This document shows positions 1 to 64,000 of a stretch of 64,000 bases of DNA, in pieces; positions within the stretch are counted from its first letter, which is position 1; every line of letters starts with the position of its first letter. This stretch comes from Phytohabitans rumicis. Lineage in GTDB: Bacteria > Actinomycetota > Actinomycetes > Mycobacteriales > Micromonosporaceae. The position numbers and the translations under genes were made by a program. Location: NCBI RefSeq assembly GCF_011764445.1, contig NZ_BLPG01000001.1:6093001-6157000 (forward strand). Reading direction: 5' to 3'. The notes beneath the pieces were generated by a model that saw nothing but the letters and a program-made list of their open reading frames with translations, made no database searches and had not been told where the DNA came from.

Positions 1-657
1 CGTCTGAGACAGGTAGGGAACTCTCAGAGCTGTAACGTCAGTGGGTGTCGCCCACCGAATATCTCCGTTCCAATAGCCATCAATCGAGGTCTTGGGCGTT
101 GCGCCGCCCCCAATCTCGGCAACATCCTCGAAGGCTACTGTGCCGGCGACCACGCTAGAGGTAGCTTGTGCGAACTCTGCTTCCGTCAATGAAACGGCGA
201 GTTTGCCTGCTCGATCATTGGTAACGACCTTGTCATCGAGCGCCCGAAGGATCTCCGCAATCGCCCGTTGCGTTCGTAGGTCAGGAATGCGCACCTCAAT
301 GCCGGCGATATAGTTGCGGTTTAGCATCGGCTGAACGCTTCCTGAATCAAATCCAGTCAGATCCAGGGTCTCAAAGAGGTGATACAAAAACTGCGGATCG
401 TTGCCCTTAAAATCTGCTACGTAAAGGGTAGTGTTCAGTGGCCAGTAATCCGTATCGCTCCAGGTGGGCTTGCCAAGGTTCGTTGCCCGCCCAACCACGA
501 ACCCGGGCCCCTTTATTGGGCCTTCGTTGTGCCAACCTGCGGTAGAGCCGGCGGACAGAACCGGATATGGACCGTGTTGACGAAGGTGGGTAGGGAGGTC
601 GAAACCACGTCGAAGCTCCAATATGTCGACAAGCCTCTTGGACTGCCAGCTAGTCAT
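1..657 (-). CDS. hsdS: Type I restriction specificity subunit HsdS, partial (cut by window edge)
   Basis: The DNA-recognition subunit of a type I restriction-modification enzyme; it binds the target sequence and assembles with two HsdM and, for cleavage, HsdR. Reading the minus strand from ATG at 657 gives an open frame of 219 codons that runs off the left end. It starts MTSWQSKRLVDILELRRGFD, continues through a first target-recognition domain, then the conserved helix after QPMLNRNYIAGIEVRIPD (RTQRAIAEILRALDDKV), and enters a second recognition domain (FEDVAEIGGGATPKTS, WATPTDV). This is the standard half-repeat layout of HsdS. The ATG overlaps the hsdM stop by eight bases, so translation is probably coupled. 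Roughly the second half of the gene lies outside the window, as would any hsdR. The DNA is visibly AT-richer than the rest of the window, which fits acquisition by transfer. Confidence 0.93.
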   Translation of the reverse strand, partial: MTSWQSKRLVDILELRRGFDLPTHLRQHGPYPVLSAGSTAGWHNEGPIKGPGFVVGRATNLGKPTWSDTDYWPLNTTLYVADFKGNDPQFLYHLFETLDLTGFDSGSVQPMLNRNYIAGIEVRIPDLRTQRAIAEILRALDDKVVTNDRAGKLAVSLTEAEFAQATSSVVAGTVAFEDVAEIGGGATPKTSIDGYWNGDIRWATPTDVTALRVPYLSQT

Positions 658-2275
658 TGAGGTGCTCCAGATTCTCGCGGACGACCTTTTCCAAACGAGC
701 GGACTCGTCGAACGCCTCCAAGAGTTCTTTCGATAGCCGGGCAATCTTTTCGTCGAGTGGTTCGCCGTCGTCCTCCGCTTGGACCACGCCGACGTAGCGG
801 CCCGGGGTCAGTGCGTAGTCGGCGTCCTTGATCTCGGCCACGGTGGCGGACTTGCAGAAGCCAGGGATGTCCTGGTAGTTCAGGCGCTTGCGGGCGGCGG
901 AGTCAGTTCCGCGCCAGGCGTGGTAGGCGTCGGCGACCTTAGCGATGTCCCTCGGATGCAACGCCCGCTCTGCCCGGTCGACCATGTAACCCAGTCCGCG
1001 GGCGTCGATGAACAGCACCTGACCGCGCCTATCCACCCCACCGTTCTTGCCCGCGCTCTTGTCCTTGGAGAAGAACCACAGGCAGACCGGGATGCCGGTA
1101 CTTCGGAACAGTTGCGTTGGCAGCACCACCATGCAAGACACGAGGTCGGCCTCGATGATACGTGCCCGGATCTGGCCTTCGCCGTTGGAGTTGGACGACA
1201 TCGACCCGTTCGCCATTACCACGCCGGCGCTGCCGGCGGGCTTCAGCTTGGAGATAATGTGCTGGATCCAGGCGTAGTTGGCGTTGTTGGCCGGCGGGAC
1301 TCCGAACTGCCAGCGAGGGTCGTCCTCCCTGCGAGTCCAGTGCTTGATGTTGAAGGGCGGGTTGGCCATCACGTAGTCCATCTGGATGTCCGCATGCTGG
1401 TCCCGGGCGAACGTGTCGCCCCATCGCGCCCCGAGGCCGGAGTTGTCGATGCCGTGGATGGCGAGGTTCATCTTCGCCATACGCCAGGTCTCCTCGATGC
1501 TCTCCTGGCCGTAGATGGCGACGTCCTTTGGGTCGCCGTCGTGCTCGTAGATGAATTTCTCGGTCTGGACGAACATGCCACCCGATCCGCAGCATGGATC
1601 GTAGACGCGGCCGCGGGACGGCTCTAGGACCTCGACGATCACCTTGACAACGCTGGGTGGGGTGAAGAACTCGCCGCCGCGCTTGCCTTCGGCCCGGGCG
1701 AAGTTGCCGAGGAAGTACTCGTACACCTCGCCCATGAGGTCTCGGGCTCGGTGCTCGCCCTGCCGGCTGAACTTGGCGCTGTTGAACAGGTCGATCAGCT
1801 CGCCTAGGCGGCGCTGGTCGATGTTGTCCTTGTTGTACAGCCTGGGCAACGTGCCAACCAACGCTGAGTTGGCGCCCATGACGGCGCTCATCGCCTCGTC
1901 GATGAGCTGTCCGATCGTCTTGGCCGGCTCGTCGCCCGCCGCCGGCCTGCCCTTGGCATTTTCCGCCAAGAACGCCCAGCGCGCCGCAGGCGGGACGACG
2001 AACACCCCGTATCCCTGGTACTCCTCGGGGTCGTCGATTAGCTCCTCTACCTGACTGTCATCCATGCCCTCGGCGGTCAGCTCCGCACGGATATGCTCGC
2101 GGCGCTCGTCGTACGCGTCCGAGACGTACTTGAGGAAGACGAGACCTAGGATGACATCCTTGTACTGGCTGGCTGATAGGGACCCACGCAGGCGATCGGC
2201 GGCCTTCCAGAGGGTGTCCTTTAACTCCTTCATCGTCGATGGCGCCGACGGCTCCTGCCTCTTGCGCGGTGGCAT
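650..2275 (-). CDS. hsdM: Type I restriction-modification methyltransferase HsdM
   Basis: N6-adenine DNA methyltransferase subunit of a type I system; it transfers methyl from S-adenosylmethionine to the adenine chosen by HsdS and supplies the core of the restriction complex. The 541-residue protein has the N-terminal helical HsdM domain (about 15-160), then the N6-MTase fold with the cofactor motif DPCCGSGG at 226-233 and the catalytic NPPF at 305-308. Length and order match ordinary HsdM proteins, so it should be active. The start ATG at 2275 follows an AGGAAGGA ribosome site and lies 14 bases after the upstream gene, and the 3' end overlaps hsdS, so all three genes form one leftward operon. 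Confidence 0.95.
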   Translation of the reverse strand: MPPRKRQEPSAPSTMKELKDTLWKAADRLRGSLSASQYKDVILGLVFLKYVSDAYDERREHIRAELTAEGMDDSQVEELIDDPEEYQGYGVFVVPPAARWAFLAENAKGRPAAGDEPAKTIGQLIDEAMSAVMGANSALVGTLPRLYNKDNIDQRRLGELIDLFNSAKFSRQGEHRARDLMGEVYEYFLGNFARAEGKRGGEFFTPPSVVKVIVEVLEPSRGRVYDPCCGSGGMFVQTEKFIYEHDGDPKDVAIYGQESIEETWRMAKMNLAIHGIDNSGLGARWGDTFARDQHADIQMDYVMANPPFNIKHWTRREDDPRWQFGVPPANNANYAWIQHIISKLKPAGSAGVVMANGSMSSNSNGEGQIRARIIEADLVSCMVVLPTQLFRSTGIPVCLWFFSKDKSAGKNGGVDRRGQVLFIDARGLGYMVDRAERALHPRDIAKVADAYHAWRGTDSAARKRLNYQDIPGFCKSATVAEIKDADYALTPGRYVGVVQAEDDGEPLDEKIARLSKELLEAFDESARLEKVVRENLEHLND

Positions 2276-2289
2276 CTCTATCGTCCTTC

Positions 2290-4170
2290 CTAGACCTTGC
2301 TTCGGGGCACAACACTTACCGCGCCGGCGGCCACGCCGTCGATCAGGGCGGTGATGAGATCATGCAGGGCGGCCTGCCGCTCGCGCAGCGCCGCGCCGTA
2401 GGTGGACGCGTCGGCCAGCGCTGCTTCGAGGGCCTCGGCAGCGTCAGAGTCAAGGCGGGGGACGCTCCACGTCCGCCACTCGCTGGTCGACGCTTGATGG
2501 TTGATGATGGCAGCCATGGTGTGCGGGCCGACACCGGCTCCTGATCTCAACCGCAAAATCCGAGATGGAGATGCCACCAGGGCGCCGCCGCGTTCGTCAA
2601 CGCGGGCGTGCGGGCTCGCGCTTCCGACGAAAATGACATCACCGGGCTCCGTGCGGCTGGCCCGTGGGTAGAGGCGCGGGGCGTCGAACGGGTCCAGTGC
2701 TACGTCGTCCATGGCGCCATCCGCGCTAAGGACAGGAACCGAGCCGTCGGCTACGCCGTCCTTGGAGTCGATTCGGCTGCCCCGAAGGACGTCCAATTGG
2801 CCGGCGTCGCGCAACTCGCCCAGCGACCTTTGCCGGAGCACCATCGTTCCAGGGGCCGCCGTCACCAGGACGTCCAACGGGGGCTGTGGTTCCGCGGTGA
2901 CCAACGCCGCGGCTTGCACTCGGTCCAAGTGATCGTCGGACGACGCTTTGAGGCGGGGTGCCCGTACCCCCTGCGGCACGATTGGTGAGCCGGTCAGGAT
3001 ATTGGCCAGGTCGGCGACGCGGAGATAGCGAAACGCGCGGCGGCCGTCTCCGGTTAGCGCCCCGGAGATGTCGGCGGCGACATCCTCTACGGCCACGTCA
3101 GCAGGCGGGAACGCCCCGAGGTCCGCCACCATTGGCCGGTCCGTAGTCCGGTCGCCCGTGCAGACCCAAATGCCAAGTGCCTGGCGATGCGCCTCCCGCC
3201 ACATCCCGCGCGGCAGGCGCATCGCGGCGACGAGTCGCCCTGGCCGGAGCATCTTCGCCCTGAACCGCTCGTCATCGCCACGCAGCGGCTCACACAGCGC
3301 GCTCGCCGGTCCGATCACGACTCCAACCTCGCCTTTGCCCAAGCCGAGTAGCAGATCATCGATCTTGTCGAGGGCCGCGTCGTGCTCTTGGCCCAAGACG
3401 GACAGTACGTGCACCAGCGGCGGGGCCGCGTTGTCCGAAACATCGAGGCCGTGAATCGCTGCCCGACGGCGCACCGCGCGTTCGGCCGATCCGTTGCCGA
3501 CGACAACCAGTTCGCGCGCCTCGGAGGCTATAGCCACCGGGAGACTCGGCGGACTACCGGTGAAGACGATCGGCACTCCGTCCGGATCGAGGTACATGGT
3601 GCTGGCTCGGACGACGGCGTTGACCAGGGTCGTTGCCTCCGCCGTAAGTTCTCGGCGGCCGAGGGCTCGACCAGCCGGGCCGCCCTCCAGGCGGGCCAGT
3701 GCCTCGGGAAGCCCGCGAGACGCCTCAATCAGGTCGTCGATGTACTGCGGGACATCGTGGTCAACGCGTAACTGCCTGACCTCGCTCAGAAGGAAGCTGT
3801 CGCCGCGGTCGCTGCGCTCCGCTAAGCTCTCCCGCTCGCCAGCGCTCAGGTCCGCGAGGTCGCTGTCGCCGTACGCGTACAGGCAAAGCAGTGTCACGAG
3901 GTCCTCCAGCGACATGCCCACCGGGACGCTCAACGCCGGCGCGTCGAGATGATGCTGGGCGTTGTTGCCCCGGCCGGTACGCGCGAGCCAGTCGACAATC
4001 TCGTCACGCCGGAAGCGCTCCACGGAGTCGGCCGTGGGCACGGCATCAGGGAACGGCATACGCTGCCCGCGGACCAACGGCCGCCGCCGCCACATGCTCA
4101 CGACGGCGCGCTGTACGCCCGCAAGGCCAGCGATGTCCCGAAGTGTGAGGGTCGGTCCGACCTGGGTCAT
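2290..4170 (-). CDS. HTH protein with degenerate N6-methyltransferase-like and HsdS-like regions, first gene of the hsd operon
   Basis: Role not established. The 626-residue protein opens with a helix-turn-helix (about 8-30, LRDIAGLAGVQRAVVSMWRR), then a helical region and a body resembling the actinobacterial HTH-N6-MTase proteins that accompany defence loci (LVNAVVRASTMYLD, GVVIGPASALCEPLRG). I cannot find a DPACGSGG-type cofactor motif or an NPPY/NPPF catalytic motif, so methylation activity looks lost. The C-terminal part (VIFVGSASPHARVDERGG, IINHQASTSEWRTWSVPRLD, then a long helix to about 610) resembles the end of an HsdS recognition domain and its conserved helix. I chose ATG 4170 because GGAAGGGAGG precedes it at good spacing; a TTG 51 bases upstream is weaker. 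Possible jobs are operon regulation or a structural partner for HsdM/HsdS. The homology is recognised by eye only. Confidence 0.75.
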   Translation of the reverse strand: MTQVGPTLTLRDIAGLAGVQRAVVSMWRRRPLVRGQRMPFPDAVPTADSVERFRRDEIVDWLARTGRGNNAQHHLDAPALSVPVGMSLEDLVTLLCLYAYGDSDLADLSAGERESLAERSDRGDSFLLSEVRQLRVDHDVPQYIDDLIEASRGLPEALARLEGGPAGRALGRRELTAEATTLVNAVVRASTMYLDPDGVPIVFTGSPPSLPVAIASEARELVVVGNGSAERAVRRRAAIHGLDVSDNAAPPLVHVLSVLGQEHDAALDKIDDLLLGLGKGEVGVVIGPASALCEPLRGDDERFRAKMLRPGRLVAAMRLPRGMWREAHRQALGIWVCTGDRTTDRPMVADLGAFPPADVAVEDVAADISGALTGDGRRAFRYLRVADLANILTGSPIVPQGVRAPRLKASSDDHLDRVQAAALVTAEPQPPLDVLVTAAPGTMVLRQRSLGELRDAGQLDVLRGSRIDSKDGVADGSVPVLSADGAMDDVALDPFDAPRLYPRASRTEPGDVIFVGSASPHARVDERGGALVASPSRILRLRSGAGVGPHTMAAIINHQASTSEWRTWSVPRLDSDAAEALEAALADASTYGAALRERQAALHDLITALIDGVAAGAVSVVPRSKV

Positions 4171-4471
4171 GCTGCCCTCCCTTCCGCCGGCGGACTCTTC
4201 AGAACGGTAAACCCGCCCCAAGTCTCTCAGTCACTCGATGAACTGATAAGAGGGCTTATCGGTAATTCCTCTTCGCCGTGGGTCCGACGCGTGCTGTTGT
4301 AGAACCGCCCAGCAGGTCGATACCACGCAACCGGGGGCAAGAGCACGTGCACAGCGACCACCGGCGAGCGAACCGCGCCGCGAACGCGGCACCGCCTCGC
4401 CAACTACCGAACCGCTCAGCCTGGGTCCGTCACGACGACGGACCAGGGGGTCACCCGCGAGAGGCAAATCC
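4171..4471. promoter_or_regulatory. Divergent promoter region between the hsd operon and the TIGR04141 gene, with an inverted repeat
   Basis: This 301-base spacer separates two divergently transcribed defence-type genes and holds no convincing gene. At 4245-4260 it has GATAAG-AGGG-CTTATC, a six-base inverted repeat with a four-base spacer, about 75 bases upstream of the ATG at 4170. It could be the operator of the helix-turn-helix protein encoded by the first hsd gene, as in autoregulated restriction systems; that is inference. I did not find a confident -35/-10 pair. Confidence 0.4.
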
Positions 4472-6205
4472 ATGAATGTGACCGCGACTAACGCGACACC
4501 GGACCGACCCAATGTACGTAGGAACCGCGTCCCTCGTCGGCGGCATGCGGCGAGAGCGTCGCGTCCTCCGTCCACGTACCGCACCACGCTCTACCGGATG
4601 GACGATGGGGCGCCAGGCATCACCGACCTCCGTACCTACCTGAACCAGCGGTACCTGCGGCAGCACCATTTCTCGGTCAATCCGACGGAGGTCGCCGGGG
4701 CGCCAGCCCTGCTCGTTCTCGGTGATGTGCCTCAGCCTGCGGCCGATTGGTGTCCCGTCATCGCAGGGCTGACCGGAGACACCGTGACCGTTGGGTACAG
4801 CAGCGCCGGCTGCGCGTTGCTCGTCATGGTCGATGGCGCGGTGTACGCCCTGACCTACGGCACCCTCGGCCGATTCATGATCAACCTGGACCGTGTTGAC
4901 CCTGGATTCGGCATCAGGTTCGCGACCCGAGCGATCGAACCGGATCGGATCAAGCGGGTAACCCGTCGAGTCCTCGCCTCCACCGGGCGGGTCGACCGAA
5001 ACCTGGTGCCTGGCGGCCAGCACATCCGCCGCTACGGCATCGAGGGGTGGGGAGAGATCGTCGGCCAGCTCTGCGGAAGGCTCAACAATGAGCAGCTCAC
5101 CGTCACGCGCGGCACCTCCCGGGCCGTGTCAGTCGCCGCGGCGGACTCCTTGCAGATCGCAGTCAGCACTGACCCGGCCGGACTGCTCGACGACCTGCGA
5201 GAGATCAGCCGTGTCTGCGCGCTCGACACGCCCGCACCGGAACTGGACTTCATCGCCCAGGTCCGGCCGTTGCGAACGGGCGAGCGCACTGACGAATTGG
5301 ACGAGCGCCTCGACGAGCTACTGGGCGAGGAGGCCACAGACAACCTCGGGCTCGCGGTGCCGATCTCTCTGGTCGAGTACGAATCCACCGCGCAGTCGTA
5401 CATGATCAAGGTGCCGTATCGCCGGATGTACCGCCCGGAACTCGATCTCGACACGGTTCTGGAGTGTGCGCTGAGCCGACCACCAGGTCGGCGGCTGGAG
5501 GCGTTGAAGCTGGGAACCATCGGCATGTGCGCCGATCCCGACGGCCGCGAATTGCTCAGCCCGCCCGTGGCGGCGCACAAGTGGATCACGGCAGAGATTG
5601 GGCTCGGCTCAGCCCGGATGATCTACCACGAGGGACGCTGGTATGAGATTGGCGAGCGTCACCTCGATCTTCTGCGGACGGAGATTGAGAAGATCCTTGC
5701 AGGGCCGTCGACTGTCGCACTACCGCCGTGGACCAGCGACCTCGCTGATGAGGACGCTTACAACCGGTGGGCTGGTCGGCCCGCGAGCGGGTACGTGCTG
5801 CTCGACAAGCGGTTCCTCAAGACTCGCCAACACAACCGTGGCCCCGGAATCGAAGCCTGTGACCTGCTCGGACCGGACAACGAACTGATTCACGTCAAGC
5901 GTGGCAGCCGGTCGGCTCCGCTAAGTCATCTGTTCATGCAAGGCGAAGTGGCCGTAGACGCGCTGCTGCACGAGCCCGATGCACGCGAGCGGCTGGTCGC
6001 GATGGTGCGCGCCCGCGAGCCGAAGGCCATGATCGACGTGACGTTCAAGCCGCGCAAGGTCGTCTACGCGATCGCGCTCGACCCGGGAAAGACCCTGAAC
6101 GCCGACACGCTCTTCACGTTCTCGCAAGTCGCCCTGTACCGAGCTGCTCGACGGCTGCGAGGCGACGGTATCGATGTCGAAGTCGTCGGAATCCCGACTC
6201 GCTGA
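4472..6205 (+). CDS. TIGR04141 / DUF6119-family sporadically distributed protein
   Basis: A 577-residue protein of the family catalogued as sporadically distributed (TIGR04141), often found in genomic islands with restriction or other defence genes; its molecular function is unknown to me. Recognisable blocks are TTLYRM near residue 40, VYALTYGTLGRFMI (about 125-140), WYEIGERHLDLL (about 390) and the C-terminal region with GYVLLDKRFLKT, IEACDLL, LIHVKRG and LSHLFMQG, which is the best-kept part of the family. No membrane segment or signal peptide is seen. The start ATG at 4472 follows GAGAGG; a later in-frame start near the TTLYRM block is possible because the first 35 residues are basic and family-atypical. 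It is followed by a strong terminator hairpin and then the 225-residue unknown gene. Confidence 0.8.
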   Translation: MNVTATNATPDRPNVRRNRVPRRRHAARASRPPSTYRTTLYRMDDGAPGITDLRTYLNQRYLRQHHFSVNPTEVAGAPALLVLGDVPQPAADWCPVIAGLTGDTVTVGYSSAGCALLVMVDGAVYALTYGTLGRFMINLDRVDPGFGIRFATRAIEPDRIKRVTRRVLASTGRVDRNLVPGGQHIRRYGIEGWGEIVGQLCGRLNNEQLTVTRGTSRAVSVAAADSLQIAVSTDPAGLLDDLREISRVCALDTPAPELDFIAQVRPLRTGERTDELDERLDELLGEEATDNLGLAVPISLVEYESTAQSYMIKVPYRRMYRPELDLDTVLECALSRPPGRRLEALKLGTIGMCADPDGRELLSPPVAAHKWITAEIGLGSARMIYHEGRWYEIGERHLDLLRTEIEKILAGPSTVALPPWTSDLADEDAYNRWAGRPASGYVLLDKRFLKTRQHNRGPGIEACDLLGPDNELIHVKRGSRSAPLSHLFMQGEVAVDALLHEPDARERLVAMVRAREPKAMIDVTFKPRKVVYAIALDPGKTLNADTLFTFSQVALYRAARRLRGDGIDVEVVGIPTR

Positions 6206-6213
6206 CTAATCGC

Positions 6214-6241
6214 GACTGGGCCGGCATAGGCCGGCCCAGTC
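6214..6241 (+). terminator. Rho-independent-type hairpin after the TIGR04141 gene
   Basis: GACTGGGCCGGC, loop ATAG, GCCGGCCCAGTC: a perfect 12-base stem starting eight bases after the stop codon. As is common in high-GC actinomycetes there is no clear U-tract. It separates the TIGR04141 gene from the next gene by only 77 bases, so the two may be partly uncoupled. Confidence 0.7.
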
Positions 6242-6282
6242 ACCTATTGTGCATGGGTCGACACAACAGTGGGGAGGCGACG

Positions 6283-6960
6283 ATGGTGGACGTCACGGCT
6301 GAGGAAGCGGACCACGACGAGGAGCGCGCGCAGCTCATCGAGGCCATACAAGACAACCTCAACGGCGTGTACGGCCAGATCGCGGACCTAGGCTCCGAGG
6401 TGGACGACTACCTCGCCGAGTACCGCTACGACGAGGTCAAGCAGTCCATCGAGTCGTTGTCGGAGCTCATCGCGAGTAACAGCGTGGATGAAGTATCGGA
6501 GCTTGCTGACCTCTGTGCGGATGCTGGCGACGCGGGTCGAGCGGCCGAGGCACACCCGGTCACCGACAAGCTTCAGATCCCTCGATTGCTTGCCGGTGAT
6601 CTCCCGCCTGTCGCTGAGCCCACGGGGGATGAGGACTATGACGAGGTCGTCGACTCGCTGCGCAACCGAGAGGGTCGCTGTAACGATCACATCCGCAAGC
6701 TGTTCGGCTGCGCCGAGCGGTTGTGGGAGGGTGCAACCGACGCCGCGCGTTTGGGGCAGGCACGACAGGCCAACGATGCCGTGCGCCTGCTCAGGCAGCT
6801 CCCTGCCGAGTTGTCCACCGCATATTCGCTGTGGGAACGATGCCTAGTCGACCTGTACAACGAGAACCCTGCCCACCTCGGCGAGATGGGTGACATGGTT
6901 CGCGGCTTCGAGGTGTGGCTGACCGGTCGGCAGAAGGACGGGTCCGGCGTCACGGACTAG
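6283..6960 (+). CDS. Hypothetical acidic helical protein downstream of the TIGR04141 gene
   Basis: I do not recognise this 225-residue protein. It is strongly acidic in its first third (EEADHDEERAQLIEAIQDN), appears mostly alpha-helical with coiled-coil-like stretches, and has no signal peptide, membrane segment or obvious catalytic motif. ATG 6283 is preceded by GGGGAGG at seven-base spacing; the in-frame TTG at 6247 has no such site. It is codirectional with the TIGR04141 gene 77 bases away, beyond a hairpin, and is the last gene before the integrative-element remnants. An accessory or immunity-type partner of the TIGR04141 protein is possible on position alone. Confidence 0.65.
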   Translation: MVDVTAEEADHDEERAQLIEAIQDNLNGVYGQIADLGSEVDDYLAEYRYDEVKQSIESLSELIASNSVDEVSELADLCADAGDAGRAAEAHPVTDKLQIPRLLAGDLPPVAEPTGDEDYDEVVDSLRNREGRCNDHIRKLFGCAERLWEGATDAARLGQARQANDAVRLLRQLPAELSTAYSLWERCLVDLYNENPAHLGEMGDMVRGFEVWLTGRQKDGSGVTD

Positions 6961-6993
6961 CTACCTAATCCGGAGACCCCGACGGGCACAGGC

Positions 6994-7137
6994 TCACGGT
7001 GGCGGGCCGTCCGCCAACCCCGGGGACGCGCGCCTGCGGCGTTCAACCGTCGCAGTGGACGCGAAGATGAGCATTCCTTCGACCGAGATATGCAGAACGC
7101 ACGGGGCCCCCAGACACTCGCCGAACCGAGGCGCGAC
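6994..7137 (-). pseudogene. Remnant of a DUF2637 (Spd-like) gene
   Basis: Translating this stretch gives about 47 codons, including FGECLGAPCVLHISVEGM and LIFASTATVE, ending in TGA. It aligns with FGERPEVAYVLPISVDGM and LIVASTAMVD of the intact DUF2637 protein at 7763-8446. There is no start codon or first transmembrane segment; the similarity begins directly after the TAG of the neighbouring small gene and in the same frame. This is a broken second copy, indicating duplication or recombination between related integrative elements. Confidence 0.75.
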
Positions 7138-7395
7138 CTACTCCGATCGAGAGTTGGTCGGCAACGAATCGCGGATGAGCACAGCAAGTTGGGCCCGTTG
7201 CTCCTCAGTGAGCGGCGGGAACGAATCAACTAGCATGCGCACATATTCGGCGTTCCGGTCCGGAGTCGACGGGGTGACCGTTACCCCGCACGTGCCGTCG
7301 GGGATGGTGCCGATGGCGGCGGGCGTCGCGCCCGCATCGGCAGCGGCCCTGTGGCGACGCCGGGGTGGTGAATCGGGATTCTGATTTATGACCAT
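7138..7395 (-). CDS. Small hypothetical protein of an integrative-element region
   Basis: An 85-residue protein beginning MVINQNPDSPPRRRHRAA. Its C-terminal half (AEYVRMLVDSFPPLTEEQRA, then QLAVLIRDSLP) is of a type I associate with small actinomycete proteins on mobile elements; no function is known to me. ATG 7395 has GGAG at five-base spacing. A longer reading to 7677 is possible, but the added residues look non-coding. The stop abuts the DUF2637 remnant in the same frame. Confidence 0.55.
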   Translation of the reverse strand: MVINQNPDSPPRRRHRAAADAGATPAAIGTIPDGTCGVTVTPSTPDRNAEYVRMLVDSFPPLTEEQRAQLAVLIRDSLPTNSRSE

Positions 7396-7762
7396 TGTTC
7401 TCCATAGTGAACAAGTCGGCCTACTGTCCTGGCGTTGCACCGGCCGCGCCGATGAATTCCGCCTACCCGGCGTCGCCCGGTTCTGCAACACGATGGCCGG
7501 TCGTCTTATACGTGAAGCCGGCAATGACGCCGTCTGGGCAACCCTCGGCCATCCACCTCCAGTCAGCTGCCCGTAGAACTCAACGACGCCAAATGCCGCA
7601 GCTATCCACGACAATGACAACGTTCCACAGGCTGACCGGGATACGCGACAGGAGCCGTGCCTGGACCTGACAGGCAACGGGCGGTGGCTCTGGTTGCCCC
7701 TGCAACCTTGCCGATCTTCAGCAGTCGATCGCTGCTGATGCCCGATCGGCCGTCCCGCCCGC

Positions 7763-8446
7763 CTACCCAGGCTCGGTCCGTGTGGACATCAAGAGCCTGC
7801 GGACATGCCGTTCGGTCACGCCGAGGTGCGTGGCGATGTCCGCAATGCTCGCGTCCGGATGGTCCGCCCGCATCCTCAGTACAGCCTCGGAGGTCCGCGC
7901 ACCGCGTTGGCGTCGACGTCTGGGTGCGCTCGATCGTCGAGGGCTGTCTGACGTCCGCGCCGTCGCGGCCCTCTCGCTCGGCGGAGCTTGATCGGGCATC
8001 GCCTCGGGGTTCAGAGGGGTAGCGACAATAGCGGCGTCAGCGGGCTCGTTGACATGGTCAGCGGGCGCTGCGGACGCCGGTCCTCGCCGGGCGCGGGAGA
8101 GCATCTCCACGACCAGGAGGATTGCGACGGCTGGCCAGGCGGCGACGATGCGGGCGCCGAAGGTGGGTTGAGCTGCGGCGATATTGGCCGCCACGCTCGC
8201 GCCGACCCCGGCGAAGAAGGCGAGCCGGGCGGACCAGCGGATCGGTCGCCCGGCGCGCTGGTCGTCCACCATTGCAGTGGAGGCGACTATGAGCATCCCG
8301 TCGACCGAGATCGGCAGGACGTACGCGACCTCCGGACGCTCACCGAACTTCAACGCGACGTGGACCATATGGCTCCAGGACGACCAAGCGGCGATCGCCG
8401 CCACGGCGACAGTGCTGACATTGCGGGCGATCCGGGTAGGGTTCAT
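7763..8446 (-). CDS. DUF2637 membrane protein with C-terminal helix-turn-helix (Spd-like, integrative element)
   Basis: 227 residues. The N-terminal half is a DUF2637 domain with about four hydrophobic segments (residues 8-30, 42-62, 73-95, 100-118) and the signature VLPISVDGMLIVAS. A proline/alanine/arginine-rich linker follows, then a helix-turn-helix near the C-terminus (ASIADIATHLGVTERHVRRL, about 198-220). Proteins of this shape are typical of actinomycete integrative and conjugative elements, where DUF2637/Spd proteins are linked to intra-mycelial spread of the plasmid form; the exact job is not established. ATG 8446 has GGAGG seven bases upstream. No replication initiator, TraB translocase or integrase is visible nearby, so the element is a fragment. 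Confidence 0.8.
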   Translation of the reverse strand: MNPTRIARNVSTVAVAAIAAWSSWSHMVHVALKFGERPEVAYVLPISVDGMLIVASTAMVDDQRAGRPIRWSARLAFFAGVGASVAANIAAAQPTFGARIVAAWPAVAILLVVEMLSRARRGPASAAPADHVNEPADAAIVATPLNPEAMPDQAPPSERAATARTSDSPRRSSAPRRRRQRGARTSEAVLRMRADHPDASIADIATHLGVTERHVRRLLMSTRTEPG

Positions 8447-8588
8447 CCGTCGGCCTCCAGGTGCCGACGGACAGTCCGGACATCGCCATACGGCGACGTT
8501 GGACGTCCAGCACCGACCAGGCGGACATGAGTATCGGTCGTTACCCGCCGAGTCCGCCGACAGACGACCACGTTGTGTTGAGGCGGCC

Positions 8589-8843
8589 TCACTGCTTCCT
8601 CCCCTCGGGAAGGAAGACGCTGAGCAGCAAGACGGTTCGTACGAACGTCTCGTAGGCTTCCTTTTCAGACATCATGTAGTCGCTAAGCGCGTCGTGGAGT
8701 TGCGCCACCATCTCGATCACGAGTCGCTGGCGAACCGCCTCCCGCGCGGGATGGCTGAGCGCTTCGCGGATGGCGTAGGCGAACGGATCTTGCTCGCCGA
8801 GTGCGGCTAACGCGGAGGACAGCCGGTCAGGCCTCGACGTCAT
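8589..8843 (-). CDS. Small hypothetical protein upstream of the DUF2637 gene
   Basis: 84 residues, predicted helical (QDPFAYAIREALSHPAREAV, then RQRLVIEMVAQLHDALSDYM), with a hydrophobic C-terminal helix containing TVLLLSVFLP. I do not recognise a family. It is codirectional with the DUF2637 gene 142 bases downstream and probably belongs to the same mobile-element fragment. A short possible frame at 8840-9040 overlaps its ATG as ATGA, but I do not accept that frame as a gene. Confidence 0.6.
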   Translation of the reverse strand: MTSRPDRLSSALAALGEQDPFAYAIREALSHPAREAVRQRLVIEMVAQLHDALSDYMMSEKEAYETFVRTVLLLSVFLPEGRKQ

Positions 8844-9024
8844 CGGTCACCACCCCGGCCCCGTGACCTGCTCAAAGGCAGCAGTAGGGGGTCACCGGCG
8901 ATGGTCGCTACATGGTTCGCATGGTGATGCCTCCGGCCCACCAATGCCTCCTGAGCTGCGGGGCCGTGATCGGGACTTGTGCCGGAGCGTGAAACGGGTC
9001 GCCGGTCACGACCTCTCGGCATTG

Positions 9025-10080
9025 TCAACGGCGTCGCCACCGGTCGAGGACCCGGTCGATGTCGTTGCGGATTCGCTCCCGGGCCTGCTCCCGTGGCACA
9101 CCGGCCATCAGCAAGTCGTCGTACGCGGTGTCCTCGTGCCGTACCGAGGCGATCACGGCCCGGGTCACGGCGTCTGGGTCGAGCGCCCGACCGGCGGCGC
9201 TGCGCCCTACCCGGCCGCTGCTGCGGGTACCGGTGTGTCGGCTGATCGCCGCCGCCCGCTGCGGCGGGCAGCCGGGGAACAGCCGGCCGATCTGTTCGGC
9301 CAGCTCCTGCTGGAACCGCTCGTCCGCGGCCTCTCGCCGCTGCCGGTCCCGCTCGCGGCGGCGGGCACGGGCCTCCTCATCGGACAGGCACTGCTGCTCG
9401 GCCTGCTCGACTGCGGCGTCCTCGACCAGAAGTCCCTGTCGCTCGTGGCGCTTGCGGGAGCGGCTGAACCGCACCACCACCGCCGCGAGCCGGCTGGCCT
9501 GTCTGGCACGGCGGGTCAGCGCCGCGTCGCCGGCTGGCAGGAACACCAGGTGATCGAGGTCCGCGCAGGTGAGACAGGCCGGCCCGGCGTCCTCCATCAT
9601 CAGCATGTCGGCGTCGGTGCGCCCGCAGCCGACGCAGGTGAACGCCTTCAGCGGCTGCACCACCACCAGGTCCGGTGGCTTGCTCTGTCGGGCGGTTAGC
9701 TGCTCCCGCTGCCGCTGCGGCAGGTCCGCCGGCATCCAGTGGGTGCGGTACGTCAGCTCGAGCACAGGATCACCGGCGGCAGTGAAGCGCAGCGGCCGCC
9801 GGTCGCGGGTGGCGGCCAGGTACTCGACCTCGCTGGACCGCAGGTCACGGCTGGCCACCCAGCGATGGAACACCTCCAGCGCGTCGGTAAGCCGGTCGGC
9901 CGATACCGCCGCAATCGCCTCCAGATGCGGCGCGCGGCCCTGCCGCCAATCCACCACCAGCCCGGGCGGTACCCAGCCCATCCCAGTCAGCACATCGAGC
10001 GGGCTCACGTAACGCTGGCGCACCAGTGCCTGCTCGGCGGCGGTCACCACCCGGCGCTCCAGCTTCGAAGCGGGCTGCAT
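9025..10080 (-). CDS. DUF2293 domain-containing protein
   Basis: A cytoplasmic actinobacterial protein of unknown biochemical role. It starts MQPASKLERRVVTAAEQALV, has a central four-cysteine cluster (CVGCGRTD with CLTCADLDHL) that could bind zinc, a highly charged helical stretch (ARARRRERDRQRREAADERF), and a C-terminal DUF2293 domain with GRVGRSAAGRALDPDAV and SVRHEDTAYDDLL. ATG 10080 gives the length I expect; ATG 10161 or GTG 10170 would add 27-30 low-complexity residues. Neither has a strong ribosome site. I take this gene as the first chromosomal backbone gene to the right of the island. Confidence 0.85.
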   Translation of the reverse strand: MQPASKLERRVVTAAEQALVRQRYVSPLDVLTGMGWVPPGLVVDWRQGRAPHLEAIAAVSADRLTDALEVFHRWVASRDLRSSEVEYLAATRDRRPLRFTAAGDPVLELTYRTHWMPADLPQRQREQLTARQSKPPDLVVVQPLKAFTCVGCGRTDADMLMMEDAGPACLTCADLDHLVFLPAGDAALTRRARQASRLAAVVVRFSRSRKRHERQGLLVEDAAVEQAEQQCLSDEEARARRRERDRQRREAADERFQQELAEQIGRLFPGCPPQRAAAISRHTGTRSSGRVGRSAAGRALDPDAVTRAVIASVRHEDTAYDDLLMAGVPREQARERIRNDIDRVLDRWRRR

Positions 10081-10207
10081 GGGCGGCAGGCTACCCGGTG
10101 CGGCACTCAGCCGATCGGCAACCCGGCCCGTCGGCTCGCCGGCGAGGTTCTCATCGGCCATCACGCCCACACCGGCAGCGGATCACCGGCGACAGTTCGC
10201 CGCTGCG

Positions 10208-10996
10208 CTATTCCGGCTTGGTCGCGCAGAACACGTAGCGGTTGAGGCTGAAGAAGCAGTCGGGGCCGAGCGTGCGGAGGTCCTCGACCCAGCTGTCGAC
10301 GGTCGCGGCGGTCCACCCGTCACGGCCGACCACGAACCGCGCGACGATCGGGATCAGCCGGCCGCTGTAGGTGGCGGTCTCGTAGCCGACGTTGAGCAGC
10401 GGCAACACCCGTGGAGGCGCGACGTCGAACCCGGCTTGGCGCAGTTGCCGGCCCAGCGTGCGGGGCAGGAACGGGTCCGCCAGGTGCTGTTCCCACGTCA
10501 GCAGGATCCGGCGCATCCGGTCGGGATCGGTGCTGTGCCACACGATCGAGTCCCAGTCGGTGTCCAGGACCAGCAGCCGCCCGCCGGGCCGGAGCACCCG
10601 CGACGCCTCCGCCAGCGCCGCCGGGATGTCCGCGACGTACTCCAGCACCTGCGTGGTGACCGCCGCGTCGAAGTACCCGTCCGGGTACGGCACCGCGTCC
10701 GCGCCACCGTGGCGGTACTCCACCGGTGCGCTGCCGGCCGGCACCGCGCGGCCCCGGGCGAGGGTGAGCATGCTGTCGCTGACGTCGATCCCGCAGACCT
10801 GCCCGGTCGGGCCGACCGCCTGGGCCATGTCGGTGGCCAGCAGGCCGGGGCCGCTGCCGAGGTCGAGCACCGCCTCGCCCGCGGTCAACGCGAGCAGGTG
10901 TAGCACCTCCCGGCGCTGCTGGACGACGTCGGCGGTCAGGTAGACCGCCTCGACCTGGCGGGCCGCCTCGGCATCGAACTCCAGCATCGCGGTCAC
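10208..10996 (-). CDS. Class I SAM-dependent methyltransferase
   Basis: 262 residues with the class I Rossmann methyltransferase fold: motif I VLDLGSGPGLL (about 43-53), the acidic residue of motif II in VCGIDVSDSM, the post-II region DAVPYPDGYFDAAVT, and LRPGGRLLVLDTDWDS. It resembles UbiE/Gcd14-like small-molecule methyltransferases; the substrate is unknown. The GTG start at 10996 overlaps the TGA of the RibD-C gene (GTGA), so the two are translated together and are probably functionally linked. Confidence 0.85.
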   Translation of the reverse strand: MTAMLEFDAEAARQVEAVYLTADVVQQRREVLHLLALTAGEAVLDLGSGPGLLATDMAQAVGPTGQVCGIDVSDSMLTLARGRAVPAGSAPVEYRHGGADAVPYPDGYFDAAVTTQVLEYVADIPAALAEASRVLRPGGRLLVLDTDWDSIVWHSTDPDRMRRILLTWEQHLADPFLPRTLGRQLRQAGFDVAPPRVLPLLNVGYETATYSGRLIPIVARFVVGRDGWTAATVDSWVEDLRTLGPDCFFSLNRYVFCATKPE

Positions 10997-11631
10997 CGGC
11001 GGGTGAACGTCACATGCGTGACGCCGCTGGGCGAGGAGGTGGCCTCGACCTGGTAGTCCTTCTCGAGGCCCTCCAGTCCGTCCCAGAGGCGTACGCCTCG
11101 GCCGAGCAGGATCGGGACCACCACGATGTGCGCGTGGTCGATGAGCCGGGCGGCAAGGAAGTCGCGGATCACGGTGGGACCTCCGCCGATGCGTACGTCC
11201 TTGCCGCCCGCAGCCTCACGGGCTGTCTCGAGCGCCTCGGCGGGCGACGCGTCGAGGAAGTGGAAGGTCGTGCCGCCCTCCATCTCGATCGGCGGGCGCG
11301 TGTGGTGGGTGAGCACGAAGACCGGTGTGTGGAACGGCGGGTTGGGGCCCCACGCGCCCTGCCACTGCGGGTCTTCGTGCCATCCGGGGTGGCCGAACTT
11401 CCCGGCCCCCATGATCTCCGCGCCGATGCCAGGATCGAACAGCTGCGCGAAGGCGTTGTCGATGCCGCCGCTACCACCAGGATCGTCGTGCCCGCGCCAC
11501 CACCTGGTGGCGAACATCCATTGGTGCAGCCTGTCCCCGGCGTGCCCGAAGTGTGCGTCGTGGCTCTGACCTTCGCCGGTGCCGAAGCCGTCGAGTGAGA
11601 TGGAGAAGTTTTGGACGCGGGCGAGTGACAT
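10993..11631 (-). CDS. Dihydrofolate reductase-like / RibD C-terminal domain protein
   Basis: 212 residues of the RibD-C/DHFR superfamily, which uses NADPH to reduce pterin-like or other small substrates. Visible motifs are FSISLDGFGTG at the N-terminus, VRIGGGPTVIRDFL, and HIVVVPILLGRGVRLWDGL near the C-terminus. ATG 11631 follows AGGAG at suitable spacing; the 18 residues upstream are unlikely to be translated. Members of this family with this insertion-rich N-terminal part are common in actinomycetes without assigned substrates. It faces the LysR gene across 129 bases, which suggests LysR control. Confidence 0.82.
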   Translation of the reverse strand: MSLARVQNFSISLDGFGTGEGQSHDAHFGHAGDRLHQWMFATRWWRGHDDPGGSGGIDNAFAQLFDPGIGAEIMGAGKFGHPGWHEDPQWQGAWGPNPPFHTPVFVLTHHTRPPIEMEGGTTFHFLDASPAEALETAREAAGGKDVRIGGGPTVIRDFLAARLIDHAHIVVVPILLGRGVRLWDGLEGLEKDYQVEATSSPSGVTHVTFTRR

Positions 11632-11760
11632 GGCTGGTGCTCCTTCGATGCGGGTGCCGTCGCCGAGGAGGCGCGGCTCGGTCATAAGACGATGATGGTT
11701 GCCCCAATGTCATGACGTCTAATGCCAAGTCTGCCCAGATCTCATAGATAAACTTGATGC

Positions 11761-12683
11761 ATGCTGAGCCTGACCCACCTCAAGGTGCTGGAAGCGGTCG
11801 CCCGTCATGGATCGGTGACCGAAGCCGCGAAGGAGCTACATTACTCTCAGCCATCGGTCAGTCACCATTTGGGGCGACTGGAGGCCGACACCGGAGCCAA
11901 GCTCATCCAGCGAGTGGGCCGCGGGATCCGGCTCACCCCGAAGGGGAGCTGTTGGCGGGGCGTGCGGCCGAGATCCTGGGGCGGGTGAACGCCGCATCTG
12001 TCGAGCTGGCCGCTCGGGTGGGACTTCGTGCCGGACGGGTACGACTCGCCGGCTTCCAAACCGTCCTCAGCACCCTCGTACCGAAGGCGGCCGCCGAGCT
12101 GTCCCGGTCGTACCCGGGCATCGAGTTGCACCTCGTCGATGCCCACCCGGCCGTGGGTCTGAACATGCTGCGTTCCGGGCACGTCGATATCGCCCTGATC
12201 TTCCGGAACGCCGACACTCCTCCCGACGAGCACCAGGGATTCCGGCTCACCCACCTCCTGGACGACCCTCTCTACCTCATCAGTGACCAACCCGATGAGC
12301 GTCTCGGGGACCACCGTGACTCCGCCTGGGTTGGCGGCTGCGAACGCTGTCGAGCCGCCACGATCACGGCGTGCGAGCGCGCCGGCTTCTCGCCACGCAT
12401 CGCCTTCACCTGCGACGACACGGTCATCGCCCAGGCAGTGGTGGCCGCCGGAATGGGCGTCGCGATAGTCAACGGACTCGCGCTGCGTGCGCACCGGGCG
12501 CCGGGCGTCCATGCCACCCAACTCACCGAGAGCCCTCGCCAGATCTATGCCGCCACATACGGCGACCCGCCAGACCCACCCGCCACGACCGCGCTGATCG
12601 AGCTTCTGGAATCGACTGCCATGGCACTCCGCGCCCCGAGCCGGGACGAGGTGGGATTACCCGCAGAAGGCCCGGCCCGCTAG
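11761..12683 (+). pseudogene. LysR-family transcriptional regulator, frameshifted as written
   Basis: An N-terminal winged helix-turn-helix (MLSLTHLKVLEAVARHGSVT, SQPSVSHHLGRLEADTG) is read from 11761. The effector-binding domain (from ELLAGRAAEILGRVNA, with LSRSYPGIELHLVDAHPAVG and VVAAGMGVAIVNG) is in another frame to 12683. The frames join if the GGGG at 11943-11946 gains one G, giving LTPKGELLAGRAAEIL, exactly what LysR proteins have here. I therefore think the gene is about 308 residues and intact in the cell, with one base missing from this sequence; true decay cannot be excluded. It is divergent from the RibD-C/methyltransferase operon and is its probable regulator. Confidence 0.82.
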
Positions 12684-12690
12684 AGAAGGC

Positions 12691-13242
12691 TCAGCCGATC
12701 GAGGCGGTATATCCGTATTCTACGATTCGGTGGGCGCTTTCCACGTACCGTTGCGGGTCTTCGGGCTGGAGCGTGCCGAGCCCGTCGACGTACCGGTTGT
12801 ACATGCAGAACGCCGCGGCGATCAGGACGGTGTCGTGGATCTCCAGGTCGGTGGCGCCCTCGGCCCGGGCGGCGGCGATGAGCTCCGGGGTGACCGAGCG
12901 GCCGTCCACGCGGACCACGCCGGCGATCCGGAGCAGGGCCCGGAGCTTGGCCGAGATCGGTGCGGCGTCGGCGTCTGCGCGTACCTGGTCCACCAGGGGC
13001 ATGCCGCCGTCGAGTTGGGCGGCGGCGAAGGCGGAGTGTGAGGCGCAGCAGAAGCCACACTCGTTCCCGCCGGACACGTACGCCGCGATCAGTTCGCGTT
13101 CGCCGGGGGTCAGCGAATGCGGCCCGCGCAGCAGCACCTCGGCCAGCTCGTTGAGCGGCTTGGCGGTCTCCGGCCGGAACCGCATCGGCCCGGTGATCCC
13201 GGGAAACTCCTTCTCGTCCACGCCCAGATCGATGTGTGCCAT
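12691..13242 (-). CDS. Carboxymuconolactone decarboxylase / AhpD-like peroxidase-related protein
   Basis: 183 residues of the CMD/AhpD fold. The redox signature region ECGFCCASHS (about residues 60-69) has the cysteine pair and downstream histidine expected in AhpD-like proteins, followed by the helical region with AAFCMYNRYVDGLG. Members act as alkylhydroperoxidase-type thiol enzymes or remain uncharacterised. It lies four bases after the MetE-like gene on the same strand with its ribosome site inside that gene's end, so the two are one operon. Confidence 0.82.
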   Translation of the reverse strand: MAHIDLGVDEKEFPGITGPMRFRPETAKPLNELAEVLLRGPHSLTPGERELIAAYVSGGNECGFCCASHSAFAAAQLDGGMPLVDQVRADADAAPISAKLRALLRIAGVVRVDGRSVTPELIAAARAEGATDLEIHDTVLIAAAFCMYNRYVDGLGTLQPEDPQRYVESAHRIVEYGYTASIG

Positions 13243-13246
13243 GAGG

Positions 13247-14311
13247 TCACGCTCCCAACTGTTCGGCCGCCAAGGCGGTGCCTTCGATCCGGGCCCGTAT
13301 CTTGGCCCAGGCGATGTCTCGTGAGGTGGACACGTCGTCGCCGAACGGCGCGAAGCCGCAGTCGTCGCAGGTGCCCAGCCGGTCCGGCGGGATGTGCTCG
13401 GCGGCCCGCAACACCCGGTCGCGGACCTGCTCGGGGGTCTCCACGATGGGGTCGATCGGGTCGGTCACGCCGACGAATACGCGCTGGTCCGGCCGTACGT
13501 GGGCGGCGATCGCCGCGAGCACGCGCTCCGGGTCGGGCTCGCTGGCGAGCTGGACGTAGAACGCGCCCGCGCGCAGGGCGAAGAGGCTGGGCAGCAGTTC
13601 GGTGTAGTCGACGTCGGCGCTGTGCGTGGAGTCCTGATCGCCGCCGGGGCAGGTGTGCACGCCGATACGGGCCCGCTCCTGCGGTGTGAAGCGGTCGAGG
13701 ACCCGGTTGTTGAGCGCCACGAAGGAGTCCAGGACGCCCTTGCTCGGATCCAGCTTGATGGACAGCCGCCCCTCGGTGAAGTCGACCTGGACGGTGTGTG
13801 CCCCGCCGTCGAGCGCGCCGCGGATGTCGGCTTCGGCCTCGTCGACCAGGTCGTCGAGGAACGCCTCACGGTCGTACCCGTGGATGCCGTTTTGGGGGTA
13901 GAGCAGGCTCAGCGCGGACGGCGCGATCACCGACTGCTTGACCGGCACGGAGGCGTGCCGCCGCGCGGCCCGCAGGTAGCTGTCGGATCGGGTCGCGTAG
14001 CGGAACGGCCCGGCCGTCAGGCGCGGCAACTGCCGCGTGTGGCCGTCCGCGAAGGGGATGACGGCGCCGTCGGGCGCCAGCCCGTCGAGGCCCACCAGCG
14101 GGTACGTCGCGAAGCTGGGCTTGCGTTGCTCCCCGTCGGTCACGACGGGTGAACCGAGCGCCTCGAACGTCGTGATCGTGTCGCGGACGGCGTCGTCGTA
14201 CAGGGCGTCGAGGGTGTCGTGCCCGATCCGGCCAGCGGCGTGATCGGCGATGCCGGCGAGCAGAGCGGGGGGTCGGGGAATGCTTCCAATCGGTTCCGTT
14301 TGGAGGCTCAT
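13247..14311 (-). CDS. MetE-like cobalamin-independent methyltransferase family protein
   Basis: 354 residues, half the length of MetE and corresponding to its C-terminal catalytic barrel. It starts MSLQTEPIGSIPRPPALLAG, has VQVDFTEGRLSIKLD in the core, and keeps the zinc-ligand region HTCPGGD and a C-terminal CDDCGFAPF. Stand-alone proteins of this class transfer methyl groups or handle other methylthio substrates; without the folate-binding N-terminal half, a full methionine synthase role is doubtful. It is upstream of and coupled to the CMD-like gene, and divergent from the M20 peptidase gene across 126 bases. Confidence 0.82.
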   Translation of the reverse strand: MSLQTEPIGSIPRPPALLAGIADHAAGRIGHDTLDALYDDAVRDTITTFEALGSPVVTDGEQRKPSFATYPLVGLDGLAPDGAVIPFADGHTRQLPRLTAGPFRYATRSDSYLRAARRHASVPVKQSVIAPSALSLLYPQNGIHGYDREAFLDDLVDEAEADIRGALDGGAHTVQVDFTEGRLSIKLDPSKGVLDSFVALNNRVLDRFTPQERARIGVHTCPGGDQDSTHSADVDYTELLPSLFALRAGAFYVQLASEPDPERVLAAIAAHVRPDQRVFVGVTDPIDPIVETPEQVRDRVLRAAEHIPPDRLGTCDDCGFAPFGDDVSTSRDIAWAKIRARIEGTALAAEQLGA

Positions 14312-14437
14312 ATGCGCTCAATCTAGCGGCGTCAGCGGCGCCCATCAATACGTATCGCCCCAAGGTGTACACAGTGGAACAGCACGTTAAAGGAAGATTT
14401 CGGACTGCCCCGGTGAGATCGTTTAGGAGTGGATCAG

Positions 14438-15538
14438 ATGATCGACCGACTTGGCGAGCTTGTGGGGTGCGAGTCGCCGGCGGGTTCAATGTCGCACCTC
14501 GCCGCCTGCGCCGACCTCCTGGCCGGATGGGGCGCGGCCGTGCTCGGCGCGCCACCGCAACGGGTGGTCCGCGACGGGCTGCCCCATCTGCTCTGGTCCG
14601 TGCCCGACCAGCGGGTGCTGCTGCTCGGACACTTCGACACGGTGTGGCCGGCCGGCACGATCCGGTCGTGGCCCTTCGCGGTGAACGGCACGGTGGCGAC
14701 CGGCCCGGGGGTGTGCGACATGAAGGCGGGCATCGTGCAGATGTTCACCGCCCTGGGCCTGCTGGCCAGCACCTCCCGGGTGGGCGTGCTGCTCACCTGC
14801 GACGAGGAGGTGGGCTCGGGCACCTCGCGGGCGTTGATCGAACGTCAGGCGCGGCGCTCCGGCGCGGTCCTGGTGTGCGAGCCGAGCACGCCGGAGGGGC
14901 ATTTGAAGGTGGCGCGCAAGGGCGGCTCGGTCTACCGCCTCACCGTCCACGGTAGAGCGGCGCACGCCGGGGTGGAGCCGCATCGCGGCGTCAACGCCAC
15001 GGTCGAGGCCGCCCACCAGGTGCTGGCCGTACGCGCGCTGGCCGCCCCGAGCGAGGGCACGAGCGTGACACCCACCATGATCGCCGCCGGTACGACGACG
15101 AACACGGTGCCGGAGCGGGCCACCCTGACCGTCGACGTACGGGGCTGGACGCGGGCCGAGCTGGACCGGGTGGATCGGGAGATCCACTGCCTGACGCCGC
15201 TGCTGCCGGAGGCCGGGCTGACCGTCGACGGCACCGTCAACCGGTACCCGATGACGCCCGACCTCGCGCTGCCGCTGCTCGATTTGGCACGGGCGGCCGC
15301 GAAGGACATCGGTCTGCCGCCGCCGGAGGGCGCGCACGCGCCCGGCGCCTCGGACGGCAACTTCACCGCCGCGCTCGGCGTACCCACACTGGACGGTCTG
15401 GGCGCGGTGGGCGGCGGGGCGCACGCCCGCGACGAATACGTCGATCTGAGCCGGCTGCCCGAGCGGGCCGCCCTGCTCGCCGGGCTGATCGAACGGCTGC
15501 TGGCGGAGCCACGCTGGCCCGCGGTGTCCCCGCCCTGA
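14438..15538 (+). CDS. M20-family metallopeptidase (carboxypeptidase G2-like)
   Basis: 366 residues. A dinuclear zinc hydrolase cleaving C-terminal residues or acylated amino acids. The metal and catalytic residues are visible: GHFDTVWP (H and D), VCDMKAG (bridging D), CDEEVGSG (catalytic E-E), VCEPS and the C-terminal GGGAHARDEY. The dimerisation domain insert starts about KVARKGGSVYRLTVHGRAAH. No signal peptide, so it is cytoplasmic. ATG 14438 has AGGAG eight bases upstream; GTG 14429 is too close to that site. It is 25 bases before the YbdK-like gene and probably cotranscribed with it, a pairing that hints at gamma-glutamyl or dipeptide metabolism. Confidence 0.88.
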   Translation: MIDRLGELVGCESPAGSMSHLAACADLLAGWGAAVLGAPPQRVVRDGLPHLLWSVPDQRVLLLGHFDTVWPAGTIRSWPFAVNGTVATGPGVCDMKAGIVQMFTALGLLASTSRVGVLLTCDEEVGSGTSRALIERQARRSGAVLVCEPSTPEGHLKVARKGGSVYRLTVHGRAAHAGVEPHRGVNATVEAAHQVLAVRALAAPSEGTSVTPTMIAAGTTTNTVPERATLTVDVRGWTRAELDRVDREIHCLTPLLPEAGLTVDGTVNRYPMTPDLALPLLDLARAAAKDIGLPPPEGAHAPGASDGNFTAALGVPTLDGLGAVGGGAHARDEYVDLSRLPERAALLAGLIERLLAEPRWPAVSPP

Positions 15539-15563
15539 CGCCGGAGCGCATACCCTACGGGGC

Positions 15564-16685
15564 ATGACCATTCACTGGCCGCGACTGGGTGTGGAAGAAG
15601 AGTTTCTCGTCGTCGACCCGGTGACGCGAGAGGTGACACCGGGCGCGGCGGCGGTCGTGAGCGAGGCCGAGCGGCACCTCGGCACCCGGGTGTGCGGGGA
15701 AATCACCAAGCTCCAGGTGGAGACCCGGACCGCGGCCTGTCACACCACTGTGGACCTGCACGCCCAGCTGGTCGAGGCCCGCTCGGCACTCGCGTCGGCC
15801 GCCGCGGCCGAGCAGCTGCGGGTGATGGCCAGCGGCTCGCCGGTGCTGGGCCGGGCGATCCCGCCGCCGATGACCGAGGGGCCGCGGCAGGACCGGGGCA
15901 ACGCGATGTTTCGGGGCCTCCACGACGAGTTGAGCATCTGCGCCGTACACGTGCACGTGGAGTCGCCCGATCGCGAGCGCGCGGTGCGGATCAGCAACCA
16001 CCTGCGGCCGTACCTGCCGACGCTGATCGCGCTCACGGCCAACTCGCCGTACTGGGCGGAGCGCGACACCGGCTACGCGAGTTGGCGCACCATGACCTGG
16101 CACCGCTGGCCGGTCGCCGGACCGCCGCCGTACTTCACCTCCGCCGACCACTACGACGGGCTCGTCGACACGCTGCTCGACGCGGGCGCGCTGGTGGACA
16201 AGGGCACCATCTTCTGGGACGTACGGCTGTCCGCGCACCAGCCCACGCTGGAGGTGCGGGCGTCCGACGTACCCGTGTCGGCGGCGGAATCGGCGGCGCT
16301 GGCCGCGCTGGTCCGCGGGCTGGTCGTGGCGGCCGGCCGGGCGGTCGACGCGGGCGACCCGGGACCGCAGGTGCAGCCCGAGCTGATGCGGCTCGCGTAC
16401 TGGCGGGCCGCGCGCGACGGCTTCGGCGGCTGTGGCGTCGACGTACACAGTGGACAGTTGAAGCCGGCGGCGGAGCTGGCCCACCGGCTCCTCGACGTGG
16501 CCCGTCCCGCGCTGGCCGATATGGGCGATCTCGACCGCGTCAGCGAGTGGCTGCGGCAGTTGGGCAGTGAGGGCGATGGCGCGACGCGGCAGCGCCGAGT
16601 CGCGGCGCGGGCCGGTGGGCTGACCGATGTGGTCGATCATTTGGTGGCGCGGACCGCGGCGCGGGAGGAGAGCACGAAACCGTAA
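15564..16685 (+). CDS. Carboxylate-amine ligase, YbdK family (GCS2)
   Basis: 373 residues of the glutamate-cysteine ligase type 2 superfamily. These ATP-dependent enzymes join a carboxylate to an amine; the YbdK branch has weak glutamate-cysteine ligase activity in E. coli and its natural product is uncertain. Family marks are LGVEEEFLVVDPVT at the N-terminus, EITKLQVETRTAAC, CAVHVHVES, and VRLSAHQPTLEVRASDVPVS. The length is typical. It follows the M20 peptidase by 25 bases and precedes a nitroreductase gene by 61 bases, all on the same strand. Confidence 0.87.
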   Translation: MTIHWPRLGVEEEFLVVDPVTREVTPGAAAVVSEAERHLGTRVCGEITKLQVETRTAACHTTVDLHAQLVEARSALASAAAAEQLRVMASGSPVLGRAIPPPMTEGPRQDRGNAMFRGLHDELSICAVHVHVESPDRERAVRISNHLRPYLPTLIALTANSPYWAERDTGYASWRTMTWHRWPVAGPPPYFTSADHYDGLVDTLLDAGALVDKGTIFWDVRLSAHQPTLEVRASDVPVSAAESAALAALVRGLVVAAGRAVDAGDPGPQVQPELMRLAYWRAARDGFGGCGVDVHSGQLKPAAELAHRLLDVARPALADMGDLDRVSEWLRQLGSEGDGATRQRRVAARAGGLTDVVDHLVARTAAREESTKP

Positions 16686-16746
16686 CGAGGTTCGGCGGAC
16701 GGCGCGCGATCCTTGTGGGGCAGGCGTTACCCGCAGGAGGCTACCC

Positions 16747-17409
16747 GTGCAGAAGGCCGCAGCTCCGCTGATGATTCCTGTCCGGTCCGTTCGGCCGTCC
16801 CCGCTGGCGTCGGTGCACGCCGCGGAGGGCTTCGCCGCCCGCATGGCGCTGCGCCGGTCGGTGCGTGACTTCTCGCCCGACCCGGTGCCCGAGGGCGTGG
16901 TCGAGGCGGCCATCCGGGCCGCGGCGAGCGCCCCGAGCGGCGCCAACGTGCAGCCGTGGCGGTTCGTGGTGGTGACCAGCCCGGCCCGCAAGCGCCGGCT
17001 GCGCGAGGCCGCCGAGGCGGAGGAGCGGGAGTTCTACTCGCGCCGGGCACCGGCCGAGTGGCTCGACGCGCTCGCTCCGCTCGGCACCGATTGGCGCAAG
17101 CCCTTTCTGGAGGTCGCGCCCGTCGTCATCGTCGTATTCGAGGTGCATCAGGGGCCGCACAGCCCCAAGCCGTACTACGTGAAGGAGTCCGTGGGCATCG
17201 CGGTGGGGCTGCTGATCGCGGCATTGCACCACGCCGGCCTGGCCACGCTGACCCACACGCCGAGCCCGATGCGCTTTCTCAACGAGGTCTGCGACCGCCC
17301 GCCGGAGGAGCGGCCGTACCTGGTGATGCCGGCGGGCTATCCGGCGCCGGACGCGCGGGTGCCGATGGTGTCGCGCAAGCCGCTCGACGAGGTCATGGTC
17401 CGGTGCTGA
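16747..17409 (+). CDS. Nitroreductase family protein
   Basis: 220 residues of the FMN-dependent nitroreductase fold. FMN-contacting motifs are ALRRSVRDFSPDPVP (arginine-serine pair) and ASAPSGANVQPWRFVVV; the second cofactor region is KESVGIAVGLLIAALHHAGL and TLTHTPSPM. Such enzymes reduce nitro compounds, quinones or related electrophiles with NAD(P)H. The GTG at 16747 has GCAGGAGG at six-base spacing and is clearly better than any upstream start. The last 17 bases overlap the end of the convergent monooxygenase gene. Confidence 0.87.
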   Translation: MQKAAAPLMIPVRSVRPSPLASVHAAEGFAARMALRRSVRDFSPDPVPEGVVEAAIRAAASAPSGANVQPWRFVVVTSPARKRRLREAAEAEEREFYSRRAPAEWLDALAPLGTDWRKPFLEVAPVVIVVFEVHQGPHSPKPYYVKESVGIAVGLLIAALHHAGLATLTHTPSPMRFLNEVCDRPPEERPYLVMPAGYPAPDARVPMVSRKPLDEVMVRC

Positions 17410-18936
17410 GGTCCTTGAGGAAGAACTCCCGCAGCGGCTCGACGTGCCGGTCCGGCCGGCGCCACTCGGCCAGCAGGTCTTCCAGCAGGTGCTGCTCCGC
17501 GACCAGGTCGGCACCCCGGTAGCGGCGGATCACCGGATGGATGAACGCGCTCTCCCTGGCCCGCCCCGGCTGCGGGTGCCGCTCGATCGCGAAGACGTCG
17601 GCGTAGTCGTCGCGGCCCCAGCGCAGCGCCGCCGTGTAGTAGTGCGACGAGCCCGCGAAGCGCGATACGGCGTAGTCCTCGGGCAGGTCGCGGTAGTGCC
17701 GGAAGCGGCCGGTCACCGGGTCGAAGACGAAGGCGTCGCACAGGTACTCGAACTGGGTCCACAGCGCCGAGCTCCAGTTCAGCCGGTCGAGCGTCACGGT
17801 GGTGAGCGCGTCCGGCTCGGCCGGCACCTCGTCGTACGCCAGCGGCACGCCGTCGTAGCGCTCGCGCAACAGCTGCGTGAACGTCCGCAGGTTGTACCGG
17901 AAACCGTCGATGAAAGGCGACGAGGCGTGCTTGACGTCGCGGGCCTGCGCGATGGTGCCGGCGAAGTAGAGGTCGTCCACATTGGACGATTGCCAGTCCG
18001 GCCGGAGCCCGGGCATCCGGTCGTCGCGGATCATCTCCGGTTGGCAGTGCGGCTCGAAGAGCGAGGTGTCCATCCGGAAGCCGGTGCACCGCAGCACCGA
18101 TTCGTATTCCAGGAGCGCCCGCTCGCCGTCGGCGTGCGTGTAGGTGATGTCGACCTCGAAATGGTCGTTCACCGGGCGGATCTCGTCGATCGTGCAGTCG
18201 AGTACGGAGTGCAGGGTCTTGAACTGGTAGCTGTCCAGGATCGCGCCGTACTGGCCGCGTACGTCGCCGGGATGCTTCGTGTTCCAGGCCAGGCGCAACG
18301 GTTGGCGGCTGGCCAGATGCACCATCGCCGCGTGGCCGAAGATCGCCGCCGCGGTCTCGAACGCCGAGTTTCCCTTGCCGATGATCAGCACCCGCTGGCC
18401 CGCGTACGCCTTCGGCTCGACCTCCATGTCCTCGTACCCGATGGCGTGCTCGATCCCGCGGATCGGTGGCACGTACGGCCGGCCCCAGCCGGTCGCGACG
18501 ACCAGGCAGCGGGCGCGCCACACGCCGTCGGCGGTGTGCACCGCGAAGCCGTCCTCGTCGCGGCCGATCCGTTCGACCGCCGTCCGGTAGCGCACGTTCA
18601 GCGCGTGGATCCGCTGGAAGTCGGCCAGGTAGCGGACCAGGTCGTCGGCGTGCGGGAAGTATTCGGTGCTGTATTTCGGAAACGACAGCTCCGGTGCGTC
18701 GTTGAGCAGCGAGTTCCAGTCCCAGCGCAGCTTGATCTCCGGGTCGGTGCTGGTGGTGTGCACCTTGTTCAACGAGATCAACCGGCGGTGCCGCGGGTAC
18801 TGGGCGAAGAAACCGCCCGGCTCGCTTTCGCGTTCGAGCGTCACGTAGTCGGCGCCGGCCCGCTGCAGGTAGTAGCTCAGTTGGAGCCCGGCGGGGCCCC
18901 GCCGACAATGACGTACTGGTGCCTGTGTTCGGCCAC
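17393..18936 (-). pseudogene. Flavin-containing monooxygenase-like oxidoreductase, frameshifted near the N-terminus as written
   Basis: The main frame (17393-18844) encodes 483 residues with a second dinucleotide site VLIIGKGNSAFETAA, an ATGWGRPYVPPI segment and a long C-terminal extension, resembling FOXRED2-type FAD/NAD(P)-dependent oxidoreductases. It lacks the N-terminal FAD site. That site is just upstream in another frame: GTG 18936 after GGGAGGG gives VAEHRHQYVIVGG and, once a single base is restored in the G4/C4 tract at 18893-18900, continues as PAGLQLSYYLQRAGADYVTL. The full enzyme would be about 514 residues. I regard a missing base in the sequence as the likeliest explanation. The substrate is unknown. 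It is divergent from the sigma factor gene across 116 bases. Confidence 0.8.
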
Positions 18937-19052
18937 GGCCGCCCTCCCTGACTCGTCCACTGTGCCCCGACGATGCGGGACGCCTCGACCGGTGTCAATC
19001 CGGGCGCGACCAGATGTCGCCCGTCCGATGACCGTGGGTAACCTCTGTAGGC

Positions 19053-20300
19053 GTGACGGCTAGCGACGCTCACCGGACGATCGAGGCGGTCTGGCGGATC
19101 GAGGCGGCGCGACTCATCGCCGGCCTCGCGCGGATGACCCGGGACTTCGGGCTCGCCGAGGAACTGGCCCAGGACGCCCTCGTCGCCGCGCTGGAGCAGT
19201 GGCCCGCGTCGGGCGTACCCGATAACCCGGGCGCCTGGCTGATGGCGATCGGCAAGCGCCGCGCGATCGACCACTTCCGGCGCCGTGAGCGCCTCGACCG
19301 CAAGGTCGACGAGATGGGGCGCGACCTGGAGACGGAGCAGACGCCCGACCTCGACGCGGCCATCGAGGACATCGGCGACGACCTGCTGCGCCTGGTCTTC
19401 ACGGCCTGCCATCCGGTGCTCTCCACCGAGGCGCGGGTCGCACTCACGCTGCGTGTGCTCGGCGGCCTGACCACGGAGGAGATCGCGCGGGCGTACCTGG
19501 TGCCGGAGTCGACCGTCGCGCAGCGCATCGTGCGCGCCAAACGCACCCTCGCCGACAAGCGCGTGCCGTTCGAGGTGCCGTCGGCGGCCGAGCTGCCCGA
19601 GCGCCTCGCGTCGGTGCTGGAGGTCATCTACCTGATCTTCAACGAGGGATACACGGCCACCGCGGGCGACGACTGGATGCGGCCCGAGCTCTGTGAGGAC
19701 GCGCTGCGCCTCGGGCGGATCGTCGCGGAGCTGGTCCCGCGGGAGCCGGAAGCGCACGGGCTCGTCGCGCTGCTGGAGATCCAGGCGTCCCGCTCTGCCG
19801 CCCGCACCGGTCCGTCCGGCGAGCCGGTGCTGCTGCTCGACCAGAACAGGGCCCGCTGGAACAGGCTGCTCATCCACCGCGGCCTCGCGGCCCTCGACCG
19901 CGCGGAGAAGCTGGGCGGCGCGCGCGGTCCGTACGCGCTCCAGGCCGCGATCGCGGCCTGCCACGCGCGGGCCCGGACCGCTGACGAGACCGATTGGGTA
20001 CGGATGGCCGCGCTCTACGAGGCGCTCGCGGTCACCACGCCGTCCCCGGTCGTGGAGCTGAACCGCGCGGTGGCGGTTTCGATGGCGTTCGGACCGGAGG
20101 AGGGCCTGAAGCTCGTCGACGAGCTGACCGCCATGTCCGTGCTGAAGGACTACCACCTGCTGCCGAGCGTCCGCGGTGACCTGCTCGCCAAGGTGGGCCG
20201 GGTGGACGAGGCGCGGGCCGAGTTCGTGCGGGCCGCGGAGTTGACCCGCAACGCGCGGGAACGAGAACTGCTGCTCAATCGCGCCCGTGCGCTTGACTGA
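19053..20300 (+). CDS. ECF42-type RNA polymerase sigma factor with C-terminal extension (DUF6596/TPR-like)
   Basis: 415 residues. Sigma region 2 spans about residues 10-85 (EELAQDALVAALEQWP, AWLMAIGKRRAIDHFRRRER) and region 4 about 120-170 (LGGLTTEEIARAYLVPESTV, AQRIVRAKRTLADK). A long helical C-terminal extension follows (VIYLIFNEGYTATAGDDW, ALQAAIAACHARA, SPVVELNRAVAVSM), as in group ECF42 where the extension, not a separate anti-sigma factor, is thought to control activity. These genes are usually next to a DGPF/YCII-type protein gene; none is seen on either side here. Start GTG 19053. Confidence 0.9.
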   Translation: MTASDAHRTIEAVWRIEAARLIAGLARMTRDFGLAEELAQDALVAALEQWPASGVPDNPGAWLMAIGKRRAIDHFRRRERLDRKVDEMGRDLETEQTPDLDAAIEDIGDDLLRLVFTACHPVLSTEARVALTLRVLGGLTTEEIARAYLVPESTVAQRIVRAKRTLADKRVPFEVPSAAELPERLASVLEVIYLIFNEGYTATAGDDWMRPELCEDALRLGRIVAELVPREPEAHGLVALLEIQASRSAARTGPSGEPVLLLDQNRARWNRLLIHRGLAALDRAEKLGGARGPYALQAAIAACHARARTADETDWVRMAALYEALAVTTPSPVVELNRAVAVSMAFGPEEGLKLVDELTAMSVLKDYHLLPSVRGDLLAKVGRVDEARAEFVRAAELTRNARERELLLNRARALD

Positions 20301-20390
20301 GTCATCACTCGGTCGCGCAGCGTGGTACGTGAATGTAAACTCTCTGGCCGCGGCAGCCATGTGATTGTGTGAATCAGTACCATCGGGCAC

Positions 20391-21452
20391 ATGCCACGCC
20401 ACCCACAGATCGCGGAACCCGACTCCACGCAAGCCTTCGTGCTTCCGCCGGATGGTGCACCCACCAAGCAAAAGCCTCGCAAGGGCCGCCGCGCCCGGAC
20501 GATCGTGCTGATCAGCCTGCTGGTGGTGGCCCTGCTCGCGGGTGGTGGTTTGCTGGCCGGTGGGCTGTATCTGCGGTCGGTGGAGGGGAGCATCGATCGG
20601 GTCGACGCGTTCAACGACGTGCCCGAGGAGGCGCGCCCCGACAAGGTGGTGAAGGACGCCAAGAACCTGCTCATTCTGGGCAGCGACTCCCGTGACCCGG
20701 AAAACACGTCCGGCTCCCGAAGCGACACCATCATCGTGGCGCATCTGCCCAAGGGCCGGGGCAGCGCGCAGATGATCTCCATCCCGCGGGACACCTGGGT
20801 GAGCGTGCCGAAGAGCAAGGACGGCAAGCACGGCGGCGTGGACGCGAAGATCAATGCGGCCTTCGCCTGGGGTGGCATCCCGCTGATGGTGCAGACCGTG
20901 GAGAAATACACGGGAGTCCGCATCGACCACGTGGTCATCGTCGACTTCGCCGGCTTCCAGGAGATCATCGACGCACTCGACGGGGTAGAGATCGACGTCG
21001 AAGAGAGCTTTACCTCGATCCACAAGCCGCACCGCAAGTTCACCAAGGGTAAGCAGACTCTCGACGGTGCGGCCGCGCTCGACTACGCACGGGAGCGGTT
21101 CGCGTTCAAGGACGGCGACTTCGCCCGCATCCGCCACCAGCAGCAACTCATCAAGGGGGTGCTGGACAAGGCGGCCTCCGGCGGCCTGCTGACCAACCCG
21201 GGCCGGTTGAACTCGTTCCTGCGGGCCACCGCCGACGCGGTCTCCGTGGACGAGACGCTCAGCATCTTCGACACCGCGACCGAGCTGCGCCACCTGCGCA
21301 GCGGAAACCTCACCTTCCTGACGAACCCCACCAAGGGCACCGGTCGGGTCGGCACCCAGAGCGTGGTGCTGGACGACCCGGTGAAGGCCAAGGCCCTGTA
21401 CGACGCGGTCCGCCGCGACGCGGTCGACGAGATATTGAATGTCGCAAAGTAG
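20391..21452 (+). CDS. LytR-CpsA-Psr (LCP) family cell-wall glycopolymer ligase
   Basis: 353 residues. LCP proteins transfer undecaprenyl-linked glycopolymers to peptidoglycan or other acceptors on the outer face of the membrane. A short cytoplasmic basic tail precedes one membrane helix (about 38-62), then the extracellular LCP domain: NLLILGSDSR, RSDTIIVAHL, MISIPRDTWVSVP, KINAAFAWGG and LDYARERF, with the conserved arginines and aspartates that bind the pyrophosphate. It opens the exopolysaccharide locus, just before the initiating sugar transferase, so it is the likely attachment enzyme for that polymer. Confidence 0.92.
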   Translation: MPRHPQIAEPDSTQAFVLPPDGAPTKQKPRKGRRARTIVLISLLVVALLAGGGLLAGGLYLRSVEGSIDRVDAFNDVPEEARPDKVVKDAKNLLILGSDSRDPENTSGSRSDTIIVAHLPKGRGSAQMISIPRDTWVSVPKSKDGKHGGVDAKINAAFAWGGIPLMVQTVEKYTGVRIDHVVIVDFAGFQEIIDALDGVEIDVEESFTSIHKPHRKFTKGKQTLDGAAALDYARERFAFKDGDFARIRHQQQLIKGVLDKAASGGLLTNPGRLNSFLRATADAVSVDETLSIFDTATELRHLRSGNLTFLTNPTKGTGRVGTQSVVLDDPVKAKALYDAVRRDAVDEILNVAK

Positions 21453-21553
21453 GATGCCGCACCACCCTCCGGGCCATGGTGCAGCCATCGACACGGCCGT
21501 ATCCTGCTGGCGGTCGCTCAGGCATTAAACCTGTTGCGGACAACGGGGGAAAG

Positions 21554-23122
21554 ATGAATATTTCAGGCTTGTCAACAGTTGGTCACGAAGCGACAGTGGA
21601 GCTTCCCGTCATCGACGCCCGTCACCGGGCGCCCGCGGTGGCTGGCGAAGACGCCGCCGAGGAGGACCATAGCCAGGGCCGGGGCATTCCCCGGCCGCGT
21701 ACGGCAGAGGTAGGCGCGGTCAACGGGCAGGAGTCCGCCCCGCGACCGGCCGCGACAGCGGTGTTGCCGTACGTCAGCTCCGCCACATCCAAGCGCACCC
21801 GGCCGCTGCGGGCCTGGATGATCACCGCGCCGGTCGACGTGGTCGCGCTGCTGACGCCGTTGCTGCTCAGCGCCCAGTACTGGCGGGGCACGCTGGTCGC
21901 GGCCGGGCTGACCGTGGTCATCTTCGCGGCCGGCGGGCTGTACCGGGCCCGCCGCCATGTCAGCATCCTGGACGAGCTGCCCAGCCTCTGCGGCCGGCTG
22001 CTGGCCTCGGCGGCCATCGTCGCGATCATCGCGGCGATGCGGCACGACTCGGTCGAGTACGGCGCCGGCTTCATGCGCGGCGTCGCCCTCTCCGCGGCGC
22101 TGGTCATCGCGGGTCGGGTCATCACGCGAAAGCTCACCATCGTCGCCCGCAAGCGGCGCTGGGTCGAGCACAACGCGATCGTGGTCGGCACGGGCCCGGT
22201 GGGCATCGAGCTCGCCCGGCTGCTGCGCCGCTACCCGCAGTACGGCCTGCGGTTCGCCGGCTGGGTCGACACCCAGGTCGGCGACGTTCCAGGAGGCGCG
22301 CCGGTGATCGGCTCCCTCGACGACCTCGAAAAGACCATCCCGATGGTCGAGTGTGACGTCCTCATCGTCGCCGACACCGACATCCCGGAGTCGACGCTGA
22401 TGGACGTCCTGCGCCGGCCCGTGGCCGCCAGCTGCGACCTCTGGGTCGTGCCGCGCCTGTGGGGTTCGCACTCGCAGAACCGTTCGCCCGACCACATCGG
22501 CGCGATCCCGGTCGTCCAGGCCCGCCACATCAACCTGTCCGGGCCGCGCTGGTGGGTCAAGCGGGGGTCCGACATCCTCTTCGCCTCCATCGCGCTGGCC
22601 GCGCTGAGCCCGGTCCTCCTGCTGTGCGCGATCGCGACGTTCCTGGACGGCGGCCGGGGCATCTTCTTCCGGCAGGAGCGGATCGGGCAGTTCGGAAAGC
22701 CGTTCCAGGTCATCAAGTTCCGCTCGATGCGGCCGGTGAACGAGCACGAGTCGCAGACGAACTGGTCCATCGCGGACGACCGCCGGGTCAGCGCCATCGG
22801 CCGCTTCATGCGGCGTACGTCGCTGGACGAGCTGCCCCAGCTGTGGAACATTCTGCGCGGCGACATGACCGTGGTCGGCCCGCGGCCGGAGCGGCCGTTC
22901 TTCGTGGAGAAGTTCTCCGCCGAGCACCCCGACTACGCGATGCGCCACCGCGTGCCCGTCGGCCTGACCGGGCTGGCGCAGGTCAGCGGCCTGCGCGGCG
23001 ACACACCGATCTCCGACCGGGCCCGGTTCGACAACTACTACATCGAGAACTGGTCGCTCTGGCTCGACCTCAAGGTGCTGATGCGCACGATCGCCGAGGT
23101 CTTCCGGGGCGGGGGGCGCTGA
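21554..23122 (+). CDS. Polyprenyl glycosylphosphotransferase initiating exopolysaccharide synthesis
   Basis: 522 residues. It should transfer a sugar-phosphate from a nucleotide sugar to undecaprenyl phosphate, the first committed step. The N-terminal half has four or more membrane helices and a CoA-binding-like domain (AIVVGTGPVGIELARLLRRY). The C-terminal catalytic domain starts with a membrane helix (GSDILFASIALAALSPVLLL) and contains RQERIGQFGKPFQVIKFRSM, RRTSLDELPQLWNILRGDM and VVGPRPERP, the bacterial sugar transferase signature. ATG 21554 follows GGGGGAAAG; an upstream frame start at 21476 is less likely. The gene ends 20 bases before the double hairpin element. Confidence 0.92.
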   Translation: MNISGLSTVGHEATVELPVIDARHRAPAVAGEDAAEEDHSQGRGIPRPRTAEVGAVNGQESAPRPAATAVLPYVSSATSKRTRPLRAWMITAPVDVVALLTPLLLSAQYWRGTLVAAGLTVVIFAAGGLYRARRHVSILDELPSLCGRLLASAAIVAIIAAMRHDSVEYGAGFMRGVALSAALVIAGRVITRKLTIVARKRRWVEHNAIVVGTGPVGIELARLLRRYPQYGLRFAGWVDTQVGDVPGGAPVIGSLDDLEKTIPMVECDVLIVADTDIPESTLMDVLRRPVAASCDLWVVPRLWGSHSQNRSPDHIGAIPVVQARHINLSGPRWWVKRGSDILFASIALAALSPVLLLCAIATFLDGGRGIFFRQERIGQFGKPFQVIKFRSMRPVNEHESQTNWSIADDRRVSAIGRFMRRTSLDELPQLWNILRGDMTVVGPRPERPFFVEKFSAEHPDYAMRHRVPVGLTGLAQVSGLRGDTPISDRARFDNYYIENWSLWLDLKVLMRTIAEVFRGGGR

Positions 23123-23141
23123 GATTGGTCAGGCTTAGAGC

Positions 23142-23424
23142 GGTTTTGGGGCCGGGGTGCCTCGCGAAGCCCGTCAGGCTTGATGTCTTCGCGAGTCACC
23201 CCGGCCCCAAAACCTGACCAGGGCGGTCCAGTCGACAAGCGCACCAACTCTGGAGTCCCCGCCATTGTTGGGTCCCCGGGGACTCAAACGTCGGCGGTAA
23301 CTCCAGAGTCTTTAAAAAGCGTGACCGTCGCCCCTAGCTGGACCAGGTCAGTTTTGGGGGGCCAGGGTGACCTGCGAAGACATCAAGCCTGACGGGCTTC
23401 GCAGGGCACCCTGGCCCCCAAAAC
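23142..23424. repeat. Large paired hairpin element between convergent genes
   Basis: Two long stem-loops in opposite orientation. Hairpin 1 (23142-23214) has an 18-base outer arm beginning GGTTTTGGGGCCGGGGTG and a nine-base inner arm CTCGCGAAG around a 17-base loop. Hairpin 2 (23351-23424) has the related arm GTTTTGGGGGGCCAGGGTG and inner arm CCTGCGAAG. Its loop is the exact reverse complement of loop 1 (CCCGTCAGGCTTGATGT). Between them lie ACTCTGGAGT / ACTCCAGAGT and the palindrome GTCCCCGGGGAC near the centre, so the whole 283 bases is one imperfect palindrome. It separates the sugar transferase and DUF1501 genes, which converge, and may act as a two-way terminator or be a non-coding mobile repeat. 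No gene lies in 23123-23436. Confidence 0.85.
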
Positions 23425-23436
23425 CCCAGATCCCAC

Positions 23437-24680
23437 TCAGCGGAAGAGCGGCAAAGACTCACCCCGGTAGCCGTCGAGGAACTGGGCCGGGTCGGCGCCC
23501 AACACCGACCCGAGCAGCGTGCCGTACACCTGGCGGAAGTCCATGGTGGCCTTGAGATCGCCGTCGTCCAGGTCGGTCAGGGTCGGCTGCTCGCCGTAGA
23601 AGCCGCCGGCCACGCCGTGGCCGAGCACCAGGACCGGCCCGGCGGTGCCGTGGTCGGTGCCGTCGGAGGCGTTCGCCCGTACCCGCCGGCCGAACTCGCT
23701 GTAGACCACCACGGTGACCCGCTTGCCCGCCTCCGTACGCGCCAGCCGGTCCAGGAACGCGGTCAGCGCCTTGTCGAGCTGGTCCAGCAGCATCTCGTGC
23801 CCGGCCAGCTCCTCGGCGTGCGTGTCGAAGCCGCCGAGGCTCACCGAGTAGACCCGGGTGGGCACGTTGGCCTCGACGCAGCGCGCCACCAGCGAGAGCT
23901 GCGTGGCCAGCGCGCTGGCGCCCCCGGTGCCGGTGGCCGGTACGTTCGGCCCCCACTGGCGCCCGCGGTCTCGGTCGCGTGCTCGGCCTGGCGTACCACG
24001 CGATCGACCCGGAGCAGGTCGGTGTACGACGTGGCGGCGCGGGCGCACATCGCCGGCTCGTTCGCCTGCCGCTGCCCGAGGGCCGACACCATGTCCGCGG
24101 TGATGCCGTCCGGGAGGGTGAGCCCGCTGATGCTCACGCAGGCGCCCGCCTGGGTATCGCCAGCGAGCAGCACCGGCAGGACGGGCTCGAAGCTGACCGC
24201 CGCCTCCGCCGGTGCCTTCGTGCCGTCCAGCCAGCGCCCGACCCAGCCGGTGTGGATGGGGGTCACCGGAGACGCGGTCTGCCAGATGTCCATGGACCGG
24301 AAGTGGCTGCGGTCGGGCTTGGGGTAGCCGACGCCGAGCACGATGGCGACGTGCTTCTCGTCCCACAGCCGCTTGATGCCGGGCAGCTTCGGGTTGAGGC
24401 CCAGCGCGTCGTCCAGGTGCAGCACGCGGTCCTGCGGGTACGCCAGCTCGGGCCGCGCCGAGTGGTACGCCGGGTCGGCGTACGGGATGACGGTGTTGAG
24501 GCCGTCGTTGCCGCCGTACAGCGTGACCAGGACGAGCCGGTGCTCCGGCTCGGCGGCGGCACCCTTGGCCCCCTTCGCCAGCAGCTCGGCGATGCCCAGC
24601 GCGCCCGAACCGACCACCAGCGCGCCGGCACCGGTGACGCCGGATGCGATGAGGAAACGGCGGCGAGTCAGCGCGTCCAT
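23437..24680 (-). pseudogene. DUF1501 secreted protein, frameshifted as written
   Basis: DUF1501 proteins are Tat-exported members of the alkaline phosphatase/sulfatase-like fold of uncertain function. The N-terminus has a twin-arginine signal (LTRRRFLIASGVTGAGALVV), then VLVTLYGGNDGLNTVIPYAD and LPGIKRLWDEKHVAIVLGVG. The C-terminal half (VYSVSLGGFDTHAEEL, VVVYSEFGRRVRANASDGTD, HGTAGPVLVLG) is in another frame. The frames join by adding one C to the run of five at 23950-23954, giving ETAGASGGGPNVPATGTGG. With that correction the protein is about 414 residues and complete. It follows the DUF1800 gene by one base, the usual pairing. Confidence 0.85.
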
Positions 24681-24681
24681 G

Positions 24682-25950
24682 TCACGTCACCAAGTACTCC
24701 GGGCTCGCGAGCCCAAGGGTCAGCATGTGCCGGGCATCCTTCACGCCCTTCAGCACCGCGTACGTCCGGTCGGACCATCCGTCGAGGCACAGGATGTATG
24801 CCAGCTCTTCCGGGGTCGTGCGTTCGATGGCGGTCAACGTCGCGAGCGTACCAGCCAGGCCGAGCCTGACCTGGGCGGCGGCCGAGGTGAGCCAGGAGCC
24901 ACCGGCGGGCCAGCCGCCGACGCTCGGCGGCGCGAACGGCAGCTGCCCGAGGGCCCGCAGGCCATCGAAGATCGACGTGAGCTGCTCCGCGGGCAGGCCA
25001 CCGAGGCGCAGTCCCAGTTGCCGCATGGCGCCGACGAGCCACTCCACCGGTTGCTTGACCAGCGTGTTGGTGGTGTCTTGAAAGGCCAGGTCCGCGAAGA
25101 GGACCTTCAGCATCGACCGCGGCTCCGGAAACGCACTCGCCATGCTTTCCCTGGTGCGTTCGGGAATGGGACGGTTTGACGAGGCATAGCGATACCACAT
25201 CCGGGTGGCGATGAACCGCGGGCATTCCTTGCGCCCCAGCAGCATGTCGACGAGGCGGCGCGCGGTGAAGGCGTCGGTCGTACCCAGGATGGTCTTTCGC
25301 CCCTTGTCGTGCTGCTCCGCCTGGAAGAAGCACGCTTCCGAGCCCAGGCTGACCCGCCAGCCGGTGAGCGCCCGGCCGGCCTCCTTGACGTCTTTCTCCG
25401 TGTAGTGCCCGATGCCGAGCGTGAAGAGTTCCATCAGCTCGCGGCCGAGGTTTTCGTTGGGCGACGCCTTGGTGTTGAGCTGCCCGTCCAGCCAGTAGAC
25501 GAGGGCGGGGTCGACGATCATCCGCCGGGTCATGTCGACGAAGTCCCGGGACTGCCGCAGCGTGCGGTGCTGGGCCAGCATGAGCGCGGGGCTGCGGACC
25601 TTCTCGATGGACGTGGCCCAGTGGCCGTGCCAGAAGAACAGCAGCTTCTCCACGGCCTGGTGGTCGGCGACCGTCATCCGGTCCAGCCACCACTTCGTGA
25701 TCTGCTCGATCTGGACCCGCCGGACGTGGTCTCCGCTGGACCGCTGGGCGACTGTCGGGTTCGGCTTGTCGGCGAACGGATCCATGCCCAGCACGGGGAT
25801 CGGGGCGCTGCTCGCGCCGACATCCGGTCCGGGCGGAGAGATCAACGCCGACAACGTCGCCGCGTACCCTGCCTTTCGGGCGGCCGCGAGCTCCGCACCG
25901 GTGGGACCGAAGCCGGCCCTGTGCAGAAGCAGCGCGACATCGTCGGTCAT
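24682..25950 (-). CDS. DUF1800 family protein
   Basis: 422 residues, no signal peptide visible. DUF1800 proteins almost always accompany DUF1501 genes and their function is unknown. Marks are MTDDVALLLHRAGFGPTGAE at the N-terminus, LLFFWHGHWATS, NLGRELMELFTLGIGHYTEK, ARALTGWR-like AGRALTGWRV, and PPSVGGWPAGGSWL. ATG 25950 fits the family start although the ribosome site is weak. The stop is one base before the DUF1501 start. The pair is opposite in direction to the surrounding exopolysaccharide genes. Confidence 0.88.
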   Translation of the reverse strand: MTDDVALLLHRAGFGPTGAELAAARKAGYAATLSALISPPGPDVGASSAPIPVLGMDPFADKPNPTVAQRSSGDHVRRVQIEQITKWWLDRMTVADHQAVEKLLFFWHGHWATSIEKVRSPALMLAQHRTLRQSRDFVDMTRRMIVDPALVYWLDGQLNTKASPNENLGRELMELFTLGIGHYTEKDVKEAGRALTGWRVSLGSEACFFQAEQHDKGRKTILGTTDAFTARRLVDMLLGRKECPRFIATRMWYRYASSNRPIPERTRESMASAFPEPRSMLKVLFADLAFQDTTNTLVKQPVEWLVGAMRQLGLRLGGLPAEQLTSIFDGLRALGQLPFAPPSVGGWPAGGSWLTSAAAQVRLGLAGTLATLTAIERTTPEELAYILCLDGWSDRTYAVLKGVKDARHMLTLGLASPEYLVT

Positions 25951-26041
25951 GCTCGCACCATAGGTGAAGAATCGCCGGGTGTGAAACCGAGCCGACCAGG
26001 CGGGTTGCGCGCGGCAAGCGCGGACTCTACGGTGTGCGGTC

Positions 26042-27643
26042 GTGTCCGCACGCGCGGGCGGTGGAAGGTCGGGGGCTGTGAGTCGGTTCTGGTGGGCCAA
26101 AAGACTTGTCTGGGTTGGTGTCTTCCTCGGCCTGGTGCTGATCGGCGGGGCCTGGGCGGTCGCGACACCCATCGGGGGCACACCCGATGAAAAGGCGCAC
26201 ATTTACCACGCCGCCGGTGTCGCGGGTGGTGACTTCTTCGCCAAGCCCACGGACGCGAAGTACGGCACCGGCGTGTTTCACGAGATCCCGCAGAACCTCG
26301 TCAACGGGTGTGAGAAGGGCGGCATCGCCGACTTCTGCGCCAACCCGCAGGACCCCGACAAGCTGGTGCGGGTGGGGACCTACACCGGCCGGTACAACCC
26401 GCTCTACTACGCGGCCGTCGGCGTACCGCTGCGACTGTGGCCGAACGCGGCGGGCCTGCTCGCGTCCCGCATGATCTCGGTGCTGCTCGTGGCGGCGGTG
26501 CTGACCGCCGCGATCTACAGTGCGGCGCGCTGGAGCCGCAGCCGGGTGCTCATCCCCGCGCTGGTCGTGGCGGGCACGCCGATGCTCTTTCACCTCATGG
26601 GCGCGGTGAATCCGAACGCCCTGGAGATCGCCGCCGGGACGCTTTTCTTCTGTGCCCTGATACCGCTCGCCGATCCGTCCACGACGGTGCACGCGGCGTG
26701 CGTACGCCTCGCGGGAGTGGCGGGCATCCTCCTGGTGACCCTGCGCGGCCTCGGGCCGCTGTGGCTGGCCATCGGGCTGGTCGTCGTGCTCGCCGGTGCG
26801 GGCCGCGGTCGTCTCCGCGAGCTCGCCCGCCACCGGACGGTACGCCGGTGGGGCGTGGCCGTGCTGGTCGCCGGCGCGGCCGGCGTGGCGTGGACGGTCC
26901 TGTTCAAGGCCACGGCGGGCGCCGAGGTGGCGACCCAGCACGTGGGGCCGCTGGACGCGCTGAAGACGATGGTGCTGGTGTATTGGGGTGCCATCCTCAT
27001 CCAGATGGTCGGCAACCTCGGTTACCTGTCCACCGCGCTGCCGGGCTTCGTGGTCTTCACCTGGGCGGCCGTGGTCGGATTCCTCGTGGTCGGGGTCGGC
27101 GTGCTCGGCAGCCGGTCCGCCAAGGTCCGGGTGCTCGCGCTCATCCTGGCCTGTCTGGCCATCCCGACGCTGGCCGTCGTCACGGCGGTGGACACGCTCG
27201 ACTTCTTCTGGCAGGGCCGGTACAGCCTGCCGCTGGCGGTCTGCGTGCCGCTCATCTGCGCCCACGAACTGGCCGTGGCCGGCGTCCTGACCGGCCCGGC
27301 GATCCGCCGGCTCACCCGGATGCTCGTGGTGGTCCTGCTGCCGGCGCAGCTGATCGGGCTGCTCATGATCCTGGTCCGGTGGCAGAACAACATGGTCCAG
27401 GTGGGCGTCGACCTGCCGCTCAACCCGTTGGAGAGCACCGGCTGGCGGCCGGCGCTCGGCCCGTTGCTCCCCATCGTGCTGATGTTCGTGGGGCTGACCG
27501 TGGTCGGCTGGGCGTACCTGGCGCTGGTCCGCCCGGCCGTGGCAGCCGCTGGCGAGTCGCCACCGGCCGAGCAGAGGGAGTCACCGGTGGATTCATCCGA
27601 TCGGCCCGAGGTCCGCGAGGCGCTCGCGGTGAACCCGGCATGA
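26042..27643 (+). CDS. DUF2142 polytopic membrane protein, putative glycosyltransferase
   Basis: 533 residues with about ten to twelve hydrophobic helices. The motif TPDEKAHIYHAAGVA near residue 44 follows the first membrane helix, placing an acidic pair in an external loop as in GT-C fold enzymes that use lipid-linked sugars; DUF2142 proteins are often in polysaccharide loci. No soluble domain is apparent. The start GTG 26042 is uncertain; GTG 26078 would remove 12 residues. The stop overlaps an ATG (ATGA, 27640-27643) that is probably the true start of the next gene. Confidence 0.82.
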   Translation: MSARAGGGRSGAVSRFWWAKRLVWVGVFLGLVLIGGAWAVATPIGGTPDEKAHIYHAAGVAGGDFFAKPTDAKYGTGVFHEIPQNLVNGCEKGGIADFCANPQDPDKLVRVGTYTGRYNPLYYAAVGVPLRLWPNAAGLLASRMISVLLVAAVLTAAIYSAARWSRSRVLIPALVVAGTPMLFHLMGAVNPNALEIAAGTLFFCALIPLADPSTTVHAACVRLAGVAGILLVTLRGLGPLWLAIGLVVVLAGAGRGRLRELARHRTVRRWGVAVLVAGAAGVAWTVLFKATAGAEVATQHVGPLDALKTMVLVYWGAILIQMVGNLGYLSTALPGFVVFTWAAVVGFLVVGVGVLGSRSAKVRVLALILACLAIPTLAVVTAVDTLDFFWQGRYSLPLAVCVPLICAHELAVAGVLTGPAIRRLTRMLVVVLLPAQLIGLLMILVRWQNNMVQVGVDLPLNPLESTGWRPALGPLLPIVLMFVGLTVVGWAYLALVRPAVAAAGESPPAEQRESPVDSSDRPEVREALAVNPA

Positions 27644-29182
27644 CGGCGACGCTTGAGGTGGCGCCCCGACCGATGGCCTGTATGCCGCGCGGGTGAGCTG
27701 GGCGGCCAGGCTGCTCGGCACGCCCTGGACGTTGGCCGGCCTGCTGGTCGCCGTCGGCACCGCGATCCGCATCCCACAGCTGTTTCACTCGCTGAACGGC
27801 TCGCACGCCTTCCGGCAGACGCAGACCGCCCTGGTGGCGCGCAACTACGCCGAACGCGGCATCGACCTGCTGCACACGCCGCTGAGCGTGTTCGGCAAGG
27901 GCTCCGACGTGCCCATGGAGTTTCCGCTGGTGCAGGCCGTCGCCGCAGTGCTCGTCAAGCTGGGCCTGTCCGCGGACGTCGCCATGCGGCTCGTCGGTCT
28001 GGCCTCGTTCCAGGTGGCCGCGCTGCTGCTGTTCGCCCTCGCGCTGCGCTGGCACGGCCGGCGGGTCGCGGTCATCGCCATCGTGCTGCTGCAGTTCGTG
28101 CCGTACACCATGTTGTGGGGCGCGGCCTCGCTGATCGAGTTCCCCGCCGTGGCGTTGGCCCTGGCGATGGTGCTCTTCGTGGACCACTGGTTCGCCGGCG
28201 GTCGGTGGTGGTGGCTCGCCGCGGGGCGGTCAGCGGCTGGTTGGCGTTCCTGGTGAAGGTGACGACCACGCCCGCGTTCGTCCTGCTCCTCGGCGTATCC
28301 GGGTTGGCGGTCATCGTCCAGCGGGGTCTGCGGCAGTCGTGGCGGCGGGTGGTGGTGGGCGGTGCGGTCGCGGTCGTGCCGGGACTGGCGATGGTGGCCG
28401 CGTGGACGCGGTACGCCGACCACGTCAAGGCCGGCAACCCGCTGACCGTCTTCCTGGTCAGTTCCGAACTGGGTGACTGGAACTTCGGCACGGTCGGGCA
28501 GCGCCTCGACATCACCAGCTACGCGACCATCTGGGCGCGCATCACCGACGAGATCGCGGGCCCGTACGCGCTGACGCTCTTCGCCGGTCTGGCGTTCGCG
28601 GCCCTCGGTCCGGCGCTCGTCGACCGGGTCCGCGGGCTGGGCTGGGCCGGCGCCATGGTCGTCGCGCCGTTCCTGTTCTTCAACCTGTACGTGCACCACA
28701 GCTACTACCTGTGCGCGATCGTCCCCGCCGTCGTCATGCTCGCGGCGCTGGGGATCGACGGGCTGGTCGGGCTCGCCCGGGACCGGTCGCGCCGGGTCGT
28801 CCTGGCCGGGGCCGTGCTGCTGTTCGTGCTCGTCAACAGCGCCATCAGCCCGCTCGGACGCAACGACATCAAGGAGTGGCACGAGGACGCGCGTGCGCCC
28901 GGAGCCGTGCATGTGATCTCCACGTACACGGAGCCGGGCGCGAAGCTCATATTGATCGGCTGTGATTGGGATCCCGTACTCCCGTACCTCACGCACCGGG
29001 ACGCGGTGATGTTCCGTGGCAAGGATGGTCGCGCCTACTGGGACCAGGCCGGCGACGCCACGGAGTACGGCTGGCTGTACGCGTGCAAGGACGACGCCGA
29101 CCCGAAGCCGTATCTACCTCCGGGCGCGACGGCGACCCCGTCGGGACAGAAGGCGTTGTGGCGGGTGTCTCACGCCGGCTGA
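27640..29182 (+). pseudogene. Membrane glycosyltransferase (GT39/ArnT-like), frameshifted as written
   Basis: A GT-C type membrane enzyme: IRIPQLFHSLNGSHAFRQTQ after the first helix, ALVARNYAERGIDLLHTPLS, and about ten membrane helices, with a periplasmic C-terminal part (HVISTYTEPGAKLILIGCDW). The first 175 codons (from GTG 27693) and the rest are in different frames; adding one G to GGGG at 28223-28226 joins them as WWWLAAGAVSGWLAFLVK. The start may also be affected: ATG 27640 overlaps the previous stop and joins the main frame as APPTDGLYAARVSW if one C is added to CCCC at 27664-27667. The corrected protein is about 500 residues and probably adds a sugar from a polyprenyl donor. The end overlaps the convergent chain-length gene by 13 bases. 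Confidence 0.78.
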
Positions 29183-29820
29183 ACGGCGGCGCGCATCCGC
29201 CGGCCGCGCAGCAGTGCGATCCCGAGGCCGATGGCGAATCCGGCGGCCGTGCCGGCGATCGTGCGCAGTTGCCAGCGCACCGGCGCCGGCCGGTCCGGAA
29301 CGCTGGCGGCCCGCTCGATGGAGACCGCCGTGTTGGCCGGAATATCCGTGGAGGGCTCTTCCTGGGCGGCGATCTTTCCCAGTTCGGCCGCGAGCGCGTT
29401 CGCGATGGTGACGGCCCGGGAGGCGGACGCATCGGTGACGGTGACGTCGATCACGTGTGTGTCGAACGGCGACGACGCGGTGATTTCCGCACCGAGTTGC
29501 TCCGGCGTGAGCGGCAGGCCGAGGGCGTCGATGACCGGATCGGTCACCCGCGAGGTCGGCAGCATGGCCGTGTACGACTTGACCCGCCGTTGCATCAGCC
29601 GGTTGGTCTGCGCCGACGGGCTGGCGGACGCCGGGCCGTCCGTGGTCGTCGGGGAGCCGGTGGTTGCCGGGACGAAGGACACCAGCAGGCGCACCTCGGT
29701 CCGGTAGACCGGCGCTTCGCGATCAGCCAGGACGCCCAGGCCCACACCGCCGCACATCGCCAACACGGCGATGAGGAGCCAGTTCGCCCGGATTGACCGG
29801 ACATAGAGGGCGGCGTCCAT
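29170..29820 (-). CDS. Wzz/YveK-type chain-length determinant protein without kinase domain
   Basis: 216 residues: an N-terminal membrane helix (about 12-32), an extracytoplasmic domain with PVYRTEVRLLVSF, VTDPVIDALGLPLTPEQLGA and FDTHVIDVTVTDASASRAV, and a second membrane helix (about 183-203) ending in a short basic tail. This is a polysaccharide co-polymerase of the type that sets polymer length with Wzy. It lacks the C-terminal BY-kinase domain, and no separate kinase is seen in the window. It is divergent from the flippase gene across 179 bases. Confidence 0.85.
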   Translation of the reverse strand: MDAALYVRSIRANWLLIAVLAMCGGVGLGVLADREAPVYRTEVRLLVSFVPATTGSPTTTDGPASASPSAQTNRLMQRRVKSYTAMLPTSRVTDPVIDALGLPLTPEQLGAEITASSPFDTHVIDVTVTDASASRAVTIANALAAELGKIAAQEEPSTDIPANTAVSIERAASVPDRPAPVRWQLRTIAGTAAGFAIGLGIALLRGRRMRAAVQPA

Positions 29821-29999
29821 TTATCTCCATAACAGGGTGTGCGGGCTCGGGTCGCGAAGAGAGTACCTGGGATGCCTGTAACGGTACGGAAACCCGGCGA
29901 CTTGCGGTGCCCGGCACCATCGGGTAGGAAGGTCCAGCGACCTGGGCGCCAGACAAAGTCGCGCCAATAACACTGGTCGACGTTTCCCCGCGGGGGTGG

Positions 30000-31208
30000 G
30001 TGGCGGTGCCAAGGCAGTACCGGCGGCTGTTCACGCCCGAGCGCATCTACATGGGCGCATTGGGTTTGTCAGGCTGTGCGGCTTTGGTCTCGGTCGGACT
30101 GCCGCCGACGGAGCGCGGTGAGCTCGCGGCGAGTATCGCCAGCGCCACGCTCGGTGCCGCCATCGGTGGCTTGTCGGTGGACACCTTCCTGCTTTCCCGG
30201 CCCGGCGGCTGGGTCTTCGGCCGCGGACCGCGGTGGATCCTTTCCCTTCTCGTCGGGTGCCTGATCCTGTCGGCGGCCGCGGCGACGCTGTTGACGGCGC
30301 TGGCCGGAATCGGCAGCTATTGGGTCGGCATGGGTGCCGCGTGCGCACTCACCGTATTCAACGCATTCGCCTCGCTGGCCTTGCGCATCAAAAAGTTCCT
30401 TTTCGTGTATTCGATGCGGGCGTTGACCGGTGCCACGCTCGTCGGTGCGTACGCCCTGCTGTACGCGACGGACCGGCGGGACGGCGGGACGTGGAGCGTC
30501 GCCTGGTTCGGCGTCCAGTCGTTCGCCGGCATCGTGTTGAGCGCCGTCGTGTTGAGCTGGGCCTGGCGCGCCCGCACCGCGCGTACCTCGGGCGTGACCG
30601 CGGCCGAGTTCCGGACCGACCTCACCGCCATGGGCAAGCTCCACATAGGAGTGTGTGCCCAGATGCTCACGTACCGGCTCGACCAGATCCTGGTGGCCCG
30701 GTTCGCCGGCAGCGGGCCGCTCGGCGTGTACGCGCTGGCCGTGGCGGCGCTGGAGTTCGCGCAGGCCGGCGCGGTCGTACGGGCGCAGCGCATCCTGGTC
30801 GACCGGGACCGCGAAGACACCACCCCGGACCGGACCGGGCTGATCCTGCGGGCCGCGCTGCCGGTCGCGGTCGCCGCCGTCGCCGGGCTGGGCGTGCTGG
30901 GCTTCATCCGCCCGGAGTACAACGACGCCTGGCTCTACGGCCTCCTGCTGATCCCCGGCGCGATGGCCGTGGCGGCCGGGAAGACCTGGAGCGCCCTGCT
31001 GCTCAAGCTGCGCGGTGAGCAGGCGACGACCGTGGTGGCGCTGACCGCCATGTGTGTCGCGGTCGCCCTCTACTTCGTGCTCATTCCCGCGGCGGGCGCG
31101 TACGGCGCGGCCGTGGCGTCGTCCGGCGCGTACCTGGTGTATGCGGTGCGCACCCGACTGAGCCTGCGGCAAGCCCCAGCCCCTCTTCTGACCCAGCGGG
31201 TGATGTAG
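30000..31208 (+). CDS. Polysaccharide flippase-like membrane protein (Wzx-like)
   Basis: 402 residues with about eleven or twelve hydrophobic helices spaced like the MOP/polysaccharide exporter superfamily, including RLDQILVARFAGSGPLGVYA (about 223-242), a signature position of Wzx-type proteins, and a C-terminal pair of helices ending in LIPAAGAYGAAVASSGAYLV. It would move undecaprenyl-linked repeat units to the outer face. It starts with GTG at 30000 and is two bases from the next gene. It heads a run of tightly spaced or overlapping genes to 36252. Confidence 0.8.
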   Translation: MAVPRQYRRLFTPERIYMGALGLSGCAALVSVGLPPTERGELAASIASATLGAAIGGLSVDTFLLSRPGGWVFGRGPRWILSLLVGCLILSAAAATLLTALAGIGSYWVGMGAACALTVFNAFASLALRIKKFLFVYSMRALTGATLVGAYALLYATDRRDGGTWSVAWFGVQSFAGIVLSAVVLSWAWRARTARTSGVTAAEFRTDLTAMGKLHIGVCAQMLTYRLDQILVARFAGSGPLGVYALAVAALEFAQAGAVVRAQRILVDRDREDTTPDRTGLILRAALPVAVAAVAGLGVLGFIRPEYNDAWLYGLLLIPGAMAVAAGKTWSALLLKLRGEQATTVVALTAMCVAVALYFVLIPAAGAYGAAVASSGAYLVYAVRTRLSLRQAPAPLLTQRVM

Positions 31209-31210
31209 CG

Positions 31211-32062
31211 ATGGACGTCTCTGTTGTCGTGCTGACCTGGGAGGACCACGAGCGCACCAGCGTTTGCGTGCGCTCGTTGCCCGCCGACGCCGAGGTCATC
31301 GTCGTCGACAACGGCAGCGCCGACGACGTCGGCGAGAAGCTGCGCGCGCTGTGTTCCGAGACCGGCGCCAAGTACGTCCGGGCCGACACGAACCTCGGCT
31401 ACGCGAAGGGGATGAACCTCGGCGTCCGGCACGCCACCCGGTCCTGCGTCATCCTGTCGAACAACGACATCGTCGTGCACCCCGACGCGATCGACCGGCT
31501 GCTGACCCGGCTCCAGGATCCGGCCGTCGGCGCCGCGTTCCCGAGCGTGCTGGACCCGAAGGGCACCGACCAGACCGCCGCCGGGCGGTTCCTGAGCATC
31601 GGCACCGGGATCGCCCACGCGACCGGGCTGGGCCTGCTGTTCCCGGGGCTGCGCATCGTCGCGACGCCGCAGCGCGCGGACTGGCTCTCCGGGCCCTTCG
31701 TCGCGATCCGGCGCCAGACGCTGGACCGCATCGGCGGGGTGGACGAGTCATCGTTCTTCTACTCGGAGGACCTGCGCCTCTGCTGGGCCGTGCGCCACCT
31801 CGGCCTGGACCTCGCGTACGTGCCGGAGGCCGTGGTCACGCACGAGGACGACGCGAGCGCCAAGCGCCGGTGGAGCGACGCGGAGATCTCCCGCCGGCAG
31901 ACCCGCGAGTTCATCCGGGCCAGCCGCGAGCTCGCCGGCTGGCGGGGCGAGATCGCCTGCGCGGCGTACGTCCTCGGCGTACTCATGCGGGCGGCGGTCG
32001 GGCGCGGAGAGGTCCGCCGCGCGATCGCGCGCGGCGCGGTCGAGGGAATGCGCCGGCCATGA
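31211..32062 (+). CDS. Glycosyltransferase family 2
   Basis: 283 residues, GT-A fold. DVSVVVLTWEDHERTS and EVIVVDNGSADDVGEKL form the nucleotide-sugar site; ILSNNDIVVHPDAID is the DXD-like metal site; FFYSEDLRLCWAVRHLGLDL carries the acidic catalytic residues. The group resembles rhamnosyltransferase-like GT2 proteins. A basic C-terminal region with one hydrophobic stretch follows. The ATG is two bases after the flippase stop, and the stop overlaps the GT4 start (ATGA). Confidence 0.9.
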   Translation: MDVSVVVLTWEDHERTSVCVRSLPADAEVIVVDNGSADDVGEKLRALCSETGAKYVRADTNLGYAKGMNLGVRHATRSCVILSNNDIVVHPDAIDRLLTRLQDPAVGAAFPSVLDPKGTDQTAAGRFLSIGTGIAHATGLGLLFPGLRIVATPQRADWLSGPFVAIRRQTLDRIGGVDESSFFYSEDLRLCWAVRHLGLDLAYVPEAVVTHEDDASAKRRWSDAEISRRQTREFIRASRELAGWRGEIACAAYVLGVLMRAAVGRGEVRRAIARGAVEGMRRP

Positions 32063-33149
32063 AGGTCATGTTCGTCTGCACGACCGGTGGGTCCGGGCGC
32101 CGCCAGCTGGGCGGGGCGGAGCGCTTCCTGATCGAGATGCTGCCCGCGCTCGCGCGGGAGGGCGTGGAGGTCGTGGGGTGCACGCCCGACGACGAGGTCG
32201 CGGCCGCGCTGCGCGACGCGGGCGTGCCGTGGATCGAGCTGGGCGCGAGCAGCCGCATCGACATCAGCTACGTGCGCGAGATCCGCCGCCTCGTGACCGA
32301 GCAGCGGCCCGACGTGGTCAGCGCCCACCTGCTCTCCGCCGCCATGCACGCCCGCGCCGCGCTGCGCGGCGACCTGCGCGGGACGGGCCTGGTGGTCGCG
32401 CTGCACAACAGCCTCTGGCAGTACCGCGACGCCGCCGAGTCGCTGCGGGCCAAGGCCGCGGTCCAGGCCAACATCACCCTCGACCTGACGATGCGCCGGC
32501 TCCGCCCGCACGTCACGGTCGCGGTCTCCGCGTTCGAGGCGGACGAGCTTCGGGTACGCGGGCGCGTCGGCAATGTTCACGTGATCCCGAACCCGCTGCC
32601 GGCCACCTGGCCGGCGGTCGACACTCTCGACGCGGCGCCGTCGGTGCCGCCCCGGGTCGGCTTCCTCGGGCGCCTTGAGCAGGAGAAGGGCGCCGACCTG
32701 CTCTCCGAGGTCGCCGCTGCGCTGCCGGACGTGGAGTTCGTGGTCGCCGGCGCCGGCTCGACGCCGGTGGCGAAGCTGCCGAACATCCGGCTCGCCGGCC
32801 GGGTCGACGCGGCTTCCTTCCTGCAGAAGGTGGACTGCCTGCTGGTGCCGTCCCGGGTCGAGTCGTTCGGCCGCAGCGCGCTGGAGGCGATGTCGCTCGG
32901 CGTACCGGTGGTGCACTCCGGGGTTGGCGGGCTGACCGAGATCACCCGGCCGGCGGACGGCGTGCTGGCCTACCGGGCGGACCTGACGCCGACCGCGCTG
33001 GCGGCGGCCATCACGCGGGCACTCGGGGCACCGATGCCCAGTCACGGCGGCGGGACCTGGCCCGGTGGTACGCACAGGAGTTCTCCTTTGATCGATGTGT
33101 GGATAACTGGCTCAGGCTCTACCGGTCGGTCGCTCATGACTCCGCTTGA
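32059..33149 (+). CDS. Glycosyltransferase family 4, C-terminus displaced by a probable missing base
   Basis: GT-B retaining glycosyltransferase. N-terminal domain: LGGAERFLIEMLPALAREGV; C-terminal domain: VGFLGRLEQEKGADLLSEV and the E-x7-E region VESFGRSALEAMSLGVPVVH. As written, the frame does not stop but runs into the Wzy-like gene as one 807-codon frame. If GGGG at 33025-33028 gains one G, the tail becomes LGGTDAQSRRRDLARWYAQE, then FSFDRCVDNWLRLYRS and a TGA at 33147-33149, which is a normal GT4 ending overlapping the next ATG. I annotate the corrected end (about 363 residues). The apparent GT4-Wzy fusion is probably an artefact. Confidence 0.85.
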
Positions 33150-34479
33150 GCGGGTCTGGCCTGCCCTCCTGCCGTTCTCTATCGGTGCCGTTCTCCTCCT
33201 GCTGACCTGGGACACCGGCCTCGGCGTCACGTGCGCGCTGGCCGTCGGCGCGGTCGTGGCCGCCCGCGCGCGCATGTGGGGGCTGGCCATGTGCGCCACC
33301 GCGTGGGTGGCGGTCTTCCTCGCCGTGCGCTTCCTCGCCGGTCCGTACGACTCGTGGGCCGGCCGCGCCGCCATCCCCGTGCTGGCTGTCTACGTCGCGT
33401 TCTTCCTGTCCGCCTGGGCCGCCGGGCGCTGGCTCGCCAAGCGAGCAGGTGCCCCCGGGCCCCCGACCGGCGCGGCCCGGCCCGCGCTGGTCTGGCCCAG
33501 CGAGACCCGGCTGCGGATCTACCTACTGGTCGTGCTGGCCGTGGCCGTGCTCTCCGCGGTGCTGCGGTTCCGGGGCATCGTCCCGCCGCTCTTCGACGAC
33601 AACCCGGACGCGGCCCGGCAGGTGCTGCGGGAGCGGTCGAACATCGCTGTCGGCCTGCTCTCCGAGGCGTGGACGCTGGGCATGGCCCTCTCGCTCCTGC
33701 GCGCCCTGACCGCCCGCGGCTGGCAGCTCGCCATCTACCTCGCGGCCGCGTTCGTCTTCACCTGCGGCGCGGCGCTCGGCGCGAGCAAGAACTCCGTCCT
33801 GGTCGGCGTCGTCCCGGCGATCATCGCGGTGCTGTCGGTACGGCGGGCCGCCGCCCGACCCAAGAAGGTGTGGTCCGGAAAGACACCGGTGGTGGTCGGG
33901 CTCGTTGGCATCGCGGTGGTCGGCGCCGCGGTCTTCCTGGGCGGCCAGCGCACGCTCGCCGGCACCGGCACGTTCGAGAACGACTTCCGCTCCCGGTACG
34001 GCGACAGCGTGCTCGCCACCAGCGCCGGCTCGCTGGACCTGTCGCTGAGCTCGTCGACGGAGACGTTCGGCCGGCTGTGGGCGCAGCGGCAGACCCTGCA
34101 GCCCGAGTACGGCGCGTACACGCTGATGTTTCTCGGCTCGCGCGTCCAGCCGCTGGTCGGCAAGGTCGACCTCTACAACCTGACGTCCCAGCTCAGCCTG
34201 CCGTACTACATGAACACGGCGACGTTCGTGGCGATACCGCTGCTGGACTACGGGCCGTGGGGCGCGGGGGTGTTCCTCGTCCTGCTCGGCCTGGGCGTCG
34301 GCTTCCTGGAACGCCGGCTGGAGTTCTCCACCGGGCCGGCCCAGCAGCTCGCCCGCGGGTTCGTCGTCTACTTCGCCGTGTTCGGCGTGTACGAGCTGTA
34401 CCCGTTCATCTACCCGACCTGGTTGGCCCTCGTCCCGGGGCTCTGGGTCCTCTACCGGATGGGGAGGCCGGCCACGTGA
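33136..34479 (+). CDS. Wzy-like O-antigen/exopolysaccharide polymerase
   Basis: 447 residues from ATG 33136 (MTPLERVWPALLPFSIGAVL), with about eleven hydrophobic helices and one large extracytoplasmic loop (about 270-350, with GGQRTLAGTGTFENDF and STETFGRLWAQRQTLQPEYG) before the last helices. Topology and position fit Wzy polymerases, which join repeat units block-wise; sequence identity in this class is low, so the call rests on topology and context. It overlaps the GT4 end and is followed by a GT2 gene overlapping as GTGA. Confidence 0.78.
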   Translation: MTPLERVWPALLPFSIGAVLLLLTWDTGLGVTCALAVGAVVAARARMWGLAMCATAWVAVFLAVRFLAGPYDSWAGRAAIPVLAVYVAFFLSAWAAGRWLAKRAGAPGPPTGAARPALVWPSETRLRIYLLVVLAVAVLSAVLRFRGIVPPLFDDNPDAARQVLRERSNIAVGLLSEAWTLGMALSLLRALTARGWQLAIYLAAAFVFTCGAALGASKNSVLVGVVPAIIAVLSVRRAAARPKKVWSGKTPVVVGLVGIAVVGAAVFLGGQRTLAGTGTFENDFRSRYGDSVLATSAGSLDLSLSSSTETFGRLWAQRQTLQPEYGAYTLMFLGSRVQPLVGKVDLYNLTSQLSLPYYMNTATFVAIPLLDYGPWGAGVFLVLLGLGVGFLERRLEFSTGPAQQLARGFVVYFAVFGVYELYPFIYPTWLALVPGLWVLYRMGRPAT

Positions 34480-35404
34480 GCGACGAGCGAGTCCCGGGCC
34501 TGACCGTGGTCACCGTGCTCTACCGGTCGATGCAGATCCTCGGCGAGACGCTGCCCACCTGGGTACGCAGCGCCGACGGGCTGCCGGTGCGGTTCATCTT
34601 CGCCGACAACTGGCCCGAGGACGGCTGCGAGAAGGTCATCGCGGGCTGCCTCGACGAGGGCCGGTACGCGTACCTGCCGGACTCGTCGAACCCGGGCTTC
34701 GCGGCCGGCTGCAACCGCGCCGTCGCGGCCGCGCGTACCTCGCACGTGCTGCTGCTGAACCCCGACGTGTGGCTGCTGCCCGACTCGGTCGCCCGGATCC
34801 AGGCCGCGATCGCCGAGGCGCCGCGGGACCCGATCGCGGTCGGCCTCACCATGCACGGCGGCAACTACGTGGGCGTCGACGCGCACCCGATCTCGCTCTT
34901 CATCGACCGGCAGGCCGGCGCCGCACGCGGCCCGCTGGGTCCCTCGGGCGGCGGCGCCGTCTTCCCGACCGCGCTCTTCGCCGAGTTCGGCGGCTTCTAC
35001 GAGCACCTGTTCGCCTGGGGCGAGGACGCCGACCTGTCCTACCGGCTGTACGCGGCCGGCGTGCGTACCCGCGTCCTCGACCTGGCGCTGCCGCACGTCG
35101 GCGGGCACAGCGTCACCGGCGACAACAAGCTGCTCGGCTTCCGGGCCTTCCTGCTGGCGCGCAACCGGGTTCTGGTGGCCGCGCGTACCTTCTCCTGGCC
35201 GTTGGCGCTGCTCGCGGTCCCGTTCATCGCGCTGGCGCACTGCGCGCTGGCCGCCCGGCGGGCCCGCCAAGGGCTGCTGCGGCCGTTCCTGCGCGGGGTC
35301 GGCCGCGGCCTGCTGGAGGCGCCGGGTGCCCGCCGCCGCTGGCGTGGCAAGCGGTTCGGCCTCGCACATCTGATCGGCTACCTACGAGCGCAGGGGCATC
35401 ATGA
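34476..35404 (+). CDS. Glycosyltransferase family 2, stop displaced by a probable missing base
   Basis: GT-A enzyme with GLTVVTVLYRSMQILGETLP, NPGFAAGCNRAVAAARTS, LLLNPDVWLLPDSVA (DXD-like) and FAWGEDADLSYRLYAAGVRT. A C-terminal hydrophobic segment (FSWPLALLAVPFIALAH) is followed by a basic tail. GTG 34476 follows GGGGAGG and overlaps the previous stop. As written, the frame continues far into the next gene with non-protein-like sequence; adding one G to GGGG at 35393-35396 gives RAQGAS and TGA at 35402-35404, overlapping the next ATG. The corrected length is about 309 residues. Confidence 0.85.
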
Positions 35405-36252
35405 CCGGATCCCGGTGGAGCGTCGTGACCGTCACCTACAACTCCGCCGACACGCTCCGGCGGTGTTGGAGCGGCACGGCCAAGCCGTACGACTGGATCG
35501 TCGTGGACAACGACTCCGCCGACGACTCCGCGGCGGTCGCGGCGGAGCTGGGCGCGCGCGTCGTCCGCCTGCCGGCGAACGTCGGCTTCGCCAAGGCCAA
35601 CAACGCCGGGGTACGCGAGTCCGCCAGCGACTACGTCCTGTTCGCCAACCCGGATCTCGTGGTCGACCCGGCTGGGCTCGCCACGTTCCAGGCGCACCTG
35701 GACAGGCACGGCGGGTTGGTGGCGCCGCAGTTGCTGGCCACCGACGGCGAGCCGCAGCCCAACGGGCGCGGGTTCCCGTACGCCACGGCGAAGCTGGGCA
35801 ACCGGAAGGTCTGGCCGCTGTCCAGGATGCACGCGACGTACCGGGTGACCGCGACGCCGGGAGAGGCGTTCTGGGTGGCGTGGGTGATGGGCGCCGCCGT
35901 CGCCGCCCGGCGCAACGAGTTCGTCCGCATCGGCGGCTGGAACGAGCGCTTCTTCCTCTACTACGAGGACCACGAGCTGGGACTGCGTGCCTGGCAGCAC
36001 GGGCTGCGGGTGGCGCTGCTCGGCGACGTCCGGTGGACCCACCACTGGGCCCGCGCCACGAACTCGTTCCGCTGGTCGCGGGCGCACACCCTGGAGATCA
36101 AGGGTGCCCGGACCTTCTACGGCATGTTTCCCGAGTTCATCGTGGGCCTACCACCGGCCGGCCGCCGGCACCGCCAGGCGAACGCCCTCCTCGGCACGCC
36201 GGTGAACTCAGAAGAACAGAGTGTCACGCAGGTAGTTCGCGATCTTCTGTAG
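35401..36252 (+). CDS. Glycosyltransferase family 2
   Basis: 283 residues. WSVVTVTYNSADTLRRCW and WIVVDNDSADDSAAV mark the nucleotide-sugar site, LFANPDLVVDPAGLATF the metal site and FFLYYEDHELGLRAWQHGLR the catalytic acid region. It resembles rhamnosyl/galactofuranosyl-type GT2 enzymes but the sugar cannot be told from sequence. Start ATG 35401 overlaps the corrected stop of the previous gene. Its last 45 bases overlap the end of the convergent membrane protein gene at 36208. It closes the exopolysaccharide run. Confidence 0.9.
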   Translation: MTGSRWSVVTVTYNSADTLRRCWSGTAKPYDWIVVDNDSADDSAAVAAELGARVVRLPANVGFAKANNAGVRESASDYVLFANPDLVVDPAGLATFQAHLDRHGGLVAPQLLATDGEPQPNGRGFPYATAKLGNRKVWPLSRMHATYRVTATPGEAFWVAWVMGAAVAARRNEFVRIGGWNERFFLYYEDHELGLRAWQHGLRVALLGDVRWTHHWARATNSFRWSRAHTLEIKGARTFYGMFPEFIVGLPPAGRRHRQANALLGTPVNSEEQSVTQVVRDLL

Positions 36253-37649
36253 CTCGGCGGCGCGGTCGACCGGCGCGGTCATGCGCAGCACGACCTGGCG
36301 GTTGACGGACTCGTCGGTCTCGGTGCGGTAGTAGGCGACGAGCACCAGGCCGTAGCGGGGCGCGCCGTCGATCGTGTCCGTCTCGGCGTACGCGGACAGC
36401 CGCGACCCGCGGTGCCATTGCAGGCCCCACGCCTCCTCGGACTTCCGCATCGCGGTACGCCGTTCTTCGTCGCACACCAGGGGGCAGGTGCGGACGGTCA
36501 GCTCGCCGCCGATGGCGGGGTTCTGCCCCGGGGATTCGCCGCAGTTGTACTTGGCGAACCCCTCCGAGCTGCCGGCCGCGACGCAGGTCCAACTCGACGG
36601 CACGGTGAGCGGGAAGCCCAGGCCCTCCAGGTCGCGCAGCTGCTGGACCTCGTCTCCGCTGCCGAACTTCGGCCACCCGGGCCAGGATCCGGGCTTCGGC
36701 GGCTCCACGCCGGGGCTCAGCGGTGTCGCTGCCGGGACCGGCCCTTCGGTGGCGGCGTTGGCCACCGTGGGCGTCGGGCCCGGATCGTTGCCCGCGCTGT
36801 TCCAGGCGTACGCCCCGCCACCGGCGGCCACGAGGACCAGGACGAGCGCGCCGAGCCCGATCCACAGTCCCGTGCGGCGGCGGCGCTTCGGCTCGGGTGC
36901 CACGGGCGCGTACGGGTCGTACGGGGACGGACCGTGCGGCGGCCTCGGCCCGTACGCCGGGCCCGGGGGCCGTAGGCGGGCGAGAGCGGGGCATAGGCCG
37001 GCGAATGGGGCGTACCAGAGACGGGGTGCGGCGGCGCCGAGATCATGTGTGGTGGCACCGAAACCGAGTGCGGCGACACCGAAACCGGCGCCACGGAGAC
37101 CGGGCGCGGCGGCGCCGACACGGGCGGCGCCGAGTAGGGCGCCACCGGGGGCGGCGACATCGGCTGCGGCGGCCCGGCCGACCACGGGCTGACGGGCGCG
37201 CCGCCGGGGACGTCCGGCGGGGGCGTCGGCTGCGTCGTCTCGGCCTCACCCGGCGTGGTGGCCTCCATCACATCCGGCGGCAGCGGGCTGATGGGCGCGG
37301 GCTCCAGCGGCGGGTGCTCCACCGGCTGGAGCTGGTCCGGCGGCACCGGCTGGTACTCCATGCCCAGCGCCAGGAAGACCCGCTCCGCGCCGATGCCGTT
37401 CTCCGCGGCGTACGCCACCCACGGGGACGAGGTCGCGAAGTCCGCGTACAGGTAGCCGGGCTCGCCCGCCTGCACGAGCGTGTTGGCGGCGGCCGCGAAT
37501 GCCTCGCGCCAGCGCTGGTCGGCCGCCGCGTTCGCGTCGAGCAGCGCCACCATCAGCGACCTGCCCTGTGCGTCCACGGCAGACCAGACACTGCCCACCT
37601 GACACGAGCCCATCGCCTCGATCAAGTGGTACGGATTGCCCGGCTGCAT
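36208..37649 (-). pseudogene. Proline-rich single-pass membrane protein, frameshifted as written
   Basis: I do not recognise a named family. The first frame (ATG 37649, after GGGAGGG) encodes a globular domain (MQPGNPYHLIEAMGSCQVGS, REAFAAAANTLVQAGEPGYL, VFLALGMEYQPVP) and then a long proline/serine/valine repeat region (PPRPVSVAPVSVSPHSVSVP). The second frame continues with PSPYDPYAPVAPEPKRRRR, one membrane helix (GLWIGLGALVLVLVAAGGGA) and an extracytoplasmic C-terminal domain with cysteines (SSWTCVAAGSSEGFAKYNCG, VRTCPLVCDEERRTA). The frames join if the run of five G at 36965-36969 has six, giving SPAYGPPGPAYGPRPPHG; about 480 residues. It may be a sensor or substrate-binding surface protein. 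The end overlaps the last GT2 gene. Confidence 0.75.
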
Positions 37650-37725
37650 CCCCACACCCTCCCCGCAGTTCCCTTGACGGATATTAGCGAGGTCAGGCAC
37701 GCCGGCAGAAATCCTGGTAAGGGCA

Positions 37726-40700
37726 TCACCCCTGGCAGAGGAGCCGGGCCGCGGCCCAGTCACCGTGATCGGCGCCGATGCCGTTGCCCCCGTCCGTGAT
37801 CCGTAGTTCCAGGCGCTGGCCGCCGGTCACGTCGACGGAAACGCGTTCGGCGCCGGCCGGGCCGGTGAGCACGCCGGTGGCGGCCCGCCGGGTCCCGTCG
37901 ACCCACACCTCGAACGCGACCGACCCGCTCGCGCCCATCTCGTCGTCGACGCCCACGTCGGCGCGGAAGGACGTGCAGCCGCCGCCGAGGTCGACCTCGA
38001 CGCGGGACGGCGCGTGGGCGCCGATTCCCTTCGCGTACGTCACGCCGCCGATGCTCAGCGGTCGACCGTCGCCGGCCGCCTGCTCGCCGTTGCTCTGGTC
38101 GCGTTCGACCGGGCCCCAGCCGTTCTGGGTGCCCAGGAACGGCAGGTCGCTGACCCACCGGCCGCCCGCCGGCAGCGGGGCGTGGGTGGTGGCGGTGGCC
38201 CGCACGGTGGTGGGGAAGCCGTTGGTCAGCGCTGTGACGGTGGCGATCAGGTCGTACGCGCCGAAGTCGGTGCCCGGCGGGGCGGTGACCGTGAAGACCG
38301 CCTCGGTGTCCACGGTGGACACCGGCGGGGTGACCGTCCACCCGTCCGGTACGGCCAGCGCGGCGACCGCGTCCTGCAGGCCGGCGGCGCAGCGCGCGGT
38401 GACGCCGACCGTGACCCGCTCCGGCTGGCCGGCCTCGATCTGCCCGTCGGTGGTGACCGCCACGTCGGGCGGGCAGGGCGCGGCGGCCGCGGAGTCCACC
38501 ACGCCACCGGCCCGCACCTCGGCCCGGGTCAGCGGGCGCAGGGTCAGCTCGTACTCGCGCGGCCGGGTCGCGGACACCCGGTACTCCTCCAGCACCGAGT
38601 TGGGCGTCTCGCCCATGCCCGTCTCGCCAGCCGCCGCGTGCAGCGTGACCCAGCCCGGGTTGCGCACCAGCGGGAGCTGGAAGTCGTACTCGGCGCGGGC
38701 CAACTCGTCGTACGGCGTGACGCTCACGTCGAGGTCGCCGCCGACGAGCAGGCCGGACCGGTGGCCGTCGCTCAGCGTGGCCCACTTGGCGCCGGTGTGG
38801 TTGCCGTACGCCTGTGGCCGGGAATAGCGCACGTACTCGCCGTCGACCGTGTTGCGCCACACCCCGGTGAAGGCGCCGCTCGACCGGTCGTTGTACGTCT
38901 CGTGCGGCCCGCTGCCGTAGTACGCGAAGTCGTCCAGCGCGTCCGGCACCTGGATCCGCACGCCCAGCCGGGGCAGGTATGGCAGCGCGCCGAGCCGGGC
39001 ACCGCGCGGGACCACCCGGTGCTGGAGGGTGATGGTGCCGCGCCGGTCGATCCGGTAGCGCATGGTCTGGTCGAACGCGATGCCGGTGCCCTGCGCCGTG
39101 CTGGCCACTTCGACGACCGCCGCACCGTCCTGAGTGGACGACGCCACGCCGGTGACGGTGGTACGCAGGCGATCCAGGCCCAGCTCGTGCCAGATCTCCC
39201 GGTCGGCCGTGCCCCAGCCGTACGTCTCGTTGCTGGTCGGCGGGCGGTACACGTCCAGTTCGGGCCCGGCGCGCAGCAGCTCCCGGCCGCCGGCCGACAT
39301 GGAGGCGAGCGCGCCGGTGCCGGCGTCGAAGCGGTAGCGCCAGCCCGGTCCGGTCACCACGATGGCGGCGCCGTCGCGGGACAGCGCCGGAGCGGCACCG
39401 GCGGCCGGCGGCAGCAGCACGCCGGGCACCACCCGCCCGCCGGCCGGGAACTGGTCCCAGCCGTACCGGGCCTTCCCGGCGCTGTTCTCCGGGCCCCCCG
39501 CGGTTAGGGGAGCAGACACCGCCTCGACCCGAAGCCAGCGCTGCCGGTCGTGCGGGTTGCCGGGCGCGGTGCCGAGGTCCAGGTCGACGGTCTGCCCGGG
39601 CGCGAGCCGCAGCGGCACGGTGCCCGAGCGCAGCACCCGGTTCACCTCGACCAGCGACCAGCGCACCCGTACGTCGAGCGGGCCCGCCGGCTGTTCATTG
39701 TGGACCCGCACCCGGCCGGCGGCCGGGTCCACGGCCGTGAAGCGGACCGGCGCGTGCGCCCACGCCACCTCGACGGTCTCCGGCTGGAGGTAGCGGTCGG
39801 AGCCGACCAGCCCGTCCGTGCCGGACAGGCTCAGCCCGAGGCTGAGGAAGTCGCCGCGCCGCTCGATCCGGTCGAAGTCGAGCGCCAGCACCGGGTCGCC
39901 GGTCGCGGACGGGGGCACGGCCCGGTCGTAGACGCGCACGTCGTCGACGTGGCCGCGGGCCAGCCGGGTGCGCAGATCGTCCTGCTGGGTCTGGGCGTTG
40001 CGGCCGACGTTCACCTCGTACAGGCCGGGGTCGAGGGCGCCGGCACGCGGGGCGGTGGCCACCTCGGCGCCGTCGACGTACAGCCGCAGCGCGGTGCCGT
40101 CGTAGACGCCGGTGACCCGGTGCCAGGCGCCGTACCAGTCGGCCGGTACGGGCGCGGCGACGGTGGCCCAGCCGCCGCCCGCCGTCACGCCGAACTCCAG
40201 CGTGGTGCGGTCCCGCATCTGCAAGGCGTACGCCCGGCCCTTGGTGACGATGGGGAAGCTGCCGGCCCACTCGCCCGGCCGTACCCGGGCGTCGAGCGTC
40301 ACCGCGTCACCGGTGAGGTCCAGCCGTGGATCGCGGAACATGCTGACGAAGTCGTCGAGGCTGGACAGTTCCAGGTGGCCGTCCACGATGGACGGCTTGC
40401 CGACCAGGAACGCCTGGATCCGGTTCGGCGACGAGTCCGGTGTGACGTAGAGCGGCTGGCGCGGGTTGGCGTCGGCCCAGTCCCAGATGAAGCCGCCCTG
40501 CACCGACGGGTACCGGCGGGCGAGCGCCCAGAAGCGGTCGAAGTTGCCGACGCTGTTGCCCATCGCGTGGGCGTACTCGCCGAACACGATCGGGCGGGTC
40601 GCGGTGCGCGCGATGGACTCCACATAGGACGGCGTGGGATAGCGCGGTCCCCACACGTCGGCGTACGGGGCGTCCCCGTTGGGGCTGTTGGACTGGTGGT

Positions 40701-42219
40701 AGAGCAGCCGGGTCGGCTCGTTGGCGTCGGCCCACGCCGCCATCGCGAAGTGCGCCGTGCCGAGGCCGGCCTCGTTGCCGGTGTCCCAGATGATGACGCT
40801 CGGGTGGTTCTTGTCCCGGGCGACCATCGCCTGGAACCGGTCGGCGAACGCGTCCTGCCACTCCGGTCGCGAGGCGAGGCAGTTGTTGGGGCAGTTCTCG
40901 TGCGAGTGGGTCTCGATGTCGACCTCGTCCGCGATCCACAGCCCCTGCTTGTCGGCCAGGTCGTAGAGGTACGGGTCGGCGGGGTAGTGCGAGGTCCGTA
41001 CCGCGTTGATGTGCAGGCTCTTCATCAGCGCGACGTCGCGGCGCTGCGCGGCCCGGGTGACGTGGCGGCCGGTGTCCGGGTCGGTCTCGGCCCGGTTGGT
41101 GCCCTTGATGAGGATCCGCTGCCCGTTGACCAGGATCTGCGCGTCGCGCACCTCCACCTCGCGGAAGCCGACCGCCTGCGAGGTCGTCTGCACCGCGCGG
41201 CCGTCCGGGTCGAGCAGTTCCAGCACCAGCGCGTACAGGTTGGGCACGTCCGCGCTCCACTTGGCCGGGTCGGCGACGGTAGCGCTCAGCGTGCCCTGAC
41301 CGACCATGGTGGACACGGTCCGCCCCGCCGGATCCACCAGGGAGCCGCGAACGGTGTACCCCTGCGCCGGCCCGGCGACGTCGACCCGGGCGGTCAGCGT
41401 CGCGTCCCGGTACTGCCCGTCCAGGTCGGTGGTGACGTAGGCGTCCCGCAGGTACGTCCGTGGCGTCGCGTACAGCCAGACGTCCCGGAAGATGCCGCTG
41501 TAGCGCCACTGGTCGACGTCTTCGAGGTACGCGCCGGAGCCCCACCGGTGCACCTGGACGGCCACGGTGTTCCGGCCCGGTCGCAGCGCCTGCGTCACGT
41601 CGAATTCGGCCGGCGTGTAGCCGCCCTGGTCGTACCCGACGTACTGGCCGTTGACCCAGACGAAGTAGCCGCTCGTGACGCCCTCGAAGCGCAGGACCAC
41701 GCGCTTTTCGGACCAGGAGCGCCCGACGTCGAACGTGCGTACGTACGCGCCGGTGGGGTTGGCGTCGCGGGGCACCCGGGGCGGGTCGTCCGGCCAGATC
41801 TCCTCCGGGATGTTGCGGAACATGGGGTGGTCGACGAAGTCCGACTGCCAGGTGTGCGGCACCGTCGCCGTGGGCCAGCCCGACACGTCGTACCCCTCGG
41901 TGTGGAAACGGTCGGGGACGCCCTCCGGGCGGTCGGCGATGCGCAGCCGCCAGGCGCCGTTGAGCGACGCGACCCACGGCGACCGCGCGCTGTGCTCGGC
42001 GGCGTCGGCCGCCGCGGTGCGGGCATCCGGGTACGGGCGGAGCAGGGCGTGCGGCGGCTCCTGCCCCTCGCCGGTCATCCGCGGGTCTTCGAGGTAGCGG
42101 TAGACGTCGTCCACAGTGGTGGGTCCGGCGCCCGGTGGGGCGGCGGCCGCCGGCACAGCGGCGACCACCGGACCCAGCAGGAGCAGCGCGCAGGCGAGCG
42201 CGAGCGTGCGGCGTGACAT
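37726..42219 (-). CDS. Large secreted GH2 beta-galactosidase-like enzyme with LamG and NPCBM domains
   Basis: 1497 residues. A Sec signal peptide (SRRTLALACALLLLGPVVAA) is followed by the GH2 sugar-binding and immunoglobulin-like domains and a TIM barrel with VIIWDTGNEAGLG (acid/base Glu about 482) and VFGEYAHAMGNS (nucleophile Glu about 548), as in LacZ. A LamG/concanavalin-like insert (about 610-790, WYGAWHRVTGVYDGTALRLY) precedes the LacZ C-terminal beta-sandwich domain, then a NEW3-like domain (VGVTARCAAGL) and a terminal NPCBM domain (SDLPFLGTQNGWGPVERDQS, YAKGIGAHAPSRVEVDLGGG). It should degrade beta-galactosides outside the cell. Start ATG 42219 follows GGGGAGG. A DasR-like operator lies upstream. 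Confidence 0.92.
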   Translation of the reverse strand: MSRRTLALACALLLLGPVVAAVPAAAAPPGAGPTTVDDVYRYLEDPRMTGEGQEPPHALLRPYPDARTAAADAAEHSARSPWVASLNGAWRLRIADRPEGVPDRFHTEGYDVSGWPTATVPHTWQSDFVDHPMFRNIPEEIWPDDPPRVPRDANPTGAYVRTFDVGRSWSEKRVVLRFEGVTSGYFVWVNGQYVGYDQGGYTPAEFDVTQALRPGRNTVAVQVHRWGSGAYLEDVDQWRYSGIFRDVWLYATPRTYLRDAYVTTDLDGQYRDATLTARVDVAGPAQGYTVRGSLVDPAGRTVSTMVGQGTLSATVADPAKWSADVPNLYALVLELLDPDGRAVQTTSQAVGFREVEVRDAQILVNGQRILIKGTNRAETDPDTGRHVTRAAQRRDVALMKSLHINAVRTSHYPADPYLYDLADKQGLWIADEVDIETHSHENCPNNCLASRPEWQDAFADRFQAMVARDKNHPSVIIWDTGNEAGLGTAHFAMAAWADANEPTRLLYHQSNSPNGDAPYADVWGPRYPTPSYVESIARTATRPIVFGEYAHAMGNSVGNFDRFWALARRYPSVQGGFIWDWADANPRQPLYVTPDSSPNRIQAFLVGKPSIVDGHLELSSLDDFVSMFRDPRLDLTGDAVTLDARVRPGEWAGSFPIVTKGRAYALQMRDRTTLEFGVTAGGGWATVAAPVPADWYGAWHRVTGVYDGTALRLYVDGAEVATAPRAGALDPGLYEVNVGRNAQTQQDDLRTRLARGHVDDVRVYDRAVPPSATGDPVLALDFDRIERRGDFLSLGLSLSGTDGLVGSDRYLQPETVEVAWAHAPVRFTAVDPAAGRVRVHNEQPAGPLDVRVRWSLVEVNRVLRSGTVPLRLAPGQTVDLDLGTAPGNPHDRQRWLRVEAVSAPLTAGGPENSAGKARYGWDQFPAGGRVVPGVLLPPAAGAAPALSRDGAAIVVTGPGWRYRFDAGTGALASMSAGGRELLRAGPELDVYRPPTSNETYGWGTADREIWHELGLDRLRTTVTGVASSTQDGAAVVEVASTAQGTGIAFDQTMRYRIDRRGTITLQHRVVPRGARLGALPYLPRLGVRIQVPDALDDFAYYGSGPHETYNDRSSGAFTGVWRNTVDGEYVRYSRPQAYGNHTGAKWATLSDGHRSGLLVGGDLDVSVTPYDELARAEYDFQLPLVRNPGWVTLHAAAGETGMGETPNSVLEEYRVSATRPREYELTLRPLTRAEVRAGGVVDSAAAAPCPPDVAVTTDGQIEAGQPERVTVGVTARCAAGLQDAVAALAVPDGWTVTPPVSTVDTEAVFTVTAPPGTDFGAYDLIATVTALTNGFPTTVRATATTHAPLPAGGRWVSDLPFLGTQNGWGPVERDQSNGEQAAGDGRPLSIGGVTYAKGIGAHAPSRVEVDLGGGCTSFRADVGVDDEMGASGSVAFEVWVDGTRRAATGVLTGPAGAERVSVDVTGGQRLELRITDGGNGIGADHGDWAAARLLCQG

Positions 42220-42260
42220 CGAGCCTCCCCAAGAACCTCGACAGACCCGCACAGAGAAGA

Positions 42261-42276
42261 ACAGGTCTAAACCATT
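42261..42276 (-). promoter_or_regulatory. DasR-type (dre-like) operator upstream of the GH2 gene
   Basis: On the minus strand AATGGTTTAGACCTGT, about 42 bases before the GH2 ATG. It matches most of the dre consensus ACTGGTCTAGACCACT known for the GntR regulator DasR, including the core TGGTNTAGACC. DasR controls aminosugar and polysaccharide use, so binding here would tie the enzyme to N-acetylglucosamine status. The match is by eye and no regulator gene is nearby. Confidence 0.45.
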
Positions 42277-42284
42277 CCTAACAT

Positions 42285-43142
42285 CTACCCGGCCCCATAT
42301 TCAAGAAGATGCGCGCGCAGGCTCGTGGCCGGGTGGCCGGCGACGGTGGCGACCGCCTCGGTCACGCCGTCCATCTCGCCCGCCGCGATCGCGGTGTACG
42401 TGCTGACCCACGCGTCGACCTGCCAGGTCGGGGCGCCGTAGCCGGCCCGCGACGCGTACGCCTCGTTGAGCGACTCGTCGTGGTAGTCGACCGTCCGACC
42501 GGTGACCTCGCTGATCGTGGCGGCCACCTCGTGCAGCGTCAGCGCCTCCGGGCCGGTGAGGTCGTACCGGGCGTTCTCGTGTGCGCCGGGATCGCGCAGC
42601 ACCGCCGCGGCCACGTCGGCGATGTCGTCCTGGGTGACGGCGGCGGCCCGCCCGTCCGCCGCCGGCCCGCGGATGACGCCGTCCTCGCCCACCATCATGG
42701 GGAAGAAGTCGATGTAGAGGTTGTCGCGCAGGACCGTGTAGCGCAGCCCGCTGGCGCGGAGGTGCTCCTCGGTGGCCCAGTGGTCGCGGGCGAGCGTGAA
42801 CGTGGCGTCCGGCGCGGCGCCGAAGAACGAGACGTACACCAGGTGGCCGACGCCCGCTGCGGCGGCCGCGTCGATGAACGTCTTGTGCTGCGCGACCCGG
42901 TCCGGCTCCTCGGCGCCGGACACCATGAAGAGCGTCTCGACGCCGTCGAGGGCGCGCCGGGCCGCCTCGCCGTCGGCGTACGTCGCCTGGACCGCGCCGG
43001 CGCCAGGCAGGTCGGGCGCGCGGCCGGGATCGCGGACCACGAGCCGCTGGGGTACGCCGGCGGCCGCGAGCCGGTCCGCGACACGCCGGCCGAGGCGGCC
43101 GGTGGAGCCGGTGACGCCGAGAGTGGGTGCGGAAGTCGTCAT
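42285..43142 (-). CDS. NmrA-like NAD(P)H-binding reductase
   Basis: 285 residues of the atypical short-chain dehydrogenase group. The nucleotide site GVTGSTGRLGRRVADRLAAA is at the N-terminus, followed by VETLFMVSGAEEPDRVAQHK, LVYVSFFGAAPDATFTLARD, and ITVLRDNLYIDFFPMM-like RYTVLRDNLYIDFFPMM, typical of NmrA/QorB-type quinone oxidoreductases or redox sensors. The usual Tyr-x-x-x-Lys pair is not evident. It lies 9 bases after a small membrane protein gene on the same strand and 65 bases before the GH2 gene start region. Confidence 0.85.
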   Translation of the reverse strand: MTTSAPTLGVTGSTGRLGRRVADRLAAAGVPQRLVVRDPGRAPDLPGAGAVQATYADGEAARRALDGVETLFMVSGAEEPDRVAQHKTFIDAAAAAGVGHLVYVSFFGAAPDATFTLARDHWATEEHLRASGLRYTVLRDNLYIDFFPMMVGEDGVIRGPAADGRAAAVTQDDIADVAAAVLRDPGAHENARYDLTGPEALTLHEVAATISEVTGRTVDYHDESLNEAYASRAGYGAPTWQVDAWVSTYTAIAAGEMDGVTEAVATVAGHPATSLRAHLLEYGAG

Positions 43143-43151
43143 AAGGGGACT

Positions 43152-43445
43152 CTATTCGGGCCTTTCTGGCTCGGCGTCCGAGTCCTTCGATCGGCGACCG
43201 CGGATCCATGCCACCACCGCCGACGCGCCCAGCAGTACGGCCAGCGCCGCCTTCAGGCCGCCCTTGCCCAACGCCAGGTACCCCAGCGCCTGGCTGCCCA
43301 CCCCGGCCCACCACGCCGGATCGGTGTGCCGGGCACCGCCGTATCCGTGGCGGAGCCAGAGCCCGAAAACGATGAGTCCGATCGCGGTGATTCCCGCGAG
43401 CACCGCCGCCACCGCCAGGATGGTGTTTCCCCGTCGTACGCCCAT
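43152..43445 (-). CDS. Small hypothetical membrane protein
   Basis: 97 residues with hydrophobic segments at about 8-30 (LAVAAVLAGITAIGLIVFGL) and 63-83 (GGLKAALAVLLGASAVVAWI), and a charged C-terminal tail (GRRSKDSDAEPERPE). No family recognised. ATG 43445; it ends 9 bases before the NmrA-like gene and is probably cotranscribed with it. Confidence 0.65.
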   Translation of the reverse strand: MGVRRGNTILAVAAVLAGITAIGLIVFGLWLRHGYGGARHTDPAWWAGVGSQALGYLALGKGGLKAALAVLLGASAVVAWIRGRRSKDSDAEPERPE

Positions 43446-43568
43446 GATTCGACGCTAGGGACGGCGGCCCCGGTGTTCGTCGTGCCTCGCAACGAAATCG
43501 CCCTGTATCGCTGGATGGACTTGTGACCGACCTCACGATGGGTCGATGATGGTCTCGGAGGAAGTCAC

Positions 43569-43898
43569 ATGGGCCGAAAGATCGTGCACCAGCAACGTCT
43601 GGCGTGGGACGGCGCCAGGGTTTTCGTGGCCGCCCTCGAGTCGGACGTCCTCTATCCCTGGTTGTACCGGCGGATCACCGCCCTGCTCGGCTCGCCGTAC
43701 GGGGAGGCGCTCGCCGACTCCCGGCGCCTGGTGCGCGGGCCGGAGTGGGACCGGCCGTTCGTCGAGTCGGCGAAGTGGCGGGTCCGGCTGGAAGACCTGC
43801 TGCGCTACCACCCGGAGCTGTCCACCGAGCTGGGCCGGCTGGTCAGCGACGTGACGTTCCGGATCTCCGCGCCGGGCGGCGCCGCCGGCCGCGGCTGA
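43569..43898 (+). CDS. Small hypothetical protein
   Basis: 109 residues, basic and predicted helical (RVFVAALESDVLYPWLYRRI, ESAKWRVRLEDLLRYHPEL). No family, signal or membrane segment recognised. ATG 43569 has GGAGG at seven-base spacing, which supports a real gene. Its TGA directly abuts the stop of the convergent response regulator (together TGATCA) with no spacer. Confidence 0.65.
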   Translation: MGRKIVHQQRLAWDGARVFVAALESDVLYPWLYRRITALLGSPYGEALADSRRLVRGPEWDRPFVESAKWRVRLEDLLRYHPELSTELGRLVSDVTFRISAPGGAAGRG

Positions 43899-44570
43899 TC
43901 ATCGCGGGCGCACCACCCCGAGGTCGTACGCCAGGATGGTGGCCTGCACCCGGTCCCGCACGCCGAGCTTGGTCAGCAGCGCGTTGACGTGTGTCTTGAC
44001 GGTGCCGGTGGCCACCCCGAGCCGCGCCCCGATCTCCGCATTGGACAGTCCACTCGCGACAAGCGTGAGCACCTCCAGCTCGCGCGGGGTCAGCGTTTGC
44101 GGCGGCGTGGCATCCGGCGGCGGGGCCAACACCCCGCGGGCGAACGCGTCGATGAGCCGGCGGGTGACCGCCGGCGCCAGCATGCCGTCGCCCGCCGCCA
44201 CGACCCGGATCGCGGCCAGCAGGTCGTCCGGGTTGGCGTCCTTGAGCAGGAAGCCGGAGGCGCCGACCCGCAGCGCCTCGAAGACGTACGCGTCGAGGTC
44301 GAACGTGGTCAGCACCAGCACCCGCGGCGGATCCGGCGCGCCGGTGAGCAGCCGGGTGGCGGTCAACCCGTCCATGCCCGGCATCCGGATGTCCATCACC
44401 ACGACGTCGGGGCACAGCCGCCGGGACTCCTCGACCGCGGCCGCGCCGTCGGCGGCCGTACCGACCACGAACAGGTCGGGCTCGGCGTCGATGATCGCCG
44501 CGAACCCGGCCCGCACCACCGGCTGGTCGTCGACGACGAGAACGCGGGTGGTTTCGTGGGGTGCTCTCAT
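43899..44570 (-). CDS. NarL/LuxR-type response regulator
   Basis: 223 residues. Receiver domain 1-120 with VLVVDDQPVVRAGFAAII, the phosphoacceptor aspartate in DVVVMDIRMPGMDGLTATR and the K in FLLKDANPDDLLAAI. The C-terminal LuxR helix-turn-helix is LTPRELEVLTLVASGLSNAE through TVKTHVNALLTKLGVRDRVQ. ATG 44570 overlaps the sensor kinase stop (ATGA), so the pair is coupled. It should be phosphorylated by the adjacent kinase; targets unknown. Confidence 0.93.
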   Translation of the reverse strand: MRAPHETTRVLVVDDQPVVRAGFAAIIDAEPDLFVVGTAADGAAAVEESRRLCPDVVVMDIRMPGMDGLTATRLLTGAPDPPRVLVLTTFDLDAYVFEALRVGASGFLLKDANPDDLLAAIRVVAAGDGMLAPAVTRRLIDAFARGVLAPPPDATPPQTLTPRELEVLTLVASGLSNAEIGARLGVATGTVKTHVNALLTKLGVRDRVQATILAYDLGVVRPR

Positions 44571-46834
44571 CGGGCCGGGATCCATACGTCCATCGTGCCG
44601 GCCGGGTCGAGGCTCATCCGCCCGCCGAGCGCGGTGATCCGGGCCCGCAGCCCGGCCGCGACCGGGTCGGCCGTGGCGGACGGCACGCCGGTGACGGTGA
44701 TCCGCAGGTCGCCGGCGCCGTAGCCGAGCGTGACCCGGGCCGGCCCGGCGTCGCCCGCGGCGAGCGCGGCCTCCACCACCCGGTACGCCGACACGTCCAC
44801 CGCCGGCGGCAGCGCCGGGACCGCCGCGGGGGAGTGCAGCTCGACCACCCGGCCGGCGTCGCGCTGCCGCCGGCACAGCGCGTCGATCGCCGCGGCCGTC
44901 GGTTGCGGTGCCCGGTCGGGATCACCCCGCAGATCGCCGAGCAGGTCGCGCATGGCCGCCAGGGCCGCGCGGGCTTCCCCGAGTACGCCGTCCAGCCGGC
45001 CCTCCTCGGCCGCCGCGGTCACCGCGTTCGCGTGTCGCAGCACGGCTGCGCGCAGCCCGGCGGCGATCCGGGCGCGCTCGGCGTACGCCATCTCGACCGC
45101 GCCGGCCGTGGACGCCGCCACCGCCCGCCGCTCGCGGGCGGTGACCCGGTCGCGCCGCAGGCGTACCGCGAAGCCGGCACCCCAGAGCGCGCCCAGCGGC
45201 ACCAGGAAGAGGGCCGCGACCACCACCGTGCACAGCTGCGCCACGAGCGCGGTGGCCGGCTGCTCGATCAGCATGCCGTCGACGGCCGCCGCGGTCACCG
45301 CCACCGCGCCGAGCGCGCCGGCGGCCAGCGGCGCGGCCAGCCAGGTCAGGTGCCGCGGCCGGCCGTACGCCGCGACCGCGTAGACCGCCACGAACTCGGC
45401 GACCATCCCCGTCGCCAACGCGTCGACGGCCGGGTGCGGCAGCAGATCGAACCCGACCACCACGGGCCACACGGCGGTGGTGGCCAGTACGCCGGCGAGC
45501 GCCCGCCACGGCGCGCGGCGGCGCCAGACGAGCGGCAGCGCGTGCGCGGCCAGCAGCATCGCGGCCAGCGCCCCGCCCGCCGCGTCCAGGCGGGGCACCG
45601 CGGGATCGGGCAGCAGCACCGCCGACACCGGCAGCACCGCCAGCGCGAGGGCGATCGCGATGTCGGCGAGCCGCGGCCCGCGTACCCGAAGAAGCGACCG
45701 ATCCACGGCGGAGGCCGAGGTCTCCGGGAGCATGGCGTGCACCCGCCAGCCGCCGTCCGGCCGGTGCCCGGCGGCGAGGGTGCCGCCGGCGGTGGCCACG
45801 CGCTCCCGCATGCCGGCGAGGCCGCGCCCGGAACCGAGCCCGCCCGCGGCGGCCGGCGCGGTGCCGGCCGCGTTCGCCACCTCCACGTCGAGGACCCCGT
45901 CGCGGTGGTCGAGCCGCACCTGCACGGCCCCGCCCGGCGCGTGGCGCAGCGCGTTGGTGAGCGCCTCCCGGACGATCCCGAAGGCGGCCTCGGTGCACGG
46001 CCCGGTGCGGTCGTCCAGGCTCAGCCGCACCGTGACCGGCTGGCCGAGCGCCACGAAGCCGGCGGCCAACTCCTCGATCCGCCGGCCCAGCCCCGACCCG
46101 CTCTCCGACTCCACGCCACGCATGACGTCGACCAGCCGGGCCAGGGCCGACTGCGTCTCGCGGCCGGCGCGGGCGGCGAACTCCAGCGCCTCGGCCGCCA
46201 GCTCCGGCCGGCGCTCGGCGAGCCGCCGCGCCGCCGTCACGGTGACCACAATGGACGTCAAGTGGTGGGCGCTGACGTCGTGCAACTCGCGAGCCAGCCG
46301 CTGCCGCTCCACAACGGACGCCTCCCGCCGGTCGGCCTCCGCGCGGGCGAGCCGGTTCGCGGCGTCCTGGCGGGCCGCGCGCCACCGCCGCCGGCTGCGC
46401 CCGAGGCCGGCCGCGAGCAGGTAGACCACGACGGCGATCACCAGGTTGCCGGCGTACGTGCGGCCGGTGCCGTAGATCGCGATCCCGAGCACGCTCTGCC
46501 AGCCGACGAGCGCGGCGGTCGCGGCGAAGGTGACCCGGGCCGGCCGGCGCACGCCCACCGAGTACAGCGCGATCACGTCGATGCAAATGATCACCATCAG
46601 CGCGTCGACGGGCGTGGCGAGCTGCCCGAGCGACAGCGCGGGCGTGATCCCCACCAGCGCCGCGACCGGCGCCCGCCGCCGCCACCCGAGCGCGATGGCG
46701 GCCAGCACCGTGGCGGCGAGGCCCGCGGCCACCTGGACCCGATCGACCGGCTCGCCGCCCAGCAGCGGCAAACCCGGCCACAGCGCCACCTGGCCGAGCG
46801 CGAGCAGCGCAGGCACCAGCCAGTTCCGCAGCAC
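44567..46834 (-). CDS. Sensor histidine kinase with a second, degenerate membrane-kinase module
   Basis: 755 residues from GTG 46834. Module 1 has five or six membrane helices, a HisKA_3 helix RQRLARELHDVSAHHLTSIV (phosphoacceptor His about 185), and an ATPase domain (ATP-site Asn in REALTNALRHAPGG, GSGRGLAGMRERV). Module 2 (about 385-755) repeats the plan: five or six helices, then a dimerisation helix YAERARIAAGLRAAVLRHAN in which no histidine stands at the phosphoacceptor place, and an ATPase-like region (RVVEAALAAGDAGPARVTLG) lacking the Asn and the GxG lid. The second half therefore looks like a pseudokinase fused to an active NarX-type kinase. GTG 46834 (VLRNWLVPALLALGQ) begins just before the first helix; the upstream extension is unlikely. 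It is the partner of the response regulator. Confidence 0.85.
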   Translation of the reverse strand: MLRNWLVPALLALGQVALWPGLPLLGGEPVDRVQVAAGLAATVLAAIALGWRRRAPVAALVGITPALSLGQLATPVDALMVIICIDVIALYSVGVRRPARVTFAATAALVGWQSVLGIAIYGTGRTYAGNLVIAVVVYLLAAGLGRSRRRWRAARQDAANRLARAEADRREASVVERQRLARELHDVSAHHLTSIVVTVTAARRLAERRPELAAEALEFAARAGRETQSALARLVDVMRGVESESGSGLGRRIEELAAGFVALGQPVTVRLSLDDRTGPCTEAAFGIVREALTNALRHAPGGAVQVRLDHRDGVLDVEVANAAGTAPAAAGGLGSGRGLAGMRERVATAGGTLAAGHRPDGGWRVHAMLPETSASAVDRSLLRVRGPRLADIAIALALAVLPVSAVLLPDPAVPRLDAAGGALAAMLLAAHALPLVWRRRAPWRALAGVLATTAVWPVVVGFDLLPHPAVDALATGMVAEFVAVYAVAAYGRPRHLTWLAAPLAAGALGAVAVTAAAVDGMLIEQPATALVAQLCTVVVAALFLVPLGALWGAGFAVRLRRDRVTARERRAVAASTAGAVEMAYAERARIAAGLRAAVLRHANAVTAAAEEGRLDGVLGEARAALAAMRDLLGDLRGDPDRAPQPTAAAIDALCRRQRDAGRVVELHSPAAVPALPPAVDVSAYRVVEAALAAGDAGPARVTLGYGAGDLRITVTGVPSATADPVAAGLRARITALGGRMSLDPAGTMDVWIPAR

Positions 46835-47099
46835 GGGTACGACGATAGGGGCGCACCCCCACCGCGAGCATCCAACCGTGGTGGGAACCCACCTACACCC
46901 ACCGACATAGAGCCCACTCGGAGCAGGTGCCGCTCGGTACTCAGTGCTTGCGGCGTCGCTCACCAACGGGGCGTGGGCGGGTACTCAACCTGGCCGAACG
47001 CTGCGCAATGTGGACAGGATCCGCGTGTATCGGCTCGACCGGGTGACGGAGCGTGTTTAGGTTCGCACTAAGAGGCATGGCGCGGGTGGGGAGTCGGTC

Positions 47100-47402
47100 A
47101 TGATCGATGAGGTTGAGGTGCGGCGGGACCTCGCCCAGGCGGCGCAGGCGCTGGACCAGGCGGTGGCGTTCCTGGCCAGCTACGACGCGGCCCAGGCGGC
47201 CCTGCTCGGCATGGCGCCGGGCTGGGACTCGCCGCTGACGACGGCGGTACGCGACGGGCGGCTGGCCGTCGAGCGCGTGGCGGCGTACGTGCGGGCGCTG
47301 ACCGGGGAGGCTCCGGCCGGCGAGCCGGTGAACGGGGCCAGGCTCAACGGCTCGGCGGTGCGCCCGCTCGTCTTGATGTCCCACGGCGATCCGGGGGAGT
47401 AG
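47100..47402 (+). CDS. Small hypothetical protein
   Basis: 100 residues, ATG 47100, helical N-terminal part (MIDEVEVRRDLAQAAQALDQ, AVRDGRLAVERVAAYVRALT). No family recognised and no membrane segment. It is isolated, divergent from the sensor kinase across 265 bases. That spacer contains the palindrome GGTGGG-AA-CCCACC (46880-46893), a possible response-regulator site. It is followed by two CGCCGATCAAGG repeats. Confidence 0.55.
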   Translation: MIDEVEVRRDLAQAAQALDQAVAFLASYDAAQAALLGMAPGWDSPLTTAVRDGRLAVERVAAYVRALTGEAPAGEPVNGARLNGSAVRPLVLMSHGDPGE

Positions 47403-47420
47403 GGCGGCGCCGGCCGGGCC

Positions 47421-47451
47421 CGCCGATCAAGGAATTCCGCGCCGATCAAGG
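47421..47451. repeat. Direct repeat CGCCGATCAAGG, two units 19 bases apart
   Basis: CGCCGATCAAGGAATTCCG followed by CGCCGATCAAGG, with the units starting 19 bases apart (47421 and 47440). The same unit and the same spacing occur at 53050-53100, 63803-63834 and, on the other strand, 52720-52750. It lies between the ends of two convergent genes. Confidence 0.75.
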
Positions 47452-48171
47452 GGCGCGGAGCGTGTCGGCGGGGGACTGGCCGTATTCCGCTCGGTACGCG
47501 GCCGCGAAGCGGCCCAGGTGGGCGAAGCCCCAGCGGTGCGCGACGTTGGCCACGGTCTCCTGGTGCGGGTCGGCAGTGCACAGATGGGCGTGTGCGCGCG
47601 CCAGCCGCAGCTGCCGCAGGTACGCCATCGGCGACAAGCCGACGTGCCGGCGGAAGCCCTCTTGCAGGGTGCGCACGCTGGTACCGGCGATCGTGGCGAG
47701 CGTGGCGACCGTGAACGGCCGCTCGGGCTCGGCCTCCATCGCGTCGATCGCCCGCTTGACCGTGCGGGGCCGGCTGGGCGGGACCCGGCTCGCCAGGTCG
47801 TCGCGGTACTGGTGGGCGGTGGCCAGCAGCAGGGTGGTCAGCACGCCCTGCCACAGCCGCCCGGCGATCAGCGGTTCGTAGATGAGGCCCTCGTGGTCGT
47901 CCAGCTCCGCCCTCATCAGGGCGAGCAGGCGGGCGAGGCTGCGCCCGGCGCCGGTGGTGAGATCGTTGCCCGGCGGCAGTTGCAGCGGCTCATGGACCGG
48001 ACGTCCGAGCAGGCTCGCCAACCGATCCTCCAGTGCCGCCCGATGCCCGGGCCCGAGGACCGCGGAATCGTCATCGCCGAGGGTTACCAGACCGGGCGGG
48101 ATGACGTCGAGGCCGTAGACGTACCGGCCGGCGGGCCCGCACACGTCGAACGACAGCGGCCCCTCTCGCAT
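47446..48171 (-). CDS. AraC-family transcriptional regulator with shortened N-terminal domain
   Basis: About 241 residues. The C-terminal 100 residues are a double helix-turn-helix AraC domain: FTVATLATIAGTSVRTLQEG, FRRHVGLSPMAYLRQLRLAR and VANVAHRWGFAHLGRFAAAY. The N-terminal part resembles only the end of the AraC ligand-binding-like domain (ALEDRLASLLGRPVHEPLQL, GRSLARLLALMRAELDD); the first 80 or so residues of the usual domain are absent. They cannot come from upstream because the GH31 gene ends 57 bases before. ATG 48171 was preferred; a TTG at 48207 is possible. It is downstream of and codirectional with GH31, which may be a target. Confidence 0.78.
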   Translation of the reverse strand: MREGPLSFDVCGPAGRYVYGLDVIPPGLVTLGDDDSAVLGPGHRAALEDRLASLLGRPVHEPLQLPPGNDLTTGAGRSLARLLALMRAELDDHEGLIYEPLIAGRLWQGVLTTLLLATAHQYRDDLASRVPPSRPRTVKRAIDAMEAEPERPFTVATLATIAGTSVRTLQEGFRRHVGLSPMAYLRQLRLARAHAHLCTADPHQETVANVAHRWGFAHLGRFAAAYRAEYGQSPADTLRAP

Positions 48172-48227
48172 AGTGAGAGTATTGACCGGTCTATGTGCAA
48201 GCTGCAACTTTCATCTATGGCAGTACC

Positions 48228-50228
48228 TCATGGGCGCAGTTGCACATTCGCGCCATCGCGGCGGAACACCGGGATCCGGTCGAGCGGGGCGTCGGCGGTG
48301 AACGCGGAGCCGCCCTCGTACGCCGTCCCGGTCCACGCGTCCACCCAGCCGGTGCCGGCCGGCAGCCGCACGGTGCGCGACCGGGCGCCGTACTCGGTGA
48401 TGGGCGCGACCAGGAGGTCCGGGCCCAACAGGAACTCGTCGTCGATCTCCCACGCGCTCGGGTCGTCCGGGAAGTCCACGAAGAGCGGGCGCATCGGCGG
48501 CAGTCCGCTGCGGTGCGCGGTGGCCAGCTGCTCCGCCAGGTACGGCCGCAGCCGCTCGCGCAGGGCCAGGACGGCGACGATGTGCTCGTACGCCTCCGGG
48601 CCGAACGACCACACCTCGTTGGGGCCGCCGGTCATCTCCGGACCGAACTCCACCTTCGGATCCCGGTAGCCGTGCAGGCGGAAGAGCGGGCAGAACGCGT
48701 TGAACTGGAACCACCGCACGATCAGCTCGCGGAACTCCGGGTCGTCCGGGTCGCCGCCGTGGAAGCCGCCGATGTCGGTCGTCCACCATGGAATGCCGGA
48801 CACCGCCACGTTGAGGCCGGCGCGTACCTGCCGGCGCAGCGAGTCGAACGTCGCGCCGATGTCGCCGGACCACAGCGCGGCGCCGTACCGCTGGCTGCCG
48901 GCCCAGGCGGACCGGGTCAGCAGCACCATCTCGTCGTCGCCCTGCGCCGCGAAGCCCTCGTAGAACGCCAGCGCGCTGTCCCGCGGGTACAGGTTGAACA
49001 CCTCGTTGCCCGGCCCGGCGTGGAAGGCCAGGTTGCCCGGGTGCAGCGGGCGCACCTCCGGCTCGCACGCGTCCAGCCAGAACGCGCGTACCCCGAGGTC
49101 GTAGTAGTTTTCCTTGACCCGCGACCAGAGAAACTCGCGGGCGCGAGGGTTGGTGGCGTCGTAGAACGCGACCGGCATCTCCACCGCGAAGCCCTTGTCC
49201 TTCCAGGGCGCGTGGTGCGGCACGCCGCTCTCGGTGCCGACGAGCAGGCCCTCGGCCTCCATCCGCCGGTAGTTCTCGGACAGCGGGCTCACCGTGGGCC
49301 AGATCGACACCATCAGCTTCACGCCCAGCTCGTCCAGCTCCTTGACCATGCCGGTCGGGTCGGGCCACTCGGCCGGGTCGAACTTCCAGTCGCCGAGGTG
49401 CGTCCAGTGGAAGAAGTCGGTGATGATGACCGACATCGGCAGCCCGCGCCGCTTGTGCTCACGGACCACGGAGAGCAGCTCGTCCTGCGTCTTGTAGCGC
49501 AGCTTGGACTGCCAGAAGCCGGTCGCCCACTCCGGCAGCATCGGTGCGTGTCCGGTGGCGTCGGCGTACCGGCACAGGATCTGAGCCGGGTCGCCGGTGG
49601 TCACCCAGTAGTCGATCTGGCGGGCGCTGTCGGCGACCCACCGGGTGCCGTTGGTGGCCAGCTCCACGCGGCCCACCGCCGGCGAATTCCACAGCAGACC
49701 GTAGCCGCGGTTGGAGAGCAGGAACGGGATGCTCACCTCGGCGTTGCGCTGCACGAGGTCGAGCACGAGCCCCTTCTGGTCGAGGCGGCCGTGGGTGCGC
49801 TGTCCGAGACCGAAGACGCGCTCGTCGTCGTACCCCCGGAAGCGCTGCTCGATCCGGTGAAAGCCGTTGCCGTGCGGCTGGAACAGCCGCGGGCCCGGCC
49901 ACCAGAAGTGCGCGCGCTCCTCGGCCAGCAGCTCCGCGCCGGTCGAGGTCCGCCGGAACGCCACCTCGGCCTCCGACTCCGCCTCACCCGGATCAATGTG
50001 TACGACTACCGTCAGCTCGCCGTTGACCAGTGTGGCCCGGTTGCCGTCCACAGTGGCCTGAACAGCCTGGGCCGGCGGCGGCGGGAGCAGCGCGCCCGGC
50101 AGGTCGTCGACGATGCGCCCCTGGCCGATCCGCACCCGCACGCTGTCGGCGCCCCACGGCTCGATCCGCAGCACCTGCCGGTGCGAGGACACTTCGATGC
50201 CGTTCTCCGTGCCGCGGATAGCCGTCAT
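48228..50228 (-). CDS. Glycoside hydrolase family 31 (alpha-xylosidase/alpha-glucosidase-like)
   Basis: 666 residues, no signal peptide, so cytoplasmic. An N-terminal beta-sandwich (QVLRIEPWGADSVRVRIGQG, YDDERVFGLGQRTHGRLDQK) is followed by a TIM barrel with VRAFWLDACEPEVRP (nucleophile Asp about 386), ALWSGDIGATFDSLRRQV (acid/base Asp about 456) and DIGGFHGGDP. This arrangement fits retaining GH31 alpha-xylosidases or related alpha-glycosidases acting on imported oligosaccharides. ATG 50228 follows AAGGGA. A perfect LacI-type palindrome is 17 bases upstream, so repression in the absence of sugar is likely. Confidence 0.9.
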   Translation of the reverse strand: MTAIRGTENGIEVSSHRQVLRIEPWGADSVRVRIGQGRIVDDLPGALLPPPPAQAVQATVDGNRATLVNGELTVVVHIDPGEAESEAEVAFRRTSTGAELLAEERAHFWWPGPRLFQPHGNGFHRIEQRFRGYDDERVFGLGQRTHGRLDQKGLVLDLVQRNAEVSIPFLLSNRGYGLLWNSPAVGRVELATNGTRWVADSARQIDYWVTTGDPAQILCRYADATGHAPMLPEWATGFWQSKLRYKTQDELLSVVREHKRRGLPMSVIITDFFHWTHLGDWKFDPAEWPDPTGMVKELDELGVKLMVSIWPTVSPLSENYRRMEAEGLLVGTESGVPHHAPWKDKGFAVEMPVAFYDATNPRAREFLWSRVKENYYDLGVRAFWLDACEPEVRPLHPGNLAFHAGPGNEVFNLYPRDSALAFYEGFAAQGDDEMVLLTRSAWAGSQRYGAALWSGDIGATFDSLRRQVRAGLNVAVSGIPWWTTDIGGFHGGDPDDPEFRELIVRWFQFNAFCPLFRLHGYRDPKVEFGPEMTGGPNEVWSFGPEAYEHIVAVLALRERLRPYLAEQLATAHRSGLPPMRPLFVDFPDDPSAWEIDDEFLLGPDLLVAPITEYGARSRTVRLPAGTGWVDAWTGTAYEGGSAFTADAPLDRIPVFRRDGANVQLRP

Positions 50229-50244
50229 ATTGATGTCCCTTATA

Positions 50245-50260
50245 GTCGAAGCGCTTCGAC
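50245..50260 (-). promoter_or_regulatory. LacI-family operator for the GH31 gene
   Basis: GTCGAAGCGCTTCGAC, a perfect 16-base palindrome with the central CG typical of LacI-family operators, 17 bases before the GH31 start codon and therefore well placed to block transcription. No LacI-family gene is present in the window, so the regulator acts from elsewhere. Confidence 0.75.
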
Positions 50261-50567
50261 CACGGTAGTTCACCGGGCCGGGATGCGGCAAGAGTCCGCT
50301 GTGGCATCACTCACCAGATCCGGCCGCCACCGCGCCTTTCTCCTCAGCGGTTTCCGAGCCGGCCCCGGTACTCTTGAGGGTGGTTTCAGACGCGGTGACT
50401 GTGGGAAATATGATGCCAGATGTGCTGGTATGGGCGGATTTGTGGCAGCGATCCGCGCACATTGCCGCCCACGGGGGCTGGCGGCCGGCCGGGCGGAGGA
50501 ATACGCTCGGTCGCGGCCCGCGTACTGACGAGACGCCCGGGGTGCCCGGGCGAGTGGAGGTGCTCGC
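50261..50567. other. Spacer between GH31 operator and STAS gene
   Basis: About 300 bases separating divergent genes. It should contain promoters for both sides but I cannot place them. A short frame ending at 50571 overlaps the STAS GTG, but its content is not protein-like and I do not call it. Confidence 0.4.
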
Positions 50568-50936
50568 GTGAGCCTGTCGATCGTTACGTCGGCCCTGCCC
50601 GGCGGTGTGGTGGAAATTGCTCCGCGCGGAGAGATCGATGTCGACACGGCGCACGAGGTGCGTGAAGCGGTGGCGGCTGTGCTCACCAAGAGCCGGCCAA
50701 CGCGCATCCAGCTCAACATGAGGCTGGTGAGCTTCATCGACTCGGTGGGCATCAGCGCGATGGTCGCCGGGTTCCAGACGGCCGAGGTCAGCGGCGTCAA
50801 GCTGCTGGTCACCGAGCCCAGCCGGTTCGTGCACCGGCAGCTGTGGGTCACCGGCCTGCTCGGCCTGTTCGGCGCTCCGGAGCCCTACTTCGCCGGCTCC
50901 GCAGCCGGCTCCGAGGTGCCCTCGCCGAACGCGTGA
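50568..50936 (+). CDS. STAS-domain anti-sigma factor antagonist
   Basis: 122 residues with a single STAS domain: GVVEIAPRGEIDVDTAHEVR at the N-terminus and the phospho-switch loop LVSFIDSVGISAMVAGF, where the serine after Asp is the usual site of anti-sigma kinase phosphorylation. Such proteins free a sigma factor by binding its anti-sigma kinase when dephosphorylated. No RsbW-type kinase or sigma gene is adjacent, but a Ser/Thr kinase gene follows 53 bases later on the same strand. GTG 50568 is the start. Confidence 0.88.
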   Translation: MSLSIVTSALPGGVVEIAPRGEIDVDTAHEVREAVAAVLTKSRPTRIQLNMRLVSFIDSVGISAMVAGFQTAEVSGVKLLVTEPSRFVHRQLWVTGLLGLFGAPEPYFAGSAAGSEVPSPNA

Positions 50937-50989
50937 CCACGGATTTGACGCTTGTAGATTACCCGTCCTGTACGGAATAGTCCGGTGAC

Positions 50990-51946
50990 GTGACGTTGCT
51001 GCGGATGGGCACCGCCATCGTCGGCCGGTACGTCCTGCTGCACCCGATCGGGCGCGGCGGGGTCTCGGTCGTGTACCAGGCTGTCGACGCGCTGTCGCCA
51101 CGTCCCATCGCGGTCAAGGTGCTGGCCCCGGCCCTCGCCGACGCCCGCGCGCGGGAGAGCGTACGGCGCGAGGCGCTCATCACCGACCGGCTGCGCCACC
51201 CGAGCGTGCCGCGGATCTACGACCACGGCGACGCACCGCTACCCGGCGGCGGCGTCGCGCCGTACGTCGTGATGGAGTTGCTCGCCGGGGTCTCGCTGGC
51301 GGACCGGTTGGAGGGTGGCGCCCTGCCCTGGCCGGAGGCCGTCCACATCGCGGCGACGGTCGCCGACGTGCTGGCCGTGGCGCACCGGCGCGGTTTTGTG
51401 CACCGCGACATCACCGCCAGCAACATCATGCTGACCGACAACGGCGTCAAGATCATTGACTTCGGGCTGGCGGCCACTGTGGAGCGCCCGCGCCCTCGCC
51501 CGGACCGGCCCCGGCTCACCCGGACCACTCTGCCGCGGCGCCCCCTCGTGCCGGCGCACCGGGTTACCTCCGCCGCCCAGCCCGCCGACGACGTGTACGC
51601 GCTGGGCGTGCTCCTGTACGAGATGGTGACCGGGCGTTCGCCGTACCCGGGAGGGATGCCGAACTTTCGTGGCATGGCGCCGACGCCGGTGCTCGCGGTG
51701 GCCGGACTGCCGCGGCAGCTCGCCGACCTCTGCCGGGCCTGCATGGCCAAGCAGGCCGCGCAGCGCCCGAGCAGCTCCGAGGTGGCGCTCGCGCTGTGGG
51801 GTGCGCTGGTGGGTCAGGGCAGCTCGACGTCCACTTCGGACACCGCCCGGACCGCGGTGACGGTGGCGTACCCCTCCACGAGCAGTGCCGCGTCGGTGCC
51901 CGGCTCCAGGCGTACGTCGGTCTCCTCCAGGGTCGTGCGCACGTAG
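50990..51946 (+). CDS. Hanks-type Ser/Thr protein kinase, cytoplasmic
   Basis: 318 residues. Kinase motifs in order: glycine loop IGRGGVSVVYQAVD, lysine in PIAVKVLAPAL, catalytic loop VHRDITASNIML, magnesium loop IIDFGLAATV and PADDVYALGVLLYEMVTGRS. The activation segment is unusually basic and proline-rich (RPRPRPDRPRLTRTTLPRRP). There is no membrane helix or PASTA/WD sensor domain, so it is a soluble kinase little longer than its catalytic domain. The last 133 bases overlap the end of the convergent surE gene, so the C-terminal 44 residues (Ser/Thr-rich) may be non-native. A possible -35 TTGACG is at 50945-50950. It may act on the STAS protein just upstream. Confidence 0.85.
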   Translation: MTLLRMGTAIVGRYVLLHPIGRGGVSVVYQAVDALSPRPIAVKVLAPALADARARESVRREALITDRLRHPSVPRIYDHGDAPLPGGGVAPYVVMELLAGVSLADRLEGGALPWPEAVHIAATVADVLAVAHRRGFVHRDITASNIMLTDNGVKIIDFGLAATVERPRPRPDRPRLTRTTLPRRPLVPAHRVTSAAQPADDVYALGVLLYEMVTGRSPYPGGMPNFRGMAPTPVLAVAGLPRQLADLCRACMAKQAAQRPSSSEVALALWGALVGQGSSTSTSDTARTAVTVAYPSTSSAASVPGSRRTSVSSRVVRT

Positions 51947-52584
51947 CCCACCCCGACCTCCGCCACCGCCATCCGCACCTGACCGAAGCTGGCCAGCCGC
52001 GCCCGACGTACGCCCCGGAGCCGGTCGCGTGGCAGATCCGGCACGTTGAGGTTGAAGACGGTCCGCTCCGGCGCGCTCTTCAACGCGGGCAGCAACTCGG
52101 CCGCGACCGTCCCCGCCGTCGCCCAGTGCCGGTGCTCGTCGGCGGGCCTGCCCGCACGGAAAACGTCGGCCATCGGCATGTCCAGCGATACGGCCAGCGC
52201 GCGGCAGCCGTTCGCCGCCGCCGTGAACGCCGCACCCACCGTGCCCGAGTGCAGCAGGGCCAGCCCGGTGTTGGCGCCGCGGTTGATGCCCGACAGCACG
52301 AGCTCCGGCGGCGGCCCGAACGCGCCCAACGTCGCGATCAGCGCGATGAACCCGGGGGAGCCGGCCACCCCGTACGACTCGACACCGTCCAGCCCGTCCA
52401 GCGGGTGCGCGGTGACGACGATCCGCCCGTCCTGCCTGACCGCGGTCATGGCGGCGCTCATCCCGCTCGCCTCCTCGATCGGCGCGGCGACCACCACCTC
52501 CAGCCCCGCGTCCACCGCCGCCCGAGCCAGCGCCCGGATCCCAGGTGCGGCGATGCCATCGTCGTTGGTAACCAATACCTTCAT
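51814..52584 (-). CDS. surE: 5'/3'-nucleotidase SurE
   Basis: 256 residues. Metal-dependent phosphatase acting on nucleoside monophosphates and short polyphosphate. The metal site is LVTNDDGIAAPGIRALARAA at the N-terminus; SGMSAAMTAV and VLSGINRGANTGLALLHSGT complete the SurE signature. Length is normal. ATG 52584 has a GGGGAGGG ribosome site. Its 3' end overlaps the protein kinase gene; the upstream side is a 629-base gene-free, hairpin-rich spacer. Confidence 0.93.
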   Translation of the reverse strand: MKVLVTNDDGIAAPGIRALARAAVDAGLEVVVAAPIEEASGMSAAMTAVRQDGRIVVTAHPLDGLDGVESYGVAGSPGFIALIATLGAFGPPPELVLSGINRGANTGLALLHSGTVGAAFTAAANGCRALAVSLDMPMADVFRAGRPADEHRHWATAGTVAAELLPALKSAPERTVFNLNVPDLPRDRLRGVRRARLASFGQVRMAVAEVGVGYVRTTLEETDVRLEPGTDAALLVEGYATVTAVRAVSEVDVELP

Positions 52585-52667
52585 CGCCCTCCCCTCCCCG
52601 CCAGGCTACGTGCCCGTCCGTCTGCCCGTCCGTGCGTGCGCGTCCGTCTGCGCGCCCGGGCGCGCGC

Positions 52668-52750
52668 GTCGATCAAGGGCAAATGGTCGTGCTTTGATCT
52701 CCAAACCACGACCATTTGCCCTTGATCGACGGGCTTTCCCTTGATCGGCG
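52668..52750 (-). repeat. Composite palindromic repeat, copy A
   Basis: A perfect 24-base inverted repeat (52668-52691 with 52707-52730, arm GTCGATCAAGGGCAAATGG...) around a 15-base loop. Minus-strand CG(C/T)CGATCAAGG units at 52720-52731 and 52739-52750 are 19 bases apart. It is the same composite as copies B and C, in reverse orientation. Confidence 0.85.
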
Positions 52751-53049
52751 GGCGGGCGTCCGCGGTGCGTCCCGCTCCGCGCCCGCGTCGCCCCCAGCAG
52801 GGGACCCCTACTGGGGGCGGGAACCAACCTTTGCCCCACCAAGTCGACGGTTCCGGCTGATGGGTGCCGGGGGTGTAACGCGTAGCGAGGGTGCAGCGCC
52901 TTTCTTACAGGCTTGGACACAGGGGTAAAGGGGCAACCCCGCCCGGCCCGGTCTCGCGCATCCCCCCAGACCGGCGAGACCGGGTCACGGCACCCCGGTA
53001 CGGGTTTGCACGCACCCGTACCGGGGTGCCGCCTCATGTGGGGCGGCCG

Positions 53050-53149
53050 CGCCGATCAAGGACTTCTACGCCGATCAAGGACTTCTACGCCGATCAAGGG
53101 CAAACGGTCGCGGATCGGAGATCGAACCACGACCGTTTGCCCTTGATCG
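53050..53149 (+). repeat. Composite palindromic repeat, copy B, with tandem 19-base units
   Basis: Two full copies of CGCCGATCAAGGACTTCTA (53050-53068, 53069-53087) and the start of a third at 53088 lead into a 20-base perfect inverted repeat CGATCAAGGGCAAACGGTCG (53091-53110 with 53130-53149), loop 19 bases. Same family as copies A and C. Confidence 0.87.
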
Positions 53150-53213
53150 ACGAGCAGAGCCCGCGCCGAGCGCGAGCAGAGCGCGCGAGGAGCGAGGGAG
53201 CGAGGGAGCGGAG

Positions 53214-54209
53214 CTACGTTACGGATAGGTGGACGTGGTCGGTGTGTTCGGCGGAGGGGCTGCCGCTGCCGCTGTACGACTTCCAGCCGCTGCTTGGTAG
53301 CCAGATCCGGCGGAACCAGATCACGTAGAGCACGCCGAGAGCGCTCGCGTTCTTGATGTAGAAGTTGGCGAGCCGGTCGCCGTAGTCCTTGTTGCTGCCG
53401 CTCGCCACGCTGCCGAAGCCGCCCGACGCCACCGCCCAGTCGCATGCCCGGCCCTTGGGGTGTTCACCCGAGCCGCCGCTGCGCCAGCAGTAGACGTACT
53501 TGCTGAAGCCGGCCTTCTTCGTCTCGTTGTACGCGTGCAGGAGCCGCGGGGTGATGCAGCCGCCGGTGCCGGTCGGGTCCTTGACGGAGCAGCTGCCGGA
53601 GCCGCTCGGTCCCTGGCTGGCGGTCGCCGCGCCGCTGCCGCTCGGCCCGTCTGCGCTGTCGCCACCACCCTCGGCGGCGAGGGCGTTTTCGGCCTGCTTC
53701 TTGCGGGCGGCCATGACCTGGACCTGCTTCTGCTGCTCGCGGATCTCGTTGTCGATCGCGAGCTTGGCGTTCTTGACATCTTCCTGGGTGTCGAGCAGGT
53801 CGCGGAGCTTCTTGTCCTCGGTGGCGGCGAGCGCGTCGAGTGCCGCGGCCCGGTCCATGAAGCCTTCCGGCGAGTCGCTGTTGAGCAGCGCCGAGATCGG
53901 ACCGAGACGACCCCGCTGGTACGCCGTGTTGGCCACCTCACCCAGCGTGGACTGCTTGACGACGAGGTCGCGCTCCACCTGGGCGAGTTGCGTGGTCAGC
54001 TCCTGCTGCCGCTTCTTCGACTTGGCCAGTGTGGACTGTGCGACCACGAAACCCTTGCTCGCCGCTTCGAGTTGATCGCGGAGCGTGGCCGTGCCGCCCT
54101 CGGGGTCGTTGGGCGCGGCGGCCGCCGGTGCAGGGTGGATGCCGACCAGGGCGAACGCGGCCGCGAGCAGCACAGCGGCGAGCCCGAATCGGCTGCGGGC
54201 GTGAGCCAT
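53214..54209 (-). CDS. Secreted coiled-coil protein with VldE/ARB_07466-type C-terminal domain
   Basis: 331 residues. A Sec signal peptide (RFGLAAVLLAAAFALVGIHP, cleavage near AAAA) is followed by a coiled coil (about 40-180: STLAKSKKRQQELTTQLAQV, VKNAKLAIDNEIREQQKQVQ) and a Gly/Ser linker. The C-terminal domain has GEHPKGRACDWAV, VLYVIWFRRIWLPSSGWKSY and HTDHVHLSVT, whose histidines and aspartate form a zinc-type site as in the D,D/L,D-peptidase-like fold. The layout matches actinobacterial cell-wall hydrolases whose coiled coil limits access to the enzyme. ATG 54209 follows GGAAGGA. It is isolated upstream of the hairpin-rich spacer. Confidence 0.87.
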   Translation of the reverse strand: MAHARSRFGLAAVLLAAAFALVGIHPAPAAAAPNDPEGGTATLRDQLEAASKGFVVAQSTLAKSKKRQQELTTQLAQVERDLVVKQSTLGEVANTAYQRGRLGPISALLNSDSPEGFMDRAAALDALAATEDKKLRDLLDTQEDVKNAKLAIDNEIREQQKQVQVMAARKKQAENALAAEGGGDSADGPSGSGAATASQGPSGSGSCSVKDPTGTGGCITPRLLHAYNETKKAGFSKYVYCWRSGGSGEHPKGRACDWAVASGGFGSVASGSNKDYGDRLANFYIKNASALGVLYVIWFRRIWLPSSGWKSYSGSGSPSAEHTDHVHLSVT

Positions 54210-54464
54210 CAACCGTCCTTCCAGTCAGCCGCCTACCGAGTTAGCTGACGGGTTCGGGACGGAAGTACCCCTACCGCTCGCGCGGATTCACCCCAGTAGT
54301 TCGGTGGTTCCCCGGCTCACCCAAGGCTCGATGCGAGACCGAGCATGCGGCGATTCGGCGGCAGCCACCACCGGCGCCGAGGGGCGCCGCCGGGCAGTGG
54401 CCGGAGCCGAGCGTACCGGCTCGTCATCGATGTGCCCAGTCTCGTACGGACCGTCACGAATTGG

Positions 54465-55370
54465 TCACCATGTGGTCTCTTGGCAGGACTCCGCCGGCTC
54501 GACCTGGAGGGTGGCGTGCGCGATGTCGAAGTCGTCGTGCAGCGCCTCGCGCGCGGCGACCAGAACAGGGCCGACCTGCGCGGCCGGGTCGAGGGTGAGG
54601 TGGGCGGACGCCACGTCCATGCCGGAGGTGAGCGTCCACACGTGCAGGTCGTGCACGTCGCACACGCCGGGCACGGCGGCCAGGCGGGTCTGTACGGCGG
54701 TCACGTCGACGTGCTCGGGCGCGGCCTGCACGAGGATGCGCACCGCCGCGCGGGCCAGCTTCCAGGTGCGCGGCAGGATGAACAGGCCCACCGCGACGGC
54801 GACGATCGGGTCGGCGTACCACCAGTCGGTCAGGGCGATCACCGCGGCCGCGACGATCACGCCGGCCGAGCCGAGCAGGTCGCCGAGCACCTCCAGGTAC
54901 GCGCCGCGCACGTTCAGGCTCTCCTTCGCGCCGGAGCGCAGCAGGCCGAACGCGACGAGGTTGGCGACCAGCCCGGCCGCGGCGACCACGAGCATCGGGC
55001 CGGCGGGCACCTCGGGCGGGTCGGCGAAGCGGCGTACCGACTCGATCAGGACGTAGATCGCCACGCCGAAGAGCAGCACCGCGTTGCCGAGCGCCGCGAG
55101 CACCTCCAGCCGGTACAGCCCGAACGTCCGCTGCGGATCGCCGGCGGCCCGCGAGGCAGCGTAGATGGCCGCCAGTGCCATCCCGATCCCGAGCACGTCG
55201 GTGAACATGTGCCCGGCGTCGGACAGCAGGGCGAGCGAGCCGGTCAGCAGCGCGGCGACCGCCTCGATCACCATGAACGCCGCGAGCAGCGCAAACGCCG
55301 CCCACAGCCGCCCGCGATGGCGCTCACCGGCCCGCGTGGCCACTGCCCCGTGATCGTGTCCCGCACCCAT
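54465..55370 (-). CDS. Cation diffusion facilitator (CzcD-like) metal exporter
   Basis: 301 residues. An N-terminal histidine motif (MGAGHDHGA) precedes six membrane helices and a cytoplasmic C-terminal domain (VCDVHDLHVWTLTSGMDVAS). The membrane metal site in helix 2 is SDAGHMFTDVLG (His and Asp present). In helix 5 the pair reads YLEVLGD, with Glu where Zn transporters such as ZitB have His. It exports a divalent metal, probably zinc, by proton exchange; the Glu may alter selectivity. ATG 55370 was chosen because the upstream extension is not protein-like and the MGAGHDHG start is typical. Confidence 0.88.
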   Translation of the reverse strand: MGAGHDHGAVATRAGERHRGRLWAAFALLAAFMVIEAVAALLTGSLALLSDAGHMFTDVLGIGMALAAIYAASRAAGDPQRTFGLYRLEVLAALGNAVLLFGVAIYVLIESVRRFADPPEVPAGPMLVVAAAGLVANLVAFGLLRSGAKESLNVRGAYLEVLGDLLGSAGVIVAAAVIALTDWWYADPIVAVAVGLFILPRTWKLARAAVRILVQAAPEHVDVTAVQTRLAAVPGVCDVHDLHVWTLTSGMDVASAHLTLDPAAQVGPVLVAAREALHDDFDIAHATLQVEPAESCQETTW

Positions 55371-55389
55371 GGCCGTCAAATATATGCTG

Positions 55390-55401
55390 ACATTGCAATG
55401 T
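55390..55401. promoter_or_regulatory. Palindrome between the metal exporter and the beta-propeller gene
   Basis: ACATTGCAATGT, a perfect 12-base palindrome in the 55-base divergent spacer, surrounded by AT-rich sequence (ATATATGCTGA) that stands out in this genome. Position and AT-rich palindromic form suit an ArsR/SmtB or similar metal-sensor operator. The sensor is not in the window. Confidence 0.45.
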
Positions 55402-55425
55402 GTGCAAACCTGGTACTGAAATCCA

Positions 55426-56382
55426 ATGCCATCGAACCGAGTGGCAGTGATGTGCGTGGATCGAAGTGTGCTTACTCGTCGTGCTCTCCTCACGTCCTCC
55501 GCCGCCGCAGCGATATCGGCGGCCACCGTCAGCGTTCCAAGCGCCGCGAGCGCCGGTCAGAAGCACCTTCCCGACGTCATCGCGCTGCCCAACGGCTTCC
55601 GGCCGGAGGGCATCGCCATCGGCAAGCAGCCGTACGCCTACTTCGGCTCCCTCGCCGACGGCCGCATCTACCGGGCCAGCCTCGTCACCGGCCGCGGCAA
55701 GGTCATCTCGCCCGGACCGGGCACGCCGTCCGTCGGCTTGAAAATCGACCGCCACGGCCTCTTCGTCGCCGGCGGAGCAGCCGGCGACGGCCGGGTCGTC
55801 GACCCGCGTACCGGGGAGATCCTCGCGTCGTATCAGTTCGCGAGCGCGCCGACGTTCATCAACGACGTCGTGGTGACCCCGTTCGGGGCGTTCTTCACCG
55901 ACTCGAACAACCCGTTCCTCTACAAGGTGACGCGGCCCGGCGCCTTCACCCCGTTGCCGTACAGCGGCGACCTCGTCTACCAGGCCGGCTTCAACGTCAA
56001 CGGGATCGCGCCCACGCCGGACGGGCGGGCGCTGCTGGTCGTGCAGTCCAACACGGGCGGACTCTTCCGGGTCAACCCGGCCACCGGCGCGACCACCCAG
56101 GTCGACCTCGGCGGCGAGATCCTCACCAACGGCGACGGGCTGCTGGTGCTCGGCCGCAGCCTCTACGTGGTGCAGAACAGGCTCAACCAGGTCGCCGTCT
56201 TCCGCCTCGACCGGCGGGGCACCAGCGGTGCCCTGGTCACCCGCCTCACCAGCCCGAACTTCGACGTACCCACGACCGTCGCCGCGTTCGGCGACCGGCT
56301 CTACCTGCCGAACGCCCGCTTCACCACGACGCCGACGCCGGACACCACGTACACGGCGGTCGCGGTCAAGCGGACAGCGTGA
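55426..56382 (+). CDS. Secreted SMP-30/gluconolactonase-like beta-propeller protein
   Basis: 318 residues. A signal peptide with a twin-arginine-like start (VLTRRALLTSSAAAAISAAT) precedes a predicted six-bladed propeller made of repeats such as LPNGFRPEGIAIGKQPYAYF, HGLFVAGGAAGDGRVVDPRT, FINDVVVTPFGAFFTDSNNP and NGDGLLVLGRSLYVVQNR. Family members are lactonases or calcium-binding proteins; catalytic residues cannot be confirmed. ATG 55426 or 55450 could be the start. The last 17 bases overlap the convergent helicase gene end. Confidence 0.8.
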   Translation: MPSNRVAVMCVDRSVLTRRALLTSSAAAAISAATVSVPSAASAGQKHLPDVIALPNGFRPEGIAIGKQPYAYFGSLADGRIYRASLVTGRGKVISPGPGTPSVGLKIDRHGLFVAGGAAGDGRVVDPRTGEILASYQFASAPTFINDVVVTPFGAFFTDSNNPFLYKVTRPGAFTPLPYSGDLVYQAGFNVNGIAPTPDGRALLVVQSNTGGLFRVNPATGATTQVDLGGEILTNGDGLLVLGRSLYVVQNRLNQVAVFRLDRRGTSGALVTRLTSPNFDVPTTVAAFGDRLYLPNARFTTTPTPDTTYTAVAVKRTA

Positions 56383-58465
56383 CGAGGCGCTGGGTCGCGC
56401 GGGACAGGGCCACGTAGAGGGTCCGCGCGCCGTCCTCTTTCCGGATCTCCTCCGGCGCGACCAGCGCCACGCCGTCGTACTCCATGCCCTTGGCCTGCAA
56501 GCTGGTGACCACCTGCAAGCGGTCCGCGGGCAGCTCGGTGAGCCACGCCGCGACCTCGTCGCGGCGTGGCACCGGCGCGATGACGCCGACCGTGCCCTCG
56601 ACCTCATCCAGCAGCCGCGCCGCGGCCTTGCGGGTCGCATCCGGCAGGTCCGCCGGGGCCAGGGTCAATTGCTCCGGGGGTACGCCGGTGGAGCGCACCG
56701 CCCGGGGCAGCGTGATGCCGGGGGAGACCTCACGGATCACCTCGGCGGCCAGCGCGAAGATCTCCGCGGAGTTGCGGTAGTTCGTGGTGAGCGTGAACTC
56801 GTGCCGCCGGCGGCTACCCAGCGCGCGGTCGCGGGCCCGGGCCAGCTCGGTCGGGTCGCCGGTCCAGGCGCTCTGCGCCGGGTCGCCGACCACGGTCCAC
56901 GAGGCGAGCCGGCCGCGACGGCCCAGCATCCGCCACTGCATTGGCGAGACGTCCTGCGACTCGTCGACCACCACGTGGGCGTACTCGCGGTAGTCGTCCG
57001 GACGCCGCACCGCGGCGGCGCGGGCCGCGCGCTGCCGGTCCGCGTAGGTGCTCACCTCGCGCACGCCGTCGACCACGTGGAACGGGTCGCGCTGCTTGCG
57101 CGCCGGCTGCGGCGGCCGGCCGAGCATCTCGTCCAACTCGTCGAGCAGCGCCACGTCCGCGACGGTCGGATCCCCGGGCACGAAGGCGTCCGCGAGCAGC
57201 GCGATCTCCGGACCGCTCAAAATCCCCGACGTGTACGCCCGCAGGCGCGCCGGATCGGCCAGCCAGGCGAGCACGTGGCGGGGCGCCAGCCGGGGCCACC
57301 ACGCGCGCAGGAAGTCCCGGAAGTCCGGCCGCTCGGCCAGGTCGTCCTCGAACTCGATCTGCGACGGCAGGCCACCGATCTTATGGGCCTGCGCCTGCGC
57401 CCACAGTGCCTCGAAGAGGCCGTCGATGCCGGCCCGGCGCACCTCGTTGCGGCGCGCGCCGCGGGGCAGCGCGCGGGCCCGGATCGCGTCCAATTCGGCC
57501 GTGCCGAGGCGCAGCAGGTCGCCGCGGTAGAGCAGGCGCAGGTCGGTCGGGCCGTTCGGCACGGCGTCCCGGACCGCCCGATCCAGGACGCGGCGCATCC
57601 GCAGCGAGCCCTTGACCGCGGCGACCGCGGTCGGGTCGGTGCGGGCGGCCGTCACGTCCTCGACGATCGAGCCGAGCGAGTGCAGGGTGGCGGCCTCCTC
57701 GCCGAGCGACGGCAGCACCGCGGCGATGTACTCCACGAACACCCCGGACGGGCCGACGACCATGATGCCGCCGCCCGCGAAGCGGCTGCGGTCGGAGTAG
57801 AGCAGGTACGCCGCGCGGTGCAGCGCCACGGCCGTCTTGCCGGTGCCCGGGCCGCCGGAGACGATCGTCACGCCCGACGCGGGGGAGCGGATCGCCTGGT
57901 CCTGCTCGCGCTGGATGGTGGCGACGATGTCGCGCATGCCCCGCCCGGTCGCCTTGGCGAGGGTGGCCAGCAGTGCGCCGTCGCCCACGACCCGCATGCC
58001 TTCCGGCGCGGCGGCCGGGTCGAGCAGGTCGTCCTCGATGTTGGTGACCTTCTCGCCGCTGGACTGGATCATGCGACGGCGTACGACGCCCCGCGGGTCG
58101 GCGGCCGTGGCCTGGTAGAACGCCGCGGCGGCGGGTGCCCGCCAGTCGATGACGAGCGGCTGGGCCTCCTCGTCGCGTACGCCCAGCCGGCCGACGTGCA
58201 GCACCGGGCCCTCGCGCAGATCGAGCCGGCCGAACACCAGCCCCTCGTGCTCGGCGTCCAGGGCGTGGCGGCGCCGGGCGGCGTGGAAGACCATCGCGTC
58301 CCGCTCGACGAGGGCGCCGAAGTTGCCCACCCGGGCGAGGCGGTAGCCCTCCTTCTCCGCACGGGCGGCGGCCTGCCGCAATTCGGCCAGCCGGGCGTAC
58401 ACGCGATCGACGTGGCGCTGCTCGGCGGCGATTTCCTGCTGCAGGGTGGTGGCGGCGTCGCTCAA
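56366..58465 (-). CDS. HelD/HelR-type UvrD-like ATPase
   Basis: About 699 residues of the UvrD/Rep helicase superfamily in the HelD branch, which removes stalled RNA polymerase from DNA and, as HelR, can protect it from rifampicin. The N-terminal coiled coil (LQQEIAAEQRHVDRVYARLA) is typical. Walker A is GGPGTGKTAVALHRAAYLL, motif II VVVDESQDVSPMQWRMLG, motif III WTVVGDPAQSAW, motif IV-V LTTNYRNSAEIFALA and motif VI TLYVALSRATQRLVTL. The TTG at 58465 has GGGAG at suitable spacing; a TTG at 58501 would add 12 residues. No rifampicin-associated promoter element was seen upstream. Confidence 0.88.
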   Translation of the reverse strand: MSDAATTLQQEIAAEQRHVDRVYARLAELRQAAARAEKEGYRLARVGNFGALVERDAMVFHAARRRHALDAEHEGLVFGRLDLREGPVLHVGRLGVRDEEAQPLVIDWRAPAAAAFYQATAADPRGVVRRRMIQSSGEKVTNIEDDLLDPAAAPEGMRVVGDGALLATLAKATGRGMRDIVATIQREQDQAIRSPASGVTIVSGGPGTGKTAVALHRAAYLLYSDRSRFAGGGIMVVGPSGVFVEYIAAVLPSLGEEAATLHSLGSIVEDVTAARTDPTAVAAVKGSLRMRRVLDRAVRDAVPNGPTDLRLLYRGDLLRLGTAELDAIRARALPRGARRNEVRRAGIDGLFEALWAQAQAHKIGGLPSQIEFEDDLAERPDFRDFLRAWWPRLAPRHVLAWLADPARLRAYTSGILSGPEIALLADAFVPGDPTVADVALLDELDEMLGRPPQPARKQRDPFHVVDGVREVSTYADRQRAARAAAVRRPDDYREYAHVVVDESQDVSPMQWRMLGRRGRLASWTVVGDPAQSAWTGDPTELARARDRALGSRRRHEFTLTTNYRNSAEIFALAAEVIREVSPGITLPRAVRSTGVPPEQLTLAPADLPDATRKAAARLLDEVEGTVGVIAPVPRRDEVAAWLTELPADRLQVVTSLQAKGMEYDGVALVAPEEIRKEDGARTLYVALSRATQRLVTLSA

Positions 58466-58521
58466 GTTTTCGGGGCTCCCAGGGGAAGTTCGGCCTGGCA
58501 ATGTTACGCGCCAACCGACCC

Positions 58522-59427
58522 TTATGCCCGCCTCGGACGATCAAGAGCGGCGTGGACCACTCCGAGGAGTGCGTCGGTGACTACTTCCGGACGTTCCAGC
58601 ATGAGCATGTGGCCGGCGTCCGGACAGATGGTCAGAGTGGCATCGGGCAGTGCTGCCGCGATGGACTGGGCGCACACCGGCGGGGTGAGCCGGTCCTTCT
58701 CGCCGACCAGGATGGCGGTCGGCACCGTGGGCAGGGCGGCGAGCGTCTCCAGGCGTTGCTGCGCACCCACCGACGGGCGGAACCCGCCGATCGAGCCGAG
58801 CGGCGCGCGGATCACCGCCTTCGCGGTGAGCTGGACGTCGGCCGGGTCGCACGGGTAGCCGAAGAGCAGCCAGCGCAGGCTGGGGCGGAGCGCGAGCGTG
58901 AACGCCCGGTGCGGGCGCCAGTCGCCGAGCCGGGCCAGCACCTCGGCACTGGCGGTCTCGGCGATCCGCACCAGCCGGGCGACGTGCGTCGGCAGGCCGT
59001 ACACGGTGTGGGTATGTCCCTCGGCGGTGGTGCCCAAGAAGAAGAGGCCGGCGACGCGCTCGGCGAAGTCCGCGGGGTGCCGGTGGGCGTACTCCATGAT
59101 CGTCATGCCGCCGAGCGAGTGACCGGCGAGGATGACCGGGCCGGTGGGTACGACGGTGCGCAGCACCGTCGCGAGGTCGTCGCCCAGTTGGGCGAGGGTG
59201 GCCGCGTTGCGGTCGATGGCGCCGGAGCGGCCGTGGCCGCGGGCGTCGTACGTGATGACCCGGGCGGTACGGGCGAGAGCGGGGACCTGCCGGTGCCAGG
59301 TGCGTCCGTCGAGCACCCAGCCGTGCAGCAGTACCACGGTGATCGGCGCGTCGTCAGATCCGGCGGATCGGACGTGGAGCCGGGGACCGTCGGCCAGGCG
59401 AATTTCGGGCTGGTCGACCATCGTCAT
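58522..59427 (-). CDS. Alpha/beta-fold hydrolase
   Basis: 301 residues. LHGWVLDGRTWHRQVPALAR gives the oxyanion-hole HG motif, ILAGHSLGGMTIMEYAHRHP the nucleophile serine elbow, ILVGEKDRLTPP the acid and CPDAGHMLMLERPE the catalytic histidine. The complete triad suggests an active esterase, lactonase or peptidase; the substrate cannot be told. ATG 59427 follows GGAGGTG. It is 56 bases upstream of the HelR-like gene on the same strand. Confidence 0.87.
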   Translation of the reverse strand: MTMVDQPEIRLADGPRLHVRSAGSDDAPITVVLLHGWVLDGRTWHRQVPALARTARVITYDARGHGRSGAIDRNAATLAQLGDDLATVLRTVVPTGPVILAGHSLGGMTIMEYAHRHPADFAERVAGLFFLGTTAEGHTHTVYGLPTHVARLVRIAETASAEVLARLGDWRPHRAFTLALRPSLRWLLFGYPCDPADVQLTAKAVIRAPLGSIGGFRPSVGAQQRLETLAALPTVPTAILVGEKDRLTPPVCAQSIAAALPDATLTICPDAGHMLMLERPEVVTDALLGVVHAALDRPRRA

Positions 59428-59505
59428 GGGGCACCTCCGTTGTACCCACGGGTAACAATCATGCCTCAGCGATGGGCGTGCTGACCAGGACGTTCTTGCA
59501 CAGCA

Positions 59506-59534
59506 AGAGGCCCCGCCGAGGTGGCGGGGCCTCT
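59506..59534 (-). terminator. Terminator hairpin of the small conserved gene at 59561
   Basis: AGAGGCCCCGCC, five-base loop, GGCGGGGCCTCT: a perfect 12-base stem 27 bases past the stop of the leftward gene, with T-rich bases just after it on that strand (TTGC). Confidence 0.7.
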
Positions 59535-59560
59535 GTCAGATCTGGGATACCGGGCCGGTG

Positions 59561-59887
59561 TCAGCCCTCGAAGACGCCGGCCTCGACCAGGCGCTTCTCG
59601 GTGGCGTCCCATCCGTCGCTGGGGAACGCGGCGGCGAGGGCGTTGATCTCGGCGCGGATCTTCGTCGCGTGACCGGCACCGGCGAGGACGCGGATCTCCT
59701 CGACGAACGCCTCGGAATCGGTGCGCAGATGGTTGGTCTTGCCGTTGGTCAGGTTGCGCACGTACGCGTGCTTGCCGTTGTTGAGCGGGATGAGGTACTT
59801 GAACTCACCGAGCACGCTCAGGGCGCCACCCGCGCCCTGTCCGGCGCGGACGGATGCGCGCGCGGTCTTGGAGGTGTTGCTCGCCAC
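59561..59887 (-). CDS. Small conserved-looking hypothetical protein
   Basis: 108 residues, no family name known to me. It begins ASNTSKTARASVRAGQGAGG, then LGEFKYLIPLNNGKHAYVRN and a charged helical C-terminal half (EAFVEEIRVLAGAGHATKIR, WDATEKRLVEAGVFEG). The NGKHAYVRNLTNGKTNHLRT core is rich in Asn, Lys and Arg, unlike neighbouring proteins, and could bind nucleic acid. GTG 59887 follows AAGGAG; a longer reading to 60040 is unlikely. It has its own terminator, so it is expressed alone. Confidence 0.7.
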   Translation of the reverse strand: MASNTSKTARASVRAGQGAGGALSVLGEFKYLIPLNNGKHAYVRNLTNGKTNHLRTDSEAFVEEIRVLAGAGHATKIRAEINALAAAFPSDGWDATEKRLVEAGVFEG

Positions 59888-60125
59888 GGGAGGTACTCCT
59901 TGCAGCCGGACAGAGAGAGACCAGTGAACTTTACACGACGGCGCAACGGGCCTAGCAGGCTCCGCCGCGCGCTCTCCGTCACAACGCGGAGTTATTTGAG
60001 TTATTCCGTGTGCCAGTTTTTCGATTCTCTGGCGCACCATCCGTCACAGGAGTCATCATGTTGGGCAACCACCCGTTGATCGAGGTCGTAGGGGAAGACG
60101 CACCTCGCTTCTCCGGGAGGTCACC

Positions 60126-60617
60126 GTGCCAACGCGTGGCGTCGTATACGTCCACTCGACCCCGCTTGCCGTGTGTGCACACGTCGAGTGGGCGATCGCG
60201 CGCGTCCTCACCGCGCCGGTCAACCTGCACTGGACCGCACAGCCGGTCGAGGCCGGCGCCCGCCGGACCGAGTGCAGTTGGACCGGACGCCCGGGGACCG
60301 GCGCGGAGCTGGCTGCTGCCCTCCGGCAGTGGCCCATGCTCCGTTTCGAGATCACCGAGGATCCGAGCCCCGGTGTCGACGGCGAGCGGTTCATGTACGT
60401 GCCGGGCCGAGGGCTCTTCCGGGCCACCATGGGCGCGGCCGGCGACATCCAGCTCGGCGAGGACCGGCTGCGCAGCATCATGGAGTCCGCCCGCGCACCG
60501 GAGGCCCTCGCGCACGCCCTCGACCGCGCCCTCGGCACGGCGTGGGACGCCGAACTGGAGCCGTACCGCTACGCGGGCGACGGTGCCCCTGTGACTCTGC
60601 TGACGAGGGTGGGTTAG
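60126..60617 (+). CDS. DUF3145 family protein
   Basis: 163 residues of a conserved actinobacterial family of unknown function. Diagnostic stretches are VVYVHSTPLAVCAHVEWAIA, NLHWTAQPVEAGARRTECSW and EAGGIQ-type ATMGAAGDIQLGEDRLRSIM. GTG 60126 is preceded by GGGAGG. No membrane segment, so cytoplasmic. Neighbours give no functional hint. Confidence 0.92.
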   Translation: MPTRGVVYVHSTPLAVCAHVEWAIARVLTAPVNLHWTAQPVEAGARRTECSWTGRPGTGAELAAALRQWPMLRFEITEDPSPGVDGERFMYVPGRGLFRATMGAAGDIQLGEDRLRSIMESARAPEALAHALDRALGTAWDAELEPYRYAGDGAPVTLLTRVG

Positions 60618-60632
60618 CAAGGCTGTGTTTTG

Positions 60633-62336
60633 ATGGCGGGCGTGCGTCTGCGTCTTTTATCGATATTCGCCGCTTTGCTGGTGGTGGCCGGGTGCGGTGC
60701 CGACCCCGCGCCTCGGCCGTCGGCCAGCGCTGCCGGGACGCCTACGCCCACCCTCAGCGGCGGCCCGGCCGCCAAGGCCGCCACGCTGGCCGCCAGCCTC
60801 TCCGATGAGGACCTCGTCGGGCAGGTGCTGATGCCGTACGCCTACGGCGCCTCGGCCACCGACGTGTCCGCCGGGTCGGCCGCCGGCAACCGGAAGCTCG
60901 CCGGCGTCGACACCCCGGCCGAGATGATCGCCAAGTACCGCCTCGGCGGGCTGATCCTCGTCGGCTTCTCGGCCGACGACCCCACGTCCAAGAACCAGAC
61001 GACGACCAATGTGGACAGTGTGGAGCAGGTGCGCGGCCTGACCACCGGACTCCAGGACGCCGCCGCCAAGCTCCCGGCCGGCGCCGCGCCGATGCTCATC
61101 GGCACCGACCAGGAGTACGGCGTGGTCACCCGGGTCAAGACCGGCGTCACGGGGCTGCCCAGCGCGATGGCGTTCGGGGCCGCCGGCAACCCCCAGCTCA
61201 CCGAGAGCGCCTGGCGGGCGGCCGGCGCCGAGCTTGCCGCGCTCGGCATCAACGTCGACTTCGCCCCGGTGGCCGACGTGCTGGGCAGCGGTGGCAGCTC
61301 GGTGATCGGCTCCCGGTCGTACGGCTCTGATACGGCAAAGGTGTCGGCCCAGGTGGCCGGCGCGGTCCGCGGCCTGCAGGCGGGCGGGGTCGCCGCCACG
61401 CTCAAGCACTTCCCCGGGCACGGCCACACCACCGGCGACTCGCACGACTCGCTGCCCAAGCTGACCCAGAGCCGGGCCGGCCTCGACGCCGCCGACCTGC
61501 CGCCGTTCACCGCGGGCATCGGGGCCGGCGCCAAGCTGGTGATGTCCGGCCACCTCGACGTGCGCGCCATCGACCCGGGCATGCCGGCGACGTTCTCCCA
61601 CAAGATGCTCACCGACGTACTGCGCGGGCAACTCGGCTTCAAGGGCGTGGTCGTCACCGACGGGATGAACATGGCACCGGCCCGCCGCTGGCAGCCCGGC
61701 GAGGCCGCGGTCCGCGCCGTCAACGCCGGCAACGACCTGCTCCTGATGCCCGACAACCTGCCGCTGGCGTACAACGGGCTGCTCTCCGCGCTGCGCACCG
61801 GCGAACTGTCCAAGGACCGCCTCGTCGAGGCCGCGACCCGCGTGCTGACGCTGAAGTTCGAGCTGGCTCTCGCTGCTGTGCCGCAGATGTCCACAGTGGG
61901 CAGCGCGGACCACCAGCGCGACGTCGCCAAGGCGGCCGCCGCCGCGGTCACCCAGCTCCGTGGTGCCTGCGGCGGGCCGCTCGTCCGCGGCCCCGTCACG
62001 GTCACCGCCGCGGGCGGGCGCACCACGACGAAGGGCTGGCTGGTCGACGCGCTGCGCGCCACCGGGGCCGAGGTCGTCGACAGCGGCGGCGCCGTGATCC
62101 ACCTTGTCGGGTACGGCGACAAGCGCTCCGACCTGCGCAAGGGAGCCGCCGTGACGGTGGCGATGGACACCCCGTACCTGCTGGCGGACGCGGACTCGCC
62201 GGTGCTGCTGGCGACGTACTCGTCGAGCCGGCTGTCCATGGTGGCCCTGGCCGATGTACTGGCCGGCAAGGCACCCGCCGACGGCCGCTCCCCGGTCGCG
62301 GTCCGCGGCCTCCCCCGTACGTCCTGCGGCGGCTGA
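60633..62336 (+). CDS. Lipoprotein glycoside hydrolase family 3 (NagZ-like beta-N-acetylhexosaminidase)
   Basis: 567 residues. A lipoprotein signal ends in the lipobox LVVAGC, anchoring it outside the membrane; a Ser/Thr/Pro linker follows. The GH3 barrel shows MLIGTDQEYGVVTRVKTGVT, GINVDFAPVADVLG, the NagZ dyad loop LKHFPGHGHTTGDSHDSLP and the nucleophile Asp in VVVTDGMNMAPARRW. The C-terminal part (about 430-567) is a separate alpha/beta domain. It probably releases N-acetylglucosamine from cell-wall or chitin fragments. ATG 60633 is preferred over the adjacent TTG. Confidence 0.9.
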   Translation: MAGVRLRLLSIFAALLVVAGCGADPAPRPSASAAGTPTPTLSGGPAAKAATLAASLSDEDLVGQVLMPYAYGASATDVSAGSAAGNRKLAGVDTPAEMIAKYRLGGLILVGFSADDPTSKNQTTTNVDSVEQVRGLTTGLQDAAAKLPAGAAPMLIGTDQEYGVVTRVKTGVTGLPSAMAFGAAGNPQLTESAWRAAGAELAALGINVDFAPVADVLGSGGSSVIGSRSYGSDTAKVSAQVAGAVRGLQAGGVAATLKHFPGHGHTTGDSHDSLPKLTQSRAGLDAADLPPFTAGIGAGAKLVMSGHLDVRAIDPGMPATFSHKMLTDVLRGQLGFKGVVVTDGMNMAPARRWQPGEAAVRAVNAGNDLLLMPDNLPLAYNGLLSALRTGELSKDRLVEAATRVLTLKFELALAAVPQMSTVGSADHQRDVAKAAAAAVTQLRGACGGPLVRGPVTVTAAGGRTTTKGWLVDALRATGAEVVDSGGAVIHLVGYGDKRSDLRKGAAVTVAMDTPYLLADADSPVLLATYSSSRLSMVALADVLAGKAPADGRSPVAVRGLPRTSCGG

Positions 62337-62636
62337 CCCTGAGCAGGGCGCCCGGCTGCCGGCTCCCGGGCGGGCCCAACGCGTCCCCCGGCACCCGGTA
62401 GGGCGCCCCGGTTGGGCGCCCCGGTTGGGCGTTGCGCCGTGAGTGGGGCGCCCCTATGCAGCTCTGTGCGGGCAAAGGGGCGCCCCACTCAGGTCGCATC
62501 AGCCACATAGGGGCGCCCCACTCACGCGCGTACGGGAGCGCGCCGCGCCCGTGGATATCGCGTTGACGATCACATCGGGCGGTGGGAGGGTCGGAGGATG
62601 GCTGATCCGACTCGGCACCCGGTCTGACCTCGGGCC
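62337..62636. repeat. Spacer with GGGGCGCCCC palindromes and a 20-base inverted repeat
   Basis: No gene is seen. GGGCGCCCCGGTT is repeated twice in tandem (62401-62426). GTGAGTGGGGCGCCCCTATG (62439-62458) and its exact reverse complement (62506-62525) flank a third related copy AGGGGCGCCCCACTCA (62476-62491). The dense stem-loops follow the GH3 stop and probably terminate it, but their number goes beyond a simple terminator. Confidence 0.8.
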
Positions 62637-62678
62637 GTCACCAGGCGGCTCTGTGTTCTTCAGGCGTGCACCGAAGGG

Positions 62679-63782
62679 GTGCTGTTCTACCCCGTCTACG
62701 CGCTGCTCTTCGCCGACGCCGGGCTCGGTGGCGGGCAGATCTCGTCGCTGTTCGTCATCTGGTCGGTGGTCAGCTTCACGCTGGAGATTCCGTCCGGGGC
62801 GTGGGCGGACGCGTTCTCCCGGCGTCGGATGGTCGCCGTGGCAGCGGTGCTGCGGGCGGCCGGGTTCGCGTTGTGGGTGGTCTGGCCCACCTATGCCGGG
62901 TTCGCGGTCGGGTTCGCGCTGTGGGGGCTGTCCAGCGCGATGACGTCGGGCACCGTCGAGGCCCTGGTCTATGACGAGCTGGCCGCCGCGGGTGCCACGG
63001 ACCGGTACGTCCGCACGGTCGGGCTCGGCAACACGGTCGCGCTGCTGGCCGAGCTGTCCGCGATGGCGCTGGCCGCTCCCGCGTACGCGCTCGGCGGATA
63101 TCCGCTTGTCGGTGCCGCCAGCGTCGCCGTGAGCCTGGCGGTGGTGCCGATCGCGCTGTCGTTTCCCGAGGCGCCCCGGGTGCGGAGCGCCGACGGTGGC
63201 ACGCGGCACTACCTGGCCACGCTGCGGGCCGGGCTGGCGCAGGTGCGCGGCAACCGCCGGGTCAATCGGACGGTGCTGCTCTTCGCCCTGGTCACCGGGC
63301 TCACCGCGATCGACGAGTACGTGCCGATGCTGGCCCGCGAGATGGGCGCGCCGACCGTGGCCGTACCCCTGCTGTTCCTGCTGCCCGTGGCGGCGATGGC
63401 CGGGGCGAGCGCGTTGGCCGACCGCTGGGCGGGCGTGTCGCCGAAACGGCTGGCGACGGCGGTCGCCGTGGGCGGGGTGTTGCTCGCGGCCGGCTCGCTG
63501 GTCGGGCATCCGGCCGGGATGCTCGCGGTGGCGGTGCCCTTCGCGGTGCTGGAGTTCTTCGAGATCGTCGCGGAGGCGCGGCTGCAGGACAGCATCGCGG
63601 GGCCGGCGCGGGCGACCGTGCTGTCGGTGGCCGGCTTCGGCCAGGAGACGGTGGCGCTGCTGGTCTTCGCCGGGTTCGGGCTGGGCTCGTCGGGCCTTTC
63701 GGTGCCGGTGCTGCTGGCGCTCGTCGGGGTGCCGATGCTGCTGTCCGGGCCGCTGACCCGCCGATGGCTCCCGGCTGCCTGA
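62679..63782 (+). CDS. Major facilitator superfamily transporter, start uncertain
   Basis: 367 residues with about eleven or twelve membrane helices; the loop motif after helix 2 is SGAWADAFSRRRMVAV and the mid-protein repeat includes ADRWAGVSPKRLATA. The family is typically an uncharacterised actinobacterial efflux group. The protein-like sequence continues upstream of GTG 62679 as TRRLCVLQACTEG back to a GTC at 62637, which is what the first helix of homologues looks like, but there is no ATG, GTG or TTG there and a stop lies at 62625. The true start is either GTG 62679 or was lost through a base error. Confidence 0.8.
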   Translation: MLFYPVYALLFADAGLGGGQISSLFVIWSVVSFTLEIPSGAWADAFSRRRMVAVAAVLRAAGFALWVVWPTYAGFAVGFALWGLSSAMTSGTVEALVYDELAAAGATDRYVRTVGLGNTVALLAELSAMALAAPAYALGGYPLVGAASVAVSLAVVPIALSFPEAPRVRSADGGTRHYLATLRAGLAQVRGNRRVNRTVLLFALVTGLTAIDEYVPMLAREMGAPTVAVPLLFLLPVAAMAGASALADRWAGVSPKRLATAVAVGGVLLAAGSLVGHPAGMLAVAVPFAVLEFFEIVAEARLQDSIAGPARATVLSVAGFGQETVALLVFAGFGLGSSGLSVPVLLALVGVPMLLSGPLTRRWLPAA

Positions 63783-63802
63783 CCCGAGCTGACCTTGCGC
63801 TA

Positions 63803-63883
63803 CGCCGATCAAGGAATCGGGCGCCGATCAAGGGCAAAGGGTCATGGTTTGGAGATCAAAGCACGGCCGTTTGCCCTTGATCG
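63803..63883 (+). repeat. Composite palindromic repeat, copy C
   Basis: CGCCGATCAAGG units at 63803 and 63822 (19 bases apart) lead into an inverted repeat CGATCAAGGGCAAAGGGTCATG (63825-63846) with 63862-63883, three mismatches in 22. Same family as copies A and B. Confidence 0.83.
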
Positions 63884-63915
63884 ACGCGGAAAAGGGGGAC
63901 TGGTAGCGTGCGGGC

Positions 63916-64000
63916 GTGGTTGGCTCCGCGCCGGCACTCTCCGTGGTCGTGCCGATGTTCAACGAGGAATCCGTGCTGCCGCTGCTCGTGACGCGGCTGC
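63916..64000 (+). CDS. Glycosyltransferase family 2 (dolichol-phosphate mannosyltransferase-like), partial
   Basis: 28 codons before the window ends: VGSAPALSVVVPMFNEESVL, then PLLVTRL. VVVPMFNEE is the standard start of GT2 enzymes of the polyprenyl-phosphate sugar transferase group. GTG 63916 is the probable start, 33 bases after repeat copy C. Confidence 0.75.
   Translation, partial: MVGSAPALSVVVPMFNEESVLPLLVTRL

What the first reader, a model, noticed from the sequence alone, without database searches (positions are those of the whole stretch)
4472..6960. TIGR04141 gene with an unknown acidic partner facing a type I restriction operon
TIGR04141 proteins are known only as sporadic, island-associated proteins. 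Here one is divergent from a restriction operon and followed by a 225-residue acidic helical protein I cannot place. The pair is the best candidate in this window for an undescribed defence module.
Basis: partly seen in the sequence, partly recalled or inferred. Interest (0 to 1): 0.72.

Follow-up and report, generated by a model that had tools for sequence, protein, structure and literature searches.

The report
Methyltransferase-linked TIGR04141 defence gene module
A gene of unknown function turns out to travel with bacterial systems that destroy unmethylated foreign DNA, facing a decayed methyltransferase that looks like the regulator of one such system; the small acidic neighbour that drew attention is only a local add-on.

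Summary
In detail: 4472-6205 (+) is a full-length TIGR04141/DUF6119 gene, 6283-6960 (+) encodes an acidic 225-residue protein (P2) of no known family, and a type I restriction operon faces them. The proposed pairing is wrong. P2 was detected beside DUF6119 in 2 of 70 full-length loci, both Phytohabitans, and a strong hairpin conserved in both separates the genes. The recurring partner lies across the divergent promoter: P3 (2290-4221, -), a helix-turn-helix plus decayed HsdM-like domain plus HsdS-like tail. P3 was found near 49 of 70 DUF6119 genes (47 divergent), with HsdM-HsdS-HsdR in 39 and a SNF2 helicase in 7. Four Pseudomonadota plasmids carry DUF6119 between hsdS and hsdR, and one actinobacterium carries it inside a DISARM operon. 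Upstream of P3 genes lies a palindrome whose type follows the helix-turn-helix sequence (27 of 27 genes of three groups; 43 of 54 of a fourth carry a different site); the window's copy (4242-4263) is unique in its 10.7-Mb genome. DUF6119's C-terminal domain has invariant residues in PD-(D/E)XK-like order, but fold searches did not confirm a nuclease. Best reading: an accessory effector of methyltransferase-based immunity, with the restriction operon controlled by a methyltransferase-derived regulator. DUF6119's mechanism is inferred.

The parts
4472..6205 (+). DUF6119 / TIGR04141 gene, 577 aa; proposed accessory effector
   Evidence: PF19614 396 bits; TIGR04141 356 bits; neighbours of 70 full-length relatives
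5645..6202 (+). C-terminal domain with invariant E427, D445, E461, D464, K476, Q490 (PD-(D/E)XK-like order)
   Evidence: five of the six 71 of 71, K476 69 of 71; all six 39 of 39 in alignment A3; AlphaFold2 model pLDDT 96.5; fold search inconclusive
2290..4221 (-). P3: N-terminal helix-turn-helix, decayed HsdM-like domain, HsdS-like C-terminal part; likely true start ATG at 4170; proposed regulator
   Evidence: alignment A4 with 18 relatives, invariant residues V14 R16 V19 W22 R25 in the helix-turn-helix; methyltransferase motifs lost in the window copy; a relative (L070) matches N6_Mtase at 8e-31; the window copy itself has no Pfam match
4242..4263 (.). Palindrome ACTGATAAGAGGGCTTATCGGT, proposed P3 operator
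   Evidence: type follows the helix-turn-helix type in 84 regions; GATAAGNNNNCTTATC occurs once in the 10.7-Mb genome; also picked up as terminator-like
650..2275 (-). HsdM, active-looking type I methyltransferase subunit
   Evidence: N6_Mtase 387 bits, HsdM_N 87 bits
1..657 (-). 5' part of HsdS (continues upstream of the window; HsdR follows, also outside)
   Evidence: L021 = G000:C1:6077001-6097000: Methylase_S, HSDR_N/SWI2_SNF2/T1RH-like_C; start read from the sequence
6214..6241 (+). 12-bp perfect GC-rich hairpin between DUF6119 and P2, probable transcription end
   Evidence: folding z-score -5.9; the same hairpin in P. flavus L013; no T-run, so not listed by the terminator scan
6283..6960 (+). 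P2, 225-aa acidic protein; local accessory, not a conserved partner of DUF6119

Best explanation
The locus is an extended type I restriction-modification module. HsdM, HsdS and HsdR form the core. P3, encoded first in the hsd operon, is a former HsdM-type methyltransferase with an N-terminal helix-turn-helix; its catalytic motifs have decayed in the window's lineage and it most likely binds the palindrome in the divergent promoter and controls its own operon, and possibly DUF6119. DUF6119/TIGR04141 on the other side is an accessory protein of methyltransferase-based immunity in general (type I restriction-modification, DISARM-like systems), most likely a nuclease-type effector that acts with or behind the restriction complex, for example when phages block it. 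Shown by computation: gene families, recurrent neighbourhood, divergent layout, the palindrome and its match to helix-turn-helix type, invariant residues. Inferred: DNA binding by P3, control of DUF6119, nuclease activity, and guarding.
For: Neighbourhood: of 70 full-length DUF6119 loci, 39 have P3 with HsdM, HsdS and HsdR, 7 P3 with a SNF2 helicase (6 of the 7 also a large methyltransferase), 3 P3 only, 1 HsdM/S only, 20 none; P3 divergent in 47 of 49. Outside the window's family 15 of 22 full-length loci have P3 (13 with HsdM, HsdS, HsdR, leaving out L091). Plasmids: 9 of 23 distinct records have type I genes, 4 of them with DUF6119 between and overlapping hsdS and hsdR (others). One DISARM operon DrmD-DrmMI-DUF6119-DrmA-DrmB (L231). 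Even phylum sample: 5 of 8 full-length loci near P3, type I genes or DISARM. Operator: with null about 0.001 per region; unique in the genome. DUF6119 copies 95% identical sit beside P3 proteins only 26% identical, so it works beside different cassettes. Invariant catalytic-type residues.
Against: 20 of 70 loci have no P3 or type I gene in the held flanks (5 of those are at contig ends or short records: L057, L075, L084, L124, L146; one, L089, faces PglW). 12 of 23 plasmids have none detected (8 annotated, 4 unannotated with no profile match). Foldseek gave no match at E<=0.001 for the C-terminal model in PDB or BFVD; profile comparison with the HsdR nuclease domain failed (probability 0.3%); no PDB sequence match. 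P3 is much commoner than DUF6119, so it is not a dedicated partner. 11 of 54 P3-A genes lacked the searched site. Loci are related, so counts are not independent.
Confidence: 0.55

Rival explanations
1. DUF6119 and P2 form a two-gene defence or toxin-antitoxin pair.
For: Adjacent, same strand, 77 nt apart in the window and similarly in P. flavus; 4 of 8 P2 homologues lie beside type I restriction genes (window, L013, L014, L015).
Against: P2 detected in 2 of 80 DUF6119 loci examined, one genus; conserved hairpin between the genes; other genes follow DUF6119 elsewhere; P2 occurs without DUF6119 in 6 of 8 loci.
Confidence: 0.05
2. DUF6119 is a fixed border gene of a hotspot where restriction cassettes are exchanged, without functional link.
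For: In Micromonospora 95%-identical DUF6119 genes sit beside unrelated P3/hsd cassettes, often with the same further neighbours.
Against: Association recurs in other actinobacterial families with different flanks and in Pseudomonadota as overlapping hsdS-DUF6119-hsdR genes; DUF6119 inside a DISARM operon.
Confidence: 0.15
3. DUF6119 is not a nuclease but a non-catalytic factor that helps or protects the restriction complex (loading, anti-anti-restriction, DNA binding).
For: No confirmed nuclease fold; the position of the usual E of ExK is variable (H, M, C, L, A); large conserved N-terminal part of unknown fold.
Against: Six charged or polar residues invariant across sequences down to 18% identity to the window's copy, arranged like an active site.
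Confidence: 0.25
4. P3 is a second modification subunit (partner of HsdM or HsdS) rather than a regulator, and the palindrome is something else, for example a terminator hairpin.
For: HsdM-like domain with intact-looking motif I and IV in some relatives; HsdS-like C-terminal part; the palindrome is followed by a T-rich stretch on the + strand and is listed as terminator-like.
Against: Methyltransferase motifs are lost in the window lineage while helix-turn-helix residues are invariant; palindrome type tracks the recognition helix and lies about 80-136 nt upstream of P3 also in genes without a DUF6119 match nearby. The two roles could coexist.
Confidence: 0.15

Closest known systems
PrrC in the EcoPrrI type IC locus, and other genes embedded in type I loci (TgvAB, DarTG2, RloF)
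   Same: An accessory effector gene carried within or beside a type I restriction operon; PrrC is activated when the restriction enzyme is inhibited (PMC12707154, passages; TgvAB PMC11411939, passages; DarTG2 PMC12255303, abstract).
   Different: DUF6119 has no PrrC, GmrSD or DarT domain in Pfam; it also occurs with DISARM; activation on inhibition is untested.
Autoregulating DNA methyltransferases M.SsoII, M.EcoRII, Ecl18kI
   Same: N-terminal helix-turn-helix on a methyltransferase, binding an operator at its own promoter (PMC3874152, passages).
   Different: P3 is related to the N6 (HsdM) kind, its catalytic motifs are lost in the window lineage, and the system is type I with a separate active HsdM.
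RptR, repressor of type I restriction islands
   Same: Dedicated repressor acting on an operator upstream of a type I island (PMC12255303, abstract).
   Different: RptR is a small protein binding TAGCTA; P3 is a 643-codon methyltransferase-like protein with a 20-bp palindrome.
DISARM class 1
   Same: DrmD-DrmMI-DrmA-DrmB operon contains DUF6119 in L231.
   Different: The window's core is HsdM-HsdS-HsdR, not DISARM.

Membership tests
TIGR04141 / DUF6119 | Score above the curated cut-off over the full length | tested here: met
   396 vs 27 bits; 356 vs 35 bits
Type I restriction-modification | HsdM, HsdS and HsdR encoded together | tested here: met
   operon order
Type I restriction-modification | Methylation and restriction activity | not testable with these tools
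   needs experiment
PrrC-like restriction guardians | Gene embedded in or beside a type I locus | tested here: met
   window; 4 plasmids with hsdS-DUF6119-hsdR
PrrC-like restriction guardians | PrrC homology (anticodon nuclease) | tested here: not met
   only DUF6119 matched at E<=1 in Pfam
PrrC-like restriction guardians | Activation when the restriction enzyme is inhibited | not testable with these tools
   needs experiment
PD-(D/E)XK nucleases | Catalytic D...(D/E)xK pattern in an alpha/beta core | tested here: inconclusive
   E-x17-D-x15-E-x2-D-x11-K-x13-Q invariant, but no acidic residue at the usual ExK place
PD-(D/E)XK nucleases | Significant fold or profile match to a member | tested here: not met
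   no Foldseek match at E<=0.001; hhalign to HsdR nuclease domain 0.3%. Weak hits include 4g6u and 4zqu (CdiA-CT) and XPF, recalled to be of this fold, behind a glutaminase
SsoII-type autoregulating methyltransferase | N-terminal helix-turn-helix and conserved operator upstream | tested here: met
SsoII-type autoregulating methyltransferase | Active 5-methylcytosine methyltransferase domain | tested here: not met
   N6-type relatives, motifs lost in the window copy
SsoII-type autoregulating methyltransferase | DNA binding and repression | not testable with these tools
   needs experiment

The most novel reading that the evidence does not exclude
DUF6119 is a general back-up effector for methyltransferase-based immunity: it stays in place while restriction cassettes beside it are exchanged, and fires when the resident methyltransferase system is blocked or lost. 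P3 is a methyltransferase turned transcription factor that couples expression of the restriction operon (and perhaps DUF6119) to the state of the modification system through a conserved 20-bp palindrome.
Probability: 0.3. Interest if true: 0.8.

Novelty: new variant of a known kind. Interest (0 to 1): 0.62.

Why it matters
TIGR04141/DUF6119 has no described function; my searches of the open-access library found no paper on it. Linking it to type I restriction-modification and DISARM gives a testable role to a sporadic family. The P3 result, a decayed HsdM-like protein with a helix-turn-helix whose type predicts the palindrome in front of its gene, gives a directly testable regulator for a large group of actinobacterial restriction operons. 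If DUF6119 acts as a back-up when restriction is blocked, it would join the small set of restriction guardians.

Tried and rejected
P2 as the partner: rejected on co-occurrence and the hairpin. P2 in viral contigs: 6 pattern matches, none a relative by tblastn. Full-length DUF6119 fold search: best E 7e-4 to a bacteriophytochrome with TM 0.09, judged meaningless. PDB sequence searches: profile A1 gave two hits at E 0.11 and 0.3, P0003 none, A3 none. Foldseek of the C-terminal domain in PDB and BFVD: nothing at E<=0.001. hhalign against the HsdR N-terminal domain: negative, although HsdR shows a similar spacing D-x13-E-L-K-x14-Q. P3 as a dedicated partner of DUF6119: rejected, because P3-like matches are far commoner (247 of 354 genomes at E<=1e-20, a count that also takes in HsdM; only three candidates per genome were scored and the list was cut). 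A sigma-70 promoter scan of 4100-7000 found none.

Rows dropped: L100-L116 were left out of the tally as the same contigs (equal contig lengths) as genome-search loci, and L120, L121, L126, L134, L140 likewise. From, two matches (G104, G027; 34 and 31 bits) were not fetched. In one search, 46 of the 49 genomes were searched (G027, G104, G221 left out). Three plasmid records that repeat another one (second AB2/73, R. ruizarguesonis and S. meliloti records) were not examined. L189 was left out because its region lies at a contig end; its site lay 11 nt before the match start.

Limits of the palindrome test: site B and the A sites were first seen in the DUF6119-linked set, so only the 39 other regions are independent for those; the KPAV variant was first seen in those 39, so it is not independent. 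That these genes lack DUF6119 rests on no match on the same contig nearby; several assemblies are fragmented (for example L197).

Full report
What is there. The window belongs to a 10.7-Mb genome of the same genus as a genome whose contig length equals that of Phytohabitans flavus NBRC 107702. Reading outward from a divergent promoter region at about 4222-4471, one strand carries P3 (2290-4221), HsdM (650-2275), HsdS and HsdR (the last two run on upstream of the window); the other carries DUF6119 (4472-6205) and P2 (6283-6960). The families of HsdM, HsdS, HsdR and DUF6119 are certain. P2 and the window's P3 match nothing in Pfam at E<=1.

Is P2 the partner? P2 homologues were found in 8 of 354 genomes of the family, including the window's. 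Two lie directly after DUF6119 (window and P. flavus L013); the other six are in loci without DUF6119 in the fetched flanks. Four of the eight lie beside type I restriction genes (window, L013, L014, L015). A profile of the eight, run over 396 genomes spread over the phylum, matched 6, of which only the own genome is convincing. Of 80 DUF6119 loci scanned with the P2 profile, 2 had it. In both species a perfect 12-bp GC-rich hairpin stands between the DUF6119 stop and P2 (folding z-scores -5.9 and -4.2); it lacks a T-run and the terminator scan did not list it, so its role as a terminator is inferred. P2 is therefore a lineage-specific, restriction-associated acidic protein, not the partner.

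What recurs beside DUF6119. DUF6119 occurs in 49 of 354 genomes of the family and 12 of 396 across the phylum. After removing duplicates, 80 loci were scanned, 70 with full-length DUF6119: 39 have P3, HsdM, HsdS and HsdR; 7 have P3 with a SNF2 helicase (6 of them also a large methyltransferase); 3 P3 only; 1 HsdM and HsdS only; 20 none. P3 is divergent from DUF6119 in 47 of 49 and within 1.5 kb in the same 47. Outside the window's family the figures are 13, 1, 1 and 7 of 22 (without L091, whose contig equals that of a Glycomyces placed in the family by the tool). For scale, N6_Mtase matches number 172 in 356 Mb of 46 DUF6119-bearing genomes, which gives about 1% for one within 10 kb of a random point; this count includes the P3 and HsdM genes themselves. 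The loci are related to each other, so I give no P value.

The link is wider than Actinomycetota. Two protein searches of plasmids gave 26 records, 23 after removing repeats. Nine have type I genes in the fetched stretch. In four of them DUF6119 lies between hsdS and hsdR and overlaps both. One has an N-6 methylase gene several genes away and one has P3 only. Eight annotated records show none and four unannotated ones gave no profile match. In the phylum sample 8 loci had full-length DUF6119: five near P3, type I genes or DISARM (L227, L228, L230, L231, L234), one with only a weak HsdM match (L229), two none (L233, L236); L230 has the length of plasmid pM92, seen already. L231 is a DISARM operon in the order DrmD, DrmMI, DUF6119, DrmA, DrmB. 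L089, counted as none above, faces a PglW gene.

Cassette exchange. In 19 Micromonosporaceae loci that share a DUF4352 lipoprotein-type gene, DUF6119 genes up to 95% identical sit beside P3 proteins only 23-26% identical, with type I or SNF2-type systems. DUF6119 thus stays while the methyltransferase module changes. This fits a general helper or back-up, but equally a passive border gene; the operon-embedded plasmid cases and the DISARM case argue against pure hitch-hiking.

P3 and its palindrome. P3 relatives share an N-terminal helix-turn-helix with invariant residues (18 of 18 in alignment A4), an HsdM-like domain (N6_Mtase 8e-31 in L070) and an HsdS-like tail (read from the alignment). 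Methyltransferase motifs I and IV range from intact-looking to absent; in the window and P. flavus they are gone. In front of P3 genes a palindrome stands out. In 84 regions (45 DUF6119-linked, 39 not), helix type and site type go together: RPVV-type helices with TGATAA-N6-TTATCA in 18 of 18, the window's RAVVSMW type in 2 of 2, KPAV with TGTTATCCCGGGATAACA in 7 of 7, and RAAVSNW/RATVSNW with a TGAAAGC/TGTGAAC...TGTCAA site in 43 of 54, with none of these 54 showing the first type; 3 regions could not be typed; shuffled regions gave about 0.001-0.002 per region. The window's arms, GATAAGNNNNCTTATC, occur once in the whole genome, in this promoter region. This is strong computed evidence that P3 reads this site; binding and repression are untested. 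P3 is far commoner than DUF6119, so it is a regulator of restriction operons first.

DUF6119 itself. Its C-terminal domain carries E427, D445, E461, D464, K476 and Q490, invariant in 39 of 39 diverse sequences (in the wider alignment 71 of 71, K476 69 of 71). Order and predicted secondary structure (pLDDT 96.5) resemble PD-(D/E)XK nucleases, but the usual acidic residue two before K is variable, Foldseek found nothing at E<=0.001, and comparison with the HsdR nuclease domain failed. The weak PDB hits include CdiA-CT toxins and XPF, which I recall as PD-(D/E)XK nucleases, but a glutaminase ranks first. A nuclease effector is my leading guess, not a result.

Mechanism. Most likely the hsd operon is autoregulated by P3 at the palindrome, and DUF6119 is expressed beside it as an accessory effector of methylation-dependent immunity. 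Accessory effectors in type I loci are known: PrrC (PMC12707154, passages), TgvAB (PMC11411939, passages) and DarTG2 (PMC12255303, abstract); PrrC is switched on when the restriction enzyme is blocked. Methyltransferases that repress their own genes through an N-terminal helix-turn-helix are known in type II systems (PMC3874152, passages). I found no paper on DUF6119 or TIGR04141: TIGR04141 0 papers, 'sporadically distributed protein' 0, DUF6119 one paper whose title concerns wheat MADS-box genes; subscription journals and preprints were not searched.

Verdict. Observation confirmed; partner misidentified; defence link supported and extended. New variant of a known kind. 

Noticed in passing
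L021:1202-4813 (G000:C1:6078202-6081813), upstream of the window: A 1204-aa protein with an N-terminal SEFIR/TIR domain and an N6/Eco57I-type methyltransferase domain, about 11 kb before the window starts.
   Followed up: no
L020:7851-10756 (G000:C1 about 4190350-4193255): A second DUF6119 and P3 in the own genome, each split over several frames, beside long HsdM, HsdS and HsdR reading frames; looks like a degraded copy.
   Followed up: partly
L055, L061, L076: An AIPR-type gene (abortive infection family) lies between hsdS and hsdR in these P3/DUF6119 loci.
   Followed up: no
window 7766-8446 (-); also L013, L020, L051, L074: A DUF2637 gene recurs downstream of DUF6119 in five loci (cluster c12; Pfam), which may mark a mobile element.
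   Followed up: no
L173, L175, L176, L177, L179, L181, L184: P3 genes with a KPAV-type helix have the palindrome CTGTTATCCCGGGATAACAG-like, with the arm letters rearranged.
   Followed up: partly
L234:7992-12312: HsdM, DUF6119 and HsdS matches in a row on one strand in a distant member of the phylum.
   Followed up: no
L144, L145, L146 (viral contigs): Full-length DUF6119 genes on three IMG/VR contigs, without restriction genes in the held flanks.
   Followed up: no
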